From Archaeoglobaceae archaeon (GTDB taxonomy: Archaea; Halobacteriota; Archaeoglobi; Archaeoglobales; Archaeoglobaceae), in contig JAVYOO010000002.1 in assembly GCA_038734275.1 (NCBI GenBank), positions 282,911 through 346,910 on the forward strand: a stretch of DNA of 64,000 bases, written 5' to 3'. Position numbers and translations under genes: made by a program. Shown piece by piece: positions 1 to 64,000 of the stretch (position 1 is its first letter; every line of letters begins with the position of its first letter). The notes beneath the pieces were generated by a model. That model was not told the DNA's origin and searched no databases. It worked only from the letters and a program-made list of their open reading frames with translations.

Positions 1-225
1 TTCTGCAACGTCATCCTGAGTGCTCATCGGATTGCATCCTGTAATCGCAACTTCTGCACCCCCGTCAATTAAGGTTTCCACAAGCACTGCAGTTTTTGCT
101 TCAACATGCAAGGCCATCCCAACTTTTAAACCCTCCAAGGGTTTGTCCCTCTTTAGCTCCTCTCTAATTTTTTCAAGAACTTTCATGTGCTTTTCCGCCC
201 ATGCAATTTTGTTAAAACCCTCCAT
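1..225 (-). CDS. ahcY: Adenosylhomocysteinase, N-terminal part (runs off the window)
   Basis: Hydrolyses S-adenosylhomocysteine to adenosine and homocysteine, clearing the product of methyl transfer. Only the first 75 codons are inside the window. The translation begins [20 protein letters not shown] and contains the family's hallmark segment [17 protein letters not shown] followed by [12 protein letters not shown] and STQDDVA. The ATG at 225 follows a GGAGG eight bases upstream and overlaps the end of the preceding kinase gene by 14 bp, so it is probably the last visible gene of a minus-strand operon. The NAD-binding domain lies outside the window. Identification is secure from sequence; catalytic integrity cannot be judged. 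Confidence 0.95.
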
Positions 226-736
226 ATCTCGTAACCTCCTCAATTCTGTCTTCAAGAAGGGAAATCCAATCTATTTTCCCGGGCTCGAAACCCTCAGTTT
301 CACCTGAAAGGATCTTCTCAATAACATCTGCAACTTCTTCAATTCTAAGCCCAGTCGTGTCAACTTCATAAACCTTCTCACAGTTCTCCAAAGCTTCTAC
401 GAGTATTACATCAATTAGCTCTGCTTCAACGTTTTCCATAACCTTATTGTAATCCCATCCACGCTCAATGAGTCTTTTCTTAATCAAAAGTGGATTGCAA
501 CGTAAAACTATCGAAATTTCAGGTCTTAACAAATGGGAGAGATGCCCCTCTACGATACCGTCAAATCTGAATTGAGAGAGCTTTTCAACATCTATAATAA
601 CTTCTTTTCCCTGCAATATGATGCATTTGTGCATTTCAGCAAATTCCTTAACAGAAATTACTTTATAACCCCGACGCTTTAATTCTTGTGCGACACTGCT
701 CTTACCACAACCCGGAGTTCCTGTAAGGGCAATCAT
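212..736 (-). CDS. AK6/Fap7-like adenylate kinase family NTPase
   Basis: A 174-aa nucleoside-phosphate kinase of the archaeal/eukaryotic AK6 (Fap7) type. The P-loop GTPGCGKSS begins at residue 6. A short NMP-binding region and a LID-like segment ([20 protein letters not shown]) follow, as in AK6 homologues, which in eukaryotes act in small-subunit rRNA processing. Length matches the family (about 170-180 aa). Start ATG at 736 overlaps the hisC stop as ATGA, and its own end overlaps ahcY, so it is translationally coupled within the operon. Whether the main role is ATP/AMP metabolism or ribosome assembly cannot be told from sequence. Confidence 0.85.
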
Positions 737-1758
737 ATCAACTCTTTTAGTTTTTCGAGGAAGAAATCGTTTTCATCCGGCTTTCCGACTGTAACTCTGT
801 ATCCAGAAACTCCAAAACTCTTACAATCCCTGATTATAACACCTCTTTTCAGCAACTCCTCTGCAAGCCAATCTTTAGACCTGAAAAATATGAAGTTGGC
901 CTGAGAAGGATAAGCCTGAGTGACACCACGGAGCTCTTTAAAGAGTCTCTCCCTCTCTGTTTTAATTCTCTCCACACACCACTTCATCCACTCTAAATCT
1001 TCGAGAGAAGCTATCGCAGCCCTTTCTGCAAGAGTTGATACTGGAAATGGAGTTGAGGCAGATCGATAGTATTTTACAAGCCATTCAGGAAGTCTTGCAT
1101 AACCCACACGGAGGTTTGCAAGACCAAAGGCCTTTGACATAGTTCTCGCAATCACGATATTTTCGAAATCTAAATCCACCTTCGAGTCTGAGAATTCGAC
1201 GTAAGCTTCATCTACAAACACAATTGCCTTGGTGGATTCTGCAAGCTCCTTAACAAGCTTGAGGTCCTCTGTGTTACCTGTAGGATTGTTTGGAAATGGT
1301 AGGATGATGAGCTTAGTCTTATTACTTAGATACTCAAAGATTTTATACGGAATTCGAAAGTTCTCATCTCTTTGAACTCTAATCTCCCGAGCACAGTGTA
1401 AACGGGTTAAAATACCGTAATACTGGAATGTAGGCACTGGAATTATTACCTCATCACCTTGATCGATTAAAATTTTGAATAAGGTCTCGAGAATCCCATC
1501 TATTCCCGCACCTATAACTATTCTATTCGCATCCCAGCCCGTATATTCTGCAAGCTTTTCTCTGAGCACCTTATACTCCGGGTTGGGATACCTGTGCAGA
1601 TCGGTAAAATTCCTGACCACTTCGATTGCCTTTGGACTTGCTCCATAGGGATTCTCGTTCGAAGCGAGCTTTACAACTCTCTCGAGACCATAAATCTCTT
1701 TGACTTCTTCGATACTTTTTCCGGGCACGTAATTTTCAAACTCGATGCACTTCCTCAT
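733..1758 (-). CDS. hisC: Histidinol-phosphate aminotransferase
   Basis: PLP-dependent class I/II aminotransferase of 341 aa that converts imidazole-acetol phosphate to histidinol phosphate in histidine synthesis. The N-terminal signature KLASNENPYG, the PLP-phosphate/Asp region FVDEAYVEFSD and the Schiff-base lysine in RTMSKAFGLANLRVGY are all present. The start overlaps the stop of the upstream 49-aa ORF (ATGA, 1755-1758), and the 3' end overlaps the kinase gene by 4 bp. The rest of the his pathway is not adjacent. HisC enzymes can also serve aromatic amino acids, so substrate breadth is open. Confidence 0.93.
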   Translation of the reverse strand: MRKCIEFENYVPGKSIEEVKEIYGLERVVKLASNENPYGASPKAIEVVRNFTDLHRYPNPEYKVLREKLAEYTGWDANRIVIGAGIDGILETLFKILIDQGDEVIIPVPTFQYYGILTRLHCAREIRVQRDENFRIPYKIFEYLSNKTKLIILPFPNNPTGNTEDLKLVKELAESTKAIVFVDEAYVEFSDSKVDLDFENIVIARTMSKAFGLANLRVGYARLPEWLVKYYRSASTPFPVSTLAERAAIASLEDLEWMKWCVERIKTERERLFKELRGVTQAYPSQANFIFFRSKDWLAEELLKRGVIIRDCKSFGVSGYRVTVGKPDENDFFLEKLKELI

Positions 1759-1904
1759 TTAACCACTTCTAATTCTATTTTTCTCCAGTTTTCATCAACA
1801 CCTTTGAGCGAAGTTACAAGAGCTTCAACAACTCTACCAATAACCTTCATCACGAATGGATTAAGGTCGATTTCTTCACCATCCACAACCAATCTGACCT
1901 CCAT
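1755..1904 (-). CDS. Small conserved-looking protein, 49 aa, unknown function
   Basis: A 49-residue frame beginning MEVRLVVDGEEIDLNPF and ending KIELEVVK. Start ATG at 1904 is preceded by a strong AGGAGGGTGAT ribosome site lying inside the end of mfnA. One base separates the mfnA stop from this ATG, and its TGA overlaps the hisC ATG. The strong signal and tight coupling on both sides argue that it is translated. The sequence suggests a compact fold: a beta-rich start, a central amphipathic helix (VMKVIGRVVEALVTSLKG) and a final strand. I recall similar short archaeal proteins but cannot assign a function. Confidence 0.75.
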   Translation of the reverse strand: MEVRLVVDGEEIDLNPFVMKVIGRVVEALVTSLKGVDENWRKIELEVVK

Positions 1905-1905
1905 C

Positions 1906-3003
1906 TTATATCACCCTCCTGAACTCGCTAATGAAGTTCTTTATAACCTCTTCCGTCACGTGAGGCATTAAAACAAATCTTATCGCTTTCGGCTCCCTTA
2001 TCGTTGATATAACCCACCTCCTTCTGTAAAGCTCCTGCTTTATCTCCTCAGCTTTTTCAGTTTTAAATGCCACAACGTTCATCACGGGCTCTATCACAGG
2101 CTCAAATCCGAGCAAAGACATTTCTTCTACGAGAATTCTCGTATTTTTCAAACATCTTTTCACGATCTCCCTCATTCCCTCAAATCCGAGAGATTTAAGA
2201 ACTGCATATGCCGAAGCCACACCTGTGCCGGGACGAGTTCCCGTTAGGGTGAACTGCATTTTAGACGTTAGATATGGTGTTTCAACTTCCAAGGCCCTCA
2301 AAAAGCTGTCATTCTTAAAAAGTATCCCTCCAGCGGGAATCGTCGCCATACCCATTTTGTGCGGATCAATTGTAATCGAAGATACTCCCTCGTTTTGAAA
2401 ATCAAATGGATATGGTTTTTCCATAAATGGAATGACAAGCCCGCCAAATGCAGCATCCACATGCATCGGTATTACTCTCTCTTCTGCAATTTTCGAAAGC
2501 TCTACTATTGGATCTATCTGTCCAAGCTCTGTTGTGCCAGCAATACCGACAACCGCAACCGTTTTGTCATCTACCAACTTCTCTACTTCCGCTAAATCCA
2601 CTCTATACTCCTCATCCACCCCTGCTCTCCTGATTTCAACACAAAGGATATCACAAATTTTTTCAAATGAAAAATGGGCAGTTTTCGGTATTACGATATT
2701 TGGATCTTTTTTTCTTTTTACATTTCTTGCAGCTCTTATGCCCTGAATATTCGCTTCTGTTCCTCCTGAACAGATATATCCTGCACAGTTTTTATTATGT
2801 AGTAGTTCTCCAAGCATCGATATTAGCTTCTTTTCAAGTTCAACAGTTCCTGGAAAAATACCGGGATCGCCAAGATTTGTCCCTATGAAAAGCTGATGAG
2901 CTTTAACAGCTATTTCATGTGGAACAGTGCACATTGAACTTAGAACTCTCGAATATGGTATATCTTTCTCCCTGAAACTTCTAAGCTCTTCAAGCACATC
3001 CAT
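1906..3003 (-). CDS. mfnA: L-tyrosine/L-aspartate decarboxylase MfnA
   Basis: PLP-dependent group II decarboxylase of the archaeal MfnA family, about 365 aa. In methanogens it makes tyramine for methanofuran; in other archaea it can supply beta-alanine from aspartate for coenzyme A. Visible landmarks are YICSGGTEANIQGIRAAR, HVDAAFGGLVIPF (Asp contacting the PLP ring) and the PLP lysine in SITIDPHKMGMA. Two in-frame ATGs exist at 3009 and 3003; I prefer 3003 because a TATA-like box at 3025-3033 lies 26 bp upstream, giving a leaderless message. It is divergent from mobA and heads the minus-strand operon ending in ahcY. An Archaeoglobales host also uses methanofuran, so either role fits. Confidence 0.92.
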   Translation of the reverse strand: MDVLEELRSFREKDIPYSRVLSSMCTVPHEIAVKAHQLFIGTNLGDPGIFPGTVELEKKLISMLGELLHNKNCAGYICSGGTEANIQGIRAARNVKRKKDPNIVIPKTAHFSFEKICDILCVEIRRAGVDEEYRVDLAEVEKLVDDKTVAVVGIAGTTELGQIDPIVELSKIAEERVIPMHVDAAFGGLVIPFMEKPYPFDFQNEGVSSITIDPHKMGMATIPAGGILFKNDSFLRALEVETPYLTSKMQFTLTGTRPGTGVASAYAVLKSLGFEGMREIVKRCLKNTRILVEEMSLLGFEPVIEPVMNVVAFKTEKAEEIKQELYRRRWVISTIREPKAIRFVLMPHVTEEVIKNFISEFRRVI

Positions 3004-3024
3004 GCTCATAGTTTAGGAAAAAGG

Positions 3025-3050
3025 TAATAAATAGGTATCTAAAAGATACC
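3025..3050. promoter_or_regulatory. Shared mfnA/mobA promoter with a perfect inverted repeat
   Basis: Only about 50 bp separate the two divergent start codons. One TATA-like element (TAATAAATA, 3025-3033) is 26 bp from both the mobA GTG (3055) and the mfnA ATG (3003), so it could serve both directions. Next to it is a perfect 7-3-7 inverted repeat GGTATCT-AAA-AGATACC (3034-3050). In the mobA direction this lies between TATA and start, a classic repressor position. The repeat is seen directly; operator function is inferred. Confidence 0.65.
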
Positions 3051-3054
3051 GAGT

Positions 3055-3657
3055 GTGAAAATTGCGGTTCTAATGGGTGGGAAGGGGAGAAGAGTTGGAA
3101 TGGAAAAAGCTGAAATAAAAATTTGTGGCAAAAAGTTAATTGAAATTGCCATACATAAGTATCAGGAATATAAACCGATTTTTGTCTGTAGAGATGATAT
3201 TCAGGCTGAAAAATACTCAAAAGAATATGGAGTCAAATGTGTTTGTGATATCTATCGTAACTTCGGAGCTCTCTCCGGCATACATTCTGCCTTGATAAAT
3301 GCCGGAGATACAGTGGTTGTTGCAATTGACATGCCATTCGTAAAAAAGAGACTTCTGGAGTTTATTTTTGAATTGGGAAAGAAAATTGATTGCGATGCTC
3401 TGATACCAAAACATGAGTTTCCAGAACCTTTGCTCGGTTACTACTCAACAAGAGCAATTCCTGAAATAGAGAAATCGATAAAAAATGGTGAAAAGAGCAT
3501 AATGACTCCCCTAAGCAGACTCAAGACTGTTTTCTATCCCGCTGAAGAGCTTAGAAAGTTTGACAGTTCTTTGATTTCCTTCTTCAATATAAACACTATG
3601 GAGGATATAAGGAGAGCTGAGGAAATATGCTCACAGACTCTTTTGGAAGGACAGTGA
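3055..3657 (+). CDS. mobA: Molybdenum cofactor guanylyltransferase-like protein MobA
   Basis: A 200-aa NTP-transferase that probably attaches GMP (or another nucleotide) to molybdopterin to finish the cofactor for molybdo- or tungsto-enzymes. The N-terminal nucleotide loop AVLMGGKGRRVG and following MEKAEIKICGKKLIE match the family. A GALSGIHSAL segment and the metal-site region VVVAIDMPFV are present. Start is GTG at 3055, about 26 bp after a TATA-like box, so the message is probably leaderless. The 3' end overlaps moaA by 31 bp, which places it in a two-gene cofactor operon. A distant glycosyl-nucleotidyltransferase role is less likely given the neighbour. Confidence 0.88.
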   Translation: MKIAVLMGGKGRRVGMEKAEIKICGKKLIEIAIHKYQEYKPIFVCRDDIQAEKYSKEYGVKCVCDIYRNFGALSGIHSALINAGDTVVVAIDMPFVKKRLLEFIFELGKKIDCDALIPKHEFPEPLLGYYSTRAIPEIEKSIKNGEKSIMTPLSRLKTVFYPAEELRKFDSSLISFFNINTMEDIRRAEEICSQTLLEGQ

Positions 3658-4514
3658 AAAACTTAAGGATCGCTGTTACAAACAGATGCAATCTGAACTG
3701 TATTTACTGTCATCGAGAAGGCGAAAATAACCCGGGAAAGGAAATGAGTGCAGAAAGAATAGCAGAAATAGCCGAGGCCTTTTACGAATTGGGGGTTAAA
3801 AAGTTAAAGATCACGGGAGGGGAACCATTGCTAAGAGATGACATATGTGAAATAATTTCATTGATGCCGGAATTCGAAGAAATCTCGCTAACAACAAACG
3901 GTATGTTTCTCGATGATGTTGCATTCGATCTCAAGGAGAGCGGCCTTGATAGAGTTAATATAAGTCTCGATACGCTCAATCCCGAGATATTCAGATTCAT
4001 CACTTCGGGAGGGGACATAACTCGCGTCATAGAAGGAATAAGAAGTGCAGTAGAAGCAAACTTGACCCCAATAAAGCTCAATATGGTTCTAATGAAAAAT
4101 TTAAATGATATGGAAGTCTTTAAGATGCTTGAATTTGCAAGTTCATTCAATAAAGGGAAGACTAACGTTATTCTTCAGCTAATCGAGCTAATTCCAAATT
4201 CAAAGACAAAGGATTTCTATCTAAGCCCAGAAAAGTTTGAGGAGGAATTCTCGAGAATTTCCACAGCAATAAAGATCCGCGATATGCACAAAAGAAAACA
4301 GTTTTTTACCCCATTTGGCATTGTGGAAATTGTAAAACCTCTCGAAAACACAGATTTTTGCATGCACTGCAATCGCATCCGAGTTACCTCAGACGGAAAG
4401 ATAAAACTCTGCCTTATGAGTGATGAAACGGTAAATATCTCAAATTTGTGTGGAGATGAGCTAAAAAGAGCGATAATTGAAGCTGTAAAGTTGAGAAGAC
4501 CGTTTTTCAGGTAA
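3627..4514 (+). CDS. moaA: GTP 3',8-cyclase MoaA (radical SAM)
   Basis: Catalyses the first step of molybdopterin synthesis, rearranging GTP to 3',8-cyclo-GTP together with MoaC. The 295-aa protein has the radical SAM motif CNLNCIYC near residue 22, the GGEPLLR SAM-binding segment, and the C-terminal second [4Fe-4S] ligands in CMHCNRIRVTSDGKIKLC. It lacks the long C-terminal tail of bacterial MoaA but has the core length common in archaea. It is translationally coupled to mobA and converges with the BtpA-like gene, overlapping it by 8 bp. The cofactor would serve the tungsten enzyme encoded at 35.7 kb among others (inference). Confidence 0.95.
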   Translation: MLTDSFGRTVKNLRIAVTNRCNLNCIYCHREGENNPGKEMSAERIAEIAEAFYELGVKKLKITGGEPLLRDDICEIISLMPEFEEISLTTNGMFLDDVAFDLKESGLDRVNISLDTLNPEIFRFITSGGDITRVIEGIRSAVEANLTPIKLNMVLMKNLNDMEVFKMLEFASSFNKGKTNVILQLIELIPNSKTKDFYLSPEKFEEEFSRISTAIKIRDMHKRKQFFTPFGIVEIVKPLENTDFCMHCNRIRVTSDGKIKLCLMSDETVNISNLCGDELKRAIIEAVKLRRPFFR

Positions 4515-5250
4515 ACTTCACAGCTCTGACTATTTTTCTAACCTTTTCAGCATCAACTTTTCCATGCTTTTTTATATAGCTCCCCACTATAACTCCGTCG
4601 CAGTGTTCTGCCAGTTTTCTGGCATTATTTTCATTTAATCCACTGCCAACAAGAATTGGAGCAAATAAATGTTCTCTTGCAAGCTTTAAATCCTCAATAT
4701 TGGGCTCCATTCCTGTTGCTTTCCCCGTTATTATAAAAGCGTCAGCAAGACTTCTTTCCGCATTTATGAAGTAATCTTCTAGGCTTGCAAAGTGAATCGC
4801 ATGCTTTACATTTATATCTGCGAATATCATCGCATTGCATTGGATCAATTTTTTATATCTCATTACTTCGCCAACTTCAGGAAGTAGAAACCCCTCAGGT
4901 GCTACTGATGGAAAGATTAGCTGGTTCACTCTTACAAAATCAGCCTTAACGGCTTTTGCAATTGCCAACGCCGAGACTGCATCATTTCTTAACACATTTA
5001 TACCTATGCCGAGATTAGTTGTCTTTTTAATTTCCCATGCTATCACGCTCATGCATGCAACTGTTTCCTTGCCTACAGACTTGAGAAATGGCTTATCGCC
5101 ATAGTTCTCAACTATAACTGCATCCGCCCCTCCCTCCTCAATAGCCCTCGCATCTCTCAATGCGCTCTCGAGCACATCGTCAAAATTCTCATGCAATGGA
5201 GCTCCTGGAAGTGGTTTAAGATGGATTACGCAGATCACTGTCTTTTCCAT
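4507..5250 (-). CDS. BtpA/SgcQ-family TIM-barrel protein
   Basis: A 247-aa protein of the BtpA family, opening with VICVIHLKPLPGAPL, then ALRDARAIEEGGADAVIVENYGDKPF, and ending with a phosphate-binding-like GSGLNENNARKLAEHCDGVIVGSYIK. The fold is related to phosphoribosyl-binding (beta/alpha)8 barrels. BtpA was linked to photosystem I stability in cyanobacteria, which cannot be its role here; the biochemical activity in archaea is unknown. The start lies within the 3' end of the UPF0248 gene (16-bp overlap), suggesting an operon with the winged-helix regulator upstream. Confidence 0.85.
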   Translation of the reverse strand: MEKTVICVIHLKPLPGAPLHENFDDVLESALRDARAIEEGGADAVIVENYGDKPFLKSVGKETVACMSVIAWEIKKTTNLGIGINVLRNDAVSALAIAKAVKADFVRVNQLIFPSVAPEGFLLPEVGEVMRYKKLIQCNAMIFADINVKHAIHFASLEDYFINAERSLADAFIITGKATGMEPNIEDLKLAREHLFAPILVGSGLNENNARKLAEHCDGVIVGSYIKKHGKVDAEKVRKIVRAVKFT

Positions 5251-5471
5251 ACAATCTCGCCTCCATAGCGGATTTCAACAATTCTGTGCTGCGGGATTGC
5301 GGTTCCACTTTTCAGATAGACAAATTTATGCCCAATTTCGCCAACCTCATCGCCTTTAAACTCTAGAAAACCCTGAAAACGATCCAAATATATCACCACA
5401 ACTTTAGAAAAATCGTATTCGGGATGCCATCTCAGCCTGTTTAGAATCTCCCTTATGCTATATCTCCTCAT
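5235..5471 (-). CDS. UPF0248 (DUF504) family protein
   Basis: A 78-aa archaeal conserved protein. It begins MRRYSIREILNRLRWHPEYD and contains VVIYLDRFQGF, then a GTAIPQHRIVEIRYGGEIVW segment typical of the DUF504/MJ1316 family, which has been proposed to recognise RNA ends. I chose ATG at 5471 over an upstream in-frame TTG at 5480. Both lie inside the end of the preceding regulator gene, so translation is coupled. It overlaps the BtpA-like gene downstream by 16 bp. RNA binding is inference from family descriptions; the sequence alone shows a small, basic, beta-rich protein. Confidence 0.88.
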   Translation of the reverse strand: MRRYSIREILNRLRWHPEYDFSKVVVIYLDRFQGFLEFKGDEVGEIGHKFVYLKSGTAIPQHRIVEIRYGGEIVWKRQ

Positions 5472-5973
5472 CTTTCGCAAATTCGATAAGTTGTCCTTTT
5501 AGATTGAACTTGAGGGATTTTTTGACGATTGCCCTGACGAATAAAGGATCGTAGTTGAGAGTTTTTATTATGTGACCGACAGAATTTCTGCCCAATTCTA
5601 CCTCTTTTCTGATCTTCTCTAAATGCTCCTCCATCTCGTCTTCAGGCATAAATACAATTTCTAATATTTTATTGAATTCCTTTAATGAAACGTAAAAATT
5701 GGCAGATATGTGAGTATAGCTCACATGATATTCTTTTTCTGGCTTTCCAGCCGGGTCAGAGGGCATTCTCCATCTAACTTCAAGCATCCCGGCATGCTTT
5801 AAAATTCGAAGAGTTTCTTCAAACCCATCTCCAAAGTTTTTTCTGAGTTCGTCTATTGTAAGCCAATTATCAAGCAAAGCAGAATATACTTTCCTGTGAT
5901 ACTCTGAAGACAGTAGCTGGAATATTGGTATCAGTTCCACTATGTCGTTGATAAGCTTCGCCCTTCTCACCAT
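5458..5973 (-). CDS. ArsR-like winged-helix transcriptional regulator
   Basis: A 171-aa protein with an N-terminal winged helix. SEYHRKVYSALLDNWLTIDELRKNFGDGFEETLRILKHAGMLEVRW gives the helix-turn-helix, and the PEKEYHVSYTHISANFYVSL hairpin resembles archaeal ArsR-type regulators. The C-terminal half (about 110-171) is helical and charged, possibly for dimerisation. Start ATG 5973 lies 10 bp after the SUMT stop. Its 3' end overlaps the UPF0248 gene. Ligand and targets are not evident. No metal-binding cysteine pair is seen, so a metal sensor is unlikely. Confidence 0.75.
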   Translation of the reverse strand: MVRRAKLINDIVELIPIFQLLSSEYHRKVYSALLDNWLTIDELRKNFGDGFEETLRILKHAGMLEVRWRMPSDPAGKPEKEYHVSYTHISANFYVSLKEFNKILEIVFMPEDEMEEHLEKIRKEVELGRNSVGHIIKTLNYDPLFVRAIVKKSLKFNLKGQLIEFAKDEEI

Positions 5974-5982
5974 TGTACTATT

Positions 5983-6699
5983 TTAAATCTCGGGACAATT
6001 ATACTTTTCCACGAAACGCACAACTTCCCCAACTACCATTAAAGCGGGACTCTCGAAAGATCTTTCCTCAGATGATAGCTGACCCAAAGTGCTGACTGAA
6101 ACCTTTTGATCCTTTAATGAGCCTTTTTGGATTACTGCCACCTTTGTTTTTTCACTAAAACCTATTCTAATTAGATTTCGTGAAATCTCGGACGCAGAAA
6201 TTCCGCTCATAAGAACAACTAATGTTGCATTTTTCAGAGTATCGTGATAGTTTTCCACCTCCCTACCGCCTATAACCACGATAGCTTTACCGAAATCCGG
6301 ATGAGTTAGCGGGATACTTGCACATGCAGGAACCCCATTCACAGAACTCACACCCGGGACTATCTCGAAGGGGATATTATTTGCTTTTAGAAAATCAATT
6401 TCTTCCCATAATCTACCGAAAATAGTTGGATCTCCGCCTTTTAATCTTAAAACCTTCTTTCCTTCTTCAGCAAACTTTTTCATCAAATTATTGATCTCAA
6501 TTTGCCTTTCTTTGCCTTTTCCATCTTTTCCAACGTAAATGGCGGTTTTACCAAGAGTATGAATCAATTTTGTGATCTCTTCCCCTACCAGTCTGTCGTA
6601 AAGTATTACATCAGCTTCCTTGAGTAGCTTATAAGCTTTAAGTGTCATTAGCTCGGGATCACCTGGGCCGGCTCCAACTATGTAAACTTTCCCAACCAC
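5983..6699 (-). CDS. cobA: Uroporphyrinogen-III C-methyltransferase (SUMT)
   Basis: A 238-aa SAM-dependent methyltransferase that methylates uroporphyrinogen III at C2 and C7 to precorrin-2, feeding sirohaem, cobalamin or archaeal alternative haem. The SUMT signatures VYIVGAGPGDPELMTLKAY, ADVILYDRLV and RLKGGDPTIFGR are all present, together with GVSSVNGVPACASIPLTH. No fused uroporphyrinogen synthase domain follows, so it is the short form. Start is GTG at 6699, with a TATA-like TCTTTAAGTC about 25 bp upstream, indicating a leaderless transcript that begins the 6.7-4.5 kb operon. Sirohaem demand fits a sulphur-metabolising archaeon (inference). Confidence 0.93.
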   Translation of the reverse strand: MVGKVYIVGAGPGDPELMTLKAYKLLKEADVILYDRLVGEEITKLIHTLGKTAIYVGKDGKGKERQIEINNLMKKFAEEGKKVLRLKGGDPTIFGRLWEEIDFLKANNIPFEIVPGVSSVNGVPACASIPLTHPDFGKAIVVIGGREVENYHDTLKNATLVVLMSGISASEISRNLIRIGFSEKTKVAVIQKGSLKDQKVSVSTLGQLSSEERSFESPALMVVGEVVRFVEKYNCPEI

Positions 6700-6742
6700 A
6701 AAAAGGTTTTTCTGGTAGACTTAAAGATTTTTTTGAAGCTCA

Positions 6743-7741
6743 TCACAAGACAATGTTCTGCTTATATCCACAGGTAGGACACTTTGTATCTTCCAGATTT
6801 ATCTTGCCAATATAGAAACCCCTTCTTTCGATTAAAGTCTCTCCACAATTTGGGCAAAAAGTATTCTCGAATCTGTGTCCCCAGACGTTGCCAATATAAA
6901 CGTATTCAACACCTACATCCTTTGCAATTTTGATTGCCCGCTCCAAGGTTGTGATTGGAGTTGCAATTTTGTCCATCATCTTGAAGTCAGGATGAAACCT
7001 CGAAAAATGAACCGGAATCCTTTTGTCCACTGAAACTACCCATTCAGCAAATTCTTTTATCTCGTCTTTGCTGTCATTCTCTTCCGGGATAACAAGATAG
7101 GTAATCTCAACAAAAATGCCCTTTTTGTGCATGTATTCCACAGTTCTTAGCACATTTTCGAGTTTTGCCTTGCAAATTTTACTGTAAAAACGCTGAGTAA
7201 ATGCCTTAACATCAACATTGGCTGCATCCAGCCATTTAAATTGCTCTATTGCTTCGGGGGTCATGTATCCATTGGTTACGTAGACTATAAAATATCCCTG
7301 ATCTTTAGCCAATCTTGAGGCATCAAGAGCAAATTCATGCCAGATAGCAGGCTCATTGTAAGTCCATGCTAATCCGTCTGCCCCTCTTTCTTGACAAAGT
7401 CTCAAAACGTCTTCAGGTTTGAGCTCTTTTAAATATGGGTATGTGAGATCTGCAAACGATATTTCGAAGTTTTGGCAATGATCACATTTAAAATTACAGC
7501 TCACAGTTCCAAAAGACAAAACCTTCGAACCGGGTTTATAATTGTGCATGGGCTTTTTTTCTATCGGATCCAGCGCTATGGAAGATGCTAATCCATAGTT
7601 GTAGACCATTAATTTCCCATTTTCATTCTTTCTAACTTTACAAATTCCCCACTGCTGATCTTTAAGCTTACAATTGTGCCAGCAGGTTTTACAGATCACA
7701 AATTCATTTGACCTTTCATAAAGATATGACTCGATCACCAT
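6743..7741 (-). CDS. AmrS-type radical SAM enzyme (AmmeMemoRadiSam family)
   Basis: A 332-aa radical SAM protein. The N-terminus has CKTCWHNCKLKDQQWGIC, the extra cysteine cluster of the AmmeMemoRadiSam/pyruvate-formate-lyase-activase-like family. The core motif CNFKCDHCQNFEIS (CX3CX2C) and the helper segment LAWTYNEPAIWHEFA follow. A C-terminal zinc-ribbon pair (CPNCGE and CPTCG) is visible. Substrate is unknown; companions called Memo and AMMECR1 usually define the system, and neither is adjacent. The ATG overlaps the end of the GalT-like gene by 7 bp, so the two are coupled. Confidence 0.87.
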   Translation of the reverse strand: MVIESYLYERSNEFVICKTCWHNCKLKDQQWGICKVRKNENGKLMVYNYGLASSIALDPIEKKPMHNYKPGSKVLSFGTVSCNFKCDHCQNFEISFADLTYPYLKELKPEDVLRLCQERGADGLAWTYNEPAIWHEFALDASRLAKDQGYFIVYVTNGYMTPEAIEQFKWLDAANVDVKAFTQRFYSKICKAKLENVLRTVEYMHKKGIFVEITYLVIPEENDSKDEIKEFAEWVVSVDKRIPVHFSRFHPDFKMMDKIATPITTLERAIKIAKDVGVEYVYIGNVWGHRFENTFCPNCGETLIERRGFYIGKINLEDTKCPTCGYKQNIVL

Positions 7742-8721
7742 ACCGTCCTCAACTCACTCGCATAGTCCTCAGGAGAGAAGAAGGTAATGCTCTCATCATG
7801 GAACATCTTTGAGAAAAACACATCGTTCCAGTAGTATCTGGAGAAGGGAGTTCTCGCCACAATATGAAAATTTGTCCTGAAATGGTTTCCAATTCTGTCC
7901 CCACAGAAGAAGGTAAAATTAAAGGCATTAAATCCCCTGCTTTCATAAAACTTCAGAATTTTGGTAATCCCTTCTGAAAATCCGGACAACTGATCTTCGC
8001 TCATCAATGCAAAATCCGTTTCCTCCGGAATACCTACAAAGTGCAAAAATCCCTTTGGCGCAAATGCTGCAAGCCAGTCTGTTTTCTTTGTTCTACCAAT
8101 ATATCTTTCTCCACCTTTTTCCTCTTCCACAAGTGCTGACCAATAATCTTTTCCGTGAAGCTCCATAAATTCATAGGCGCTCCACTCAAGTCGGGCAAAG
8201 AAGTCTGTAGAAGTTTCAGAGACAATGAGCTGTATATGTGGATGCATTACACTGCTTCCTGCAGATTTTAAATAGTTCATACCTATAGAAACGTAGAATT
8301 TTTGATTGGGAAGTTTATTCAAAAACTCTTGGATCAACTTGAACGCATCAAAGAAGTGAGAGTTTTTAAACTCTGAAAGGGGCAGATAGTGCCTTTCTGC
8401 AATACGCAGAATCAGAGAATACCTGGAATAAGGCATAATATTTGAAAATGCCAAGCATTCGCCACGCTTCCAAATAGCCCCTTTCATTATCTCGGGATCT
8501 CTTGCAGCCATATCTTCGACTCTTTCATTGCAGAAGGGACACCAATTTTTTGAATTAGCGATTTCGTCTTCAAAATCTCCGATCGCAGGTATAGGAATGT
8601 TTTTTCTTACAATCCTACTTGTTTGAAGTGTAAGTGGATCGTATCGGATCTCAACAACACTTTCTTCTACTTTGTCGCCGATCTGTATTTTTGATTTTTC
8701 AAATTCTTTTCGAAATTCCAT
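7735..8721 (-). CDS. GalT-like nucleotidyltransferase (HIT superfamily)
   Basis: A 328-aa protein resembling galactose-1-phosphate uridylyltransferase. The N-terminal half holds a zinc-type CPFCNERVEDM, and the nucleotidylation motif HPHIQLI (H-x-H-x-Q) carries the catalytic histidine. The C-terminal half ends with GNHFRTNFHIVARTPFSRYY. Substrate specificity is not certain: archaeal homologues include enzymes acting on other sugar phosphates, and no Leloir genes are nearby. Start ATG 8721 has a TATA-like box at about 8738-8750 (leaderless). It is divergent from hisS and overlaps the AmrS-like gene. Confidence 0.82.
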   Translation of the reverse strand: MEFRKEFEKSKIQIGDKVEESVVEIRYDPLTLQTSRIVRKNIPIPAIGDFEDEIANSKNWCPFCNERVEDMAARDPEIMKGAIWKRGECLAFSNIMPYSRYSLILRIAERHYLPLSEFKNSHFFDAFKLIQEFLNKLPNQKFYVSIGMNYLKSAGSSVMHPHIQLIVSETSTDFFARLEWSAYEFMELHGKDYWSALVEEEKGGERYIGRTKKTDWLAAFAPKGFLHFVGIPEETDFALMSEDQLSGFSEGITKILKFYESRGFNAFNFTFFCGDRIGNHFRTNFHIVARTPFSRYYWNDVFFSKMFHDESITFFSPEDYASELRTVW

Positions 8722-8788
8722 AAATTTGATAGGTCTTGACAGATTTAAGTTTTACGAGAAGCTTTTTATTTCTACCCACACTTTAGCT

Positions 8789-10036
8789 GTGAAGATCGAA
8801 AGACCTCGAGGCACAAGAGATTTTTTACCAGAAGAGATGGAGAAAAGGAGACTAGTTGAAAGAAAACTCAGAGAGATTGCTGAATCTTTTGGATACAGAG
8901 AAGTTGCAACCCCTACCTTTGAGCATTCAGAACTCTTCAAGCTGAAATCCGGCGAGGGAATTATTGAGGAAATGTACGTTTTTAAAGATAAATCTGATAG
9001 AGAACTGGCTCTTCGCCCAGAACTCACTGCTCCAATTATGAGGTTTTTTGTGAACGAATGCAGTTCTCTTCCAAGACCAATTCGATTTTACTACTTTGGA
9101 AATTGTTTTCGTTACGAAAGACCACAAAGGGGACGCTATCGAGAGTTCTGGCAGTTTGGAGTCGAATTAATTGGTTCAGAATCCTATCTTGCAGATGCTG
9201 AAGTTATAATGCTGGCTGACAAAATGTTAAAAAGCCTTAATATCGACTACGAGCTCCATATAGGCCATGTAGGAATTTTGAGATCAGCTCTCAGCTTTTT
9301 GGGAGAGAGAGCATCAAAAATTATGAGACTCATTGATAAAAGAGATGAAGAGGGGCTTGAAAACTACTTAAAAGAGATTGGCGTGGAAGATAAATTAAGG
9401 GAGAGGATAAAGTCTTTGATGAACCTTCAGGGAAAGAGAGACATCTTAGAGGATGCTAAAAAGATTATAGATTATGATTTTAGCTACATTGAAAAATTGC
9501 TCGATTTAATTGACTCCTTGGGATTAAAGTATGTCCTGAATTTGGGTGTTGCCAGGGGCTTGGATTACTACACAGGTATAGTTTTTGAGTTTTATGCGAA
9601 AGGACTTGGTGCCCAAAAACAAATATGTGGAGGGGGCAGTTACGAACTGGCACAGCTGTTTGGAGGTGTTAGAACTCCAGCAACCGGTTTTGCAATAGGC
9701 TTTGATAGAGTTTGTGAATTGATAGAAGGTAAGACAGACAAAAAAGTCACCGTAGTGGTTACATACTTCAAAGGTTTTGAAAAAAATGCTTTTGAAATCG
9801 CTGAAAGGTTAAGAAATCTGGGGTTTATCACCATCGTGGATGTGATGGAAAGAAGTTTGAAAAAACAGCTCAGCTATGCAAACGAGATAAACGCGGACTT
9901 TGCAGTCATAATAGGAGAGGACGAGCTAAAAAAGGGAGAAGTATCTATTAAAGATCTCAGAACCGGAGAACAATTCGGAATACCCTATTCCGAGATCACC
10001 ACATCTCTCTCCGAAGTGCTGAGAAGAAGAGTGTAA
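8789..10036 (+). CDS. hisS: Histidyl-tRNA synthetase
   Basis: Class II aminoacyl-tRNA synthetase of 415 aa that charges tRNA-His. The start region KIERPRGTRDFLPEEMEKRR, motif 2 (FRYERPQRGRYREFWQFGVE), histidine-specific LGVARGLDYYTGIVFEF and motif 3 (ATGFAIGFDRVCEL) are all present, followed by an anticodon-binding domain from about residue 325. The open frame extends 39 codons upstream, but I take GTG 8789 because homologues begin here and a TATA-like CTTTTTATTTC lies about 23 bp before it. The last 41 bp overlap the convergent trkH. Confidence 0.95.
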   Translation: MKIERPRGTRDFLPEEMEKRRLVERKLREIAESFGYREVATPTFEHSELFKLKSGEGIIEEMYVFKDKSDRELALRPELTAPIMRFFVNECSSLPRPIRFYYFGNCFRYERPQRGRYREFWQFGVELIGSESYLADAEVIMLADKMLKSLNIDYELHIGHVGILRSALSFLGERASKIMRLIDKRDEEGLENYLKEIGVEDKLRERIKSLMNLQGKRDILEDAKKIIDYDFSYIEKLLDLIDSLGLKYVLNLGVARGLDYYTGIVFEFYAKGLGAQKQICGGGSYELAQLFGGVRTPATGFAIGFDRVCELIEGKTDKKVTVVVTYFKGFEKNAFEIAERLRNLGFITIVDVMERSLKKQLSYANEINADFAVIIGEDELKKGEVSIKDLRTGEQFGIPYSEITTSLSEVLRRRV

Positions 10037-11426
10037 GAACAGGCAAAATTTCCAAACGACCGATCCACATGTTTAGTATTAATATAAACTTCGCAAATGG
10101 ATTGAAATTCGCATAAGTCTCGCTTGCTCCAGCCAGACCCATTCCAGGGCCTACATTGCTCAATGTTGCAATAGTGGCTGAAATGGACGTTTCCATCTCG
10201 TATCCACTTATTGAAATCAGCACGAGAGAAACGATAAATGCCAATACATAGATCATAAAAAATGAAACTATTTCGTTTGCCTGTTTTTCCGTAATTATTG
10301 TGTCGCCGTACCTTATCACTTTAACGCTTCTCGGATCTACTATTCTCATGATCTGGTAAGAAGCGTATTTTAGAAGAATCACGAGTCGGATCACTTTAAG
10401 TCCCGAAGAAGTTGAACCACTACAACCACCGATTACCATAAGTATCAGAAGGATGACCTTTGCGGAATCAATCCAGTTATCGTAGTCAAGAATTGTGTAT
10501 CCTGTGGTAGTAGCAATAAATATTGTCTGTAATGCAGAGTAATGTAGCGAATCGAAAATCCCAAGGTTTTGAGCGTTAAGAAATGTTAGGATTAAAATGG
10601 CTCCAAAGAGAAGGATAAGATAGTTTTTAAATTCTAAATCTGCTATTGCTCTTACTTGACGCTGAGTCAATGCATATAGAAGTGCAAAGTTTGTCCCTCC
10701 TATTAAGCAAAAGAAAGCCAGAACTAACTCAACTCGAACATCTTGGAAGTATGCAATGCTCTGTGAATGTGTAGAGAAACCTGCAGTCGAAATTGAGGTA
10801 AAAGCGTGGTTAACCGCCTCAAAAAGGCTGAGACCAAGAAGATAAAGGACTGCTATCTCTACAATGGTAAGAAGAAGATAGAGTCTAAATATCAGAATGG
10901 CCATGTCCCTGACTCTTGGTCGAATCTTTGGTAGAACTACCACAGGATATTCCGCTTCTAAGAGAGAGGAACTTTTTCTCGTTTGTGGAAGAAAGATCAG
11001 GAATACGACCACTATGCCTATACCCCCTATCCACTGCATCAGACTTCTCCAGAACAAGACAGAGTTAGGCAAAACTTCTGGTGCCACCACTGTTGCTCCA
11101 GTGGTTGTGAAACCAGACATTGCCTCGAAAACTGCATCAAGTGGACTCAAGTTACAGAACATAAATGGAATTGCACCAATAAGTGGTATCAGAAGCCATA
11201 CAAAGGCAACAGCAGCGTATACGTCTGAATCCTCAATGTTTGTCTTTGTATTCCTTTTTGAATCAAATAGAAAAAGCATTCCGAGAAAGAGAGAAATGGA
11301 GAGCGAAATTAAAAATATTTCCACTCTCTCATTATAGAAAAGCGCAACTATTGTTGGAAACAGAAAAATAATCGCATATACGATTAAAACCTGCCCAGCA
11401 ATATTTTCCACATAGCGATAATTCAT
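9996..11426 (-). CDS. trkH: TrkH/KtrB-type potassium uptake membrane subunit
   Basis: A 476-aa polytopic membrane protein forming the K+ pore of the Trk/Ktr system. Four selectivity-filter-like repeats are visible, for example FEAMSGFTTTGATVV, INHAFTSISTAGFSTH-type, IFIATTTGYTILDYD and TLSNVGPGMGLAGASETY, each after hydrophobic membrane segments. The start overlaps the trkA stop by 4 bp, so pore and regulator are made together. The 3' end overlaps hisS convergently by 41 bp. Ion specificity (K+, possibly Na+ coupled) follows from the family. Confidence 0.93.
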   Translation of the reverse strand: MNYRYVENIAGQVLIVYAIIFLFPTIVALFYNERVEIFLISLSISLFLGMLFLFDSKRNTKTNIEDSDVYAAVAFVWLLIPLIGAIPFMFCNLSPLDAVFEAMSGFTTTGATVVAPEVLPNSVLFWRSLMQWIGGIGIVVVFLIFLPQTRKSSSLLEAEYPVVVLPKIRPRVRDMAILIFRLYLLLTIVEIAVLYLLGLSLFEAVNHAFTSISTAGFSTHSQSIAYFQDVRVELVLAFFCLIGGTNFALLYALTQRQVRAIADLEFKNYLILLFGAILILTFLNAQNLGIFDSLHYSALQTIFIATTTGYTILDYDNWIDSAKVILLILMVIGGCSGSTSSGLKVIRLVILLKYASYQIMRIVDPRSVKVIRYGDTIITEKQANEIVSFFMIYVLAFIVSLVLISISGYEMETSISATIATLSNVGPGMGLAGASETYANFNPFAKFILILNMWIGRLEILPVLTLFFSALRREMW

Positions 11427-12736
11427 CCAAACATCTCTCCTACCTTTTTAACCTTATCCCAGGTAGTTCTGAGCACAACTCGATCTCCCAATTCCAATCG
11501 GAGGTCTGGATGTGGGGCTAAACATTTGTTGTTTCTTATTACAACCCAGATTGCAGTATTCTTTGGCAATTGCACTTCCGCAATACTCTTATCTTTAAGC
11601 TTCGGATTGTTCACTTCTATCTCCATCACAACTGCTCCGGAAATATCTGCTATGGTTCTGACTTCAACTTTGTCTAAAAGAAGCAATTTCTGAACCTCCA
11701 TTATCGTCATCTTCTTTGGATTTAGAACATGCTCAATACCGACTTTTTCAAAGATCTTTATATACTCCTCATGTTCAACTTTAACAATCGCCCTTTCTGC
11801 GCCAAGACTTTTTGAAAGAAGGGAAACCATCAAATTACGCTCATCGCTATCGGTAAGTGCAACCACTGCATTGGATTTTCCTACTTCCTCTCTGTCCAAA
11901 AATTCAAGATCCAAGATATCCCCGCATACTATCCTTATTCCCCTCAGCTTTTCAGTGAGCTCTTCACAGGCTTTCTTGCTCGCACCTATAACCTTTACAT
12001 TAACCCTGCTTCTGTAAAGAGTCTCCGCAAGATATGAGCTTATCTCGCTCGTTCCAAAAATCGTTACTCTCCTCACTACCTGCTGACCAAAGATCTCTCC
12101 AAGCTTTTCAAATTCCTCTCTCTTTCCAACAATTATAACTCTGTCTCCTACTCTGAAATCATCCTCTCCAGGAAGAATGACGTCGCCATTCCTATGGATT
12201 GAAGCCAGCACAACATCCGATGGTAAATTTAGATTTCCAGAATTTTTACCAATTACAGGAGAGCCGTCAGAAATCTGAAATTCGATCACATCCATCTCCC
12301 CACCACTCAAAGTTACGACTTCCTCGGCAAATGGAATGCCTACGAGTTCAGCAATCTCTTGCGCCAGAACGAGGGGCGGACAGACCACAATATCAAAGCC
12401 GAGTGGATGATATCTCGTTACAGGTTTGTCAGTATACTCTAAATTCTCAACTCTAACGAGAGTTCTCTTAGCACCCATTTTTTTAGCAGACAAAGCAGCC
12501 AGTATATTTACCTCGTCGTTACCTGTAACTGCCAAAAATATGTCCGCCTTATCTGCTTTTGCCTCTTTTAAGACATTTAAGTTTGCAGCATTGCCTTTTA
12601 TCGCAATAACATCAAGCTCACTTAATCTATCTATTTTTTCCTTATCCTTTTCGATTACATAAACTTCATTTTTACCTGAAAGTGAGCGGGCCAACTCATA
12701 TCCAACTGAGCCTGCCCCTGCAATTACTATTTGCAT
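11423..12736 (-). CDS. trkA: TrkA potassium-uptake regulatory subunit (two RCK domains)
   Basis: A 437-aa cytoplasmic regulator that binds NAD(H) or ATP and gates TrkH. It has two RCK_N Rossmann domains, starting MQIVIAGAGSVGYELARSL and VTIFGTSEISSYLAETL, each followed by an RCK_C domain (DGSPVIGKNSGNLNLP and NPKLKDKSIAEVQLP). This is the full tandem form. The second Rossmann glycine motif is altered (GTSEIS), as is common for the second half. It is the first gene of the trkAH pair. A divergent partner is absent, and tatC lies 25 bp upstream on the same strand with its own TATA box. Confidence 0.94.
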   Translation of the reverse strand: MQIVIAGAGSVGYELARSLSGKNEVYVIEKDKEKIDRLSELDVIAIKGNAANLNVLKEAKADKADIFLAVTGNDEVNILAALSAKKMGAKRTLVRVENLEYTDKPVTRYHPLGFDIVVCPPLVLAQEIAELVGIPFAEEVVTLSGGEMDVIEFQISDGSPVIGKNSGNLNLPSDVVLASIHRNGDVILPGEDDFRVGDRVIIVGKREEFEKLGEIFGQQVVRRVTIFGTSEISSYLAETLYRSRVNVKVIGASKKACEELTEKLRGIRIVCGDILDLEFLDREEVGKSNAVVALTDSDERNLMVSLLSKSLGAERAIVKVEHEEYIKIFEKVGIEHVLNPKKMTIMEVQKLLLLDKVEVRTIADISGAVVMEIEVNNPKLKDKSIAEVQLPKNTAIWVVIRNNKCLAPHPDLRLELGDRVVLRTTWDKVKKVGEMFG

Positions 12737-12761
12737 ATTATTAAAACCATAACGTCTTTAT

Positions 12762-13439
12762 TTATCTTTTACTGAAGCGGAGGAGGAGCAGACTCAATTC
12801 AAACATTATAAAAAATGATAAGATAATAGCAAGTTGTGTCAGACCTCCTATATCTGTAGGGGAATTAAGAAGGAATGCTATAAGAACAAGATAAATCGGC
12901 AATCTCAAATTTTTAAGCGTCTGATAACTCACAATTCGAAAACTGTCGAGCAGTATGACTACCAATGGTATTTGTAAAAGAATCCCAAACGCAAATGAAA
13001 GTTTTATGGCATTAATAGTTGTTTTTTCCACAGAATAAAAATGCTCTCCAAAAGAAAAGCTGTATAGATATGGGACCAAAAATTTGTAAGAAACATAAGA
13101 ACCCGCAAGGAAAACCAGATAGCTTGGAATAATTGCAAACTTTAGAAATCTTCTTTCCGAGTCATAAAGTCCGGGTTTTGCAAAGAGATATAGCTCAAGC
13201 ATAGCATATGGGTATACTATTATCATTGCGACTACTAAGGATAGAACAAGACACAGAAGGATCCACTCAGTGGGAGAATAAACATACATCTTCTCCCCTA
13301 CTAACTCTCCCCAGAACTTTTCGATTAGCGTAGGAGAAAAATAGAGGGCTAATGGCAAAACAAGGGTAAGACTTAAGACTATCCTTTTAAGTCTTTTCCT
13401 TAACTCCGCTACATGTTCTACAAGCTCGCCATTTTCCAC
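12762..13439 (-). CDS. tatC: Twin-arginine translocase subunit TatC
   Basis: A 225-aa membrane protein with six predicted hydrophobic spans, the receptor and core of the Tat export pathway for folded proteins. It starts ENGELVEHVAELRKRLKRIV (the conserved N-terminal H-x-x-E-L-R-x-R element). The conserved FxKPGLYxxERR-type loop (LFAKPGLYDSERRFLKF) and the final spans around FLLNSPTDIGG are present. Start is GTG 13439; a TATA-like GAGTATAAAATT on the plus strand at about 13459-13469 puts it 25 bp away, so the message is leaderless. No TatA/B gene is adjacent. Confidence 0.93.
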   Translation of the reverse strand: MENGELVEHVAELRKRLKRIVLSLTLVLPLALYFSPTLIEKFWGELVGEKMYVYSPTEWILLCLVLSLVVAMIIVYPYAMLELYLFAKPGLYDSERRFLKFAIIPSYLVFLAGSYVSYKFLVPYLYSFSFGEHFYSVEKTTINAIKLSFAFGILLQIPLVVILLDSFRIVSYQTLKNLRLPIYLVLIAFLLNSPTDIGGLTQLAIILSFFIMFELSLLLLRFSKR

Positions 13440-13516
13440 ATAAAAAGTCGAGAAGAGAGTATAAAATTATCCATTGGGTGTATGAGTTAAATTAAAATTA
13501 GAAAAAGTAGTTAATA

Positions 13517-13702
13517 TTAACTGCGAATTCCAAGAATAGACTTCTGAGCCCTCTTTATCCTTCTTCTCTTCTTTCCATCAGAAGTATACTTCTGATTCGG
13601 TCCCGGCTTCTTGTAATTCTGCCACTTCGTAGGCACAAGCCTATACTCGTTGCTGTTTCTCTTCTTGATTTTGACCCAAGTAGTCGTTCCTGTCTTGCCC
13701 AT
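13517..13702 (-). CDS. Small basic conserved archaeal protein, 61 aa
   Basis: A 61-residue, strongly basic protein beginning MGKTGTTTWVKIKKRNSNEY, rich in Lys/Arg throughout (KKRRRIKRAQKS near the C-terminus) and without cysteines. The composition suggests a nucleic-acid or ribosome-associated role. I recall a family of small archaeal proteins of unknown function with this start but cannot assign a number reliably. ATG 13702 is about 26 bp from a TATA-like element (AAGTTTTTAAGTT on the minus strand), so it has its own promoter. It stands alone between tatC and katG. Confidence 0.75.
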   Translation of the reverse strand: MGKTGTTTWVKIKKRNSNEYRLVPTKWQNYKKPGPNQKYTSDGKKRRRIKRAQKSILGIRS

Positions 13703-13797
13703 GAAATTTGCTCTAATCTCAACTTAAAAACTTTCTCCTATAAATTGGAATTCTGAATTACACGTCCACTATCAAAAATTTAAAAATTTTATCAGTC

Positions 13798-15993
13798 TCA
13801 AAAAATCCCAGCAGTTAGCTTCCTGTAAAGCTCCCCGTTGTTTTTCCACAGATCGTAGCGGTCTATGTGCATTAGCTTTGTCCAGACTGCAATGAAGTCT
13901 TTCACAAACTTTTCTTTTCCATCCAACGCTGCATAGACTTCGCAAACAGCTCTAAGCTCTTCATGATGTCCGAAGATTAGATCAAACCTTGTTGCTCTCC
14001 ATTTCAGCTCTCCACTTTTTCTGTCATAGCCTTCGTAGAGATAACCGAACTCGTCTGCTGGTTTCCACTCTGTAGCCATGTCAAGCAAATTTGCAATGAC
14101 TTCGTTGCTCAAAACCCCGGGATTTTTTGTAAGCACTCCTAAACCATCTGTATAGACCGCTCCAAGTGCCCTTATACCCCAGAAGAGAACTACAAGCTCT
14201 GGAACTGTGAGCCTTAGAAGCTGTGCCTTATCGACAAGCATTTCTTCAACCCTTTTTATTTTGTTTATCGAAGCTTCGCGGGCGTAATTTCTGAAACCAC
14301 ACGCAATCGGCTCAATCGCTGACCAAAATTCAATGTCGACATGCTCTTGCAAAGCATCAACTCTTCCCGGAGCAAATGGAACTCTAAATTTTAATCCCGC
14401 TCTCTTTACAGCTTCTTCAATCGCAGTATTTCCAGCTATAACTATCAAATCCGCTATAGAAACTTTCTTGTTCTCTCTTTCATGCTCAGCATCGAATTCA
14501 GCCTTGATCTTTTCAAGCTTTGCAATAATCTTTGCAAGCTCCTCTGGTTTGTTAACTTCCCAGTTCTTCTGCGGAAGAAGCCTTATTCTTGCCCCATTGG
14601 TTCCGCCTTTTCTGTCCGAGTCTCTGTAAGTGAGTGCTGAGGACAAAGCGACGTAGATAAGTTGTTGAACGCTAAATCCCAAGCTCAATATTCTGCTCTT
14701 TAGCTCTTCCAAGTCTTTATTGTTGATTAGCTCGTAGTCCCTTGCGGGCAACGGATCCTGCCAGATAAAAACTTCTTTCGGCACATCTTTGCCGAGATAG
14801 CAATCTCTTGGCCCCATGTCTCGATGGATCAGCTTAAACCAGGCTTTTGCGAATGCTTCCTCGAATTCTTTAGGATTTTCAAGGAATCTCTTCGCAATTC
14901 TCGAATACACAGGATCGAATCTTAAAGCCAGATCAGAAGTCAGCATCATTGGCGGGTGCTTCTTGCTCGGATCATGAGCGTCAGGAATTATTGCTGGCGC
15001 ATTTTTCGCAACCCACTGATATTTTCCCGCCGGGCTCTTTGTGAGCCCCCATTCGTGCTTGAACAATAGATGGAGATACTGAATACCGAATTTCGTTGGC
15101 GTAGGGCTCCATGTGAGCTCAAAGCCTGAAGTAAATGTGTCGGGACCTTTTCCAGTTTTGTAGTTGAACTTCCATCCCAAGCCCTGCTGTTCTATGGGTG
15201 AAGAACTTGGATCAGGACCAAGAAAAGTATTTGGAGTGGCTCCATGGCATTTGCCAAATGCATGCCCACCTGCGATCAAGGCTACGGTTTCTTCATCGTT
15301 CATCCCCATTCTCGAAAATGCAACTCTGATCTGCTTTGCAGACTCTACTGGATCAGGATTTCCCTCTGGACCCTCGGGGTTAACGTAGATCAAACCCATT
15401 TCCGTAGCTGCAAATGGCTTTTCGAGCTCCCCTTCCTTAAAACGCTCCTTTCCAGAAAGCATTTCAATTTCTGGCCCCCAATCTGTGCCTTCATCAGGCT
15501 CCCATGCATCTTCTCTACCACCAGCGAAGCCAATGGTCTTAACTCCCATCAACTCCAGAGCAACGTTTCCAGCTAATACAATTAAATCAGCCCAAGAAAG
15601 CTTTCTACCATACTTCTGCTTTATTGGCCAAAGCAAACGGATTGCCTTGTCGAGATTTATGTTGTCGGGCCAGTTGATCCTTGGCGGGAATCTTATTTCT
15701 CCAGTCCTTGCTCCCCCTCTGCCATCGAATATACGATAGCTTCCCGCACTGTGCCAGGCTAAGCGAATGAAAAGTGGCCCATAATTCCCAAAATCTGCAG
15801 GCCACCAGTCTTGCGATTTTGTCATGAGCTCCCTTAGATCCTTCTTCACAGCTTCAAGATCAAGACTTTCGAATTCCCTTGCATAGTCGAAGTTTTCGCC
15901 GTAAGGGTTGCTTCTTGGACAGTTCTGTCTTAAAACTTTCAAGTTAAGCCTTTCCGGCCACCAGTCAGTGATCCATCTTTTTCTTTTTTCCAT
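13798..15993 (-). CDS. katG: Catalase-peroxidase KatG
   Basis: Bifunctional haem catalase/peroxidase of 731 aa that removes hydrogen peroxide. Two homologous peroxidase domains are visible; the N-terminal one has the distal residues in FIRLAWHSAGSYR (Arg77, Trp80, His81), the cross-link tyrosine in MGLIYVNPEGPEG, and the proximal histidine in ALIAGGHAFGKCHG. The C-terminal domain begins near KSRILSLGFSVQQLIYVALSS and lacks the haem ligands, as expected. ATG 15993 follows a GGTGA ribosome site. It is divergent from a Fur-family gene with a PerR-like operator between them, so peroxide- or metal-responsive control is likely. Full length and intact. Confidence 0.97.
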   Translation of the reverse strand: MEKRKRWITDWWPERLNLKVLRQNCPRSNPYGENFDYAREFESLDLEAVKKDLRELMTKSQDWWPADFGNYGPLFIRLAWHSAGSYRIFDGRGGARTGEIRFPPRINWPDNINLDKAIRLLWPIKQKYGRKLSWADLIVLAGNVALELMGVKTIGFAGGREDAWEPDEGTDWGPEIEMLSGKERFKEGELEKPFAATEMGLIYVNPEGPEGNPDPVESAKQIRVAFSRMGMNDEETVALIAGGHAFGKCHGATPNTFLGPDPSSSPIEQQGLGWKFNYKTGKGPDTFTSGFELTWSPTPTKFGIQYLHLLFKHEWGLTKSPAGKYQWVAKNAPAIIPDAHDPSKKHPPMMLTSDLALRFDPVYSRIAKRFLENPKEFEEAFAKAWFKLIHRDMGPRDCYLGKDVPKEVFIWQDPLPARDYELINNKDLEELKSRILSLGFSVQQLIYVALSSALTYRDSDRKGGTNGARIRLLPQKNWEVNKPEELAKIIAKLEKIKAEFDAEHERENKKVSIADLIVIAGNTAIEEAVKRAGLKFRVPFAPGRVDALQEHVDIEFWSAIEPIACGFRNYAREASINKIKRVEEMLVDKAQLLRLTVPELVVLFWGIRALGAVYTDGLGVLTKNPGVLSNEVIANLLDMATEWKPADEFGYLYEGYDRKSGELKWRATRFDLIFGHHEELRAVCEVYAALDGKEKFVKDFIAVWTKLMHIDRYDLWKNNGELYRKLTAGIF

Positions 15994-16042
15994 ACTTTCA
16001 CCTTTAAAATGATGAATTGTTATTGTTTAAAAATATTTTGAC

Positions 16043-16059
16043 TTAGAAATTATTTCTAA
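16043..16059. promoter_or_regulatory. PerR/Fur-box-like operator between katG and the Fur gene
   Basis: A perfect 8-1-8 inverted repeat, TTAGAAAT-T-ATTTCTAA, lies in the 103-bp katG/fur gap. Its 7-1-7 core layout resembles the known PerR box (TTATAATNATTATAA). A TATA-like element for katG is at about 16028-16040 (minus strand) and one for fur at 16067-16076 (plus), so the palindrome sits just upstream of both boxes. The repeat is directly visible; binding by the adjacent regulator is inferred. Confidence 0.75.
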
Positions 16060-16096
16060 TCAGAAAATTATAAAAACAATTGAGCTAAGTGAGTTT

Positions 16097-16498
16097 GTGT
16101 GGAAGCAAAAAGCAATTGAAGCATTAAAGTCTGCAAACCTAAAATTGACTCCTCAAAGGCTGAAGCTAATTGAGATAATTGCAGAGATCGGCAACAGACA
16201 CCCCACGCTTGCGGAGATCCTTGAGAAGGTCAGAGAGGAGTTTCCCACAACAAGCTTTTCCACACTTTACACGAACATCTTAATGCTTAAAGCTCTCGGA
16301 TTACTCGAGATCTTTGCAATTGGCGATGAAACGAGAATAGAGCTGAATTTAAAGCCCCATATCAACGTCTTCGATCGTGAAATCAGGGATTTTTGCGATG
16401 ATGAGCTAATGAGAAAAATTGAAGAAAAAATTGGTATGAAAGTCAAGATCGTGCTCGTTTTTGTAGACAAAGAAACTAAACCCCCAATAAGCTTCTAA
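16097..16498 (+). CDS. Fur/PerR-family transcriptional regulator lacking the CxxC zinc site
   Basis: A 133-aa Fur-superfamily repressor. The winged helix (LTPQRLKLIEIIAE, HPTLAEILEKVREEFPTTSFSTLYTNI) and the dimerisation/metal region are present. By eye against B. subtilis PerR the regulatory metal ligands His37, Asp85, His91, His93 and Asp104 correspond to His35, Glu82, His88, Asn90 and Asp98. The CxxCG zinc motif normally after the HxH is missing (VFDRE instead). GTG 16097 is 25 bp from a TATA-like ATTATAAAAA, so it is leaderless. It is divergent from katG and presumably controls it. Whether it senses peroxide or metal is unclear. Confidence 0.88.
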   Translation: MWKQKAIEALKSANLKLTPQRLKLIEIIAEIGNRHPTLAEILEKVREEFPTTSFSTLYTNILMLKALGLLEIFAIGDETRIELNLKPHINVFDREIRDFCDDELMRKIEEKIGMKVKIVLVFVDKETKPPISF

Positions 16499-16577
16499 AA
16501 TCCAATTAGACCAAAAAGGTTAAGCACTCTCGGGCTGAGGATAATCAGGAGTTAATAATTAAAATATAAATAATATT

Positions 16578-18023
16578 TCAAATATCAAAATACTTCATGT
16601 ATTCCCATGGAGTTATATATAGGCAGAACTGGTTCCACTCCTCAATCTTCAGTTCCATAAATGCATCATATATATGACTGCCAAGAACTCTCTGAAGAAC
16701 TTCGTCTGTTGCCAAATGATCGAGTGCATCTCTTAGCGTTGTTGGTAGCTCACCAATACCCATCTCTCTCTTCTCTTTACCAGATAGCTCATAAACATCA
16801 ACCATTACTGGATCTCCGGGGTCAATTTTCTTCTTTATACCATCCAAGCCCGCTGCAAGCTGGGCAGAAATTGCCAAATAGGGATTGCAACTTGGATCAG
16901 CTCCGCGATACTCAACTCTTATTGCTGAGGGCTTCTTCAGATACATTGGCACCCTTACCAAAGCAGAACGATTCCTCGGGCTCCAACAGATGTTTATCGG
17001 TGCTTCAAATCCTGGAACAAGGCGTTTATAGCTGTTCACCGTCGGACAGCAAATCGCAGTAAGTGCTTTCGCATGCTCAAGCAATCCACCAATGTAGTAT
17101 CGAGCTTTCTGACTCAGCATAAATTCGTCGTTAGGATCTGCAAACAGAGCTTCACCTTTGAATGGTTCCCCCTTCCAAAGGCTTTGATGAGTGTGCATAC
17201 CACTTGCATTGTCCAGATAGATCGGCTTAGGCATGAAAGTCGCTACCAAACCATTTTTTTTGGCAATATTCCTCGCAGCGAACTTGTATAAGTAAAAGGC
17301 GTCTCCAACTTCTGTGAGCTTCTTTGGCTTAAAATCGAGCTCCACTTGTCCAGGGGTTGCTACTTCATGATGGTGGTATTCAACAGCCACACCAAGCTGT
17401 TCCAGATTGTAGACAAGCTCGTTTCTATACTCGACGGTCGTATCCTCTGGTGGAGCTCTGAAATAGCCTTCTTTGGGTCGAATAACATAGCTCCCATTTA
17501 GTTCCTCGCTTAAGGGCAAAATTCTTGGAGCTCCCCAGCTATCTCCCACACCGCCATTGGGAGAAGCCCAGAGGTCCCAAACCAGATTTCTAAAATCCAC
17601 ACTCTTAAAAACAAAAAACTCAATTTCTGGGCCAAATATAGCAGTCATTCCCATGCTTTCAAGTTCTTTTTCTATCCTCTTTGCAACATAACCTCGAGGA
17701 TCGCAATCAGCAATTTTAGATGCCCAAGCTTCGTAAACATCACCAAACATGATCGCACTCTTTTGAACTGGATCCGTGAGCCAAGGAATGATCCTTAGCG
17801 TTTGCGGATCTGGCATCCAGATCATATCACTCTGCTCAATGCTCTTGAATCCCCGAATGGAAGAGCCGTCAAAGCCTATACCTTCGAAACCGCTCCCTTC
17901 TATGAATTCCCTTGCTGGAATTGAAAATGTCATTAAATAGCCGCGAACGTCACTAAATCCACATAGAATTTGCTTTACACTATTTTCCTTGAGCAAATTT
18001 TTTGCATTCTCCACTAAATCCAT
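16578..18023 (-). CDS. glnA: Glutamine synthetase, type I
   Basis: ATP-dependent ligation of ammonia to glutamate; 481 aa, a GSI dodecamer subunit. It shows CGFSDVRGYLMTFSIPA and GIGFDGSSIRGF at the beta-grasp domain, catalytic GPEIEFFVF, HHHEVATPGQVELDF, ATFMPKPIYLDNASGMHTHQSL and the ATP/Glu site SPRNRSALVRVP. The NLYDLPP adenylylation tyrosine of enterobacterial GS is absent (C-terminus EEWNQFCLYITPWEYMKYFDI), so control is by feedback or partner proteins rather than adenylylation. ATG 18023 follows AGGGTGA, and a TATA-like run (AAATATATAC) lies near 18057-18066. It is a neighbour of the RHH regulator, amt and glnK. Confidence 0.97.
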   Translation of the reverse strand: MDLVENAKNLLKENSVKQILCGFSDVRGYLMTFSIPAREFIEGSGFEGIGFDGSSIRGFKSIEQSDMIWMPDPQTLRIIPWLTDPVQKSAIMFGDVYEAWASKIADCDPRGYVAKRIEKELESMGMTAIFGPEIEFFVFKSVDFRNLVWDLWASPNGGVGDSWGAPRILPLSEELNGSYVIRPKEGYFRAPPEDTTVEYRNELVYNLEQLGVAVEYHHHEVATPGQVELDFKPKKLTEVGDAFYLYKFAARNIAKKNGLVATFMPKPIYLDNASGMHTHQSLWKGEPFKGEALFADPNDEFMLSQKARYYIGGLLEHAKALTAICCPTVNSYKRLVPGFEAPINICWSPRNRSALVRVPMYLKKPSAIRVEYRGADPSCNPYLAISAQLAAGLDGIKKKIDPGDPVMVDVYELSGKEKREMGIGELPTTLRDALDHLATDEVLQRVLGSHIYDAFMELKIEEWNQFCLYITPWEYMKYFDI

Positions 18024-18108
18024 CTAATCACCCTTCAGTTTTTGAGACCTTCAGTATATATTTTTTTCGTAAATCTGGTTAAAAGTTGAGAAAAAATCAA
18101 TTTTATGG

Positions 18109-18120
18109 TCAAAATTTTGA
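18109..18120. promoter_or_regulatory. Perfect palindrome upstream of glnA
   Basis: TCAAAATTTTGA, a perfect 12-bp palindrome, about 90 bp upstream of the glnA start in an AT-rich 142-bp gap. Its TCAA...TTGA ends match those of the larger palindrome between the RHH gene and amt. A second spaced pair, TTGA-N7-TCAA (18086-18100), is beside it. In such AT-rich DNA this could be chance; I list it because the flanking gene encodes a DNA-binding RHH protein. Confidence 0.3.
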
Positions 18121-18165
18121 AAAATTTTTAAAAAAATTCCTAAGGCTATCATAAACAAACTTTCT

Positions 18166-18702
18166 TTAATCACTGACAGAAAAAGGCTTAATCCTCAGCT
18201 TCATGAACTCTTCCTTAATCTCGACATCGTATCCTATAAATGGCAAGACGATCTCTAAAAAGCTCTTTACAAAATTCTTTAGGAATTCACTGCTAAGCAC
18301 AAGCGTATATTCTCCATCCTTTGCTGTAAATCTGAACAAATTGCAAGCTTCAAGCCTTCTAAGAACGTATTCAAGATCCTTTCCCGCAAATTCGTCGGCA
18401 TGAGCTCTTGCTATGTCTCTGTGAATCTCCCAGAATTGCTCTTTCTCAGGATGAGAACTAAGAAACTTCATTAATGCTATGAAGTGATCTATATCGAGCA
18501 CAACATGCTCTCCATTTCTTAACATCTCAACATATCTCATTATTATTTCCTTTCTGACGTTCTTGAGCTCTCTGAATTCGTAGTAAAACTTCAGAACTTC
18601 CCTTATTAGCTCGCTTTGTGATTCAAATTCCCCTCTTAGCTCGTTCATAATTTTTAGGCTCTTCTCATCCAATGCAACCGTTAATCTTACTGGGTTCTTC
18701 AC
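18166..18702 (-). CDS. Ribbon-helix-helix (CopG-like) regulator, candidate nitrogen regulator
   Basis: A 178-aa protein. Residues 1-45 form a ribbon-helix-helix motif: a strand (PVRLTVALDEK) and two helices (SLKIMNELRGEF and SQSELIREVLKFYYEF). The remaining ~130 residues are a mostly helical domain I do not recognise (LDIDHFIALMKFL, EIHRDIARAHADEF), ending in an alternating hydrophobic stretch EIKEEFMKLRIKPFSV. The open frame extends to 18750, but GTG 18702 is preferred: a TATA-like GATTTTTAAATC is 25 bp upstream, within the longer frame. It sits between glnA and amt-glnK and mirrors amt across a symmetric promoter. Function as a nitrogen or metal regulator is inference. Confidence 0.75.
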   Translation of the reverse strand: MKNPVRLTVALDEKSLKIMNELRGEFESQSELIREVLKFYYEFRELKNVRKEIIMRYVEMLRNGEHVVLDIDHFIALMKFLSSHPEKEQFWEIHRDIARAHADEFAGKDLEYVLRRLEACNLFRFTAKDGEYTLVLSSEFLKNFVKSFLEIVLPFIGYDVEIKEEFMKLRIKPFSVSD

Positions 18703-18721
18703 AAAAATTAAGAAGAGTCCA

Positions 18722-18832
18722 GATTTAAAAATCTTTCGTAAAGCGAGCAATTTCCTAAAAAATACTCAAATTTTTTTAAAAAACTTGAAGGTATGAAAAA
18801 TTAAGAAGACTTATTAAAAAGATTTTTAAATC
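18722..18832. promoter_or_regulatory. Mirror-symmetric divergent promoter of the RHH gene and amt
   Basis: The two start codons (18702 minus, 18852 plus) have their midpoint at base 18777. A near-perfect 11-1-11 palindrome (TCAAATTTTTT / T / AAAAAACTTGA, one mismatch, 18766-18788) is centred on exactly that base. A 12-mer GATTTAAAAATC (18722-18733) and its exact reverse complement GATTTTTAAATC (18821-18832) lie 49.5 bp to each side. The flanking 12-mers are also the likely TATA boxes, each about 25 bp from its start codon. Positions are seen directly; joint regulation by the RHH protein is inferred. Confidence 0.7.
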
Positions 18833-18851
18833 CACCATTTGCTCAGGATTT

Positions 18852-20353
<1,502 letters not shown>

Positions 20354-20397
20354 ATTTTTTATTTTTATATTTTTAGTCTCCTAATATTTATACGAAT

Positions 20398-20445
20398 CCA
20401 TACGTTTGGTTATAAGCCATACGTTTACAATCGTAAAATTTATAT
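20398..20445 (+). promoter_or_regulatory. Promoter of the glutamate synthase operon with direct repeats
   Basis: Two copies of CCATACGTTT (20398-20407 and 20417-20426) are spaced 19 bp apart, directly before a TATA-like AAATTTATATTC (about 20434-20445), with the first start codon at 20469. The second copy is preceded by GGTTATA. A reverse-oriented relative occurs before the second synthase-like gene at 26515. Placement upstream of TATA suggests an activator site; this is inference. Confidence 0.5.
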
Positions 20446-20468
20446 TCATTCCCTTTCGCCATCAAGGG

Positions 20469-20882
20469 ATGAGAATCGTCGTTAAGCCAGAAGTCTGTAT
20501 GGGATGCCAAATCTGCGAAATCTGGTGCTTGGTAGCGCATTCTATGTCAAAAGACATCTTAAATGCCTTCCTTCTGGAGAAGCCAAGAGCGAAGCCAAGA
20601 ATTGTGGTTGAAAGAAACCTCTCAGAATACCTTATTTTGCAATGCAGAAACTGCGAAGAACCAAAGTGTATGTTCGCATGCATCAGCGGGGCGATCTATA
20701 AGGACAATGGAGTCCTGAAATACAATGAAGAGAAGTGTGTTTCATGCTTGAGCTGTGTAATGGCTTGTCCTTATGGTGCTGTGAAGTTTGAAGATGGGAA
20801 AATCGTTCGATGCGATCTCTGCAACTTAGATCCTGTCTGCGTAAAAGTCTGCCCAAATAAGGCATTGGAAGTGGTTTCATGA
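20469..20882 (+). CDS. Four-cluster ferredoxin subunit of the glutamate synthase operon
   Basis: A 137-aa electron-transfer protein with 16 cysteines in four motifs: CMGCQICEIWC, CRNCEEPKCMFAC, CVSCLSCVMACP and CDLCNLDPVCVKVCP. This is the pattern of four [4Fe-4S] clusters seen in DmsB/HycB-type subunits. ATG 20469 is preferred over an upstream in-frame ATG at 20406, which lies within the promoter repeats. The stop overlaps the next gene's start by 4 bp. Probable role: carrying electrons between the FAD oxidoreductase and the FMN subunit. Redox partner and direction are inferred from the operon only. Confidence 0.88.
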   Translation: MRIVVKPEVCMGCQICEIWCLVAHSMSKDILNAFLLEKPRAKPRIVVERNLSEYLILQCRNCEEPKCMFACISGAIYKDNGVLKYNEEKCVSCLSCVMACPYGAVKFEDGKIVRCDLCNLDPVCVKVCPNKALEVVS

Positions 20883-22156
20883 AGTTCGAAAACGTGATCA
20901 TCGGTAATTCTTCCGCAGGGATTGGATGCGTTGAGGCGATAAGAGAGATAGATAGCGATGCAGATATACTTATGGTTTCTGCTGATCGACAGGCGTATTC
21001 AAGAGCTCTAATCCCCTATTACCTCAGAGGTAAGATTGAATTAGAGGGTTTGCTTTACAGAAGGCAAGAGTTCTTTGAGAGGCTAAACGTTGAAACAAAG
21101 TTTGGAATTAGAGTTGAGAGAATAGACACCAACAAGAAGGAAATAACGCTCGAAAATGGCGAGATTGTTGGATACGAGAAGCTCCTGATCGCAACTGGCG
21201 GAAAACCGTTCATTCCAAAAATTGAAGGGTTGAATGCTCAAGACTTCTTCACTTTCCAGACGCTCGAAGATGTGCTAAGAATAAAGGAAGCGGTTGAAAA
21301 GGCTGAGAGTGCTGTAATTCTTGGCGCTGGCATAATAGGGCTGATGCTTGCGGAAGCGCTTGTTGAGAAGGGATTAGAAGTTAAAGTTGTGGAACTCGCG
21401 GACAGAGTTCTCGCTCCAGTGCTTGATAAAAAGACTTCTGAGATCGTGCAAAGGAAATTCGCTGAAAAAGGTGTTGAAATTCTGCTGAACAACACCATCT
21501 TAGAGGTGCGAAGGAACGAAAAGAAAATACTAAGGCTAAAGGATGGAAGGGAAATAGAGACGGATCTACTCGCAATCGCTGTGGGTGTTGTTCCGAACGC
21601 TGAATTGGCAAAGAATGCGGGAATAAAGGTAAACAGAGGAATAGTTGTGAACAAGAGAATGGAAACTTCTGTAAAAGACGTTTACGCTGCAGGAGACTGC
21701 GTTGAAATATTCGACAGCATTGCCAAAACGAGTAGACCAATACCCCTCTGGATCACAGCCTACATGGGCGGAAGAATTGCAGGATTCAACATGAGCGGAA
21801 TCCCAAGAGATCTTAGCTTTGTTACCGCAATGAACTCGATGCACTTCTTCGACTACTACATAATCACCGCTGGTCTGAGCAATTCAGAAGATGGTGAAGT
21901 GATTTCGAGACTTGAAGGTGAGAACTACAGAAGGTTCGTGCTAAGAGATGGAAAGATCGTTGGTTTCATAATCGCTGGAAAAGTTGGAAGAGCAGGTATA
22001 TTCACGAGATTGATGGAAGAAGAATTGGACGTTTCTGGATTTAAGGATAAGCTCCTTAACGATAACTTCGGCTATGTTGACATTCCTGAAGCAATTAGAT
22101 GGAATTTGCTAAAGGAAAAGGTAAAGTTTGGGGTGGTAAGGGATGCGTGGATTTGA
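20879..22156 (+). CDS. FAD-dependent pyridine-nucleotide oxidoreductase (glutamate synthase operon)
   Basis: A 425-aa class of NAD(P)H oxidoreductase like rubredoxin/nitrite reductase flavoproteins. The N-terminal FAD motif reads VIIGNSSAGIGCVEAI; then YEKLLIATGGKPFIP, the NAD-binding AVILGAGIIGLMLAEALVEKG and the FAD-ribityl VYAAGDCVEI are visible. No redox CxxC pair is present, so it is not a thioredoxin-reductase type. It overlaps the ferredoxin gene by 4 bp and the amidotransferase gene by 14 bp. It most likely supplies electrons from NAD(P)H to the synthase, replacing the usual GltD subunit (inference from context). Confidence 0.88.
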   Translation: MKFENVIIGNSSAGIGCVEAIREIDSDADILMVSADRQAYSRALIPYYLRGKIELEGLLYRRQEFFERLNVETKFGIRVERIDTNKKEITLENGEIVGYEKLLIATGGKPFIPKIEGLNAQDFFTFQTLEDVLRIKEAVEKAESAVILGAGIIGLMLAEALVEKGLEVKVVELADRVLAPVLDKKTSEIVQRKFAEKGVEILLNNTILEVRRNEKKILRLKDGREIETDLLAIAVGVVPNAELAKNAGIKVNRGIVVNKRMETSVKDVYAAGDCVEIFDSIAKTSRPIPLWITAYMGGRIAGFNMSGIPRDLSFVTAMNSMHFFDYYIITAGLSNSEDGEVISRLEGENYRRFVLRDGKIVGFIIAGKVGRAGIFTRLMEEELDVSGFKDKLLNDNFGYVDIPEAIRWNLLKEKVKFGVVRDAWI

Positions 22157-23243
22157 AAAGGTTCACGACGCCTGTGGACTCTTTGGAGTTATAGACAGAA
22201 GCGGTAGTAGATTTGATTCAGATATGGTTGTTACTGCGATGAAGAACATGAAAGTAAGGGGCAACGGCTTAGGAGGGGGTTTTGCTGCCTATGGAATTTA
22301 TCCTGACTTTAAGGATTACTATGCTCTCCACGTTATGCTCGAAACTCCTGAAGTGAGAAAAGATGTTGAAAGCTTTTTGGAAAAGAACTTCGATGTTGTA
22401 AATGCTGAAGAGATACCCACTAATTCGGAAGCAAACGTTTTCAGACCACCAGTGTTTTGGAGATACTTTGTAATGCCAAAAAACGATGAGGGCGATGACT
22501 ACGTTGTTTCGAAGGTTATGGAGATAAACACAAAAATAGACGGAGCTTATGTTATCTCTTCAGGCAAGAACATGGGTGTATTCAAGGGCGTTGGATTCCC
22601 TGAGGATATTGCAGAGTTTTTCCTACTTCATGAATACAGGGGTTATATGTGGATAGGACACTCAAGATTCCCAACAAACACCCCTGGCTGGTGGGGAGGA
22701 GCGCATCCCTTCAACATCCTCGATTGGAGCGTTGTGCACAATGGTGAGATCTCATCCTACGGAACAAACAAGCGCTATTTGGAAATGCGAGGCTACTTCT
22801 GCACCCTACTCACGGATACGGAAGTGATGGCTTACGCGGTAGACTTGCTGATGAGAAAGCAGGGATTACCGATTGAGATCGTGGCAAAGATCTTGGCTCC
22901 GCCAATGTGGGACCAGATTGGTAGAATGGATGAAAAAAGCAAGAAGATCTACACCGCTCTAAGGATCACATACGCTCCCCTGCTCATCAATGGTCCTTGG
23001 ACGATCATTGTAGCAAGGCATGGGGAGATGTTTGGGATCACAGATCGCATAAGGCTAAGACCAATAACCTCAGGAGAGAAGGGAGATCTATTCTTTGTCT
23101 CTTCTGAAGAAGCAGCAATAAGGGCTGTATGTGGAGAACTGGATAGAGTTTACACACCAATGGGTGGGGAACCAGTAGTTGGAAGACTTTACAAATTTGA
23201 AAAAGCGGAGAGAAGGTCTCAGAGAGGTGAAGTTTTTGCTTAA
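22143..23243 (+). CDS. Glutamate synthase, class II glutamine amidotransferase subunit
   Basis: A 366-aa Ntn-hydrolase domain that releases ammonia from glutamine. The catalytic cysteine is Cys11 in VHDACGLFGVIDR, preceded by ten residues that must be removed, as in processed GltB. Further landmarks: WIGHSRFPTNTPGWWGGAHPF, VVHNGEISSYGTNKRYLE, LLTDTEVMAYAVD and FFVSSEEAAIRAV. It corresponds to the N-terminal domain of bacterial GltB, here a separate polypeptide as in other archaea. It is co-transcribed with the FAD protein upstream and the FMN subunit downstream. Confidence 0.93.
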   Translation: MRGFEKVHDACGLFGVIDRSGSRFDSDMVVTAMKNMKVRGNGLGGGFAAYGIYPDFKDYYALHVMLETPEVRKDVESFLEKNFDVVNAEEIPTNSEANVFRPPVFWRYFVMPKNDEGDDYVVSKVMEINTKIDGAYVISSGKNMGVFKGVGFPEDIAEFFLLHEYRGYMWIGHSRFPTNTPGWWGGAHPFNILDWSVVHNGEISSYGTNKRYLEMRGYFCTLLTDTEVMAYAVDLLMRKQGLPIEIVAKILAPPMWDQIGRMDEKSKKIYTALRITYAPLLINGPWTIIVARHGEMFGITDRIRLRPITSGEKGDLFFVSSEEAAIRAVCGELDRVYTPMGGEPVVGRLYKFEKAERRSQRGEVFA

Positions 23244-23253
23244 AAAAGAAGAG

Positions 23254-24765
23254 ATGTTTAGCTTCATGCTCCCTGAATTTCTCGTTGAGAGAAGAGGGGA
23301 TCGGTGTATAAAGTGCAGGGTATGCGAGAGACAGTGCGGTTTCGGCGTTCACAGCTACGATGAGATGAGCAATACGATGAGAGCTGACGAGATGAAGTGC
23401 GTCGGTTGCCAACGTTGTGCGGTGATGTGCCCAACAAAAGCGCTCATCATTCGCCCTCATCCCTCGGATTATCGCCCCAACGCCAATTGGACAAGAGAAA
23501 AAATACAGGACTTGAAGAAGCAAGCTGAAAGCGGTGGAGTTATTTTAACGGGAAGCGGTTGCGACAAGCCCTATCGCATATACTGGGATCACATCGTGTT
23601 GAACGCTGCTCAAGTCACGAACCCGGCAATAGACCCGCTAAGAGAACCAATGGAGCTTCGAACTTTCCTTGGAAGGAAGCATGACAAGCTTGAGTTCTCT
23701 TTTGATGGCGGAGAAGTTGAGCTCGTAACAGAGCTCTATCCGAACGTGCAAATCGAGACTCCGATCCTATTCTCAGCGATGAGCTACGGAGCTATAAGCT
23801 ACAACGCCTTCAAAAGTCTTGCGATGGCTGCAAGTGAGTATGGGACTCTTTTCAACACTGGCGAAGGTGGATTGCCAAAAGAACTAAGGAAGTTTGGTAA
23901 AAACGCAGTAGTGCAGTGTGCAAGTGGCAGATTTGGTGTTGATCCAGAATACTTTAACGTCGCTGCAATTGTGGAGATAAAAATAGGGCAAGGGGCAAAG
24001 CCCGGAATCGGTGGCCATTTGCCAGGAGAAAAAGTTACTAAGCCGATCTCTGAGACAAGGATGATCCCTGAAGGAACCGATGCATTATCGCCTGCTCCAC
24101 AGCATGACATCTATTCGATCGAAGATCTGAGCACGCTCATATATGCTTTGAAAGAAGCGACGAATTACGAGAAGCCTGTGAGCGTTAAGATTGCAACGGT
24201 TCACAACGTCGCAGCAATTGCAAGTGGTATTGCAAGGGCGGGAGCGGATATAATTGCAATCGATGGCATTCGAGGAGGCACCGGAGCGGCGCCAAAGATT
24301 ATAAGAGACAACGTAGGAATTCCGATTGAGCTTGCGATTGCTTCGGTAGATGAAAGGTTGAGAAGGGAAGGGATAAGAAACAAGGTCTCATTGATCGCTG
24401 CGGGAGGCTTCAGAAACAGCGCAGATATTGTAAAAGCCATAGCATTGGGAGCGGATGCGGTTTACATTGGCACTCCAGCATTAATTGCGATGGGTTGCAC
24501 TCTATGCCAGAAGTGCCATACGGGAATTTGCAACTGGGGAATTTGCACACAGGATCCGCAGTTATCTAAGAGACTGAATCCCGAAATAGCTTCAAAGAGA
24601 CTTGTAAACTTGTTAAAGGCTTGGAGCAATGAAATAAAGGAGATGCTTGGAGCAATGGGAATAAATGCAATCGAAAGTCTGCGAGGCAACAGAGAGATGC
24701 TTCGCGGTGTTGGTTTGCAGGAATGGGAGCTTGAAGTTCTCGGTATAAAGGGGGCGGGAGAATGA
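23254..24765 (+). CDS. Glutamate synthase, ferredoxin + FMN-binding synthase subunit
   Basis: About 503 aa. Two [4Fe-4S] motifs near the N-terminus (CIKCRVCERQC and CVGCQRCAVMCP) precede the FMN barrel that makes glutamate from 2-oxoglutarate and ammonia. Barrel landmarks are AMSYGAISYNAFKSLAMAAS, NTGEGG, GQGAKPGIGGHLPGEKV, and AIDGIRGGTGAAP. The 3Fe-4S ligands are in CTLCQKCHTGICNWGIC. Start is uncertain: ATG 23254 is chosen, 10 bp after the upstream stop; GTG 23227 is an alternative with a 17-bp overlap. It ends in a 4-bp overlap with the GXGXG gene. Corresponds to the central domain of GltB. Confidence 0.92.
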   Translation: MFSFMLPEFLVERRGDRCIKCRVCERQCGFGVHSYDEMSNTMRADEMKCVGCQRCAVMCPTKALIIRPHPSDYRPNANWTREKIQDLKKQAESGGVILTGSGCDKPYRIYWDHIVLNAAQVTNPAIDPLREPMELRTFLGRKHDKLEFSFDGGEVELVTELYPNVQIETPILFSAMSYGAISYNAFKSLAMAASEYGTLFNTGEGGLPKELRKFGKNAVVQCASGRFGVDPEYFNVAAIVEIKIGQGAKPGIGGHLPGEKVTKPISETRMIPEGTDALSPAPQHDIYSIEDLSTLIYALKEATNYEKPVSVKIATVHNVAAIASGIARAGADIIAIDGIRGGTGAAPKIIRDNVGIPIELAIASVDERLRREGIRNKVSLIAAGGFRNSADIVKAIALGADAVYIGTPALIAMGCTLCQKCHTGICNWGICTQDPQLSKRLNPEIASKRLVNLLKAWSNEIKEMLGAMGINAIESLRGNREMLRGVGLQEWELEVLGIKGAGE

Positions 24766-25583
24766 AGTTTTACGACCTCTTCCTCGATTTTTCAAGAAAA
24801 TTAGATGAGTTAATCCCAAGAATTAGAGTCCAAGGAGACGTTGCGGAGATCGACGCAAAGGATTTAACACACAAGGAGATCAACGATCTGATTCGTTATG
24901 CGGTCTTTGAGCATAACTGCAACAAGATCAGGCTTTTGAATGTCGTGGGACAGAGATACATTGGAACGAGGATCTTTTCAAGAAATCCAAGGAAGATAAG
25001 CGTTGAGATCTTCGGATGCCCAGGCAATGATCTCGGAGCCTTTCTTGCGGGTCATAAAATTGTTGTTCACGGCAACGCTCAGGATGGAGTTGGCAATACG
25101 ATGGACGATGGCGAGATAATAGTCCATGGCAGAGCGGGAGACGTTGTTGCGATGTCGATGCGTGGCGGTAGAATTATGATCAGAGACGACGTTGGCTATA
25201 GAACAGCGATTCACATGAAGGAATATAAGGAAAAGGTGCCCGTGCTTATCGTGGGTGGAACGAGTCAGGACTTCTTGGGAGAATACATGGCCGGCGGAAG
25301 AGTTATTCTCTTAGGGCTTTACAGTGCAAAGCATAGGGGAAGATACATAGGCACTGGAATGCATGGCGGAATCATTTACGTTCGTGGAAAACTTGAGCCC
25401 TGGCAAGTGGGAAGAGAGGTTGGGATTTTAGAGCTAAGTAGCGAGGACTTCAGGTTTCTTGAAAAGCACGTTGGAGACTTCTGTAAAGAGTTTGGATTCG
25501 ATGCAGACGAGGTCCTCGGAGATAAATTCTTAAAGCTTTTACCTGTGTCAAAGAGACCATACGGAAAAGTATACGTCTACTAA
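24762..25583 (+). CDS. Glutamate synthase, GXGXG (domain 3) subunit
   Basis: A 273-aa right-handed beta-helix subunit equal to the C-terminal GXGXG domain of GltB. Repeated glycine units are visible: GCPGNDLGAFLAGHKIVVHG, NAQDGVGNTMDDGEIIVHG, GDVVAMSMRGGRIMIRD and GTSQDFLGEYMAGGRVILLG. The domain has a structural role in GltB, linking the amidotransferase and synthase modules. It overlaps the FMN subunit by 4 bp; one base separates it from the following class I amidotransferase. Shorter members of this family serve formylmethanofuran dehydrogenase subunit C, but the neighbours make glutamate synthase far more likely. Confidence 0.92.
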   Translation: MKFYDLFLDFSRKLDELIPRIRVQGDVAEIDAKDLTHKEINDLIRYAVFEHNCNKIRLLNVVGQRYIGTRIFSRNPRKISVEIFGCPGNDLGAFLAGHKIVVHGNAQDGVGNTMDDGEIIVHGRAGDVVAMSMRGGRIMIRDDVGYRTAIHMKEYKEKVPVLIVGGTSQDFLGEYMAGGRVILLGLYSAKHRGRYIGTGMHGGIIYVRGKLEPWQVGREVGILELSSEDFRFLEKHVGDFCKEFGFDADEVLGDKFLKLLPVSKRPYGKVYVY

Positions 25584-25584
25584 T

Positions 25585-26267
25585 ATGAGAGCCCTCGCAA
25601 TCAGACATGTTGAAATAGAGCATCTGGGATTACTTGAAAGAGTTCTTGAAGCTCTAAATTTCGAATTTGAATACCTTGACGCTTACAAGAATCAATCCTT
25701 AAACCGCAGTATTCGAGATTACTCGCTCGTTGTCGTTCTTGGAGGACCGATGGGCGCATACGAAGAAGAACTCTATTCCTTCCTAAAGCGGGAGTTCCAT
25801 ATAATTGCAGAAGCGATAAAAAATAGAATTCCTTTGCTCGGAATATGCCTTGGAGCGCAGATGATTGCAAAAACTCTTGGAGCTAAAGTTTACAGAGGCG
25901 AAAATGGAAAAGAAATTGGATGGATTAATGTTCGTAAAGTGGCAAATCACGAGCTTTTTTCTGAATTCCCAGATGAGCTTAGGGTTTTGCAATGGCATCA
26001 GGACACATTTGATTTGCCAGTGGGGGCTTTAAGAATTTATTCCTCTCAAAAATACGCGAATCAAGCATTCGTTTCGATAAAGCGGTAGGTTTACAGTTCC
26101 ACATTGAAGTCACGAGAGAGATGGTTAAACAGTGGGCCGAAGTTTACAGCGATGATTTGAGCAATGAAGGCTTAAGCAAAGAAGAAATTCTTGAATACTC
26201 GAAGAGGGATGAAAAGTTCAATGCGGAAATGATGGAGAGTTTAATCTCAAAACTGCTCAATTTTTAG
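25585..26267 (+). pseudogene. Class I glutamine amidotransferase (GMP-synthase-like), frameshifted
   Basis: The frame from 25585 encodes a type 1 glutamine amidotransferase: VVVLGGPMGAYEEELY, the nucleophile loop PLLGICLGAQMIAKTLGAKV, then VLQWHQDTFDLP. It stops at TAG 26086-26088 after YANQAFVSIKR. If one base is restored after 26070, the -1 frame reads AFRFDKAVGLQFHIEVT and continues 65 codons to TAG 26265. That segment contains the catalytic His-x-Glu (FHIEV), so the encoded upstream fragment alone lacks the triad. Intact length would be about 226 aa. Causes may be true mutation, sequencing error, or less likely recoding. It is the last gene of the glutamate synthase operon. Confidence 0.85.
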
Positions 26268-26579
26268 ACTTCCACGACCTTATCTCAGCTTAATCCTCGG
26301 CCTTCAATTTTGCAAATTCATCAAGCCTGACAAATTATCGCTCCGGGAGAGCTTAAACTCCTAAAAGCTAATTGAATAATCGCAATATTTGGTGGGTATA
26401 TCTTAAATTTCTTCAATTTTTTGCGGTTATTATTACATAAATACAGAAAATTGCCTTATAACTTAAAAATTTTTTATATGTGTTTGTCTGTATTGGTTAA
26501 AGTCTATTAGTTTGAAACGTATATAACCAAAAAATTTTTATGCTTACCACTGTCAAAATCGCAAGACGGAGGTGGTAAA
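26268..26579. promoter_or_regulatory. 312-bp AT-rich intergenic region with promoter of the second synthase-like gene
   Basis: No gene is supported here. Near the 3' end are a GGTTATATACGTTT element read on the minus strand (26515-26528), a TATA-like AATTTTTATG (about 26533-26541) and a strong ribosome site GGAGGTGGT before ATG 26580. A second AT-rich TATA-like run is at 26462-26479. The first ~80 bases hold a short antisense open stretch that has no visible start signal. Confidence 0.5.
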
Positions 26580-28184
26580 ATGGAGAGAGTACAGATGAAT
26601 TCGGCATACCTGAATGCGATGTCCACGACTGGCACAAGGACGAGAGTTCGCGACGTGAATCCGCAAAGCGGAATGTGTCCAATTTGCGTCAGCGACTGCC
26701 CATTTATCTGCGAAATCGCTCTTTCGACCTTCAGAGCAAACGAAGCTTTGTATCCAGAGCCAAAGTATTTTGGCGAGAGCACAGCTTCTTCGCTAAAAGA
26801 CTATGGCTTGGATTGGGCGCACTTCAATTTACTTGCAAGACTTAGGGGTGCGGAAGGCATTGAGCCGGATCCAGACCTTGCGATTTTCCCCAACGCGAGC
26901 GTTGAGTCAAAGATCGGAAAAACTAAAGTGAGATTCCCGCTTGCAATGGGTGCATTTGGTTCAACTGAAGTTGCCCGTCGTTATTGGGACGGACTTGCTG
27001 TTGGTGCTGCCTTGGCTGGTTGTATTCTCATAATCGGCGAGAACGTCTGCGGAGTTGATCCAAAGTCGGAATTCAAGGATGGAAAAGTCGTGAGATCGCC
27101 AGAGATGGAAAGAAGAGTTAAGAAGTTCAAGGAATTCTGGGATGGGAAGTATGGGGACATAGTAGTGCAGGTAAACGTTGAGGACACCCGCTTTGGTGTT
27201 TACGAATACGTTGTTTCGAAGCTCGAAGTTGATACTGTTGAGATCAAGTGGGGGCAAGGAGCGAAGGCTATAGGCGGAGAGATTAGAGTAAGAGATTTGC
27301 AAAGGGCGATTGAGCTAAAGAAGAGGGGCTACGTTGTTCTGCCCGATCCCGAGGATCCAGTGGTTCAGCAGGCTTTCAAGGATGGTGTAATTGATGGCTT
27401 TGAGAGGCACAGCAGAGTTGGAATGCCCACAGAGAAGGGTCTCATAGATTTCGTTGAAGAGATCCGTGACTTAGGGGCGAAGAGTGTTACACTAAAAACG
27501 GGTGCTTATCGTCCAGAAGACGTTGCATGGCAGATGAAGGCTGCAAGTGAGGCAGAAGTGGATTACGTAACCTTCGATGGTGCGGGCGGCGGAACTGGAA
27601 TGAGCCCAGTGCCAATGATGAATGAGATGGGAATTCCAACGGTTTACCTCGAAGCTCTCGTGCTCAAGGCTGCGAGAAAGCTGAAGGAAAAGGGCAGATA
27701 CGTGCCCGACATAAGCATAGCTGGTGGCTTCATCAACGAGACCCAGATCCTTAAAGCCATAGCGATGAGCAACTTCGGAGATGGGCCAATAGTGAAGACA
27801 GTTACAACTGGAAGAGCACCATTGACTGCGGTTATGAAGTCTGAATACTTCGTAAAGCTTGCAAAAGAGGGCAAGTTGCCGAAGAGCTTTACCGAAGTTT
27901 ATGGCGACAAGCCAGATAAGTTCTTCGCCCTTGCAGATGAATTCAAGGCTAAGTTTGGTGAAAAGATTGGCAACGCAATTCCATGGAGCGCAGTTGGGCT
28001 TTACAGCTATGTCTACAGAATGAGCGTTGGTATGAAGCAGTTGCTCGCTGGAATGCGAAAATTCAAGCTTGAACTTGCAAATCGAAACGATCTCGCAGCT
28101 TTGTCGCCGTTGGCAAGTGAAGTGACTGGAATTCCAATGATTCACAAAGTTGATGAGCAGATTTTCGATAGCATTCTGAGCTAA
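26580..28184 (+). CDS. Divergent FMN-binding glutamate-synthase-like protein
   Basis: A 534-aa stand-alone relative of the GltB FMN barrel: FPLAMGAFGSTEVARRYWDG, VEIKWGQGAKAIGGEI, VTFDGAGGGTGMSPVPMM and ISIAGGFINETQILKAIAM mark the barrel. An N-terminal four-cysteine cluster CPICVSDCPFIC (33, 36, 41, 45) could hold an Fe-S centre. The three cysteines that bind the 3Fe-4S cluster in true glutamate synthase are missing; that region reads TTGRAPLTAVMKSEYFV. The start is fixed by GGAGGTGGT. It is monocistronic, just after the glutamate synthase operon. Function may be a different FMN amination or oxidation reaction; the fold is sure, the reaction is not. Confidence 0.82.
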   Translation: MERVQMNSAYLNAMSTTGTRTRVRDVNPQSGMCPICVSDCPFICEIALSTFRANEALYPEPKYFGESTASSLKDYGLDWAHFNLLARLRGAEGIEPDPDLAIFPNASVESKIGKTKVRFPLAMGAFGSTEVARRYWDGLAVGAALAGCILIIGENVCGVDPKSEFKDGKVVRSPEMERRVKKFKEFWDGKYGDIVVQVNVEDTRFGVYEYVVSKLEVDTVEIKWGQGAKAIGGEIRVRDLQRAIELKKRGYVVLPDPEDPVVQQAFKDGVIDGFERHSRVGMPTEKGLIDFVEEIRDLGAKSVTLKTGAYRPEDVAWQMKAASEAEVDYVTFDGAGGGTGMSPVPMMNEMGIPTVYLEALVLKAARKLKEKGRYVPDISIAGGFINETQILKAIAMSNFGDGPIVKTVTTGRAPLTAVMKSEYFVKLAKEGKLPKSFTEVYGDKPDKFFALADEFKAKFGEKIGNAIPWSAVGLYSYVYRMSVGMKQLLAGMRKFKLELANRNDLAALSPLASEVTGIPMIHKVDEQIFDSILS

Positions 28185-28284
28185 TCTTCTAACTTTTTAT
28201 TATATTTTAATTTAAATTCAATTTCAAAAGAATCTTCAACTGTGAATAACTTGATAAAAGCTAAAAAATAAAGATTTATAAAAA

Positions 28285-28806
28285 TTATTCAACCTTTATC
28301 TTCTTTCCTCCTCCGGCCTTCTTTGTCAAAATGACTTCAAGAACTCCGTTGTTGTATCTGGCCTTTGCTGAATCTGGATCCACTTCGACCGGGAGGCTTA
28401 CAGTCTCATGATACTTCCTGTTCTCTCCTTCTGCTCTGATTTCAAGGCTTCTCTCGGTTGCTTTTAGCTCGATGTCTTCCTTTCTCACACCCGGCATCTC
28501 TGCAATCACCTGGACTTCGTTATCCGTCTCGATTACATCAACCAATGGCTTTCTCTCTTCGATGCCAGTCTCCTTGATGAGAGGTTTTGTGCCAAACTCT
28601 CTGATCTCTGGCCTACCGTCAGGGCCAATTCTGATTGAGAAGCCTCTGACAATTGGCTTTGTCTCTCCAAGTTCACCAAATCTGAAGGCACTTTCTATAT
28701 CTCTCATCATTCTTCTGAATATCTCATCAAACTCTCTGAACGGATCCCAACCCCAAAAGTCCTCCTCATCTTCTTCCCTATCCTTCCTCCTTCTCCTCCA
28801 AACCAT
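28285..28806 (-). CDS. Small heat-shock protein Hsp20
   Basis: A 173-aa alpha-crystallin-type chaperone that holds unfolding proteins. The N-terminal arm is charged (VWRRRRKDREEDEEDFWGWDP). The crystallin domain runs from about residue 80 to 165, with VQVIAEMPGVRKEDIELKA and the consensus core ARYNNGVLEVILTK (A-x-x-x-n-GVL). The C-terminal GGGKKIKVE replaces a classic I-x-I tail. It is the last gene of the hsr1-cdc48-hsp20 operon, 11 bp after the CDC48 stop, which matches the known A. fulgidus heat-shock operon. Confidence 0.95.
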   Translation of the reverse strand: MVWRRRRKDREEDEEDFWGWDPFREFDEIFRRMMRDIESAFRFGELGETKPIVRGFSIRIGPDGRPEIREFGTKPLIKETGIEERKPLVDVIETDNEVQVIAEMPGVRKEDIELKATERSLEIRAEGENRKYHETVSLPVEVDPDSAKARYNNGVLEVILTKKAGGGKKIKVE

Positions 28807-28817
28807 AATTCACCACC

Positions 28818-31674
<2,857 letters not shown>

Positions 31675-31685
31675 TCCATCACCGT

Positions 31686-31722
31686 TACTAACTTATGGTT
31701 AGTAAAATTAGTATATAAATTT
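31686..31722 (-). promoter_or_regulatory. HSR1 operator and promoter of the heat-shock operon
   Basis: TACTAAC-TTATG-GTTAGTA (31686-31704) is a perfect 7-5-7 inverted repeat containing the published HSR1 palindrome CTAAC-N5-GTTAG. A TATA-like TTTATATAC (minus strand, about 31712-31720) precedes it, so the operator covers the transcription start. This is the arrangement expected for repression that is released on heat shock. Confidence 0.88.
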
Positions 31723-31781
31723 TTCGGTATTTTCATCTATAGAGAAATGCAAGACTTTAAGCTCTACAGACATTGTTGTCT

Positions 31782-32517
31782 ATGAACTTTGTTCTGACTG
31801 AAAAGTCGCCCATACAACTCGTTATAACGTTGAACAGAAATGGCTGAAGAACTGGAGAGATTTCGAAAAAGATGATGACATACACGTAGGAATAATAACC
31901 GGGACAGGAGAAAATTCTGCTCTGGAACAGATTTGGGTGATCTTGATAGACTCGCAGGTAGATTAGAAAGTCCAGATGGTCCACTTGGATTTACAAGGAT
32001 AATTTTATCTAAACCCGTAATTGCTGCAATATCTGGCTATTGTGTGGCAGTGGCCTGGAGATAGCACTTTGGGCAGATATCAGAATAGCAGACGAAACTG
32101 CCAAATTTGGTGTGCTAAATAGAATGTTTGGTGTTCCGCTGATCGATGGCGGAACTCAGAGATTACCGAGAATTGTCGGCTTAGGCAATTCCCTGGAGTT
32201 GATTTTAACCGGAAAGCTGATAAATGCAAAAGAAGCTTGTGGAATTGGACTAGTGAATGAAATCGTTTCAAAAGGTTTTGCATTAAAGAGAGCTTTGTAA
32301 ATTGCGAAAATGCTTTCATCATATCCACAGGTGGCGATAGGGAATGATAAAAAGGCAGTTTATTATGGAATGGGACTAAAGCCTAAAAGAGAGTTTGGAA
32401 ATCGAAGCCAAGCTTGATCTTGAAACATAAAAGATAGTGCCTTTTATACATCTGGCAAAAAAGTTCTTAGAAGAAAGAAGAGATAGACATGGTGAGAAAC
32501 TGGATTACGAATGTTGA
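31782..32517 (+). pseudogene. Decayed enoyl-CoA hydratase (crotonase family)
   Basis: Joining frames across several shifts and stops gives a crotonase-like protein: MNFVLTEKSPIQLVITLNR, then DFEKDDDIHVGIITGTGE, then TDLGDLDRLAGRLE and KPVIAAISGYCVA. The longest open piece (32040-32300) reads LEIALWADIRIADETAKFG and GLVNEIVSKGF. Lesions include an in-frame TGA after the first ~20 codons, frame changes in the 31.88-31.93 kb stretch and near 32045, a TAA at 32298 and a TAA in the C-terminal part. The last recognisable piece (FLEERRDRHGEKLDYEC) ends at TGA 32517. The gene is clearly inactive. It would have hydrated enoyl-CoA in beta-oxidation. Confidence 0.85.
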
Positions 32518-32603
32518 CTCTAATCGTGTTTGCCTTTAAAATGCCTTAAAGGGGTTCTGCAAATTCCTTCGAAAGACTTTAATCTTCAACGCAAACCCGT
32601 TGC

Positions 32604-33725
32604 ATGGAAGCAAGCAGACTCAAAGATATTTCAACATCGATGATCAGAAGAATGTTTGAAATAGTAGAAAAGGCCAAAAAAGAGGGTAAAGACATAGTTA
32701 GCCTCACAATTGGAGAGCCAGACTTTCCAACGCCAAAAGAGGTTATAGAAAGAGCCTACAAGGCAATGAACAATGGTTTTACTCATTACACTTCAAACTT
32801 TGGAATTGAAGAGCTGAGAATTGCTATTGCTGATGAATATGGCGTTTCAAAGAACGAAGTAATGGTTACGGCAGGTGGTAGCGAAGCATTGCTAAACGCA
32901 AGTCTTGCGTTTATAGAAGAAGGTAGCAGAGTCGTAATTCCCTCCCCATCCTTTTTGAGCTATTTTACCTATGCAAAGATGTGCAAGGCAAAGATCATTG
33001 AAATTAAGACACATGAAACCAATTTTGTTCCCACTCCGGAGAGCTTCGCTGAAATTATGAGTAAAGACGTGAGTGTAGTCTTTCTAAACTACCCAAACAA
33101 CCCAACCGGAGCTGTGATCGATAAAAAGTCTGCTGAAGAAATTGTTAAAATTGCAGACGATTATGGTGCGATTGTTGTGAGTGACGAGATTTACGATAAG
33201 ATATACTACGACAAAAAACCAGTCTCACTTGTAAATCTCGAAAACGTTGTGGTTGTAAACGGCTTTTCAAAATCACTTGCAATGACCGGCTGGCGGATAG
33301 GTTTTGTTATTGCAAGAGAAGAACTTTTGAATTCTATGCTAAAGATTCATCAAGTAAATGGTGTTTGCGCACCGGCATTTGCCCAGAAAGCCGTTGCTGA
33401 AGTTATGCAGAGCGGAGAATTCAGGAAACTGGTTTCAGAAATGGTTTCTGAATTCAGAAGACGAAGAGACTTTGTTTACAATGAACTAAGCAACCTTTAC
33501 TGGACTGTTAAGCCTGAAGGGGCGTTTTACATGTTTCTTGATGTCAAGGAAGACTGCACGAAATTTGCAGAAAAGCTTATCGACTATGGTGTCGCAGTAA
33601 CTCCTGGAAGGGCTTTTGGAAGCTGGAATGATAACTTTGTTCGAATAAGCTACGCAAATTTGATGGAAAACCTCAAAAAAGCTGTGGAAAGAATTAAAAG
33701 ATACTATGAAGATCAGAGAACTTAG
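32604..33725 (+). CDS. Class I/II aminotransferase (aspartate-aminotransferase-like)
   Basis: A 373-aa PLP enzyme of fold type I. It begins MEASRLKDISTSMIRRMFEI; visible sites are VSLTIGEPDFPTPKEV, TAGGSEALLNASLAFI, LNYPNNPTGAVIDKKS, SDEIYDKIYY and the PLP lysine in VNGFSKSLAMTGWRIGF. The final arginine for the substrate carboxylate is in DNFVRISYANLMENL. Substrate may be aspartate, alanine or an aromatic amino acid; sequence does not decide. The 3' end overlaps the acetyltransferase gene by 20 bp. Confidence 0.9.
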   Translation: MEASRLKDISTSMIRRMFEIVEKAKKEGKDIVSLTIGEPDFPTPKEVIERAYKAMNNGFTHYTSNFGIEELRIAIADEYGVSKNEVMVTAGGSEALLNASLAFIEEGSRVVIPSPSFLSYFTYAKMCKAKIIEIKTHETNFVPTPESFAEIMSKDVSVVFLNYPNNPTGAVIDKKSAEEIVKIADDYGAIVVSDEIYDKIYYDKKPVSLVNLENVVVVNGFSKSLAMTGWRIGFVIAREELLNSMLKIHQVNGVCAPAFAQKAVAEVMQSGEFRKLVSEMVSEFRRRRDFVYNELSNLYWTVKPEGAFYMFLDVKEDCTKFAEKLIDYGVAVTPGRAFGSWNDNFVRISYANLMENLKKAVERIKRYYEDQRT

Positions 33726-34272
33726 AGATGATGATCTCGTTGATGCTGTAAGAATCCTTGCTCTGTGCTTTGAAAAGGAATTGACGGCGGTCTTTAGGGA
33801 TGTAGATATCTCAAGAGAGTTGCTCATAGACTTTTTCAGGGAGAACAAGAATGGCTGCTATGTTGTGGAAGACAGAAGAGTCATCGCCTTTGCATGGATT
33901 CTGACCGAGAAGAAAAGGATCTTAAAGTTTTTGAGAAAACGAATTGGTATTTTAGATGGATTGAGAGCCTATTTACTACTTAGATTTTTTGTTAGAACCC
34001 CAAAAAAAGGTGAGGCTTTTTTGATATTTATTTGTGTTTCGCCATTGAGACAGAAAAGCGGTGTGGGCAGTGCTTTAATGTTGGAGATCATAAAAAGGGC
34101 AAAAGAGAGTGGTGTAAAGCTATTAAAATGCATTATTCCTGCAGAAAGCAACTCTGTATACTTTTTTAAAAAATTTGGCTTTGAAATAATTCAACTATTT
34201 GAGAACAGGTTAGCAGAGAAGTATTTTTCCTCAAACCAATGGATTCTCATGAGCAAATATTTATCAGCCTAA
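33706..34272 (+). CDS. GNAT-family N-acetyltransferase
   Basis: A 188-aa acetyl-CoA-dependent transferase. The acetyl-CoA loop is visible in FIFICVSPLRQKSGVGSALMLEIIKRAKESG (R-Q-x-x-G-x-G), followed by NSVYFFKKFGFEIIQ, the usual C-terminal GNAT motif. The N-terminal half is less typical. It overlaps the aminotransferase and may modify its product or a protein, but the substrate is unknown. It is co-directional with the small membrane protein 14 bp downstream. Confidence 0.85.
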   Translation: MKIRELRDDDLVDAVRILALCFEKELTAVFRDVDISRELLIDFFRENKNGCYVVEDRRVIAFAWILTEKKRILKFLRKRIGILDGLRAYLLLRFFVRTPKKGEAFLIFICVSPLRQKSGVGSALMLEIIKRAKESGVKLLKCIIPAESNSVYFFKKFGFEIIQLFENRLAEKYFSSNQWILMSKYLSA

Positions 34273-34286
34273 AGACAACCTAATTC

Positions 34287-34745
34287 ATGCGTCCATTTGG
34301 AGTGTTGGTGATTAGCATATTTTTACTACTAATGGCCCTTGTTTGTATTTCTGGTAGTTTAATGATGCTTCTTTTCGAAGAAGAAGCTCGAAATTTAATT
34401 CAGGAAGAATTTAAACACATAGCGGACATCTACGGCATTTCTGAAGACGTTTTCGACGAAGTTTACGATACTATGGCAATTTCTGTTTTTTTGATTGGAT
34501 TAGTATACTTCATTAATTCTGCGGGAATTTTCATGCTCAAAAACTGGGCAAGATTACTGGCAATCATTCTTTTCAGCTTCCAGATGCTTTATTCTCTCCT
34601 CCTGATATACTATGATCCTTTTGCAGCTATATACATTGCAATTAGCATTGCAGTGATCTGGTATCTCCTCAGAGCAGACATAGCCGAGACATTCAAAGGC
34701 AAGAAGATGAGTATAGAGGAGCGGGTTCTCGGGCAAAAGCCTTAA
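34287..34745 (+). CDS. Small integral membrane protein, four predicted spans
   Basis: A 152-aa protein I do not recognise. Hydrophobic segments are at about 6-29 (VLVISIFLLLMALVC), 64-86 (MAISVFLIGLVYFINSAG), 92-112 (LLAIILFSFQMLYSLLLIYY) and 115-132 (FAAIYIAISIAVIWYLL). A charged loop of ~30 residues after span 1 (EEEARNLIQEEFKHIADIYG) and a basic tail (KGKKMSIEERVLGQKP) flank them. The stop lies inside the promoter of the 5S rRNA gene. Function unknown. Confidence 0.7.
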   Translation: MRPFGVLVISIFLLLMALVCISGSLMMLLFEEEARNLIQEEFKHIADIYGISEDVFDEVYDTMAISVFLIGLVYFINSAGIFMLKNWARLLAIILFSFQMLYSLLLIYYDPFAAIYIAISIAVIWYLLRADIAETFKGKKMSIEERVLGQKP

Positions 34746-34750
34746 ATATC
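34741..34750 (+). promoter_or_regulatory. TATA-like box of the 5S rRNA gene
   Basis: CTTAAATATC is centred about 24 bp before the first base of 5S rRNA, the normal archaeal spacing. It overlaps the stop codon of the preceding membrane-protein gene. Confidence 0.6.
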
Positions 34751-34768
34751 GCATCACGAAGAGAGTCT

Positions 34769-34889
34769 GCCGACGGTCATAGGAGCAGGGGAAACACCCG
34801 GACTCATTCCGAACCCGGAAGTTAAGCCCTGCTCCGTTCCGCGTTGTACTGGGTTCCGAGAGGTCCCGGGAAGCGCGGAAACTGTCGGC
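34769..34889 (+). rRNA. 5S ribosomal RNA
   Basis: A 121-base gene whose ends pair (GCCGACGG... with ...CTGTCGGC). The universal internal segments are visible: AACACCCGGACTCATTCCGA and ACCCGGAAGTTAAGCCC, as well as the GTACTGGGTTCCGAGAGGTCC arm. It stands alone, not joined to 16S or 23S, which is known for Archaeoglobales. A T-rich stretch (CTTTTCC) follows the 3' end and may terminate it. Confidence 0.96.
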
Positions 34890-34940
34890 TTTTCCTGTTA
34901 TCTATCAAAAAATTTATTGAGTCTGATAAAGTGTATTATT

Positions 34941-35474
34941 ATGCGAATCTATGTTGCATTGTTGCTCTCAATGTTTGTTTTATGCTGTGCAGAGAGAAGT
35001 CTGCCTGCGCAAAGTCCTGAGCTTTATATAAGCGTCCCATTTTCAGTTTTTCCTCCGCAATTCACCTGCGATGGTGAAGACGTTTCGCCACCGATCGAAA
35101 TCTATGGTGTCGCTAAAAACGCGAAAAGTTTGGCTATAGTTTTAGATGATCCAGATGCTCCTTTCGGAATGTTTACACACTGGCTGATATGGAACATCCC
35201 TCCCAACGCTACCGAAATTCCCAAAAATATTCCAAAAGAACCAATTCTCGAAAATCCAATAAAAGCGGTGCAGGGGAAGAATGATTTTGGAAAGATTGGT
35301 TATAATGGCCCCTGCCCCCCAAGTGGTGTCCATAGATATCAATTTAAGCTGTATGTTCTCGATACAATCTTGGAACTCGAGCCAGATGCCTCTAAATCTG
35401 AACTAGAAAATGCTATGAAAGGACACATCCTGCAGTTTGCGGTATTTGAAGCAAGTTACGGAAGATCAAAATGA
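34941..35474 (+). CDS. PEBP-family (YbhB/YbcL-like) exported protein
   Basis: A 177-aa phosphatidylethanolamine-binding-protein fold. The signature ksLAIVLDDPDAPFGMFTHWLIWNIP (written with the D-P-D-A-P core) and YNGPCPPSGVHRYQFKLYVLD are clear. The N-terminus (MRIYVALLLSMFVLCCAERS) looks like a signal or lipoprotein leader ending in a cysteine pair. I prefer ATG 34941 because a TATA-like AAAAAATTTATTG is about 29 bp upstream; the frame extends to 34917. The ligand is unknown. Its stop overlaps the UPF0235 start. Confidence 0.88.
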   Translation: MRIYVALLLSMFVLCCAERSLPAQSPELYISVPFSVFPPQFTCDGEDVSPPIEIYGVAKNAKSLAIVLDDPDAPFGMFTHWLIWNIPPNATEIPKNIPKEPILENPIKAVQGKNDFGKIGYNGPCPPSGVHRYQFKLYVLDTILELEPDASKSELENAMKGHILQFAVFEASYGRSK

Positions 35475-35686
35475 GGATTGCTGTTAGAGTAAAACCTAAT
35501 TCAAAGAAGAGTAAAGTTGAAAAGGTCGGTGAAGAATACGTGGTATCTGTAAGGTCTCTGCCCGTTGAGGGAAGAGCCAATGATGAAGTTATCGAGGTTC
35601 TGGCAGATTATTTTAAAGTTTCAAAGTCTAAGATCAGAATTGTAAGCGGAATTAAGTCAAAGAAAAAAATTGTGGAGATCGACTAA
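35471..35686 (+). CDS. UPF0235 (DUF167/YggU) family protein
   Basis: A 71-aa conserved small protein: MRIAVRVKPNSKKSKVEKVG, then VRSLPVEGRANDEVIEVLADYFKVSKSKIRIVSG, the full consensus of the DUF167 family (K-P-x-S-x-K and P-x-x-G-x-A-N). Function unknown; a structure-based guess is nucleic-acid binding. Its ATG overlaps the PEBP stop by 4 bp (coupled), and its stop converges with the AOR gene with a 4-bp overlap. Confidence 0.93.
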   Translation: MRIAVRVKPNSKKSKVEKVGEEYVVSVRSLPVEGRANDEVIEVLADYFKVSKSKIRIVSGIKSKKKIVEID

Positions 35687-37473
35687 TCAAGATCGAGCTC
35701 TTTAAGCTTCTCTGCACTCGGAATTCCTTTTTTCCATCCTCTATACTCGTAGTATTCCTGAACCTGCTTGCTCACATCGGGCACATTTCCAGCGCTTCCA
35801 CCTTCAAGAGGCTGTAGAACTATCTGCGGTAGCCTGTCGTCTTCTTCGGGCTTCACTCCGCACTTCAAATCGTATAACCTCTTTAGCGTGAAAATTCTTT
35901 CACCAGTCTTTGCCAAGCTGTTGAGATCGAATTCGAAACCTGTTGCACATTTAAGCATTTCAGCAAGCATGCTTGGCGTTATTGGCATAAATGCGCACAT
36001 AGTTGCAGCGTTGAAGAGCTCAGTGAAGTTCTGAACCTTCGCAGTCAGAACACCTTTTCCTTCATTTGCAAACCTATCATTCGAAATTATGCCGTAATCT
36101 TCGATAACTTTGCCCATCTCATAAAGATACATCTGGTGTGGTAGATGACATGCTCCCCTTACGTGCACTGCGTAAGCACAAGCTAAAGAAGCGAAAGCTC
36201 TTGCATCGTGCATCGGAATTTCAAGCCCCTTAACGTGTGCTCCCCAGCCCTTAAAGTTGTATTTTTCTTCCAGAAATCTTACTCCTTCAGCAAGCTCTGC
36301 TCCAATTCCTTTTCTAAATGCTATTTCCTTCACAAGCTCTTTTACTCTATTTGCGTCTCCCCATTTTATATTAAAATTTCCGACACCTTTTTCTGTCATC
36401 CACATGGCAAATGCGATCGAAACTCCAGCAGAAATCGTGTCCATGCCAAGATCATTGCACATGTAGTTTATCTCAACAAGGGATTCAAGATTGTCGTTAA
36501 GCTGAAGCGAGCCAAAAGCAGCAACTGTTTCATATTCAGGGCCATGAATCTTTTTTCCTTTGAGCTCAACCACTCTACCACATCTAACAATGCATCCCAA
36601 ACAGCCATCATTCCCTCTTAAAATTGAACTTGCCATTGCAGAACCTGAAATGTTGGGTGCCCCTTCAAAAGTCCCCTTGGAGTAATATTTTACAGGCAAA
36701 TCTCCGAAAGCCTCAGCATTCTCAACATAGCCAGAAGTCCCAAGATCTTTGAACATGGTGCATGTGAAGTCGTTGTTTATAACGTCTATAAACTGCGAAA
36801 CCAATTCTTTGAATTTTTCTCCATTTGCAAGCTTAATTTCCCATCTATCCGCAGGATCATAACAAACAGCTATGCCCTTCAATTTCTTTGACCCCATTAC
36901 AGTCCCCATGCCCGTTCTTCCCGCATGTCTCGAGTTGTCAACCTGAATGCAGGCAAATTTCACCAAATTCTCCCCTGCTGGCCCTATAACCGCAGTCGAA
37001 ACCCTCTTCTCTCCTAACTCCTTCTCTATAGTCTCCTGAGCCTCATAACATCCTTTACCCCATATTCCTGTGGCATCTCTGAACTCAACACCATTTTTGT
37101 CAATCTTCAGGTAAACTGGCTTTTCGCTCTTTCCTTCTATCAGAACACCATCCCAGCCAGCGTATTTTAGATATACTGCCATTCTTCCTCCAGAATTTGA
37201 TTCTCCCCAGATTCTTGTAAGTGGGCTTCGGGCACAAAATGCCAGCTTACTTGTTGCGGGAGCGGGAGTTGCAGTAAGTGGGCCAGTCATTATTGCAAGT
37301 GGATTCTCAGGAGAAAGTGGATCTTTTTCATACGTTTTCATCTGGTAATGGATCCTTATTCCCATCCCCGCTCCGCCAACAAAAAGCTTCGCATCTTTTT
37401 CATTTAAAGGCAAAGTTGAAAAACTTCGAGCGGTTAAATCCACTCTTAGGATTTTTCCACAGTAGCCATACAT
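35683..37473 (-). CDS. aor: Aldehyde:ferredoxin oxidoreductase (tungsten enzyme)
   Basis: A 596-aa tungstopterin enzyme that oxidises aldehydes to acids and reduces ferredoxin. It begins MYGYCGKILRVDLTARSFST; the pterin region shows TGPLTATPAPATSKLAFCARSP and WGESNSGGRMAVYLKYAG, and RHAGRTGMGTVMGSKKLK. The [4Fe-4S] ligands are in CLGCIVRCGR plus a distant CGVKPEEDDRLP near the C-terminus. ATG 37473 follows a GGGGTGGTAGA ribosome site. It is the third gene of an SCP2-ADH-AOR transcription unit with gaps of 17 bp. The aldehyde produced by the neighbouring alcohol dehydrogenase is the obvious substrate (inference). Confidence 0.95.
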   Translation of the reverse strand: MYGYCGKILRVDLTARSFSTLPLNEKDAKLFVGGAGMGIRIHYQMKTYEKDPLSPENPLAIMTGPLTATPAPATSKLAFCARSPLTRIWGESNSGGRMAVYLKYAGWDGVLIEGKSEKPVYLKIDKNGVEFRDATGIWGKGCYEAQETIEKELGEKRVSTAVIGPAGENLVKFACIQVDNSRHAGRTGMGTVMGSKKLKGIAVCYDPADRWEIKLANGEKFKELVSQFIDVINNDFTCTMFKDLGTSGYVENAEAFGDLPVKYYSKGTFEGAPNISGSAMASSILRGNDGCLGCIVRCGRVVELKGKKIHGPEYETVAAFGSLQLNDNLESLVEINYMCNDLGMDTISAGVSIAFAMWMTEKGVGNFNIKWGDANRVKELVKEIAFRKGIGAELAEGVRFLEEKYNFKGWGAHVKGLEIPMHDARAFASLACAYAVHVRGACHLPHQMYLYEMGKVIEDYGIISNDRFANEGKGVLTAKVQNFTELFNAATMCAFMPITPSMLAEMLKCATGFEFDLNSLAKTGERIFTLKRLYDLKCGVKPEEDDRLPQIVLQPLEGGSAGNVPDVSKQVQEYYEYRGWKKGIPSAEKLKELDLD

Positions 37474-37490
37474 TCTACCACCCCAAAAAA

Positions 37491-38633
37491 TTAGAAGTCA
37501 ATTCTCTTTCCTTCAAAGGCGTATTCGTATATCTTTTTCGTTTGCTCGTAATCCGGAATTCTTGGACTCATTCCAAGACTTGAATCGTTTAAAGTGTTCA
37601 TTACAAGATTTTCAAGATTCTCCTCGAATTCTTTTTTACTAATAACCTGCGAAATCTTGGTAGGCAATTCTACACTCTTCATTAGAGCAATTATCTTATC
37701 TATTAACTCTTCTGCACCTTTAAGCCCCATTTTCTTCGCCAAAGTATCCATTCTTGCCTTTGCATCACTTTTTAGATAGAACTGCATAATGTATGGAAGG
37801 AATAACCCAACACACATTCCGTGATGGTGTTTGAATACAGCTCCAAATGTATGCCCGAAAGAGTGAGCAAGTCCCACCTGTGAATTTCCGAATCCCAAAC
37901 CCGCCATTGTTGCAGCTAAATGCATCTTCGCTCTTGCTTCCAAATCACCGTTGTACGATTTCTCAAGATTCCCCATTATTATCTCAACAGCTTTTTCGCA
38001 GAGAGCATCGCTGAAATCATTTCTCCAAATCGATACTATTCCCTCAATTGCATGCGTAAGAGCGTCGAGTCCTGTTCCCGCTATCAGTTTTTTAGGCATG
38101 TTTGCAACAAAGCGATAATCGAGGAGAGTGACATCCGGAACGACTTCTTTATTTGCTGGAGTCAGCTTTCTGTGCTCAGCTTTGTCTGTAAGAACCGAAG
38201 TCCAAGTTACATCAGCACCAGTTCCACTTGTCGTGGGAATTGCTATCAGCTTTGCCTTCTTTTTATATCCAAGCTCAAAAAGATCTGTAAAAGGTGTTAC
38301 AGCAAGTGGATCTATGTCCAATTCCATTAGAATCCTCGCAGCTTTTGCCACATCAATTACACTTCCTCCGCCAAGCGCTATTATCAGCTCCGGCTGCAAT
38401 TCTCTCGCGATTTTTGTGCATTTCAGTGCAGTATCGATGCTTGGTTCTGGCTCAACTTCGCTGAATACCTCTATTTTTTCAGCTTTGAGAGAGTTTTTAA
38501 CCATATCCAGAAATCCAAGCTTTACCATTGACTCATCTGTAACTATTAGAACCCTGATTGCCTTTTCGCTTTCAAGGAAAGTCAGGGCATCATCTCCGTA
38601 AACTATCAACCTTGGAGAGACGAAAGTCCACAT
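37491..38633 (-). CDS. Iron-containing (group III) alcohol dehydrogenase
   Basis: A 380-aa metal-dependent NAD(P) dehydrogenase. The NAD loop is in IIALGGGSVIDVAKAARIL, the TTSGTGADVTWTSVLTD segment is conserved, and metal-binding residues lie in GTGLDALTHAIEG and GLAHSFGHTFGAVFKHHHGMCVGLFLP. It converts an alcohol to an aldehyde. Substrate specificity cannot be read from sequence. It lies between the SCP2-domain gene and aor on the same strand, suggesting the chain alcohol to aldehyde to acid. Confidence 0.92.
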   Translation of the reverse strand: MWTFVSPRLIVYGDDALTFLESEKAIRVLIVTDESMVKLGFLDMVKNSLKAEKIEVFSEVEPEPSIDTALKCTKIARELQPELIIALGGGSVIDVAKAARILMELDIDPLAVTPFTDLFELGYKKKAKLIAIPTTSGTGADVTWTSVLTDKAEHRKLTPANKEVVPDVTLLDYRFVANMPKKLIAGTGLDALTHAIEGIVSIWRNDFSDALCEKAVEIIMGNLEKSYNGDLEARAKMHLAATMAGLGFGNSQVGLAHSFGHTFGAVFKHHHGMCVGLFLPYIMQFYLKSDAKARMDTLAKKMGLKGAEELIDKIIALMKSVELPTKISQVISKKEFEENLENLVMNTLNDSSLGMSPRIPDYEQTKKIYEYAFEGKRIDF

Positions 38634-38650
38634 ACCACTCCCAAAAAATT

Positions 38651-39271
38651 TTATCCTAAATCTATTGGTAGTGACGACATCAGCTGGCTAAATCTGTTCA
38701 CAGTGGCGGTGTTTCTCATCATGTAGCCCAAGTCACCCTTTAGCTTCAGTTTCCCTCTCATTATCTGGGTGGTTGGATCAACTTTGCCCAAAACTATCTC
38801 CTTGAAGGCAGAATACGGCCCAGATAGCACGAATCTCGGATTCTTAACATCTCCCGGTGCGACCGCTTCAGCCTTTCGCATTTCACCGTGCCAGAAGTCA
38901 AGCCAGGTATAAATTGCAGCACCCTTTATTTCCTCGAGTTTCAGCTCAGCAACCTTTTTTGCGAGCTCCTCGAGGTTAATCTTTGAGATATCTATGTCCT
39001 GATCCAATTCAAAACCGAGTTTTTTGACCATATTTTCTGTTGGCGTTCCTTTGTAAGCCACCCTTTTTTCTTTCGGAATCGAAACAAGCATCGAAATAAG
39101 ACCACCAAGCACTTTTGGCTTCTGGAAGTCCTTTAAAGCTTCCTGATCTACTTCAATTATGCACAGATAGTCGCCCTCCCAGTTTGCCGCAACCTTTTTA
39201 TATGTTTCGTCGCTGTTGACCTTCTTCTTTAGTTCATCCAACCACTCCTTAGAAGGGAACACAACTGCCAT
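38651..39271 (-). CDS. SCP2 sterol-transfer-domain protein
   Basis: A 206-aa protein whose C-terminal part (FVLSGPYSAFKEIVLGKVDPTTQIMRGKLKLKGDLGYMMRN) has the SCP2/lipid-carrier signature, preceded by a longer helical N-terminal region (PSKEWLDELKKKVNSDETYKKVAANWEGDY). It presumably binds a lipid or acyl-CoA. ATG 39271 is about 26 bp from a TATA-like AAATTAAAATACC, so it starts the unit with ADH and AOR. An AGTG-N5-CACT repeat (39279-39291) overlaps the likely transcription start region. Confidence 0.85.
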   Translation of the reverse strand: MAVVFPSKEWLDELKKKVNSDETYKKVAANWEGDYLCIIEVDQEALKDFQKPKVLGGLISMLVSIPKEKRVAYKGTPTENMVKKLGFELDQDIDISKINLEELAKKVAELKLEEIKGAAIYTWLDFWHGEMRKAEAVAPGDVKNPRFVLSGPYSAFKEIVLGKVDPTTQIMRGKLKLKGDLGYMMRNTATVNRFSQLMSSLPIDLG

Positions 39272-39360
39272 GTTTGTTAGTGGACATCACTGGTATTTTA
39301 ATTTATCGATATTGAATAAATGAAAATAGCAAAATTAATTGTTAATTTTTTATTTCTCTT

Positions 39361-40548
39361 TTATTCTTTTCGCTCCCGCCTAAAGGCATCTATACCCGTT
39401 ATGGCCCTTCCAAGGATAAGCGTGTGTATGTCGTCGGTGCCCTCATAAGTGTATACACTTTCAATGTTTGCCATGTGCCTTATTGGTGAATAATCCAAGC
39501 TTATGCCATTTGCTCCAAGGATCTCTCTTGCTGTTCTCGCACAAAATCTCGCAACTCGGACATTATTTTTCTTTGCAAGAGATATCTGTTCTGGAGTTGC
39601 CTTTCCAGCATTCATAAGCTGGGATAACCTCAAGCTTAGAAGTTGGCCCTTTGTTATTTCGATCAGCATTTCCACAAGTTTCTCCTGAACAAGCTGAAAA
39701 GAAGCAATTGGAACTCCAAACTGCTTTCTATTTTTTGCATAATTTAGTGCAGTTTCATAGCAATCAATTGCAGCCCCGAGCGCTCCCCAAGAGATCCCGA
39801 ACCTTGCCTGATCCAAACAGCTGAGCGGAGCCTTTAAACCAACAGCATTCGGGAGTCTATTCTCCTCAGGAACTCTACAATCAGATAAATATAGCTCCCC
39901 TACGTCTCCAGCTCTCATTGAACCTTTCTTTCTGATCAAAGATTGTTTAAAGCCCTTTGTTCCTCTCTCGACGATAAATCCCTTTATCTTTCGATCCTCG
40001 ACATCTCTCGCCCAAACTACTGCAAGATCCGCAATTTCTGCCTCGCTAATCCAAGTTTTTGTTCCATTCAGAATCCATTCATCGCCTTCTTTTCTTGCAG
40101 TTGTTTCCATGCTCCCGGGATCGCTTCCAACATTTGGTTCCGTTAGCCCAAAGCATCCAATCAGTTCCCCTTTAGCAAGCTTTGGTAGGTATTCCTTTTT
40201 CTGCTCCTCGCTTCCGTATTTCCAGATCGGAAACATCACCAAACCAGAAGTAACGGCTACAAAGCTTCTAAGCGCACTATCTATTCTCTCAACCTCTTCA
40301 CAAACAATTCCAAAAGTAGTATAGTTCATCCCAGGACAGCCGTATTCTTCGGGAATGAATGTGCCAAGCATCCCAAGCTCTCCAAACTTTTTAGCTATTT
40401 CTCTGAAATTGAGTGGATTTTCCTCGTGCCAAGCATCAACTACGATTGGCCTGATCTCTTTTTCAAGAAATTCCCGAATAGAACTCTTTACAAGCCGGTC
40501 TTCGTCGCTAATTAGCTCTTCTACGTCGTAAAAATCCGAAATTCGCAT
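39361..40548 (-). CDS. Acyl-CoA dehydrogenase, glutaryl-CoA-dehydrogenase-like
   Basis: A 395-aa FAD enzyme. Visible sites are GCFGLTEPNVGSDPGSMETTA, WILNGTKTWISEAEIADLAVVWA, RKQFGVPIASFQLVQ and the C-terminal catalytic-base region YTYEGTDDIHTLILGRAITG, where the glutamate in Y-E-G-T is the base of glutaryl-CoA dehydrogenase. It would oxidise glutaryl-CoA (possibly with decarboxylation to crotonyl-CoA) or a related acyl-CoA, passing electrons to ETF (encoded at 42.4 kb). ATG 40548 is 25 bp from a TATA-like GAGTTATATTAAAT; divergent from the thiolase. Confidence 0.9.
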   Translation of the reverse strand: MRISDFYDVEELISDEDRLVKSSIREFLEKEIRPIVVDAWHEENPLNFREIAKKFGELGMLGTFIPEEYGCPGMNYTTFGIVCEEVERIDSALRSFVAVTSGLVMFPIWKYGSEEQKKEYLPKLAKGELIGCFGLTEPNVGSDPGSMETTARKEGDEWILNGTKTWISEAEIADLAVVWARDVEDRKIKGFIVERGTKGFKQSLIRKKGSMRAGDVGELYLSDCRVPEENRLPNAVGLKAPLSCLDQARFGISWGALGAAIDCYETALNYAKNRKQFGVPIASFQLVQEKLVEMLIEITKGQLLSLRLSQLMNAGKATPEQISLAKKNNVRVARFCARTAREILGANGISLDYSPIRHMANIESVYTYEGTDDIHTLILGRAITGIDAFRRERKE

Positions 40549-40564
40549 AAAGATGAGTTGAATT

Positions 40565-40618
40565 CATTTAATATAACTCTTTCGAGATGCCCGACAAAAA
40601 AACAAAATAATATAAAGT
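40565..40618. promoter_or_regulatory. Divergent promoters of acyl-CoA dehydrogenase and thiolase
   Basis: An 89-bp gap holds two TATA-like boxes. One (minus strand, about 40565-40580, GAGTTATATTAAATG) is 25 bp from the dehydrogenase ATG; the other (plus, 40603-40618, AAAATAATATAAAGTC) is about 27 bp from the thiolase ATG. Both messages would be leaderless, tying the two halves of the catabolic cluster to one regulatory gap. Confidence 0.55.
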
Positions 40619-40637
40619 CCTAATCCAACATGGCCAT

Positions 40638-41816
40638 ATGTCGGAAGCTGCAATAATTGGTGTAGGACATTCAGTTTTTGGAACAAGAAGAGACGTGAAC
40701 ATTCCAGAACTCTGCTGGGAGTCAATGAAAAAAGCTTTAGAGTCGGCAAATCTCGAACCCAAAGACATAGAATTCTTTGTCGTCGGAAATCTTGGAATAT
40801 GGAGTAGCGAGCTTGCCGTTCCATCTATTATGGCAGAATACGCTGATCTTGCTCCAAAAGGCTCAATGAGAGTAGAGGCGGCATGCGCAACTGGAAGCGC
40901 GGCAATAAGAGTTGGATACACTGCGATAAAATCTGGGCTTGCCGATATCGTTCTTGTTCTTGGAGTTGAAAAAATGCAGGAGTCGCCAAATCCAAATGTT
41001 ATAGAACTCATTGGTAGATTTGGTAGCTATTTCTGGGAATTCGAAAACTTTGGACTGACATTTCCCGGCTACTATGCATTGCATGCTAGTGCCTATATGA
41101 TGAAATACGGAGCAACCGAGGAAGATCTTGCAAAGGTTGCGATAAAAGCCCATTACTATGGTGCCAAGAACCCGTTCGCCCAATTCAGAAAGGAGATCGA
41201 TGTCGCTACAGTAATGAAAGGTCCATATGTTGCCTGGCCTTTAAAGCTATTTGATTGTTCCCCAATAACAGATGGTTCTGCCTGCATTATTCTTGCAAGC
41301 GATAAAAAAGTCAAAGAAATGGGAGTTGAGGAAAAAGTCTGGATATTAGCGCAGGGTGTCGGCACTGGAACAGCGAATCTGAGCAAAAGAGAGGATTTTA
41401 CAAGCTTAGCTTCAGCTCGCTATGCTGCTGAGCAAGCATATAAGCTTGCTAAAATTGAAGATCCCGCAAAAGAGCTCGATGGAGCAAATGTCCATGATTG
41501 TTTCACAATTGCAGAGATAATGGCCTATGAAGATCTTGGCTTTTGCAAGCGTGGAGAGGGATACAAATTAGCAAGAGAAGGACAGACTTACATCGGCGGG
41601 AAGATTCCTGTGAACGTTGACGGCGGTCTTAAGGCAAAGGGGCATCCAATTGGAGCAACTGGCGTTAGCATGGCGGTTGAAGCTTACAAGCAGTTGCTCA
41701 GAAAAGCGGACAAGGGAAGACAGGCAGACATAAAGAACGGAAGATGGCTTGCACATAACATCGGCGGAACCGGACATTATGCCTATGTTACAATCTATGG
41801 GCTTGAAAGGAGGTGA
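40638..41816 (+). CDS. Thiolase family acyl-CoA acetyltransferase
   Basis: A 392-aa thiolase of the archaeal/SCP-x-like type. The nucleophile cysteine is in VEAACATGSAAIRVG; the catalytic histidine is in GGLKAKGHPIGATGVS. The usual second cysteine near the C-terminus is replaced by NIGGTGHYAYVTIYG, as in archaeal thiolases that work with a DUF35 partner. It cleaves 3-ketoacyl-CoA or condenses acetyl-CoA. The next gene, 5 bp after its stop, encodes that DUF35 protein. No HMG-CoA synthase is adjacent, which favours a degradative role (inference). Confidence 0.92.
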   Translation: MSEAAIIGVGHSVFGTRRDVNIPELCWESMKKALESANLEPKDIEFFVVGNLGIWSSELAVPSIMAEYADLAPKGSMRVEAACATGSAAIRVGYTAIKSGLADIVLVLGVEKMQESPNPNVIELIGRFGSYFWEFENFGLTFPGYYALHASAYMMKYGATEEDLAKVAIKAHYYGAKNPFAQFRKEIDVATVMKGPYVAWPLKLFDCSPITDGSACIILASDKKVKEMGVEEKVWILAQGVGTGTANLSKREDFTSLASARYAAEQAYKLAKIEDPAKELDGANVHDCFTIAEIMAYEDLGFCKRGEGYKLAREGQTYIGGKIPVNVDGGLKAKGHPIGATGVSMAVEAYKQLLRKADKGRQADIKNGRWLAHNIGGTGHYAYVTIYGLERR

Positions 41817-41821
41817 TAATA

Positions 41822-42298
41822 ATGGAGATTAAGGAAGCTATTGAGAAAATGGGCTTTCCGATAATTCCTGACGAGAAAAGCGGTGCTTGGCAGTGGTTCG
41901 ATGTTCGAGAGCTCAAGCTTAGATATATCCTCTCAGTAGAGGGCATAAAGAAGTTCTATGAGGGGCTTAAAGAAGGAAAGCTTTTGGCTACGAAGTGTAA
42001 ATGCGGTAGAATATTCTTCCCACCCCAAAAGGACTGTCCAAGCTGTAAAAAATCAGAAATGGAATGGATTGAGCTTAAAAAGGAAGGTGTGCTTGAAACG
42101 CTGACTGTGATTCATGTGAGACCAACGAGCTTTTCCCACTACGATCCATACGCTGTTGGGATTGCAAAGCTCGACGATGGAGTGCGAATTCTCGCTTGGT
42201 ATCGTGGGGAGCCAAAGCTCAAGCCGGGACAGAGGGTTAAAGTCGAGATTGTGAAAAGGAAAGAAGGCTATCTGACCTACGAGCTTGTGCCCATTTAA
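41822..42298 (+). CDS. DUF35 zinc-ribbon/OB-fold partner of thiolase
   Basis: A 158-aa acyl-CoA-shuttling protein. The rubredoxin-like zinc site (CKCGRIFFPPQKDCPSC) is followed by an OB fold (ETLTVIHVRPTSFSHYDPYAVGIAKLDDGVRILAWY). In archaea such proteins bridge thiolase and partner enzymes. ATG 41822 is chosen because GGAGGTGATAATA precedes it; the frame extends three codons further upstream. The N-terminal ~60 residues are longer than the minimal family. Confidence 0.92.
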   Translation: MEIKEAIEKMGFPIIPDEKSGAWQWFDVRELKLRYILSVEGIKKFYEGLKEGKLLATKCKCGRIFFPPQKDCPSCKKSEMEWIELKKEGVLETLTVIHVRPTSFSHYDPYAVGIAKLDDGVRILAWYRGEPKLKPGQRVKVEIVKRKEGYLTYELVPI

Positions 42299-42356
42299 CC
42301 AAGTTAATAATTGGAATTCAAATTTTTTAAAATAGAAAATTTTTTATTCAACCTTT

Positions 42357-42374
42357 CCACCTTCGGATTGGTGG
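42357..42374 (+). promoter_or_regulatory. Possible hairpin covering the etfB ribosome-binding site
   Basis: CCACC (42357-42361) can pair with GGTGG (42370-42374), enclosing the loop TTCGGATT. GGTGG is the ribosome site four bases before the etfB ATG (42379). Five G-C-rich pairs could mask the site; at hyperthermophilic temperature stability would be marginal. Seen as complementarity only. Confidence 0.3.
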
Positions 42375-42378
42375 TAAA

Positions 42379-43122
42379 ATGAAAATTATCGTGCTTGCAA
42401 AACATGCCCCGGATCCGCAAAGCGAAGTCGGAGTTGCTGGGGACGGCAAAAGCCTTTCGCTTGGCACTGCGGTTTTCGACATAAACGACTGGGATCGCTA
42501 TGCGGTCGAAGAGGCTATCAGAATAAAGGAAAAAATGGGTGGAGAAGTCGTAGTTGTTGGCGTTGGAAAGAGTGAGGACACGCTGAGAAAATGCCTTGCA
42601 ATGGGTGCGGACAGAGCGATAAAGATCCCATTCGATGCGGGTCTCGATGCTTACCAGACCGCTGAAGTGATCTGCGAAGCGATAAAGAATGAGAAGTTCG
42701 ACATGATCTTCGCTGGGCTCATGAGCCAGGACTACAACAACTCTCAGGTTGGCGTAATATTAGCAGCGATGCTAAACCTGCCATTTGCCACAGCAGTTAC
42801 TTCGCTTGAGATTGGCAACGGAGTGGTTAAAGTAAAGAGAGAAATCGAAGGCGGTTATCAGGAAGCGGTTCAATTGCCAATGCCATGTCTGCTTACGATT
42901 CAGAGCGGTATAAACGAGCCAAGGTATGTTTCTGTCATGGGAATTAAGAAGGCAAAAACAAAGGAGCTCAAAGAAGTAAGCATAACTCCAAAGATGTCCA
43001 CAGTAGAAGTTGCAAAGATGTATCTGCCACCCGTTAAGAAGGCAGAGCTCATTACTGGTGATCCATCGCAGATAGCAACCAAGATAATTGCAATATTGAA
43101 AGATAGGGGGTTGATAGGATGA
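42379..43122 (+). CDS. etfB: Electron transfer flavoprotein, beta subunit
   Basis: A 247-aa subunit that with EtfA holds FAD and AMP and accepts electrons from acyl-CoA dehydrogenases. It starts MKIIVLAKHAPDPQSEVGVA; INDWDRYAVEEAIRIKEKMG, VGKSEDTLRKCLAMGADRAIKI and the EtfB signature segment REIEGGYQEAVQLPMPCLLTIQSGINEPRY are present. It follows a GGTGG site and TATA-like AAATTTTTTATTC. Overlaps etfA by 4 bp. Confidence 0.95.
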   Translation: MKIIVLAKHAPDPQSEVGVAGDGKSLSLGTAVFDINDWDRYAVEEAIRIKEKMGGEVVVVGVGKSEDTLRKCLAMGADRAIKIPFDAGLDAYQTAEVICEAIKNEKFDMIFAGLMSQDYNNSQVGVILAAMLNLPFATAVTSLEIGNGVVKVKREIEGGYQEAVQLPMPCLLTIQSGINEPRYVSVMGIKKAKTKELKEVSITPKMSTVEVAKMYLPPVKKAELITGDPSQIATKIIAILKDRGLIG

Positions 43123-44057
43123 AGGTTTTCGCAGTTGCTGAACACAGATTTGGAGAACTGAATCCACTGAGCATCGAACTTCTCAACTTGGCTAACAAGC
43201 TTGGCGAGAGCAATGCGGTAGTAATAGGCAAAGATGTTGGCAAATTTGCCGATGAGCTTGCAAAATATGCGGACAAGGTCTGGAAGATCGAAGATGCAAG
43301 CCTTGAGAACTACAATCCCGAGCTATACATTGACGTTCTGCTCCAGCTGTTCCAGAAGGAGAAGCCAGATGTCGTGCTCATAGGAAATACTGCCCAGGGA
43401 GCTGAATATGCTCCATACCTTGCGGTGAAGCTTAACGCTCCAATCGTTACAGACGTTGTGGGTGTAAATACCGCCAATGGTCTCGTTGCTTCCCGTTTCG
43501 TTATGCAGGGAAAGATCATGGTGGATCTCAAGATAAAATCTATGCCGTGTGTCCTAACTGTTAGACAGGGTGCATTCAAGGAAGGTGTCCAGAAGAACGG
43601 AAAGATCGTTGATGCGGGAATAAAGCCATCTGTAGCGGCAAAGAGAAAGTTCATTGAATACGTGCAGCCAGAAGCTGGAGAAGTTGATATCACAAAGGCA
43701 AATATCATCGTAGCAGTTGGAAGAGGTATCGAAGATGCTGCAAACATCTCCTTAGCAGAGGAACTTGCAAAAGCACTTGGAGGAGTTGTCGCTGGAAGCA
43801 GACCAGTTATAGACAACGGATGGTTACCAAAAGACAGGCAGGTAGGTATTTCAGGCAAAGTTGTGAAGCCAAAGCTCTACTTAGCTCTGGGCATAAGCGG
43901 TGCGTTCCAGCACGTCATGGGTATGAAAGATAGCGAACTCATAATCGCAATCAACAAGGACCCCGAGGCGCCAATCTTTGGTGTTGCCCATTACGGAGTT
44001 GTTGCAAACCTCTTCGACATCGTTCCAGAACTACTGGATAAACTTAAGGGCAAGTAA
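43119..44057 (+). CDS. etfA: Electron transfer flavoprotein, alpha subunit
   Basis: A 312-aa EtfA. The N-terminal alpha/beta domain starts MKVFAVAEHRFGELNPLSIE, and the C-terminal FAD domain shows AGSRPVIDNGWLPKDRQVG, then GKVVKPKLYLALGISGAFQHVMGM and INKDPEAPIFGVAHYGVVAN, the diagnostic EtfA FAD-binding string. No extra ferredoxin motif is seen, so it is the simple form and not the Fe-S-bearing EtfA. It is coupled to etfB. Likely partner: the acyl-CoA dehydrogenase at 39.4 kb; the membrane acceptor is not in the window. Confidence 0.95.
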   Translation: MKVFAVAEHRFGELNPLSIELLNLANKLGESNAVVIGKDVGKFADELAKYADKVWKIEDASLENYNPELYIDVLLQLFQKEKPDVVLIGNTAQGAEYAPYLAVKLNAPIVTDVVGVNTANGLVASRFVMQGKIMVDLKIKSMPCVLTVRQGAFKEGVQKNGKIVDAGIKPSVAAKRKFIEYVQPEAGEVDITKANIIVAVGRGIEDAANISLAEELAKALGGVVAGSRPVIDNGWLPKDRQVGISGKVVKPKLYLALGISGAFQHVMGMKDSELIIAINKDPEAPIFGVAHYGVVANLFDIVPELLDKLKGK

Positions 44058-44098
44058 ACTTTACTAAAATTTATTAACAAATTACTTTTACTTTTTTT

Positions 44099-44596
44099 AT
44101 GTGGCGAAAGATTGCGGAAAAGTTTGAGAAGTATCCATCCCAAATTGCAGTGGTTAGGGAATTTTTAAGACTTGGAATTGCTGTGAGAAATGGAAAGGCG
44201 TATTGTAATAACATAGAGCTAATCCCAGCAAAAATAGCGGAAGCGATTGGTGTTGATAGAAAAGTAGTTGTTTCGGCAATTCAAAACATAGAGAACGATC
44301 CTGAACTGAGAGAAGTTTTCTCCAACCTCAAACCAGTAGCAAACATAACCGAGATAGCACGCTACCTTGGATTTGGCGTCCTTGAAGTGTATGCGGAAAG
44401 TAGCAAAGTTGGAATAGTCGCGGGAGTTGCAGGTGCACTTGCACGAGAAGGAATATCAATAAGATATATCCTTGCAGAAGACCCTGAACTGAGCGTAGAG
44501 TCGAAGATGACTGTAGTTACCAATACAAAAATACCCGGTAAAGTGGTTGAAGAAATTCTCAAGGTTGATGGTGTTAAAAAAGTGATAATAAGCTGA
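44099..44596 (+). CDS. ACT-domain regulator (COG2150-like)
   Basis: A 165-aa protein with a helix-turn-helix-like N-terminal half (CNNIELIPAKIAEAIGVDRKVVVSAIQNI) and a C-terminal ACT-like domain (VGIVAGVAGALAREGISIRYILAEDPELSVESKMTVVTNTK). It matches archaeal predicted regulators of amino-acid metabolism. ATG 44099 is about 26 bp from a TATA-like AAATTTATTAAC, so leaderless. Target genes are unknown; it sits between etfA and the ADP-forming synthetase, both co-directional. Confidence 0.85.
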   Translation: MWRKIAEKFEKYPSQIAVVREFLRLGIAVRNGKAYCNNIELIPAKIAEAIGVDRKVVVSAIQNIENDPELREVFSNLKPVANITEIARYLGFGVLEVYAESSKVGIVAGVAGALAREGISIRYILAEDPELSVESKMTVVTNTKIPGKVVEEILKVDGVKKVIIS

Positions 44597-44691
44597 TTTT
44601 GGACTGAAACGGCATTATACATTATGATAATTGTATTACATTATAGTTTAATATTGTAAAGCTTATATTTTTGTTTCAACTCTTTACCAGC

Positions 44692-46809
44692 ATGAAATTA
44701 TTTGAGGCTATCTCCTCAAAAGCGATTTCCGAGAACAGATACTACTTAATGGAACATGAAAGTAAACAAATCCTTGAATATTATGGTCTCGAAACTACTG
44801 GTGCTTATTTTGCCCATACGGCAGATGAGGCGGTCAGAATTGCAAAGGAAATAGGCTATCCGGTGGTTTTAAAAGTTCTATCGAGCAAGGTTCTACATAA
44901 ATCCGATCTTGGCGGTGTAAAGCTCAACCTGAAGGATGAAAAAGCAGTAAGAGAGGCATTCAAGGAAATAGAGCTAAAATTCAAAGATCTTGGTATGATC
45001 GGCGTTTCTGTGCAAAAGATGGTGGAACCGGGGATGGAAGTTATCGTTGGCGTTACGAGGGATGAAACCTTTGGACCCGTCATAATGTTTGGTTTGGGTG
45101 GAATTTTTGTCGAAGCCCTTGGAGACGTGAGTTTTAGGGCAATTCCAATAACCGAAAAAGATGCCGAAGAGATGATTAAAGAGATAAAAGGATACTCGAT
45201 CCTGAAGGGTTACCGTGGAACTTCAGCTGACATTGAAGCCATAAAAAATGTTCTACTCACAGTTTCCAAGATCGTCACCGAAAACCCCTTGATAAAAGAA
45301 ATGGATCTCAATCCAATTTTCGTTTATCCAAAGGGTTACAAGATCGCGGATGCCCGAATAATTCTGTCAAAAGAAAATAATGCAGAAATCGAATCTATTA
45401 AAAGCGATTTCAAAAAACTATTTTATCCGAAAAGTGTTGCAGTCATTGGAGCTTCAAACACTCCAGGAAAGCTCGGCTGGAATGTGTTTAGAAATCTGCT
45501 AACTCATGGCTTTGAGGGGAGACTTTACCCCGTTAATCCAAATGCCGAAGAAATCCAGGGTGTAAAGGCTTACAAAAGCATAAAAGAAGTCCCTGAGGCT
45601 GTAGATGTAGCAATAGTTCTCGTTCCCGCAAAGCATACACCAAATGCTGTCAAAGAGTGCTGTGAAGCTGGAGTGAAATTCATAATAGTCGAGTCGGCCG
45701 GATTTTCTGAACTCGGAGAAGAAGGAAAGAAACTTGAAATGCAGATGAAGTCTGAAATAAGAAAACATGGATGCAGACTCGTAGGACCAAACTGTGCAGG
45801 AATTATAAACACTCACAACGGTTTTGTAGGGTCACTGGGTCTTCTTGAAGACCTTGGCAAGGGAAATATCGGGCTCATAGCTCAAGCAGGTGTTTATGCG
45901 GCCGGATTTTTATGGGGCTTGAGAAATATAATGGACTTCGGAATCATAGTAACGATCGGAAACAAGCTCGATGTAAATGAAACGGACATGCTTGAAGCTA
46001 TTGGAAATGACGAGAATATCGAAGTTGTTTGCATGTATCTCGAAGACATCAAAGCTGGAAGAAGATTTATCGAGGTTGCAAAAAGGATTACGCAGCAAAA
46101 GCCTGTAATAGTTTTAAAGACGGGAAGAACAGAAGAGGGGAAGAAAGCGGCATCAACCCATACAGCATCTCTTGCTGGCAATGATCGGATTTACAGTGCT
46201 GTTTTCGGACAGGTGGGCATAATAAGAGCGAGAGACAACGAGCACCTCTTCGCACTTGCAAAGGCTTTTTCGAAACAACCATTGCCGAAGAACAATAACG
46301 TATTTGTAATAACCTATGCAGGATCTCTTGGCGTAGCATCAGCAGACGCGATATCTCTAAATGGGCTTAAGCTCGCAGATTTTCCGAAAGAAATCAAGGA
46401 TGAACTCAAAAGTTTGATGCCAAGCTTTGTTGGAAGCTTTAATCCACTGGATTTGACATTCGATCAAAATCCCGAACAGGTTAAGAAAGTTATAGAGACC
46501 GCTTTAAAGAGCCAGAGTGTCGGTAGCATCGTAGTTATAATGCAAACTGAGAAGTTCAAGAGTTATGTCGAAACGCTCAGATCGATCGACTACAAGGGTG
46601 TTCCAGTTTTTGCAGTCGTATTCGGGAAGGAATTCGTTATGGAAGACGTTATAAGACTTGAAAAGGCAGGAATACCGGTTTATACAACTCCAGAGCAGGC
46701 AATCGAAGTAATTGCAACGATGTGGAAGTATAAGGAGAAATTCAGGTTTGCAGAAAAGACAGAATACACGAGTGTTAAGGCAGCAAAAGGTATTTCTGCA
46801 ACTCCTTGA
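44692..46809 (+). CDS. ADP-forming acyl-CoA synthetase, beta-alpha fused
   Basis: About 705 aa. It converts acyl-CoA + ADP + Pi to acid + CoA + ATP (or the reverse). The ATP-grasp (beta) module is N-terminal: LMEHESKQILEYYGLE, GYPVVLKVLSSKVLHKSDLGGVKLN and MFGLGGIFVEALGDVSF. The CoA-binding alpha module follows from ~240: LFYPKSVAVIGASNTPGKLGWNV, with the phospho-histidine site AASTHTASLAGNDRI. Order beta-alpha is opposite to the usual archaeal alpha-beta fusion. ATG 44692 is chosen over 44671 because TATA-like CTTATATTTTTG lies about 26 bp before it. Confidence 0.92.
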   Translation: MKLFEAISSKAISENRYYLMEHESKQILEYYGLETTGAYFAHTADEAVRIAKEIGYPVVLKVLSSKVLHKSDLGGVKLNLKDEKAVREAFKEIELKFKDLGMIGVSVQKMVEPGMEVIVGVTRDETFGPVIMFGLGGIFVEALGDVSFRAIPITEKDAEEMIKEIKGYSILKGYRGTSADIEAIKNVLLTVSKIVTENPLIKEMDLNPIFVYPKGYKIADARIILSKENNAEIESIKSDFKKLFYPKSVAVIGASNTPGKLGWNVFRNLLTHGFEGRLYPVNPNAEEIQGVKAYKSIKEVPEAVDVAIVLVPAKHTPNAVKECCEAGVKFIIVESAGFSELGEEGKKLEMQMKSEIRKHGCRLVGPNCAGIINTHNGFVGSLGLLEDLGKGNIGLIAQAGVYAAGFLWGLRNIMDFGIIVTIGNKLDVNETDMLEAIGNDENIEVVCMYLEDIKAGRRFIEVAKRITQQKPVIVLKTGRTEEGKKAASTHTASLAGNDRIYSAVFGQVGIIRARDNEHLFALAKAFSKQPLPKNNNVFVITYAGSLGVASADAISLNGLKLADFPKEIKDELKSLMPSFVGSFNPLDLTFDQNPEQVKKVIETALKSQSVGSIVVIMQTEKFKSYVETLRSIDYKGVPVFAVVFGKEFVMEDVIRLEKAGIPVYTTPEQAIEVIATMWKYKEKFRFAEKTEYTSVKAAKGISATP

Positions 46810-47060
46810 TTTTCCAATTTTTTAAATCTTAAGAATCTGCGAAGTAGATTACTTGGCTGAAAATTTGGCTCGGAAAGGTCAATAAAAGTTCTTTGCTAGA
46901 AAGAAAAATTTCATCGAATTAAAAGCTGAAATTGGGATTTTTATGAAACTTGGTGTGAAAAGGTGTTAATAAAGGCCGAAAATAAATTATACCGAAATAT
47001 CAAAAATGAAAGGTAGATCTAACTGAATTAAGGCATTATCCGTAATAAAAAGAAAAAACA
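46810..47060. other. Gene-free 250-bp stretch between the synthetase and tRNA-Arg
   Basis: AT-rich; I see no frame with a start signal, no repeat and no RNA fold I recognise. The last 20 bases are T-rich on the minus strand (TGTTTTTTCTTTTTATTACG) and may terminate the tRNA transcript. Confidence 0.5.
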
Positions 47061-47135
47061 CGGACCCGGCGGGATTTGAACCCGCGATCTACGGCTTAGA
47101 AGGCCGTCGCTCTGTCCTGGCTGAGCCACGGGCCC
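47061..47135 (-). tRNA. tRNA-Arg (anticodon UCU)
   Basis: A 75-base cloverleaf on the minus strand. Acceptor GGGCCCG pairs with CGGGTCC (one G-U), D-arm GGCTCAGCCAGGACAGAGC, anticodon stem ACGGC/GCCGT enclosing loop CTTCTAA (anticodon TCT), and T-arm GCGGGTTCAAATCCCGC. CCA is not encoded. No intron is present. A TATA-like CTTAAAAAC (minus strand, about 47160-47168) lies some 26 bp upstream. Confidence 0.95.
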
Positions 47136-47202
47136 TGCTTTTATATGGCTGTAGGAAATGTTTTTAAGTCTTTCTCAAAGCGAATTCAAGTCTCAATTGA
47201 CT

Positions 47203-48342
47203 TTAATCGTTTATACATAGGAAGTGACCCATTTTGTCTCTCTTTGCTTTGAGATAACTTAAATTCGCCTCTGTTGGTTCCACCTCGATCGCTTCTCTTT
47301 TCACGTTAAAGCCGTATTTTGCAAGTTCTTCGATCTTTAAAGGATTATTTGTTAGCAACCTGACGTTCTTAACCCCCAAGTCCATCAGTATCTGTGCAGA
47401 AATCCCGTAACTTCTGAGATCTGGTGGAAATCCGAGCTTTAAGTTTGCATCCACTGTATCAATACCATTTTCCTGAAGTCTGTAGGCCAAAAGCTTGTTT
47501 ATAAGACCAATTCCTCTGCCCTCATGGCCTCGCATGTATATCAGAACGCCCTTTCCCTCCCGATCAATCATCTTTAACGCGCTTTCAAGTTGTTCACCAC
47601 AATCACAACGCAACGAGTGCAGAACATCTCCTGTTAGACACTCTGAATGAATTCTTACAAGAATATTTCCAGAGGAAACGTCTCCCTTTACCAGTGCGAG
47701 TATTTCTCCTATCGGGCTCTTGTAACCAATTGCCTTAAAAGTGCCGTAAAACTTTGTTGGTAGAGTTGCTTCGACAACTCTTTCGACTATTTTTTCGTTT
47801 TTCAGCCTAAACTCTATAAGATCACGTATATTAATGATCGGAATTGAGTGGACTTCTGAAAAGTTCTTGGCAAACTCAATTCCACCAACCTTACCTTCAG
47901 GCGTTAAAATTGGGGCATAAACGGCACATGCCCTAAAACCAGCGAGTCTTGCCAAATCAGAGCACGCTTCAGCAATTCCAGGCCGCTCAAGAATTCCCAT
48001 TTCTTTTGTTTCCTCTACAAAAATCCTTCCAGGGAACTTTATTTCCCCCGGGCTTATATTTTCAAGAACTAATTTTTTTATGAAATTCGCTCTATCTTCA
48101 GCCGAAATCTTTTCAAGTTTTGGATCTATTGGAATTAGATTGCCATTGAAGAAAAATTTATTTAAACCAAGTGAGGAAATTTTGCTCCATGTCAGTGAAA
48201 GTCGTATCTCGTCACAATTTTTCATAATGAAGTTAATAGAGTTGGAGTTGACAATTTCCGCAGGAATACAGAGAAAACTCTTATCTTCCTCACAAACTAT
48301 GACAAATCTTCCCGCTTTGATTTCTTCTATTAAATTTTCCAT
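47203..48342 (-). CDS. ribA: GTP cyclohydrolase II fused to a degenerate DHBP synthase domain
   Basis: About 379 aa. The C-terminal half is an intact GTP cyclohydrolase II: zinc ligands in CLTGDVLHSLRCDCG and catalytic YMRGHEGRGIGL, then GISAQILMDLGVKNVRLLTNNP. The N-terminal half is RibB-like (ISAEDRANFIKKL, FPGRIFVEE, ERPGIAEACSDLARLAGF) but lacks the metal-binding D-R-E-x-E-G-D motif and the G-H-T-E-A histidine (G-I-A-E-A here), so DHBP synthesis is doubtful. ATG 48342 is chosen: TATA-like ATATTTATATCCC lies 26 bp upstream; the frame runs 34 codons further up. First step of riboflavin/FAD synthesis. Confidence 0.9.
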   Translation of the reverse strand: MENLIEEIKAGRFVIVCEEDKSFLCIPAEIVNSNSINFIMKNCDEIRLSLTWSKISSLGLNKFFFNGNLIPIDPKLEKISAEDRANFIKKLVLENISPGEIKFPGRIFVEETKEMGILERPGIAEACSDLARLAGFRACAVYAPILTPEGKVGGIEFAKNFSEVHSIPIINIRDLIEFRLKNEKIVERVVEATLPTKFYGTFKAIGYKSPIGEILALVKGDVSSGNILVRIHSECLTGDVLHSLRCDCGEQLESALKMIDREGKGVLIYMRGHEGRGIGLINKLLAYRLQENGIDTVDANLKLGFPPDLRSYGISAQILMDLGVKNVRLLTNNPLKIEELAKYGFNVKREAIEVEPTEANLSYLKAKRDKMGHFLCIND

Positions 48343-48360
48343 AGAATTCGAAATGAACAA

Positions 48361-48383
48361 AGGGATATAAATATTCTTATACT
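48361..48383. promoter_or_regulatory. Overlapping divergent promoters of ribA and the ABCE1 gene
   Basis: In a 62-bp gap, TATA-like ATATTTATATCCC (minus strand, about 48362-48374) is 26 bp from ribA ATG 48342 and TATA-like TTCTTATACTC (plus, about 48374-48384) is 26 bp from the ABCE1 start 48405. The two boxes abut, so one occupied site may exclude the other. Confidence 0.55.
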
Positions 48384-48404
48384 CAGTGAATGCCTGAATA
48401 AAAG

Positions 48405-50159
48405 ATGCGAATAGCTGTGATCGATAAGGAGAGATGCCAGCCAAAGAAGTGCGGGCAGGAGTGTTTGAAGTATTGTCCTAAAGTCAGAAGTGGAGATGAG
48501 ACTGTTGTGATTGCAGAAAAGGCGATCATTTCGGAAAAACTCTGCGTAGGCTGTGGTATATGTGTTAAAAAGTGTCCGATGAAGGCAATCCGAATTGTAG
48601 GGCTTCCAGAGAGATTGGAGGGTAGAGAAGTTCATAGATATGGTAAAAATGGTTTTGTGCTATACAATTTGCCCGTGCCGAGAGTAGGAGCTGTAGTAGG
48701 GATTCTTGGGGCTAATGGGACTGGAAAAAGCACAACTGTTAAGATTCTTTCAGGCCAGTTGAAACCAAATCTCGGTAAAGAACAGGCAGATTGGGAAGAA
48801 ATTTTTGAAAGATTTTCCGGAACAGAACTTCTGGATTATCTTAAAAAGTTAAGGGATGGAAAAATAAGGGCAAGTATCAAGCCTCAGTATATAGAAACGA
48901 TTCCAAAGGTTTTTTCAGGAAAAGCAAGGGATTTGCTTGAGAAATTTGACGAGAGAGGTATTTTAGATGAGATAGTCGAAAAACTAAACCTTAAAACATC
49001 TTTGAACAGAGAACTGAAAGATCTAAGCGGAGGAGAACTGCAAAGGGTTGCGATTGCAGTTTGTTACATGAGAGATGCGGATTTCTACTTCTTCGACGAA
49101 GTGACGCCATATTTGGATATCTACCAGCGAAAAACTGTGGCCAACGTTATCAAAGAACTTTCGAGTAAAAGAACTGTGATGATAGTAGAGCACGATCTGG
49201 CAATTCTTGACATGCTTGCTGATTTCGTTCACATAACCTACGGAGTTCCGGGCGTTTATGGAGTAGTCACAGCTCCGAAGTCTGCAAGAGTGGGGATAAA
49301 CCAGTATCTAAACGGTTATTTGGCTGATGAGAACATAAGAATACGAGAAAAAAGAATAGAATTCGAGATCTTACAGCCAAGAGAAAGCGTTTCGGAAAAA
49401 ATTCTTCTTGAATATCCTGCTTTCAAGAAAACTCTCAACGGTTTTACACTAATGGTCGAAAAAGGAGACATAAGAGTTGGCGAAGTCCTCGGCGTTGTTG
49501 GCCCTAATGCAACTGGTAAGTCTACATTTGTAAAGGTCCTTGCCGGTGTTTTGGAAGACGATGAGAAAAAGGTAAGTTTAAGTTTGAAAGTGAGCTACAA
49601 ACCACAGTATATAAAAGCGGATATGGATGAAAGCGTTGAAAATTTTTTACGAAAGATAAATCCGATGATATATTCATCTTTTATTAAAACAGAATTTTTA
49701 AAACCTATGCAAATCGAAGAATTAATGGAGAGGAATCTTCAAGACCTTAGTGGAGGAGAACTTCAAAGAGTTGCGATTGTAGCATGTCTTTTAAGGGATG
49801 CGGATCTTTACCTTCTCGACGAACCCACAGCACATTTGGATGTTGAGCAAAGGAGTGAGACCGCCCGATTGATAAGAAGATTTGCTCTCAACAACTCAAA
49901 AAGCGTGCTTGTCGTTGATCACGATATCTACTTTATAGACATGGTAAGCGACAGGCTAATGCTATTCGATGGAGAGCCCGGGAGGAGGGGTTTCGCAATA
50001 AGGGCGAAAGGTATGAGAGAGGGGATGAATGCATTTCTTTCAAAGCTTGGAATTACCTTCAGGAGGGATGAAGAGACAAAAAGACCAAGGGTTAACAAGC
50101 TCGACTCAAGGCTGGATAGAGAGCAAAAAGCTGTTGGAGAATATTATTACTACATTTAA
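48405..50159 (+). CDS. Ribosome recycling ATPase ABCE1 (RLI)
   Basis: A 584-aa soluble twin ABC ATPase that splits ribosomes after termination. The N-terminal domain holds two [4Fe-4S] motifs (CQPKKCGQECLKYCP and CVGCGICVKKCPM). NBD1 has Walker A GANGTGKST and signature LSGGELQRVAIAVCYM; NBD2 has GPNATGKST and LSGGELQRVAIVACLL, with Walker B FFDEVTPYLD and LLDEPTAHLD. A hinge-type C-terminal arginine-rich segment (RRDEETKRPRVNKLDSRLDREQK) is present. The start is at 48405, leaderless. Confidence 0.97.
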   Translation: MRIAVIDKERCQPKKCGQECLKYCPKVRSGDETVVIAEKAIISEKLCVGCGICVKKCPMKAIRIVGLPERLEGREVHRYGKNGFVLYNLPVPRVGAVVGILGANGTGKSTTVKILSGQLKPNLGKEQADWEEIFERFSGTELLDYLKKLRDGKIRASIKPQYIETIPKVFSGKARDLLEKFDERGILDEIVEKLNLKTSLNRELKDLSGGELQRVAIAVCYMRDADFYFFDEVTPYLDIYQRKTVANVIKELSSKRTVMIVEHDLAILDMLADFVHITYGVPGVYGVVTAPKSARVGINQYLNGYLADENIRIREKRIEFEILQPRESVSEKILLEYPAFKKTLNGFTLMVEKGDIRVGEVLGVVGPNATGKSTFVKVLAGVLEDDEKKVSLSLKVSYKPQYIKADMDESVENFLRKINPMIYSSFIKTEFLKPMQIEELMERNLQDLSGGELQRVAIVACLLRDADLYLLDEPTAHLDVEQRSETARLIRRFALNNSKSVLVVDHDIYFIDMVSDRLMLFDGEPGRRGFAIRAKGMREGMNAFLSKLGITFRRDEETKRPRVNKLDSRLDREQKAVGEYYYYI

Positions 50160-50162
50160 ATT

Positions 50163-50489
50163 TTAAAGCTTATAGTAATCGGTGTAAAAAGCGTCGATCT
50201 CATCGTAGCGTTTTAGTAATTTTGCAACCTCGACAGCGATGATATGAGCACATGGATCCTTCCCCTTTAGCTTAATTTGAAAGTCTGGGCACGAGCAAAA
50301 AAACTCGTCCACTATGTATTCATTTTTACCAACCACGACAAAGAAGTCGTGATACTTTTTAATTCTGTTCTCTTTCAAGTAGAAAAATGCCTTCTCACCC
50401 CTTTTTCCGTAGTTCAAAAAAAGAGCTTTGTATAGCTCATATCCTAGCCCCTTCTGTGTGGCAATAATCACATCATTCGCCAGTTTCAT
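50163..50489 (-). CDS. SWIM zinc-finger domain protein
   Basis: A 108-aa protein with a SWIM zinc motif CSCPDFQIKLKGKDPCAHIIAVEVA (C-x-C-x(n)-C-x-H). SWIM domains mediate DNA or protein interaction and, in archaea and eukaryotes, work with RecA-family recombinases (for example Shu2/SWS1). Start at 50489 lies inside the end of the DUF2150-like gene (17-bp overlap). radA is two genes upstream on the same strand, which supports a role in recombination (inference). Confidence 0.85.
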   Translation of the reverse strand: MKLANDVIIATQKGLGYELYKALFLNYGKRGEKAFFYLKENRIKKYHDFFVVVGKNEYIVDEFFCSCPDFQIKLKGKDPCAHIIAVEVAKLLKRYDEIDAFYTDYYKL

Positions 50490-51051
50490 CTTCTGCTATT
50501 TCTTCGCTCGCATCGATCTTTGAAAGTTCCACAACCATGCCTATTGCATCAACACCATCAAGCCAGCTCAAAATTACTGAATCCTCCTGCAAATTGAGAT
50601 CTGGAAGTTTTTCACCTTTTATAACCTTCGCCCCCACTTTCGCAATAGAGTCAAAAGCCATATCCAGTTTTCCATTCTTTTCATTTTCAAGAGCATCTTT
50701 TATGAGCTCTTTTATACTTTTCCTGCTAAACTTACCTTCAAGATAGTATCTGAAGGATTCTATGCTGGCCTTTATTGCCTCCGCAGTTAACATGAATATA
50801 TCTGTTTTGAGATCTGAATTTAATTTGTAATCTTTATTGAAAGAGCTGGCAATTTTTTCAAGTTCTTTAATAGCCTCTGCCTTTTTGATTTCCCGATTTT
50901 TTACTGCATTTAAAATGCTAAAACAAGCGATGATCACATCCTCGAGCATCTGTTCAAAAACGGATAAACTGTCGGGATCATCTTCACGAACTTCACTTTC
51001 ATTAATTTTTTTTATCCAATTTTGGAGTCTTGAGTCAGGGTAGAAATCCAT
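50473..51051 (-). CDS. DUF2150-like archaeal protein
   Basis: A 192-aa, mostly helical, acidic protein beginning MDFYPDSRLQNWIKKINESEV, with SLSVFEQMLEDVIIACFSIL and KGKLDMAFDSIAKVG-like segments and an acidic tail DASEEIAEDETGE. I match it to the archaeal DUF2150 family from memory, with moderate certainty. Function unknown. It is followed by the SWIM gene and is 33 bp downstream of radA. Confidence 0.65.
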   Translation of the reverse strand: MDFYPDSRLQNWIKKINESEVREDDPDSLSVFEQMLEDVIIACFSILNAVKNREIKKAEAIKELEKIASSFNKDYKLNSDLKTDIFMLTAEAIKASIESFRYYLEGKFSRKSIKELIKDALENEKNGKLDMAFDSIAKVGAKVIKGEKLPDLNLQEDSVILSWLDGVDAIGMVVELSKIDASEEIAEDETGE

Positions 51052-51084
51052 AAGAAAAAGTTTTTAGGGAAGATATAAGGATTT

Positions 51085-52053
51085 CTACTTCGCATCCTCG
51101 ACGCCTTTTTCTGTAATCTTGAACACAACTTCAGTCTCCGGAAGATGCGGGGAGTCGACAAGTCGGGCAATTCTAAGTTCTCCCTTGCTCTTCTTCAAGT
51201 ATACTCTGTAGGTTGCGGTGTGGGCAACTATGTGTCCTCCAACAGGCTTTGTCGGGTCTCCAAACATGATATCTGGGCGTGCCATTACTTGGTTGGTTAC
51301 AACTACTGCAGCGTTGAAAAGCTCCCCGAATTTCATCAAGTCGTGCATGTGTCTGTTAAGCTTCTGCTGCCGATCCGCAAGTGTTCCCCTGCCTACGTAT
51401 TCAGCTCTGAAGTGCGAAGTCAGCGAATCCACAATCAAAAGCCTAACCTGTTTTCCCTCTTTTTTAAGTCTCTCCGCCAATTCCTTTGCATTATCAACAA
51501 GAAGCATTTGATGGTTAGAGTTGTAAGCTTGGGCGACAAAAATGTTCTTGAGCACCTCGTTCGGATCAAGCTTCTTTGCGGTTGCCATCTGGATTATCCT
51601 CTCTGGTCTAAAAGTGTTCTCGGTATCGATTACAATAGCACAGCCGTCTAAGCCACCCTTATCCTCTGGAAGCTGAACATTTACAGCGAGCTGATGACAA
51701 AGCTGGGTTTTACCGCTCCCGAACTCTCCAAAGAGCTCCGTGATTGCCTGAGTTTCGATTCCACCACCAAAGAGATTATCAAGCTCTTTGCTTCCTGTTG
51801 TTATTTTACGAACATTCTTCCTTTTTTCAAGCACCTTGTCTCCACTTTCAAATCCACCAATACTTGCCATCTTCCTTGCATGCTGAATGATCTTCAGTGC
51901 ACTTGCCTCGCTTATTCCACTTATAGCAGAGAGTTCAGCTGGAGAAGCTATTGCTATTGCCTCAATACTCGTAAATCCCGCTTCTCTTAGCTTTTTTGCA
52001 GTTTCTGGACCAACACCTGGTATTTCTTCAAGATCAACAATCTCTTCCGTCAT
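51085..52053 (-). CDS. radA: DNA repair and recombination recombinase RadA
   Basis: A 322-aa archaeal RecA/Rad51 strand-exchange protein. An N-terminal helix-hairpin-helix region ([38 protein letters not shown]-type) precedes the ATPase core with Walker [17 protein letters not shown], Walker [17 protein letters not shown] and [17 protein letters not shown]. Full length with no intein. It starts a probable operon with the DUF2150-like and SWIM genes. Confidence 0.97.
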
Positions 52054-52119
52054 TGATGCTGATATTTCACAAATAAGTTAAACTTTTTGCTCTTGTCTGC
52101 TTAAAAAATAAAAATCAGA

Positions 52120-52668
52120 TTACTTTTTAACCCTATCAAAAAACGGATTCTTGCCCTCTACTGCGATTGGAATTGCAAAAGCCACATCGCAATCCGTTAA
52201 CCCAAGCTTTTTCACAGCCAGCGCTATTCTATACATGATCCTCGTATCGACCCCAAGTATTGCAGACAGCTTAACCGCAGAGCCAAGGGCAATTCCGAGA
52301 TCAACGAGCTTGAACGCACAATTTGGTCCTTTAAACTTCAACTCCTCTCTTTTAGCCCTTTCAAATTCAGCACAGCTTTTAAATCCACATGCCCCGCAGT
52401 TCAATCCAAGTGATTTTCCACCTCTTACTCCAATTAGCAGAACCCCTTTAGACTTTCTTAGGCTATCCGCATCTCTAAGGAAGTTTTCATCTTCCTTGGC
52501 AAAGTCTTCCATTTTCTTTGCAATTTTTTCGATCTCGTCTTTACCAAAATAAAGAATCTCAAGGTCATCAATGCCTTTCGATTTTGGAGCGGTTCTTGCA
52601 GACTCTGCCATTAGATATGCAGAAATTTTAACCGCTTCTTCAGCAAAATCTCTTTCATTTTGCACCAT
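52120..52668 (-). CDS. DUF2148 (ferredoxin-like domain) protein
   Basis: A 182-aa protein: NERDFAEEAVKISAYLMAESARTAPKSKGIDDLE at the N-terminus and a cysteine cluster LGLNCGACGFKSCAEFERA plus GPNCAFKLVDLGIALGSAVKLSAILGVDTRIMYRI. The four cysteines (C-x2-C-x4-C-x14-C) could bind an Fe-S centre. A nitroreductase-related redox role has been guessed for the family; nothing specific can be concluded. Between radA and the PAE-family gene, same strand. Confidence 0.85.
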   Translation of the reverse strand: MVQNERDFAEEAVKISAYLMAESARTAPKSKGIDDLEILYFGKDEIEKIAKKMEDFAKEDENFLRDADSLRKSKGVLLIGVRGGKSLGLNCGACGFKSCAEFERAKREELKFKGPNCAFKLVDLGIALGSAVKLSAILGVDTRIMYRIALAVKKLGLTDCDVAFAIPIAVEGKNPFFDRVKK

Positions 52669-52749
52669 AGAAAATACTGGTTGAAGATTAACTTTTTCCT
52701 TTCAAGTCAGGATAATTGCAAATTAAAAAATTTAATTAAAAAAATCCCT

Positions 52750-53934
52750 TCAGTTGCTCTTGGCAACAAGATCAGGGCATTTACCTTTTAGAAGTTCATT
52801 TACCCATACGTATATCTTGTAGCCATTTATTTCTTCGTTGTAGAATCTGTCCTTCTGGAGTGGATAAAGCATACCGCCTGTTATCATCGTGTGCTGGATG
52901 CTTACTGGCATGAACCTGCAGAATCTATCGGGGAACTTCTGCTGTAGCTCGTTAGTCACTCTTAGCAATCTACTCTGATACTCGCATGGCTTGTATCCGC
53001 TGAATATCGTGCCTATTATTAAGTCCAGCTGGTCTTCAAAGAGCGCATAGATGCATTGCTGGCAATCATTTAAGCCGAATTCAATCGCATAGATCGGATC
53101 GCCATTTAAGTAGGGAATTGCCCCTTCGGGGAAGTTCTGGATTGTTCCCCATCTTTCCATAACTTCTGGCATCTGGAATTGACTTTGTGGACTTGGCATA
53201 ATTCCCGGGCCTGCGTCGTTTATTGCCAGAATTGGCCTGCCGAAAAGCTTCCATGTATAGTAGCTGTGCAACAGCGTTCCATAGCCACCCGCACTTGAGC
53301 CTGTGACAACAACTCTGTCCCAGTTATTTTGCAGAGCATATCGGATTGCCACTATTCCATTCACAAAGCCAACATGGTAGATCGTTTTTGTGGACGAAGA
53401 GTTGCTGTCGAAGTATTTTACAACTCTGTTCCCCATGTGGATATCACCAGTATTGTAGGGCACAAAAACCATTGTCCAATTTCTGAACGGATTTTTCGGA
53501 TTCTTAACGTCAAAAATACCTCCTCTGTAGTAGAGATTCAGGAACCACGTCTTGGACTCAAGGGCTACGACTGTTCCAATCCCCAGCAGTGGTTTGCAGT
53601 TCTCGATGTTTGTGCATAACATCGGTTTACAAGTTGTATAATCCGCACAGGCTCCGCCACCCTCTAAGAAGATAAGAAGATTGTTCTCAGCCCCTCTTCT
53701 GACAAGTATAAAAGTCTCTTTGCCCAATCCATTAACGCAAGGGCTTGGTAGCTTGACTTTCACCCAATCTATCCCGTCGTTTGGATCGTCAATGGGCAGG
53801 GAATTCAAAGCGGGCATCGAGCTGATATCGATCTCGAATGGATTTGCATACGTCTCTTTTACTATCTCGTAGCTGCCAAGAGCAAAAACTGGTGCAATAG
53901 CGAGGATTAACCCAACAAACACCAGCAATTTCAT
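52750..53934 (-). CDS. Secreted pectinacetylesterase-family (PAE/Notum-like) hydrolase
   Basis: A 394-aa exported serine hydrolase. Signal peptide MKLLVFVGLILAIAPVFALG; oxyanion-type motif LIFLEGGGACADYTTC; nucleophile loop VVVTGSSAGGYGTLLHSYY; acid/base candidates in INDAGPGIM and MPVSIQHTMITGG. Ten-plus cysteines (CADYTTCKPMLC, CKPLLGI, CQQCIYALF, CEYQ, FCRF) may form disulphides, in keeping with secretion. PAE members deacetylate polysaccharides; in an archaeon without visible pectin genes the substrate is unknown. It could be a scavenging esterase or polyester hydrolase. Confidence 0.85.
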   Translation of the reverse strand: MKLLVFVGLILAIAPVFALGSYEIVKETYANPFEIDISSMPALNSLPIDDPNDGIDWVKVKLPSPCVNGLGKETFILVRRGAENNLLIFLEGGGACADYTTCKPMLCTNIENCKPLLGIGTVVALESKTWFLNLYYRGGIFDVKNPKNPFRNWTMVFVPYNTGDIHMGNRVVKYFDSNSSSTKTIYHVGFVNGIVAIRYALQNNWDRVVVTGSSAGGYGTLLHSYYTWKLFGRPILAINDAGPGIMPSPQSQFQMPEVMERWGTIQNFPEGAIPYLNGDPIYAIEFGLNDCQQCIYALFEDQLDLIIGTIFSGYKPCEYQSRLLRVTNELQQKFPDRFCRFMPVSIQHTMITGGMLYPLQKDRFYNEEINGYKIYVWVNELLKGKCPDLVAKSN

Positions 53935-54018
53935 GATTAAAAGGTTGATTTATCAAATATAAGTTTTTCTATTAAATTGGCTTATAATTATTACAATTAT
54001 CACTATCAATTAGCTAAA

Positions 54019-57000
54019 TCACTCTATCTTCTTTATCTCCTCGTAGAGTTCTTTTAGCGCATCCAGATAATCTACTTTTCCTCGTTCTATTGCATCCATC
54101 TTTTCTTCCAGAGCCCTTGTCCTGCTCTCAGAAATGAATGGAGCATAATTAGAAATCAAAAAGTCATAAACAGAAATCCCATCCTTAGTAGGGATCAATC
54201 TTCCATTTTTCTCCAGCACGTAATTCCTTGCGAACAGCTTGTCAACGATAACCGCATAAGTGGACGGTCTGCCAATTCCTCTTTCTTTCATCAGCCTTAT
54301 CAGTTCCGCCTGAGTTAAAAGCTGTGCAGAAGGCACCTTTCTTACTTCAGCCTGAACCTTGAATTTCCCCTCAGTAAGCTCTTTTTTGACCCAAACTGAT
54401 TTGTAAAGCTCAAAAGCCTTTCCTTTAGCTTCAACGATTCTCTCCTCTTCAAATGACTTTCCGTTGGCTGTGATCCGATACTTCTTTATGTGGACTTCGA
54501 AATCTTTGCATTGAGAAGCCATAAATCGCCTGAAGATAAGATCATAGAGAGCAAAGTGTGCCCATCCAAAGCCATCTATATCAAAAACTCTTTCCTCGAT
54601 TAATCTTTCCAAAGTAAACCTATCTATGGCTCTTGTAGGGCGAATACATTCATGCGCCCCCTCTGCAAACCATTCTCTGCCTTTAAAGTTCTCGCCCAGA
54701 TATTCTTGAGCAAGTCTCATTCCATACTCGCTTACCCTTGTTGAGTCTGTGCGGTGATAGGTTATAAGTCCGTTTTCGAAAAGGTCTTGGGCAACTTCCA
54801 TTGCCTGCTTCGTAGAGAGCTTTAAAATTGCGTTTGCGTCAAAAAGAAGCGAATTCGTGGTATAAGGCGGCATTGGTGTGCGGGTTTCAAATTTGTCTTC
54901 AATAAGTTCAATGATTATCTCGAATTCCTTCTGATCGGACTCAATTGCAAGATCCAATTCTGGAATGAATGCTATGCTTTTTCTGATTCTACTCGCCCTG
55001 AACCTATCTACAACCCATCCCAGAGCGGGCGTCTGAGCTCTTCCTGCAGATAGATACTTCTTTCCGAAGTAATTCTGAACTTTTTGGCTAAGAACGAAAC
55101 CAATCCATCTATCTTCAATTCTTCGAACAACCTGAGCTTTCAGTAGGTTCTCATTTATCTCTCTGAGATTATTTAGAGCTTTCGTTATCTCTTTTTTGGT
55201 AATCTCGTGAAATTCCGCCCGTTTTATCTGCCCACAAAGCAAATTACTCAAATCCCAGGCGATCTTCTCCCCTTCTGAGTCTGGATCTGTGCCTATAATC
55301 ACGAACTCGGTCTCTTGAGATAGTTTCCTTAGGGCAGATATTCTCTTTATGGCATCATCTACCTCATCGGAACCGCATTTCGGACAGCTTTCCTCGTCGG
55401 TAAACTGGTTTCCACATTTTTTACACTTCTTTATGGTGCCGTAGACAGGAGTAAAGTTATCGAGAACTCCATAATAGCCACGATTGATAACAAGATCTGT
55501 TAAATGCCCAAGTGTTGCGGTTATCAGGAGCAGGTATTTTTCTGTGGGGACTTCGTAAACTGGAATTGAATCGATAAATCTAACGCTTGGTTTTCCGAAA
55601 AATCTCGATATCTGCTTTGCTTTTGTCGGGCTTTCCACAACCAGAAGAGCGGGTTTTATTAATTCTACTTCTTCTTTTCTTTTTCTACTTTCGTCAATCT
55701 CCTTTTTCAACCTGTCCAAATCAACATTTTTTATATAGCCAAAGGCTATATCGTAGTATTTTGCCCTCTCTATAAATGCTCTTAAAATCTCAGCGTCTTC
55801 TTCAAAAACAAAGCTCGCCCCTTTTGTTATGCCCCTTGCGTGCAATCTTGAAGTTCTGCCAGAAGCCTGCAGATAAGTTCTTACATCGGGGATAATGACT
55901 TCTCCTTTGCGTATCACAGCATCTCTTACTTTCAGATTTCCCTCAGCGATAACTTCTTTTAAAATCGCTCTAAGCTCGTTTTCGATTTTTTTAATGAAAT
56001 TGAGTTTTGGAACGAATTTTTCCAACCGTTCATCTTCTCTCAAAATTAGAGTCAAAGCCCTTAACGTCGTAATCGGAACCTTCTCGATATCTTCAATCCT
56101 GAATCTGTGAACAGGACATCCGATAAAGATGGCAAACCTGATTCTTTCAGGCAAATCCAGACCTCTAACCAAAATTCCATAGTAATGTGCGGTTCCAACC
56201 AGATAATCAAGTTCACCTCTCGAGAATAGCTCAAAATCCTTCGAACTCTTTGAAGTAACTATTCCTATTTTAAACGCACTTTTGAGCTCTTCGTAAATCT
56301 TCTCGCATTCATCAATACTCCGCACATATATAAGGCCTCCGGGTCCAAGTCTTTTCAGAAGTTCTGGCAGATCTTCCTTTTTATCTACGATTACGTCTTC
56401 TATGTTTCTTAGATAGTATTGAGAAGATCCTATGCTGAAATTCAAGAATTTCCGAAAAAGCTCAACATTTTTCCCGAGCTTTGCAGTGGCAGTGGATACA
56501 ACCAGAACTCCTTTCTCTGTCCCTTTTCCAAATCCAAGTAGGCTTAGAATTCTTTCCACGTTTTTTGAAGCTTTGAGAACAGCATCGACGTCATCAACAA
56601 ATATAAAGTCAAAAGTCAAATCTTTCATCTTTTCAAAGTTTTTTGCAAGAAACTGAGCGGTGGTAATAAGAATTCTGAATTCACCAATTTTCTCAAAAAA
56701 AGCCCCTTTATCTTCAATATCTGAATGATAAAACCCTACCGGAAACTTTTCAGTATCATTGAGACTCAAATCCAAGCCAATTTTTTCAGAATAGGATTTA
56801 AGGTTTTCAACTGCCTGCTTTACTAAAATAGAGGTTGGAAAAATTATATAACATCTTTTTCCATTCATTGCCAAAAATAGCGAAATTGCAAGCCCAAAAG
56901 AGGTCTTTCCAATGCCAGTAGGAGCGGTTAGAGTAAAACTGTCTCCATTAAGAACTCTTTTCGCCCACATTTTCTGAATTTCTCGTGGTTCCCCGATACA

Positions 57001-57144
57001 TTTTTTGAAAAACTCTAAAAACGGCATTAGATCATCATCTACACAAAAATGGGTCTTGTTAGAATTGCAGAAACGCAGATTTATCTCATAAGAAGTCAAA
57101 TCTTTCCCACAAACCGGGCAAAGATTTTGATAGACTACATCCAT
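54019..57144 (-). CDS. rgy: Reverse gyrase
   Basis: A 1041-aa enzyme that introduces positive supercoils into DNA, the hallmark of hyperthermophiles. N-terminal zinc finger (CPVCGKD with later Cys26 and Cys34), helicase-like half with Walker A LTAPTGIGKTSFG and VDDVDAVL, latch region, a second zinc finger CKKCGNQFTDEESCPKCG, then topoisomerase IA with TDPDSEGEKIAWD and active tyrosine in LITYHRTDSTRVS. Single polypeptide, no intein. The frame runs to 57186; ATG 57144 is chosen because a TATA-like GATATTTATC lies 26 bp upstream. Confidence 0.97.
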   Translation of the reverse strand: MDVVYQNLCPVCGKDLTSYEINLRFCNSNKTHFCVDDDLMPFLEFFKKCIGEPREIQKMWAKRVLNGDSFTLTAPTGIGKTSFGLAISLFLAMNGKRCYIIFPTSILVKQAVENLKSYSEKIGLDLSLNDTEKFPVGFYHSDIEDKGAFFEKIGEFRILITTAQFLAKNFEKMKDLTFDFIFVDDVDAVLKASKNVERILSLLGFGKGTEKGVLVVSTATAKLGKNVELFRKFLNFSIGSSQYYLRNIEDVIVDKKEDLPELLKRLGPGGLIYVRSIDECEKIYEELKSAFKIGIVTSKSSKDFELFSRGELDYLVGTAHYYGILVRGLDLPERIRFAIFIGCPVHRFRIEDIEKVPITTLRALTLILREDERLEKFVPKLNFIKKIENELRAILKEVIAEGNLKVRDAVIRKGEVIIPDVRTYLQASGRTSRLHARGITKGASFVFEEDAEILRAFIERAKYYDIAFGYIKNVDLDRLKKEIDESRKRKEEVELIKPALLVVESPTKAKQISRFFGKPSVRFIDSIPVYEVPTEKYLLLITATLGHLTDLVINRGYYGVLDNFTPVYGTIKKCKKCGNQFTDEESCPKCGSDEVDDAIKRISALRKLSQETEFVIIGTDPDSEGEKIAWDLSNLLCGQIKRAEFHEITKKEITKALNNLREINENLLKAQVVRRIEDRWIGFVLSQKVQNYFGKKYLSAGRAQTPALGWVVDRFRASRIRKSIAFIPELDLAIESDQKEFEIIIELIEDKFETRTPMPPYTTNSLLFDANAILKLSTKQAMEVAQDLFENGLITYHRTDSTRVSEYGMRLAQEYLGENFKGREWFAEGAHECIRPTRAIDRFTLERLIEERVFDIDGFGWAHFALYDLIFRRFMASQCKDFEVHIKKYRITANGKSFEEERIVEAKGKAFELYKSVWVKKELTEGKFKVQAEVRKVPSAQLLTQAELIRLMKERGIGRPSTYAVIVDKLFARNYVLEKNGRLIPTKDGISVYDFLISNYAPFISESRTRALEEKMDAIERGKVDYLDALKELYEEIKKIE

Positions 57145-57165
57145 GGAGTGAAGTGGAAATAAAGA

Positions 57166-57175
57166 GATAAATATC
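57166..57175. promoter_or_regulatory. Single TATA region shared by reverse gyrase and the divergent flavoprotein
   Basis: GATAAATATC reads as GATATTTATC on the other strand. Its centre is 26 bp from reverse gyrase ATG (57144, minus) and 25 bp from the flavoprotein GTG (57195, plus), with only 50 bp between the starts. I see no second TATA-like run in the gap, so one element may drive both leaderless genes. Confidence 0.6.
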
Positions 57176-57194
57176 TTTTCTTCCAAATTCTAAC

Positions 57195-58283
57195 GTGATT
57201 TTAATTGTCGGAGCCGGACCCGCTGGAAGCCTTTCCGCAATGCTCTTGGGAAAGAATTATGATGTTCTTTTAGTAGAAGAGCATCAAAGTGCGGGCTTTC
57301 CCGTGCAGTGTGCTGGATTGATAAGTGATAAATGCTTTGAAAGCTACAAGAAATACTGCAAGATCGAGAAAGCTCTTGAGAACAAGATAAAAGGAGCCTT
57401 TTTCTTTTCTCCTTCAGGAAATTTTTTCCCAGCATTCGGCGACGCTTATGTGATCGAAAGGAAGATCCTCGATGAAATGCTCCTTGAAAAAGCCTCCAAT
57501 TTTGCTGAGATCTTAATGAAATCAAAGCTGAAGTTTAAAGACAAAAAGCCAATTCTTAATGGCAAAGAAGTTTCCGTGGAATACATAATTGGAGCGGATG
57601 GTGTGAACTCAGAAGTTGCAAGAGCCTACGAGTTTGAAAGACCACCTGTAATGACCGCCATACAGATCGAAACCAGATTTGAGCCAATCGATCAAAACTT
57701 CGTCGAAATTTACCTTGGCAAAGCTTACAGTGATTTTTTTGCCTATGCTATCCCACTTGAAGACACCGCAAGGATTGGAGTCATTGCGAAAGAGAATGCA
57801 AAGCAATATCTTCAAAATTTAATAGAAAAACACCCCTCGGTTTCAAAGCGGGTTAAAGGGAGCATTGTTGAACTAAACTCCGGCATGATCCCCCTAAAGC
57901 TTGTTGATTTCGTAAAGCAAAATGTTGCCCTGCTTGGAGACTCTGCGGGAATGGTTAAACCGCACACAGGCGGTGGGCTCTACTATTTGCTTGTTGCAGC
58001 TGAGAAGCTTGCAAAGAACTTTCCTAATCTTAATGCGTATCGCAAAGACTTTATGAGAGAACTTGGAAAAGAAATCAGGCTCGGAGAGAGAATAAGGAGG
58101 GTTTACAGTCTGGAAAACAGGGATCTCGAAAATATAGTCAGAGCGTTAAAGGAATTCGATTTCTCGGGAGTGCACATGGATCGACCCTCGACTTTTTTAA
58201 GCCCAAGCGTTCTTTTTAGGATCTTTAGAACAATTATCAGCAACCCATCGCTTGTAAGTGTTGCAACAAAATTGCTCTTTTAA
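57195..58283 (+). CDS. Geranylgeranyl-reductase-family FAD oxidoreductase
   Basis: A 362-aa flavoprotein: N-terminal MILIVGAGPAGSLSAMLLGK with GFPVQCAGLISDKCF, then VEYIIGADGVNSEVARAYEF and QNVALLGDSAGMVKPHTGGGLYYLLVAAEKLA. These are typical of archaeal geranylgeranyl reductases that saturate isoprenoid chains of membrane lipids. Archaea carry several paralogues, so whether this one acts on digeranylgeranyl lipids or on another isoprenoid is open. Start is GTG 57195, leaderless. It converges with the HD-domain gene, overlapping it by 4 bp. Confidence 0.88.
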   Translation: MILIVGAGPAGSLSAMLLGKNYDVLLVEEHQSAGFPVQCAGLISDKCFESYKKYCKIEKALENKIKGAFFFSPSGNFFPAFGDAYVIERKILDEMLLEKASNFAEILMKSKLKFKDKKPILNGKEVSVEYIIGADGVNSEVARAYEFERPPVMTAIQIETRFEPIDQNFVEIYLGKAYSDFFAYAIPLEDTARIGVIAKENAKQYLQNLIEKHPSVSKRVKGSIVELNSGMIPLKLVDFVKQNVALLGDSAGMVKPHTGGGLYYLLVAAEKLAKNFPNLNAYRKDFMRELGKEIRLGERIRRVYSLENRDLENIVRALKEFDFSGVHMDRPSTFLSPSVLFRIFRTIISNPSLVSVATKLLF

Positions 58284-58828
58284 AACTTCATTCCGCTCAG
58301 TCTTTCGATTTCTTCTTTCATTCTTCTTGCTCTCTCCCTTGTAGCCTCTGTGAACCACCTAAGCCTTGGATTCTCCAAATCAATTTTGTCCAAACGTCTT
58401 AAAAAGCTTTCAAAGTCCACGTTCTTGGCTCCAAAGGTTATGTTGTCTGCAAAGCTTACGATCTTCTCTTCCAAACTTTCTGGTAAGTAGTCCTTCTCAG
58501 GCAAGCCAAGCCTTTTTGCCTCTTCAGCACTAATTCCCGCACTGAAGTGTCTCTCAGCAATCTTTACGATCTTCTCGTCCATTCCTTCAGCCCTTAAAAT
58601 CTCCGCGGACTTCAGGAAATGCTGAAATGGATCATGAGTTATTGCTCTGCCGATGTCATGCAGAAGGGCGCCTAAGAGGATTGCCTCTTTGTCCACTCTG
58701 TGACCATTTTTGTCTACATTTTCAGCGATCTTCAAAGCTAAATCTGCAACCGCCATGCAATGCCTTCTAACGTTCTCTTCAAGCCCATATTTTTCCCAGA
58801 TCCTTTTAACAATCTCAGGCACTTGCAT
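58280..58828 (-). CDS. HD-domain (HDIG) phosphohydrolase-like protein
   Basis: A 182-aa metal-dependent phosphohydrolase fold. The HD motif is in AILLGALLHDIGRAITHDPFQHFLKSAEILRAEG, with preceding RRHCMAVADLALKIAENV and following AERHFSAGISAEEAKRLGLPEKDYLP and EKIVSFADNITFGAK; this is the archaeal HDIG-type family. Substrate may be a nucleotide or tRNA end; unknown. The start is 4 bp beyond the DUF166 stop, so the two form an operon. Confidence 0.88.
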   Translation of the reverse strand: MQVPEIVKRIWEKYGLEENVRRHCMAVADLALKIAENVDKNGHRVDKEAILLGALLHDIGRAITHDPFQHFLKSAEILRAEGMDEKIVKIAERHFSAGISAEEAKRLGLPEKDYLPESLEEKIVSFADNITFGAKNVDFESFLRRLDKIDLENPRLRWFTEATRERARRMKEEIERLSGMKF

Positions 58829-58832
58829 AGGC

Positions 58833-59621
58833 TCAAGTTATTACAATTTTCTTAAAATGCTCTGGAACAAAGTTGCCTGCATCAACTCCAACCGCCTTGC
58901 TGAAGTTGTAAACCATTATGTAGCCCGCAAGATGAAAAGGAGCTTCGATCAGTTCCACATCTCTTTCCATGCTTGCCATACATGGATAGGCACACTGATG
59001 CTGATGGATCTCCTTATATAACTCGCTAAGATCCTCTATAACAAAACCACGCATTCTTTTAGCCACAAAGTAAGCGGAACCACATGGATCACTTCGCAAA
59101 ACCTCTACATTTTCAATTGCATTACTATCAAGCTTTACTTTGAATTCTGGACGTCCAATGCTGAAATAATCGCAGAATCTCTTTAAAATATTACCCTCTG
59201 GATTTAAAGCGCAGAAAGGCTTTGGAGAGTCAAATTGGATACCAACTTGCGCGCACTTTTCTTTCAATTGCCTTCTTAAACCCGGAGAGCACCATTTCTG
59301 GTCACATGCGGGCACAATTAAAGCCCTGAATTCTCCAATTTTCGGCAAGGATATTAGAATGTCAGGATGAACGTTTATAGCAACAAGAACTTCGCAAGAA
59401 AACTTCTGCACATAATTTTCAGGCTCTTCTACATATAATCCTATTGCACTTGGCTCAGGAAGTGATTGAACGAATGAAATATTTGAAGAGAAGTCATATT
59501 TCTTGCAGAAGTCACAACCATCAATTCCGCATGCACCAAACTTTGGGCAAAGATCTGGATAAGCAAGATTGCAGACAAATCTCTCTCCGAATTTTCCGCT
59601 GTAGATTATTCCAAGATCCAC
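58833..59621 (-). CDS. DUF166 family protein
   Basis: A 262-aa archaeal family sometimes mislabelled thymidylate synthase. It begins MDLGIIYSGKFGERFVCNLAYPD and has a cysteine-rich start (CPKFGACGIDGCDFC) and more cysteines later (CDQKWCSPGL, CAYPCMASMERDVELIEAPFHLAGYI). The ten-plus cysteines suggest an Fe-S or zinc protein. GTG 59621 is about 24 bp from a TATA-like TTTTTTAAATTGC. Function unknown; it is upstream of the HD gene. Confidence 0.82.
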   Translation of the reverse strand: MDLGIIYSGKFGERFVCNLAYPDLCPKFGACGIDGCDFCKKYDFSSNISFVQSLPEPSAIGLYVEEPENYVQKFSCEVLVAINVHPDILISLPKIGEFRALIVPACDQKWCSPGLRRQLKEKCAQVGIQFDSPKPFCALNPEGNILKRFCDYFSIGRPEFKVKLDSNAIENVEVLRSDPCGSAYFVAKRMRGFVIEDLSELYKEIHQHQCAYPCMASMERDVELIEAPFHLAGYIMVYNFSKAVGVDAGNFVPEHFKKIVIT

Positions 59622-59711
59622 GTAATTCCATGGAGAGCAATTTAAAAAATTTTACAAAGTGCTCCTGAGTTGTATGGTAAGGGTTTTATAATCTTTTATC
59701 TTTCCACGACT

Positions 59712-60524
59712 ATGCCGAAAGTTATTGTTGAAAATGTTGAAAGCTACGAAAAGGTTGGAGACTTTGTGGAAAAAGTGTATGATGTTTTTGGATTCAAAAA
59801 CTGCTCTTATCTGAAACCGAATTTTCTGAAGTTCACAGACCCAAGCACTGGCTGCATTACCCACCCAAAGTTAATAGAGGCAATACTAAAGGTCGCAAAA
59901 GAGCATGGGCACGAGTTAACAATAATTGAAGGTGGGTTTTATAAATATACTGCAAAGAAATGTTTCGAAGCTTTCGGCTTAAACAACTTGGCTAAATGCA
60001 TAAATCTGAACGAAGACGAATTTGTCGAGGTTGAGGTCAACGGAAAAGCTCTTAAGACTGTTAAGATGGCTAAAACTGCGCTGGAAGCGAGAAACAGATA
60101 CATTAGCGTTCCAAAGCTTAAAGTTCATCATAAAACCATTGTAACCTTAGGAATAAAGAACAACATGGGTTTTCTTAAGAAGCCCGCTATTTACATGCAT
60201 CCGAGAATAAGCCAAAAGCTTGTCGATCTTCTTCAATTTACAAGACCACAGCTAACAATTGTTGATGGAATAATCGGTGGAAACAAATCTGAATCTAGCA
60301 CAGTTCCGCTGGAACACGGAGTAATGGTTGCAAGCGACGATGTTGTTGCATGCGATGTGGTTTGTGCACGGCTAATGGGTTTCAATCCAAGAAACATAAA
60401 GCACATTCGTTTAGCAATGGACAGCTTTGGCATTAGAGAAAACGAAATAGAAATAGAAGGCAATTTAGCTGTTAAGAAATACTCGCTTTCATTATTAAAC
60501 CGATTGTTTGGCAGATTTATTTGA
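59712..60524 (+). CDS. DUF362 family protein
   Basis: A 270-aa protein: MPKVIVENVESYEKVGDFVEK, LKPNFLKFTDPSTGCITHPKLIEAILKVAKEHGHE, VPKLKVHHKTIVTLGIKNNMGFL and TIVDGIIGGNKSESSTVPLEHGVMVASDDVVACDVVCARLMG, all DUF362 landmarks. No ferredoxin motifs are appended. Reported relatives include redox and cofactor proteins, but function here is unknown. ATG 59712 is chosen over 59670: TATA-like TTTTATAATC lies 24 bp upstream. Confidence 0.88.
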   Translation: MPKVIVENVESYEKVGDFVEKVYDVFGFKNCSYLKPNFLKFTDPSTGCITHPKLIEAILKVAKEHGHELTIIEGGFYKYTAKKCFEAFGLNNLAKCINLNEDEFVEVEVNGKALKTVKMAKTALEARNRYISVPKLKVHHKTIVTLGIKNNMGFLKKPAIYMHPRISQKLVDLLQFTRPQLTIVDGIIGGNKSESSTVPLEHGVMVASDDVVACDVVCARLMGFNPRNIKHIRLAMDSFGIRENEIEIEGNLAVKKYSLSLLNRLFGRFI

Positions 60525-60585
60525 GTGCTATAGTTTTTTAGACTGAAATCGAAAGGATTTTATATGCGGTTAAAAGATCGTAGCT

Positions 60586-62478
60586 ATGAAGCTTTTTGAA
60601 CCAATCGAAATCGAGGGAATGAAAATAAAGAATCGAATCGTTTTGCCAGCTGCGGAATTGAACTATCATACACCAGATGGTGGGATTACTGACAGACTTC
60701 TCGATTTCTACAGAGAGCGTGCAAAAGGAGGTATTGGGTTTGCAATTGTTGGAGTTGCAAAGATCGAGCCACATTTCTTCGGTGGCTTGGCAATTCATGA
60801 TGACGCATATATTCCTCAGCTTGCTGAAATTGCAAAGGTTTTCCACGAATATGATGTGAAGTGCGCGGTTCAACTCTGGCACCCTGGCAGATATGAAATC
60901 TCGTTTGATCCAGATCGAACCCCCGTTGCCCCATCGCCAATTCCCCCGCCAATCTTCAGCAAAAGGACTCCGAGGGAATTAACGAAGGAAGAGATTCTCA
61001 AGATTGAGGAGGAATTTGCGGACGCTGCGGTGAGAGCAAAAAAGGCGGAATTTGATGCGGTCGAACTAATAGGTTCTGCAGGTTATCTTATTTCGCAGTT
61101 CTTCAGCCCTGCGACAAATAAAAGGAAGGACGAGTATGGAGGAAGCATAGAAAACCGTGCAAGATTTGCAGTTGAGATCATTCAGAGAATCAAGGAGAAG
61201 TGCGGAAAATATCCGGTTATGATCAGAATTCCGGGCGACGAGTTTGTTGAGGGGGGAAATACTGTTAAGGAAATGAAGATCATTGCGAAGATCCTTGAAG
61301 ACGCTGGTGTTTGTGCGATCAACGTCATGGCGGGCTGGCATGAGTCGAGAAGACCGCTAACTACAATGCTTGTTCCAAGAGGGGGATTTGCATATCTTGG
61401 CGAGGAAATAAAGAAGGCTGTAAGCGTTCCCGTGATCATAGCTCACAGAATTAACGATCCCTTCATAGCTGAGAAGATCTTGCAAGAGGGCAAAGCGGAC
61501 ATGGTTGCGATGTTCAGAGCGCTGCTTGCAGATCCAGAGTTCCCAAATAAGGCTAAGCAGGGGAGGGCAAATGAAATAAGGTATTGCATTGCCTGCAATC
61601 AGGGCTGTATGGATAACGTTATGCAGGGAATGCCAGTTACGTGCCTTGTAAATCCCGCTGCAGGAAGAGAAGCCGAGCTCAGGAACTTGAAGGCTGAAAA
61701 GAAGAAAAAGGTGGTAATAGTAGGCGGTGGTCCTGGTGGGTGTGTTTCTGCAGAATATCTTGCAATGAAAGGGCATAAAGTCGTTCTTTTTGAGAAAACA
61801 GACAAGCTCGGAGGTCAGTTTAACATCGCTTCAAGCTCTCCCCTCGCTTATGAGTTCGCTGAATTCGGCAAATACTTCATGAACATTCTTCCAAAGCTTG
61901 GCGTCGAGATCCGCTACAACACAACAGCGACAGCTGAAAAAGTTCTTGCAGAAAAGCCCGATGTTGTGATCATTGCGGTTGGGGCAAGCCCGCTAATTCC
62001 GCAAATTCCGGGAGTTGAGAACGCTGTAACTGCCTTTGACGTTCTAAGCGGTAAGGCTAAAGTTGGCAAGAGAGTCGTGATCATTGGAGCTGGCGGTGTT
62101 GGCTGCGACACCGCAGCAATGCTTGCGGACAAATGCAAGGTTACGCTAATTGAGATGCTCCCGAAGATCGGTCAGGACATAGGAATTAGCACAAGATGGA
62201 CTGTTCTGCTCTATCTGAACCAGAAAGGAGTTGAGATGCTTACTGAAACAAAGGCAGTGGAGATCAAGAAGAACGCGGTTGTGGTTGAAACCCCGAAAGG
62301 CAGAAAAGAGATCGAATGCGACACCGCGGTGATTGCGGTAGGAACAAAGCCAAATGATGGGCTATACGACCAGCTTAAAGACAAAGTCCCTGAGATCTAT
62401 AAGATAGGAGATTGCCTAAAACCGAGAAAGGCAATTGATGCAACTCAGGAGGCATTTGAGCTCGCCTTGAAGATCTGA
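60586..62478 (+). CDS. 2,4-dienoyl-CoA reductase-like NADH:flavin oxidoreductase
   Basis: A 630-aa Old-Yellow-Enzyme-type fusion. An N-terminal FMN barrel starts LFEPIEIEGMKIKNRIVLPA and holds VQLWHPGRYE, FDAVELIGSAGYLISQF and SPATNKRKDEYGGSIENRARF. A [4Fe-4S] site follows (CIACNQGCMDNVMQGMPVTC). Then come FAD (KKVVIVGGGPGGCVSAEYLAMKG) and NAD(P) domains (KRVVIIGAGGVGCDTAAML). It reduces dienoyl-CoA or an enoate using NAD(P)H. ATG 60586 is about 26 bp from TATA-like ATTTTATATG. It could support the acyl-CoA island at 35-47 kb, but it is isolated here. Confidence 0.92.
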   Translation: MKLFEPIEIEGMKIKNRIVLPAAELNYHTPDGGITDRLLDFYRERAKGGIGFAIVGVAKIEPHFFGGLAIHDDAYIPQLAEIAKVFHEYDVKCAVQLWHPGRYEISFDPDRTPVAPSPIPPPIFSKRTPRELTKEEILKIEEEFADAAVRAKKAEFDAVELIGSAGYLISQFFSPATNKRKDEYGGSIENRARFAVEIIQRIKEKCGKYPVMIRIPGDEFVEGGNTVKEMKIIAKILEDAGVCAINVMAGWHESRRPLTTMLVPRGGFAYLGEEIKKAVSVPVIIAHRINDPFIAEKILQEGKADMVAMFRALLADPEFPNKAKQGRANEIRYCIACNQGCMDNVMQGMPVTCLVNPAAGREAELRNLKAEKKKKVVIVGGGPGGCVSAEYLAMKGHKVVLFEKTDKLGGQFNIASSSPLAYEFAEFGKYFMNILPKLGVEIRYNTTATAEKVLAEKPDVVIIAVGASPLIPQIPGVENAVTAFDVLSGKAKVGKRVVIIGAGGVGCDTAAMLADKCKVTLIEMLPKIGQDIGISTRWTVLLYLNQKGVEMLTETKAVEIKKNAVVVETPKGRKEIECDTAVIAVGTKPNDGLYDQLKDKVPEIYKIGDCLKPRKAIDATQEAFELALKI

Positions 62479-63111
62479 CTACTTTAAAACCATTTTTGTT
62501 TTTGAGAACCAAACGAGAAGATCGAGCTCAGCAACGCTTAGCTTATTTTTAAATGCGATCTCCTGCATTCTCTTCTCTGCCTCAATATATCTCTTTCTGC
62601 TCATGCATTTGTGCTCAACACCGAGCCACCTTAAAATGTGTCTGTCGAGAATTGCAAATTCCTTTTTACCAGTGTTTCTAAGGAAGTGGCTTGCTTCCTT
62701 GAATCCAAAGCCATAGATTTCATTTACAAGCAAGTCTCTTGCTTTCTCGTCTTCAGGAAGTTTTATTTCTTTAAATTTTTTTAGTGCATTCACAATGTAT
62801 AATGCCTTTTTTCTGCTAAATCTTACGCCAGCAGTCCTTAAAAGTTCTTCAATCTCTCTAACCTCAAGCTTTGTGACTTCTTTGTCCTCTAAAAGCTTTT
62901 GAAATCTCAAACCCGCTTTTGCTGAAGAATTCGCTGTTGAAATGCAAAATGCAAGCTCACTCTCTATGGTCGCTTCAAGCTTAAGATCTAAAAAAGGTCT
63001 GAAGTCGAATTTCGTTGCTCCATTATTGCCAAGCTTTTCAAACTCATTGATCCTCCTACGGATCGCATTCCAGACTTCTTCAGAAACCTCTGGGATTTCT
63101 GGCTCAGTCAA
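62479..63111 (-). CDS. ogg: 8-oxoguanine DNA glycosylase, Ogg2-type N-glycosylase/DNA lyase
   Basis: About 210 aa. Helix-hairpin-helix GPD-type glycosylase: [19 protein letters not shown] carries the catalytic lysine and [17 protein letters not shown] the catalytic aspartate. It excises 8-oxoguanine and nicks the abasic site. The frame extends to 63186 but overlaps purM heavily; the only start near the purM stop is TTG 63111, which gives the normal length (~207 aa). I am unsure of the exact start. Confidence 0.85.
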
Positions 63112-64000
63112 GTCTGAGATCTTTGACAAAGACTCCTTCTCCCTCTTCAATGTAGCCAACCCTCCTTGCCCCGAATTTTTCAACACAGCTAACCTGATCT
63201 TCGGGAACTATGACAAGGAAACCCATCCCCATGTTGAAAGTTCGATACATCTCAAGTTCATCTACGTTTCCGAGCTTCTGAATAAACCTAAAGATCTCCT
63301 GAGGTTTAAGCGGGGAATCTATGACATATTTTACGTCCTTTCTTAGTCTTTTTAGCTTTCTAAAGGCTCCTCCTGTTATATGAGCGAGTCCGTGAACTTC
63401 ACAGGTCTTGACAATCTCGAGAACTTCCATGTAGATCTTTGCGGGCGTCAATAATTCCTCCCCAATAGTCTTATTCCCGAATTTGTCGAAATAACTAAGC
63501 CCATTCGCCTCAATAACTTTTCTTGCCAAAGTAAGACCATTGCAATGAATCCCGGAGCTCGGAAGAGCCATAATAACGTCGCCAGGCTTTACTGCCTTGC
63601 CTGTTATTATTCGATCCTTTTTAACAACTCCGATTGCTGTCCCCGCCAAATCGAAGCCATTGATCATCTCAGGTAGCGTCGCAGTTTCTCCGCCAACAAG
63701 GGTTATATTAGCAATTCTACAGCCCTCCTCAAGCCCTTTAGCAATTTCTGCAACGATGTTTTCGTCAATTTTTTGCATTGCAATGTAGTCTACCATTGCC
63801 AGTGGCTCTGCACCGATTGCAAGTAAATCATTCACATTCACTGCAACGCAGTCAATGCCGAGAGTGTCGAACTTTTTCATCGCAATCCCCACAAGTATCT
63901 TCGTGCCAACACCATCTGTGGTTATTGCAACACCGTATTCACCCAAATCGACAACTCCAGCGTAATGCGATACGAGAATAGGTTCTCCGAAGCCCTTTCT
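63104..64000 (-). CDS. purM: Phosphoribosylformylglycinamidine cyclo-ligase (5' end outside window)
   Basis: The last 298 codons of PurM, AIR synthetase of purine biosynthesis. The visible part begins [20 protein letters not shown] and includes [78 protein letters not shown] and [16 protein letters not shown]. The active-site Asp/Gly segments are present. It overlaps the glycosylase start by ~8 bp. N-terminal residues lie beyond base 64000. Confidence 0.96.

Follow-up and report, generated by a model that had tools for sequence, protein, structure and literature searches.

What controls the two transcription units that diverge from the short gap between an RHH regulator gene and amt-glnK in this Archaeoglobaceae genome, and what does the mirror symmetry of that gap mean? 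The original prediction took the symmetry as the sign of one nucleoprotein complex governing both the regulator and ammonium uptake. We analyzed the gap within a 64,000-nucleotide stretch of DNA, referred to here as the window, and compared it with related genomes of the Archaeoglobales.

The rhh-amt intergenic gap is 149 bp long, has a GC content of 24%, and extends from the GTG start of the RHH gene at 18702 to the ATG start of amt at 18852, with its midpoint at 18777. Support for the GTG start comes from orthologues, which carry ATG at the same codon; for amt, the proteins of the nearest relatives align from ATG 18852 onward. The amt gene (18852-20021, + strand) encodes an ammonium transporter of 389 amino acids (Pfam Ammonium_transp, PF00909, E = 6e-128; TIGR00836, E = 8.5e-132, above cut-off). 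It is directly followed on the same strand by glnK (20027-20353), which encodes a P-II protein of 108 amino acids (Pfam P-II, PF00543, E = 1.3e-28), and the pair (18852-20353) has the layout of an amt-glnK operon; in operons of this kind, 2-oxoglutarate and nucleotides govern the blocking of the Amt channel by GlnK. In Archaeoglobus fulgidus, each amt likewise shares an operon with a glnK of its own; in the passages available, the account of that system covers GlnK control of the channel and contains no transcriptional regulator of amt (PMC3198391).

On the other side of the gap, the RHH gene (18166-18702, - strand) encodes a protein of 178 amino acids. RHH_1, at its N-terminus (residues 6-42), is the only Pfam family to exceed its cut-off in this protein, with a score of 23.1 bits against a curated threshold of 20.5 (E = 7e-5; 1.6e-11 in the best orthologue). 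All 25 aligned orthologues match the family at E <= 0.1. The remaining C-terminal domain of about 130 amino acids contains residues that are invariant in the orthologue alignment (H66, H73, H94, H101, C120) and matched no family in family-profile searches. By sequence, the relatives of known structure in the PDB are RHH domains only, with weak matches. The predicted structure is poor (pLDDT 63, from an input of three near-identical sequences), and fold matches of this model in the PDB, to designed proteins and H-NOX at low TM-scores, were uninformative. Proteins paralogous to it over both domains (about 25-40% identity) occur across the Archaeoglobales, with as many as seven matches per genome.

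Core promoters at the outer arms of the gap

The copies of GATTTAAAAATC (18722-18733) and GATTTTTAAATC (18821-18832) reported by the original prediction are indeed exact reverse complements located 49.5 bp on either side of 18777, and the match extends to 15 bp (18722-18736 / 18818-18832). Read outward, both arms give AAAGATTTTTAAATC: on the - strand at 18722-18736 as the putative rhh core promoter, whose TATA box is separated from the GTG by about 22 bp, and on the + strand at 18818-18832 as the putative amt core promoter, whose TATA box at 18821-18832 does not vary among the three genomes of the genus. A TTTAAA-like box is found 22-25 bp upstream of the RHH start in 25 of the 26 orthologues scanned. 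The 1.73-Mb genome contains four copies of GATTTTTAAATC: two in the gap, one intragenic, and one near the start of another gene. This last, promoter-like copy (L094, 1584-1595) is 31 bp upstream of an RtcA-like gene, as judged by eye from the N-terminus, which is the same distance as at amt. AT-rich boxes about 25-30 bp upstream of starts are also common by eye throughout the window.

Because the third copy, the TTTAAA-like boxes, and the AT-rich boxes all stand at like distances from starts, the outer arms are, as judged from sequence, archaeal TATA boxes that serve two nearly leaderless promoters. Their distance to the start codons is therefore expected. The 15-bp identity between the two arms is notable; it is kept in the related genome G052 and shows two changes on the RHH side in G051. 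Just upstream of the rhh TATA box, ACGAAA looks like a BRE. Upstream of the amt TATA box lies an AATTAAG-N6-TATTAAAAA block (18799-18820, + strand) that alignments show to be common to other genera; positions 18801-18820 are 90% conserved within the genus. Most likely, the gap controls both the rhh and the amt sides.

A 14-bp direct repeat, AAAAATTAAGAAGA, has one copy at 18703-18716, downstream of the rhh TATA box but ahead of the start codon, and another at 18796-18809, upstream of the amt promoter. Of this repeat, other genera hold only the amt-side AATTAAG.

Linkage to amt and a composite site in relatives

Of the 57 Archaeoglobales genomes, 34 contain an RHH orthologue. Every one of these carries amt, and the 15 genomes lacking amt contain no such orthologue (Fisher 2.2e-8, a figure inflated by kinship among the genomes). 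Within the window genus, the orthologue is confined to the three amt-bearing genomes. The RHH gene is immediately divergent from amt in about 23 of the 34 and 0.9-2 kb away in about four more; the complete RHH-amt-glnK layout of the window recurs in G001. Genus g7 and part of genus g13 keep the RHH gene without an adjoining amt, and the protein may therefore have other targets. G038 and G036 each encode a further RHH orthologue (L082, 4657-5190; L083, 2032-2553) downstream of amt-glnK on the same strand, with one more gene intervening in G038.

A composite site, TTGTGA-N5-TCACAA-N2-TTTGTGA, adjoins the RHH TATA box in the gaps of ten genomes, which represent five genera. When the gaps are aligned from the RHH start, TTTAAAAATTTTGTGA, TCACAA, and TTTTGTGA fall at fixed distances. 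The pattern TTGTGANNNNNTCACAANNTTTGTGA occurs with 0-2 mismatches in the RHH gaps of G001, G002, G009, G010, G012, G019, G020, G032, G035, and G036 (genera g2, g3, g5, g9, and g12) and with 3-4 mismatches in those of G039, G038, and G017. For each of these 13 gaps, none of 300 shuffles matched as closely. Whole-genome scans of 12 genomes (eleven relatives and the window's own) at up to three mismatches returned 0-2-mismatch matches in the RHH-amt gap only, with 3-mismatch matches scattered elsewhere. At one mismatch, counts of TCACAANNNTTGTGA were above those of a reversed control in most genomes (17 against 4 in G009; equal in G036); the sites are scattered, and no regulon is claimed from them.

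The co-occurrence, the divergent arrangement, and the restriction of the composite site to the gap in the relatives scanned support a tie between the RHH protein and ammonium uptake. This part of the original prediction is supported, whereas its use of symmetry as the sign of a complex is not.

The composite pattern is poor in the window genus (best seven mismatches), as it is in g8 and g7. Genomes with the pattern are found in both branches of the RHH tree at its deepest split (rooted at the midpoint). The pattern is therefore probably an ancestral feature that was lost in the window genus, the RHH stem branch of which is long (0.94 changes per column). The alignment columns of the relatives' operator are filled there by 18734-18764, TTTCGTAAA...TTTCCTAAAAAATA, which is 97% identical in G052 and 81% in G051. 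This segment is the likeliest candidate for a remodelled operator of the genus, although the ACGAAA that it contains on the - strand is also compatible with a BRE. Some g8 genomes hold TTCTAAAAAATC or CTCTAAAAAATC in the same columns.

On this basis, we consider it probable that the RHH protein is a local, autoregulated one-component regulator of amt-glnK that acts between two back-to-back promoters. Its binding site would lie between the promoters but off-centre, next to the TATA/BRE of the RHH gene, and from there the protein would repress its own transcription while simultaneously setting that of amt-glnK. For the latter, repression lifted on nitrogen limitation seems somewhat likelier than activation. 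The C-terminal domain may read the signal, and in the window genus the remodelled segment 18734-18764 would have taken over the operator role. Self-repression is the firmer part of this proposal, because relatives have the site directly next to the RHH TATA box.

In a variant of opposite sign, the RHH protein would act as an activator of amt, bound upstream of the amt promoter, and repression would be confined to its own gene; this is conceivable but on balance improbable. In its favour, the relatives' composite site is off-centre, preceding the amt promoter and adjoining the RHH BRE/TATA, and binding upstream of the BRE is known for some archaeal activators. Against it, no ligand is known for the AATTAAG block that lies closer to the amt TATA box.

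The centre of the gap

Local autoregulation from an off-centre site leaves the palindrome at the middle of the gap to be accounted for. This sequence, TCAAATTTTTT-T-AAAAAACTTGA (TCAAATTTTTTTAAAAAACTTGA, 18766-18788), forms an inverted repeat of the 11-1-11 type that has a single mismatch and its centre at 18777, exactly as first described. It could be read as the RHH operator, with a dyad-symmetric nucleoprotein complex over 18722-18832 controlling both genes together. The geometry is exact: such a palindrome arises anywhere in the gap in 4.2-4.3% of dinucleotide shuffles, but one of equal strength within 1-2 bp of the midpoint in only 0.1-0.2%. In addition, the only near-perfect copy in the scanned genome is the gap's own. 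The sequence itself is mostly a T-run followed by an A-run, which counts against this reading, and the outer arms that the complex would incorporate are TATA boxes.

Within the genus, both genes are present in three genomes. Compared among them, the palindrome is 96% identical to G051 and 61% to G052, against which it is the worst-conserved block of the gap (the adjoining 18789-18800 is 67% identical and all other blocks 84-100%). The single change in G051 leaves the palindrome in place but weakens the dyad. G052 holds a different dyad at nearly the same place, 10-4-10 with one mismatch; among shuffles, 19% contain a dyad of this strength at any position and 0.6% contain one near the middle.

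Beyond the genus, the gap alignment with relatives found the palindrome in no other genus. It falls in a segment present only in the window genus (~18766-18793), which places about 27 bp more between the TATA boxes than in the operator-bearing relatives: the TATA boxes stand 101-102 bp apart in the window genus, but 73-75 bp apart in 12 genomes belonging to five genera. The palindrome and the spacing are missing from relatives, which is much of what the original prediction named as grounds for its refutation, whereas a back-to-back TATA-TATA spacing of 73-75 bp is conserved in other genera, and the conserved site of the operator-bearing relatives is located elsewhere in the gap.

As the arms are TATA boxes and the palindrome is the fastest-changing block, in a genus-specific insertion with no counterpart elsewhere, the single symmetric complex is not upheld, and we regard an RHH operator at the centre as unlikely. 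The exact mirror symmetry appears largely to follow from the resemblance of two core promoters that stand at similar distances from their starts. While a function of the central palindrome is doubtful, its exact centring and the other central dyad in G052 leave room for some role of the centre. For example, after loss of the ancestral TTGTGA/TCACAA operator, the fast-evolving RHH protein may have adopted the centred dyad, with one symmetric complex serving both promoters. We give this little credence, as for the centred operator in general; if true, regulator and operator would have been rewired jointly.

Relation to known regulators

Still less probable is that the RHH protein represses only itself, with amt-glnK constitutive or under another regulator and GlnK blocking the Amt channel: the relatives' site does abut the RHH TATA box, farther from the amt promoter, and GlnK proteins block Amt channels (PMC3198391), but the limitation of the RHH gene to amt-bearing genomes and the conserved TATA-TATA spacing would go unexplained.

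The proposed local regulator resembles members of the CopG/Arc/MetJ family, which control their own and adjacent genes, in its N-terminal RHH_1 domain and its probable autoregulation. Such regulators bind short inverted or tandem half-sites close to their own promoters; in five other genera, a conserved composite inverted site next to the RHH promoter is a candidate for such binding, and it is lost in the window genus. Unlike those regulators, the window protein has a His/Cys-containing C-terminal domain of about 130 amino acids, is linked to amt-glnK, and would act at archaeal TATA/BRE promoters. NikR also combines an RHH domain with a larger C-terminal domain bearing conserved His and Cys; however, the PDB match covers residues 5-42 only (E = 0.7), and the C-terminal part lacks a NikR family match. 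In its proposed role, transcriptional control of euryarchaeal nitrogen genes, the protein is comparable to NrpR, the nitrogen repressor of methanogens, which belongs to an unrelated family (PF01995, NRD1_2). NrpR is present in 28 of the 57 Archaeoglobales genomes. No PF01995 match was found in the window's own genome or its two amt-bearing sisters, and this absence rules out NrpR as the regulator at the window locus. The RHH protein is therefore a candidate nitrogen regulator in this organism.

The order-wide pairing of RHH and amt, combined with a near-unique composite site, would point to one protein and one DNA site, including in lineages without NrpR. Likewise, the window genus would provide a natural case of operator loss alongside a long regulator branch. 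Our literature search, which covered few subscription journals, found no paper describing such an RHH regulator or transcriptional control of ammonium uptake in Archaeoglobales. It likewise yielded none on the A. fulgidus gene AF1745, a tentative locus number.

Some further features of the neighbourhood were recorded. The glnA-rhh gap (18024-18165) differs between the window's own genome and G052 at a single position; third codon positions, 85% identical in rhh and 92% in amt between the same genomes, vary more. Two motifs lie in this gap: a perfect palindrome of 12 bp, TCAAAATTTTGA (18109-18120), and TTTACGAAA (18065-18073), the latter also present before rhh. The gap is possibly a glnA control region. 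We considered TTTACGAAA as an RHH site common to the rhh and glnA upstreams (four in the window against 0.84 expected) and rejected it, reading it as promoter because it is placed where the BRE belongs. TTAGGAAA was tested for enrichment and was not enriched. The amt of G051 (L007, 2175-3523) is in two overlapping pieces (residues 1-219; 177 onward), as if by partial tandem duplication or misassembly. Elsewhere in the window, a 731-amino-acid ORF at 13798-16498, catalase-peroxidase-like by eye, has as its neighbour a Fur-family gene in divergent orientation (FUR, E = 9.8e-18).
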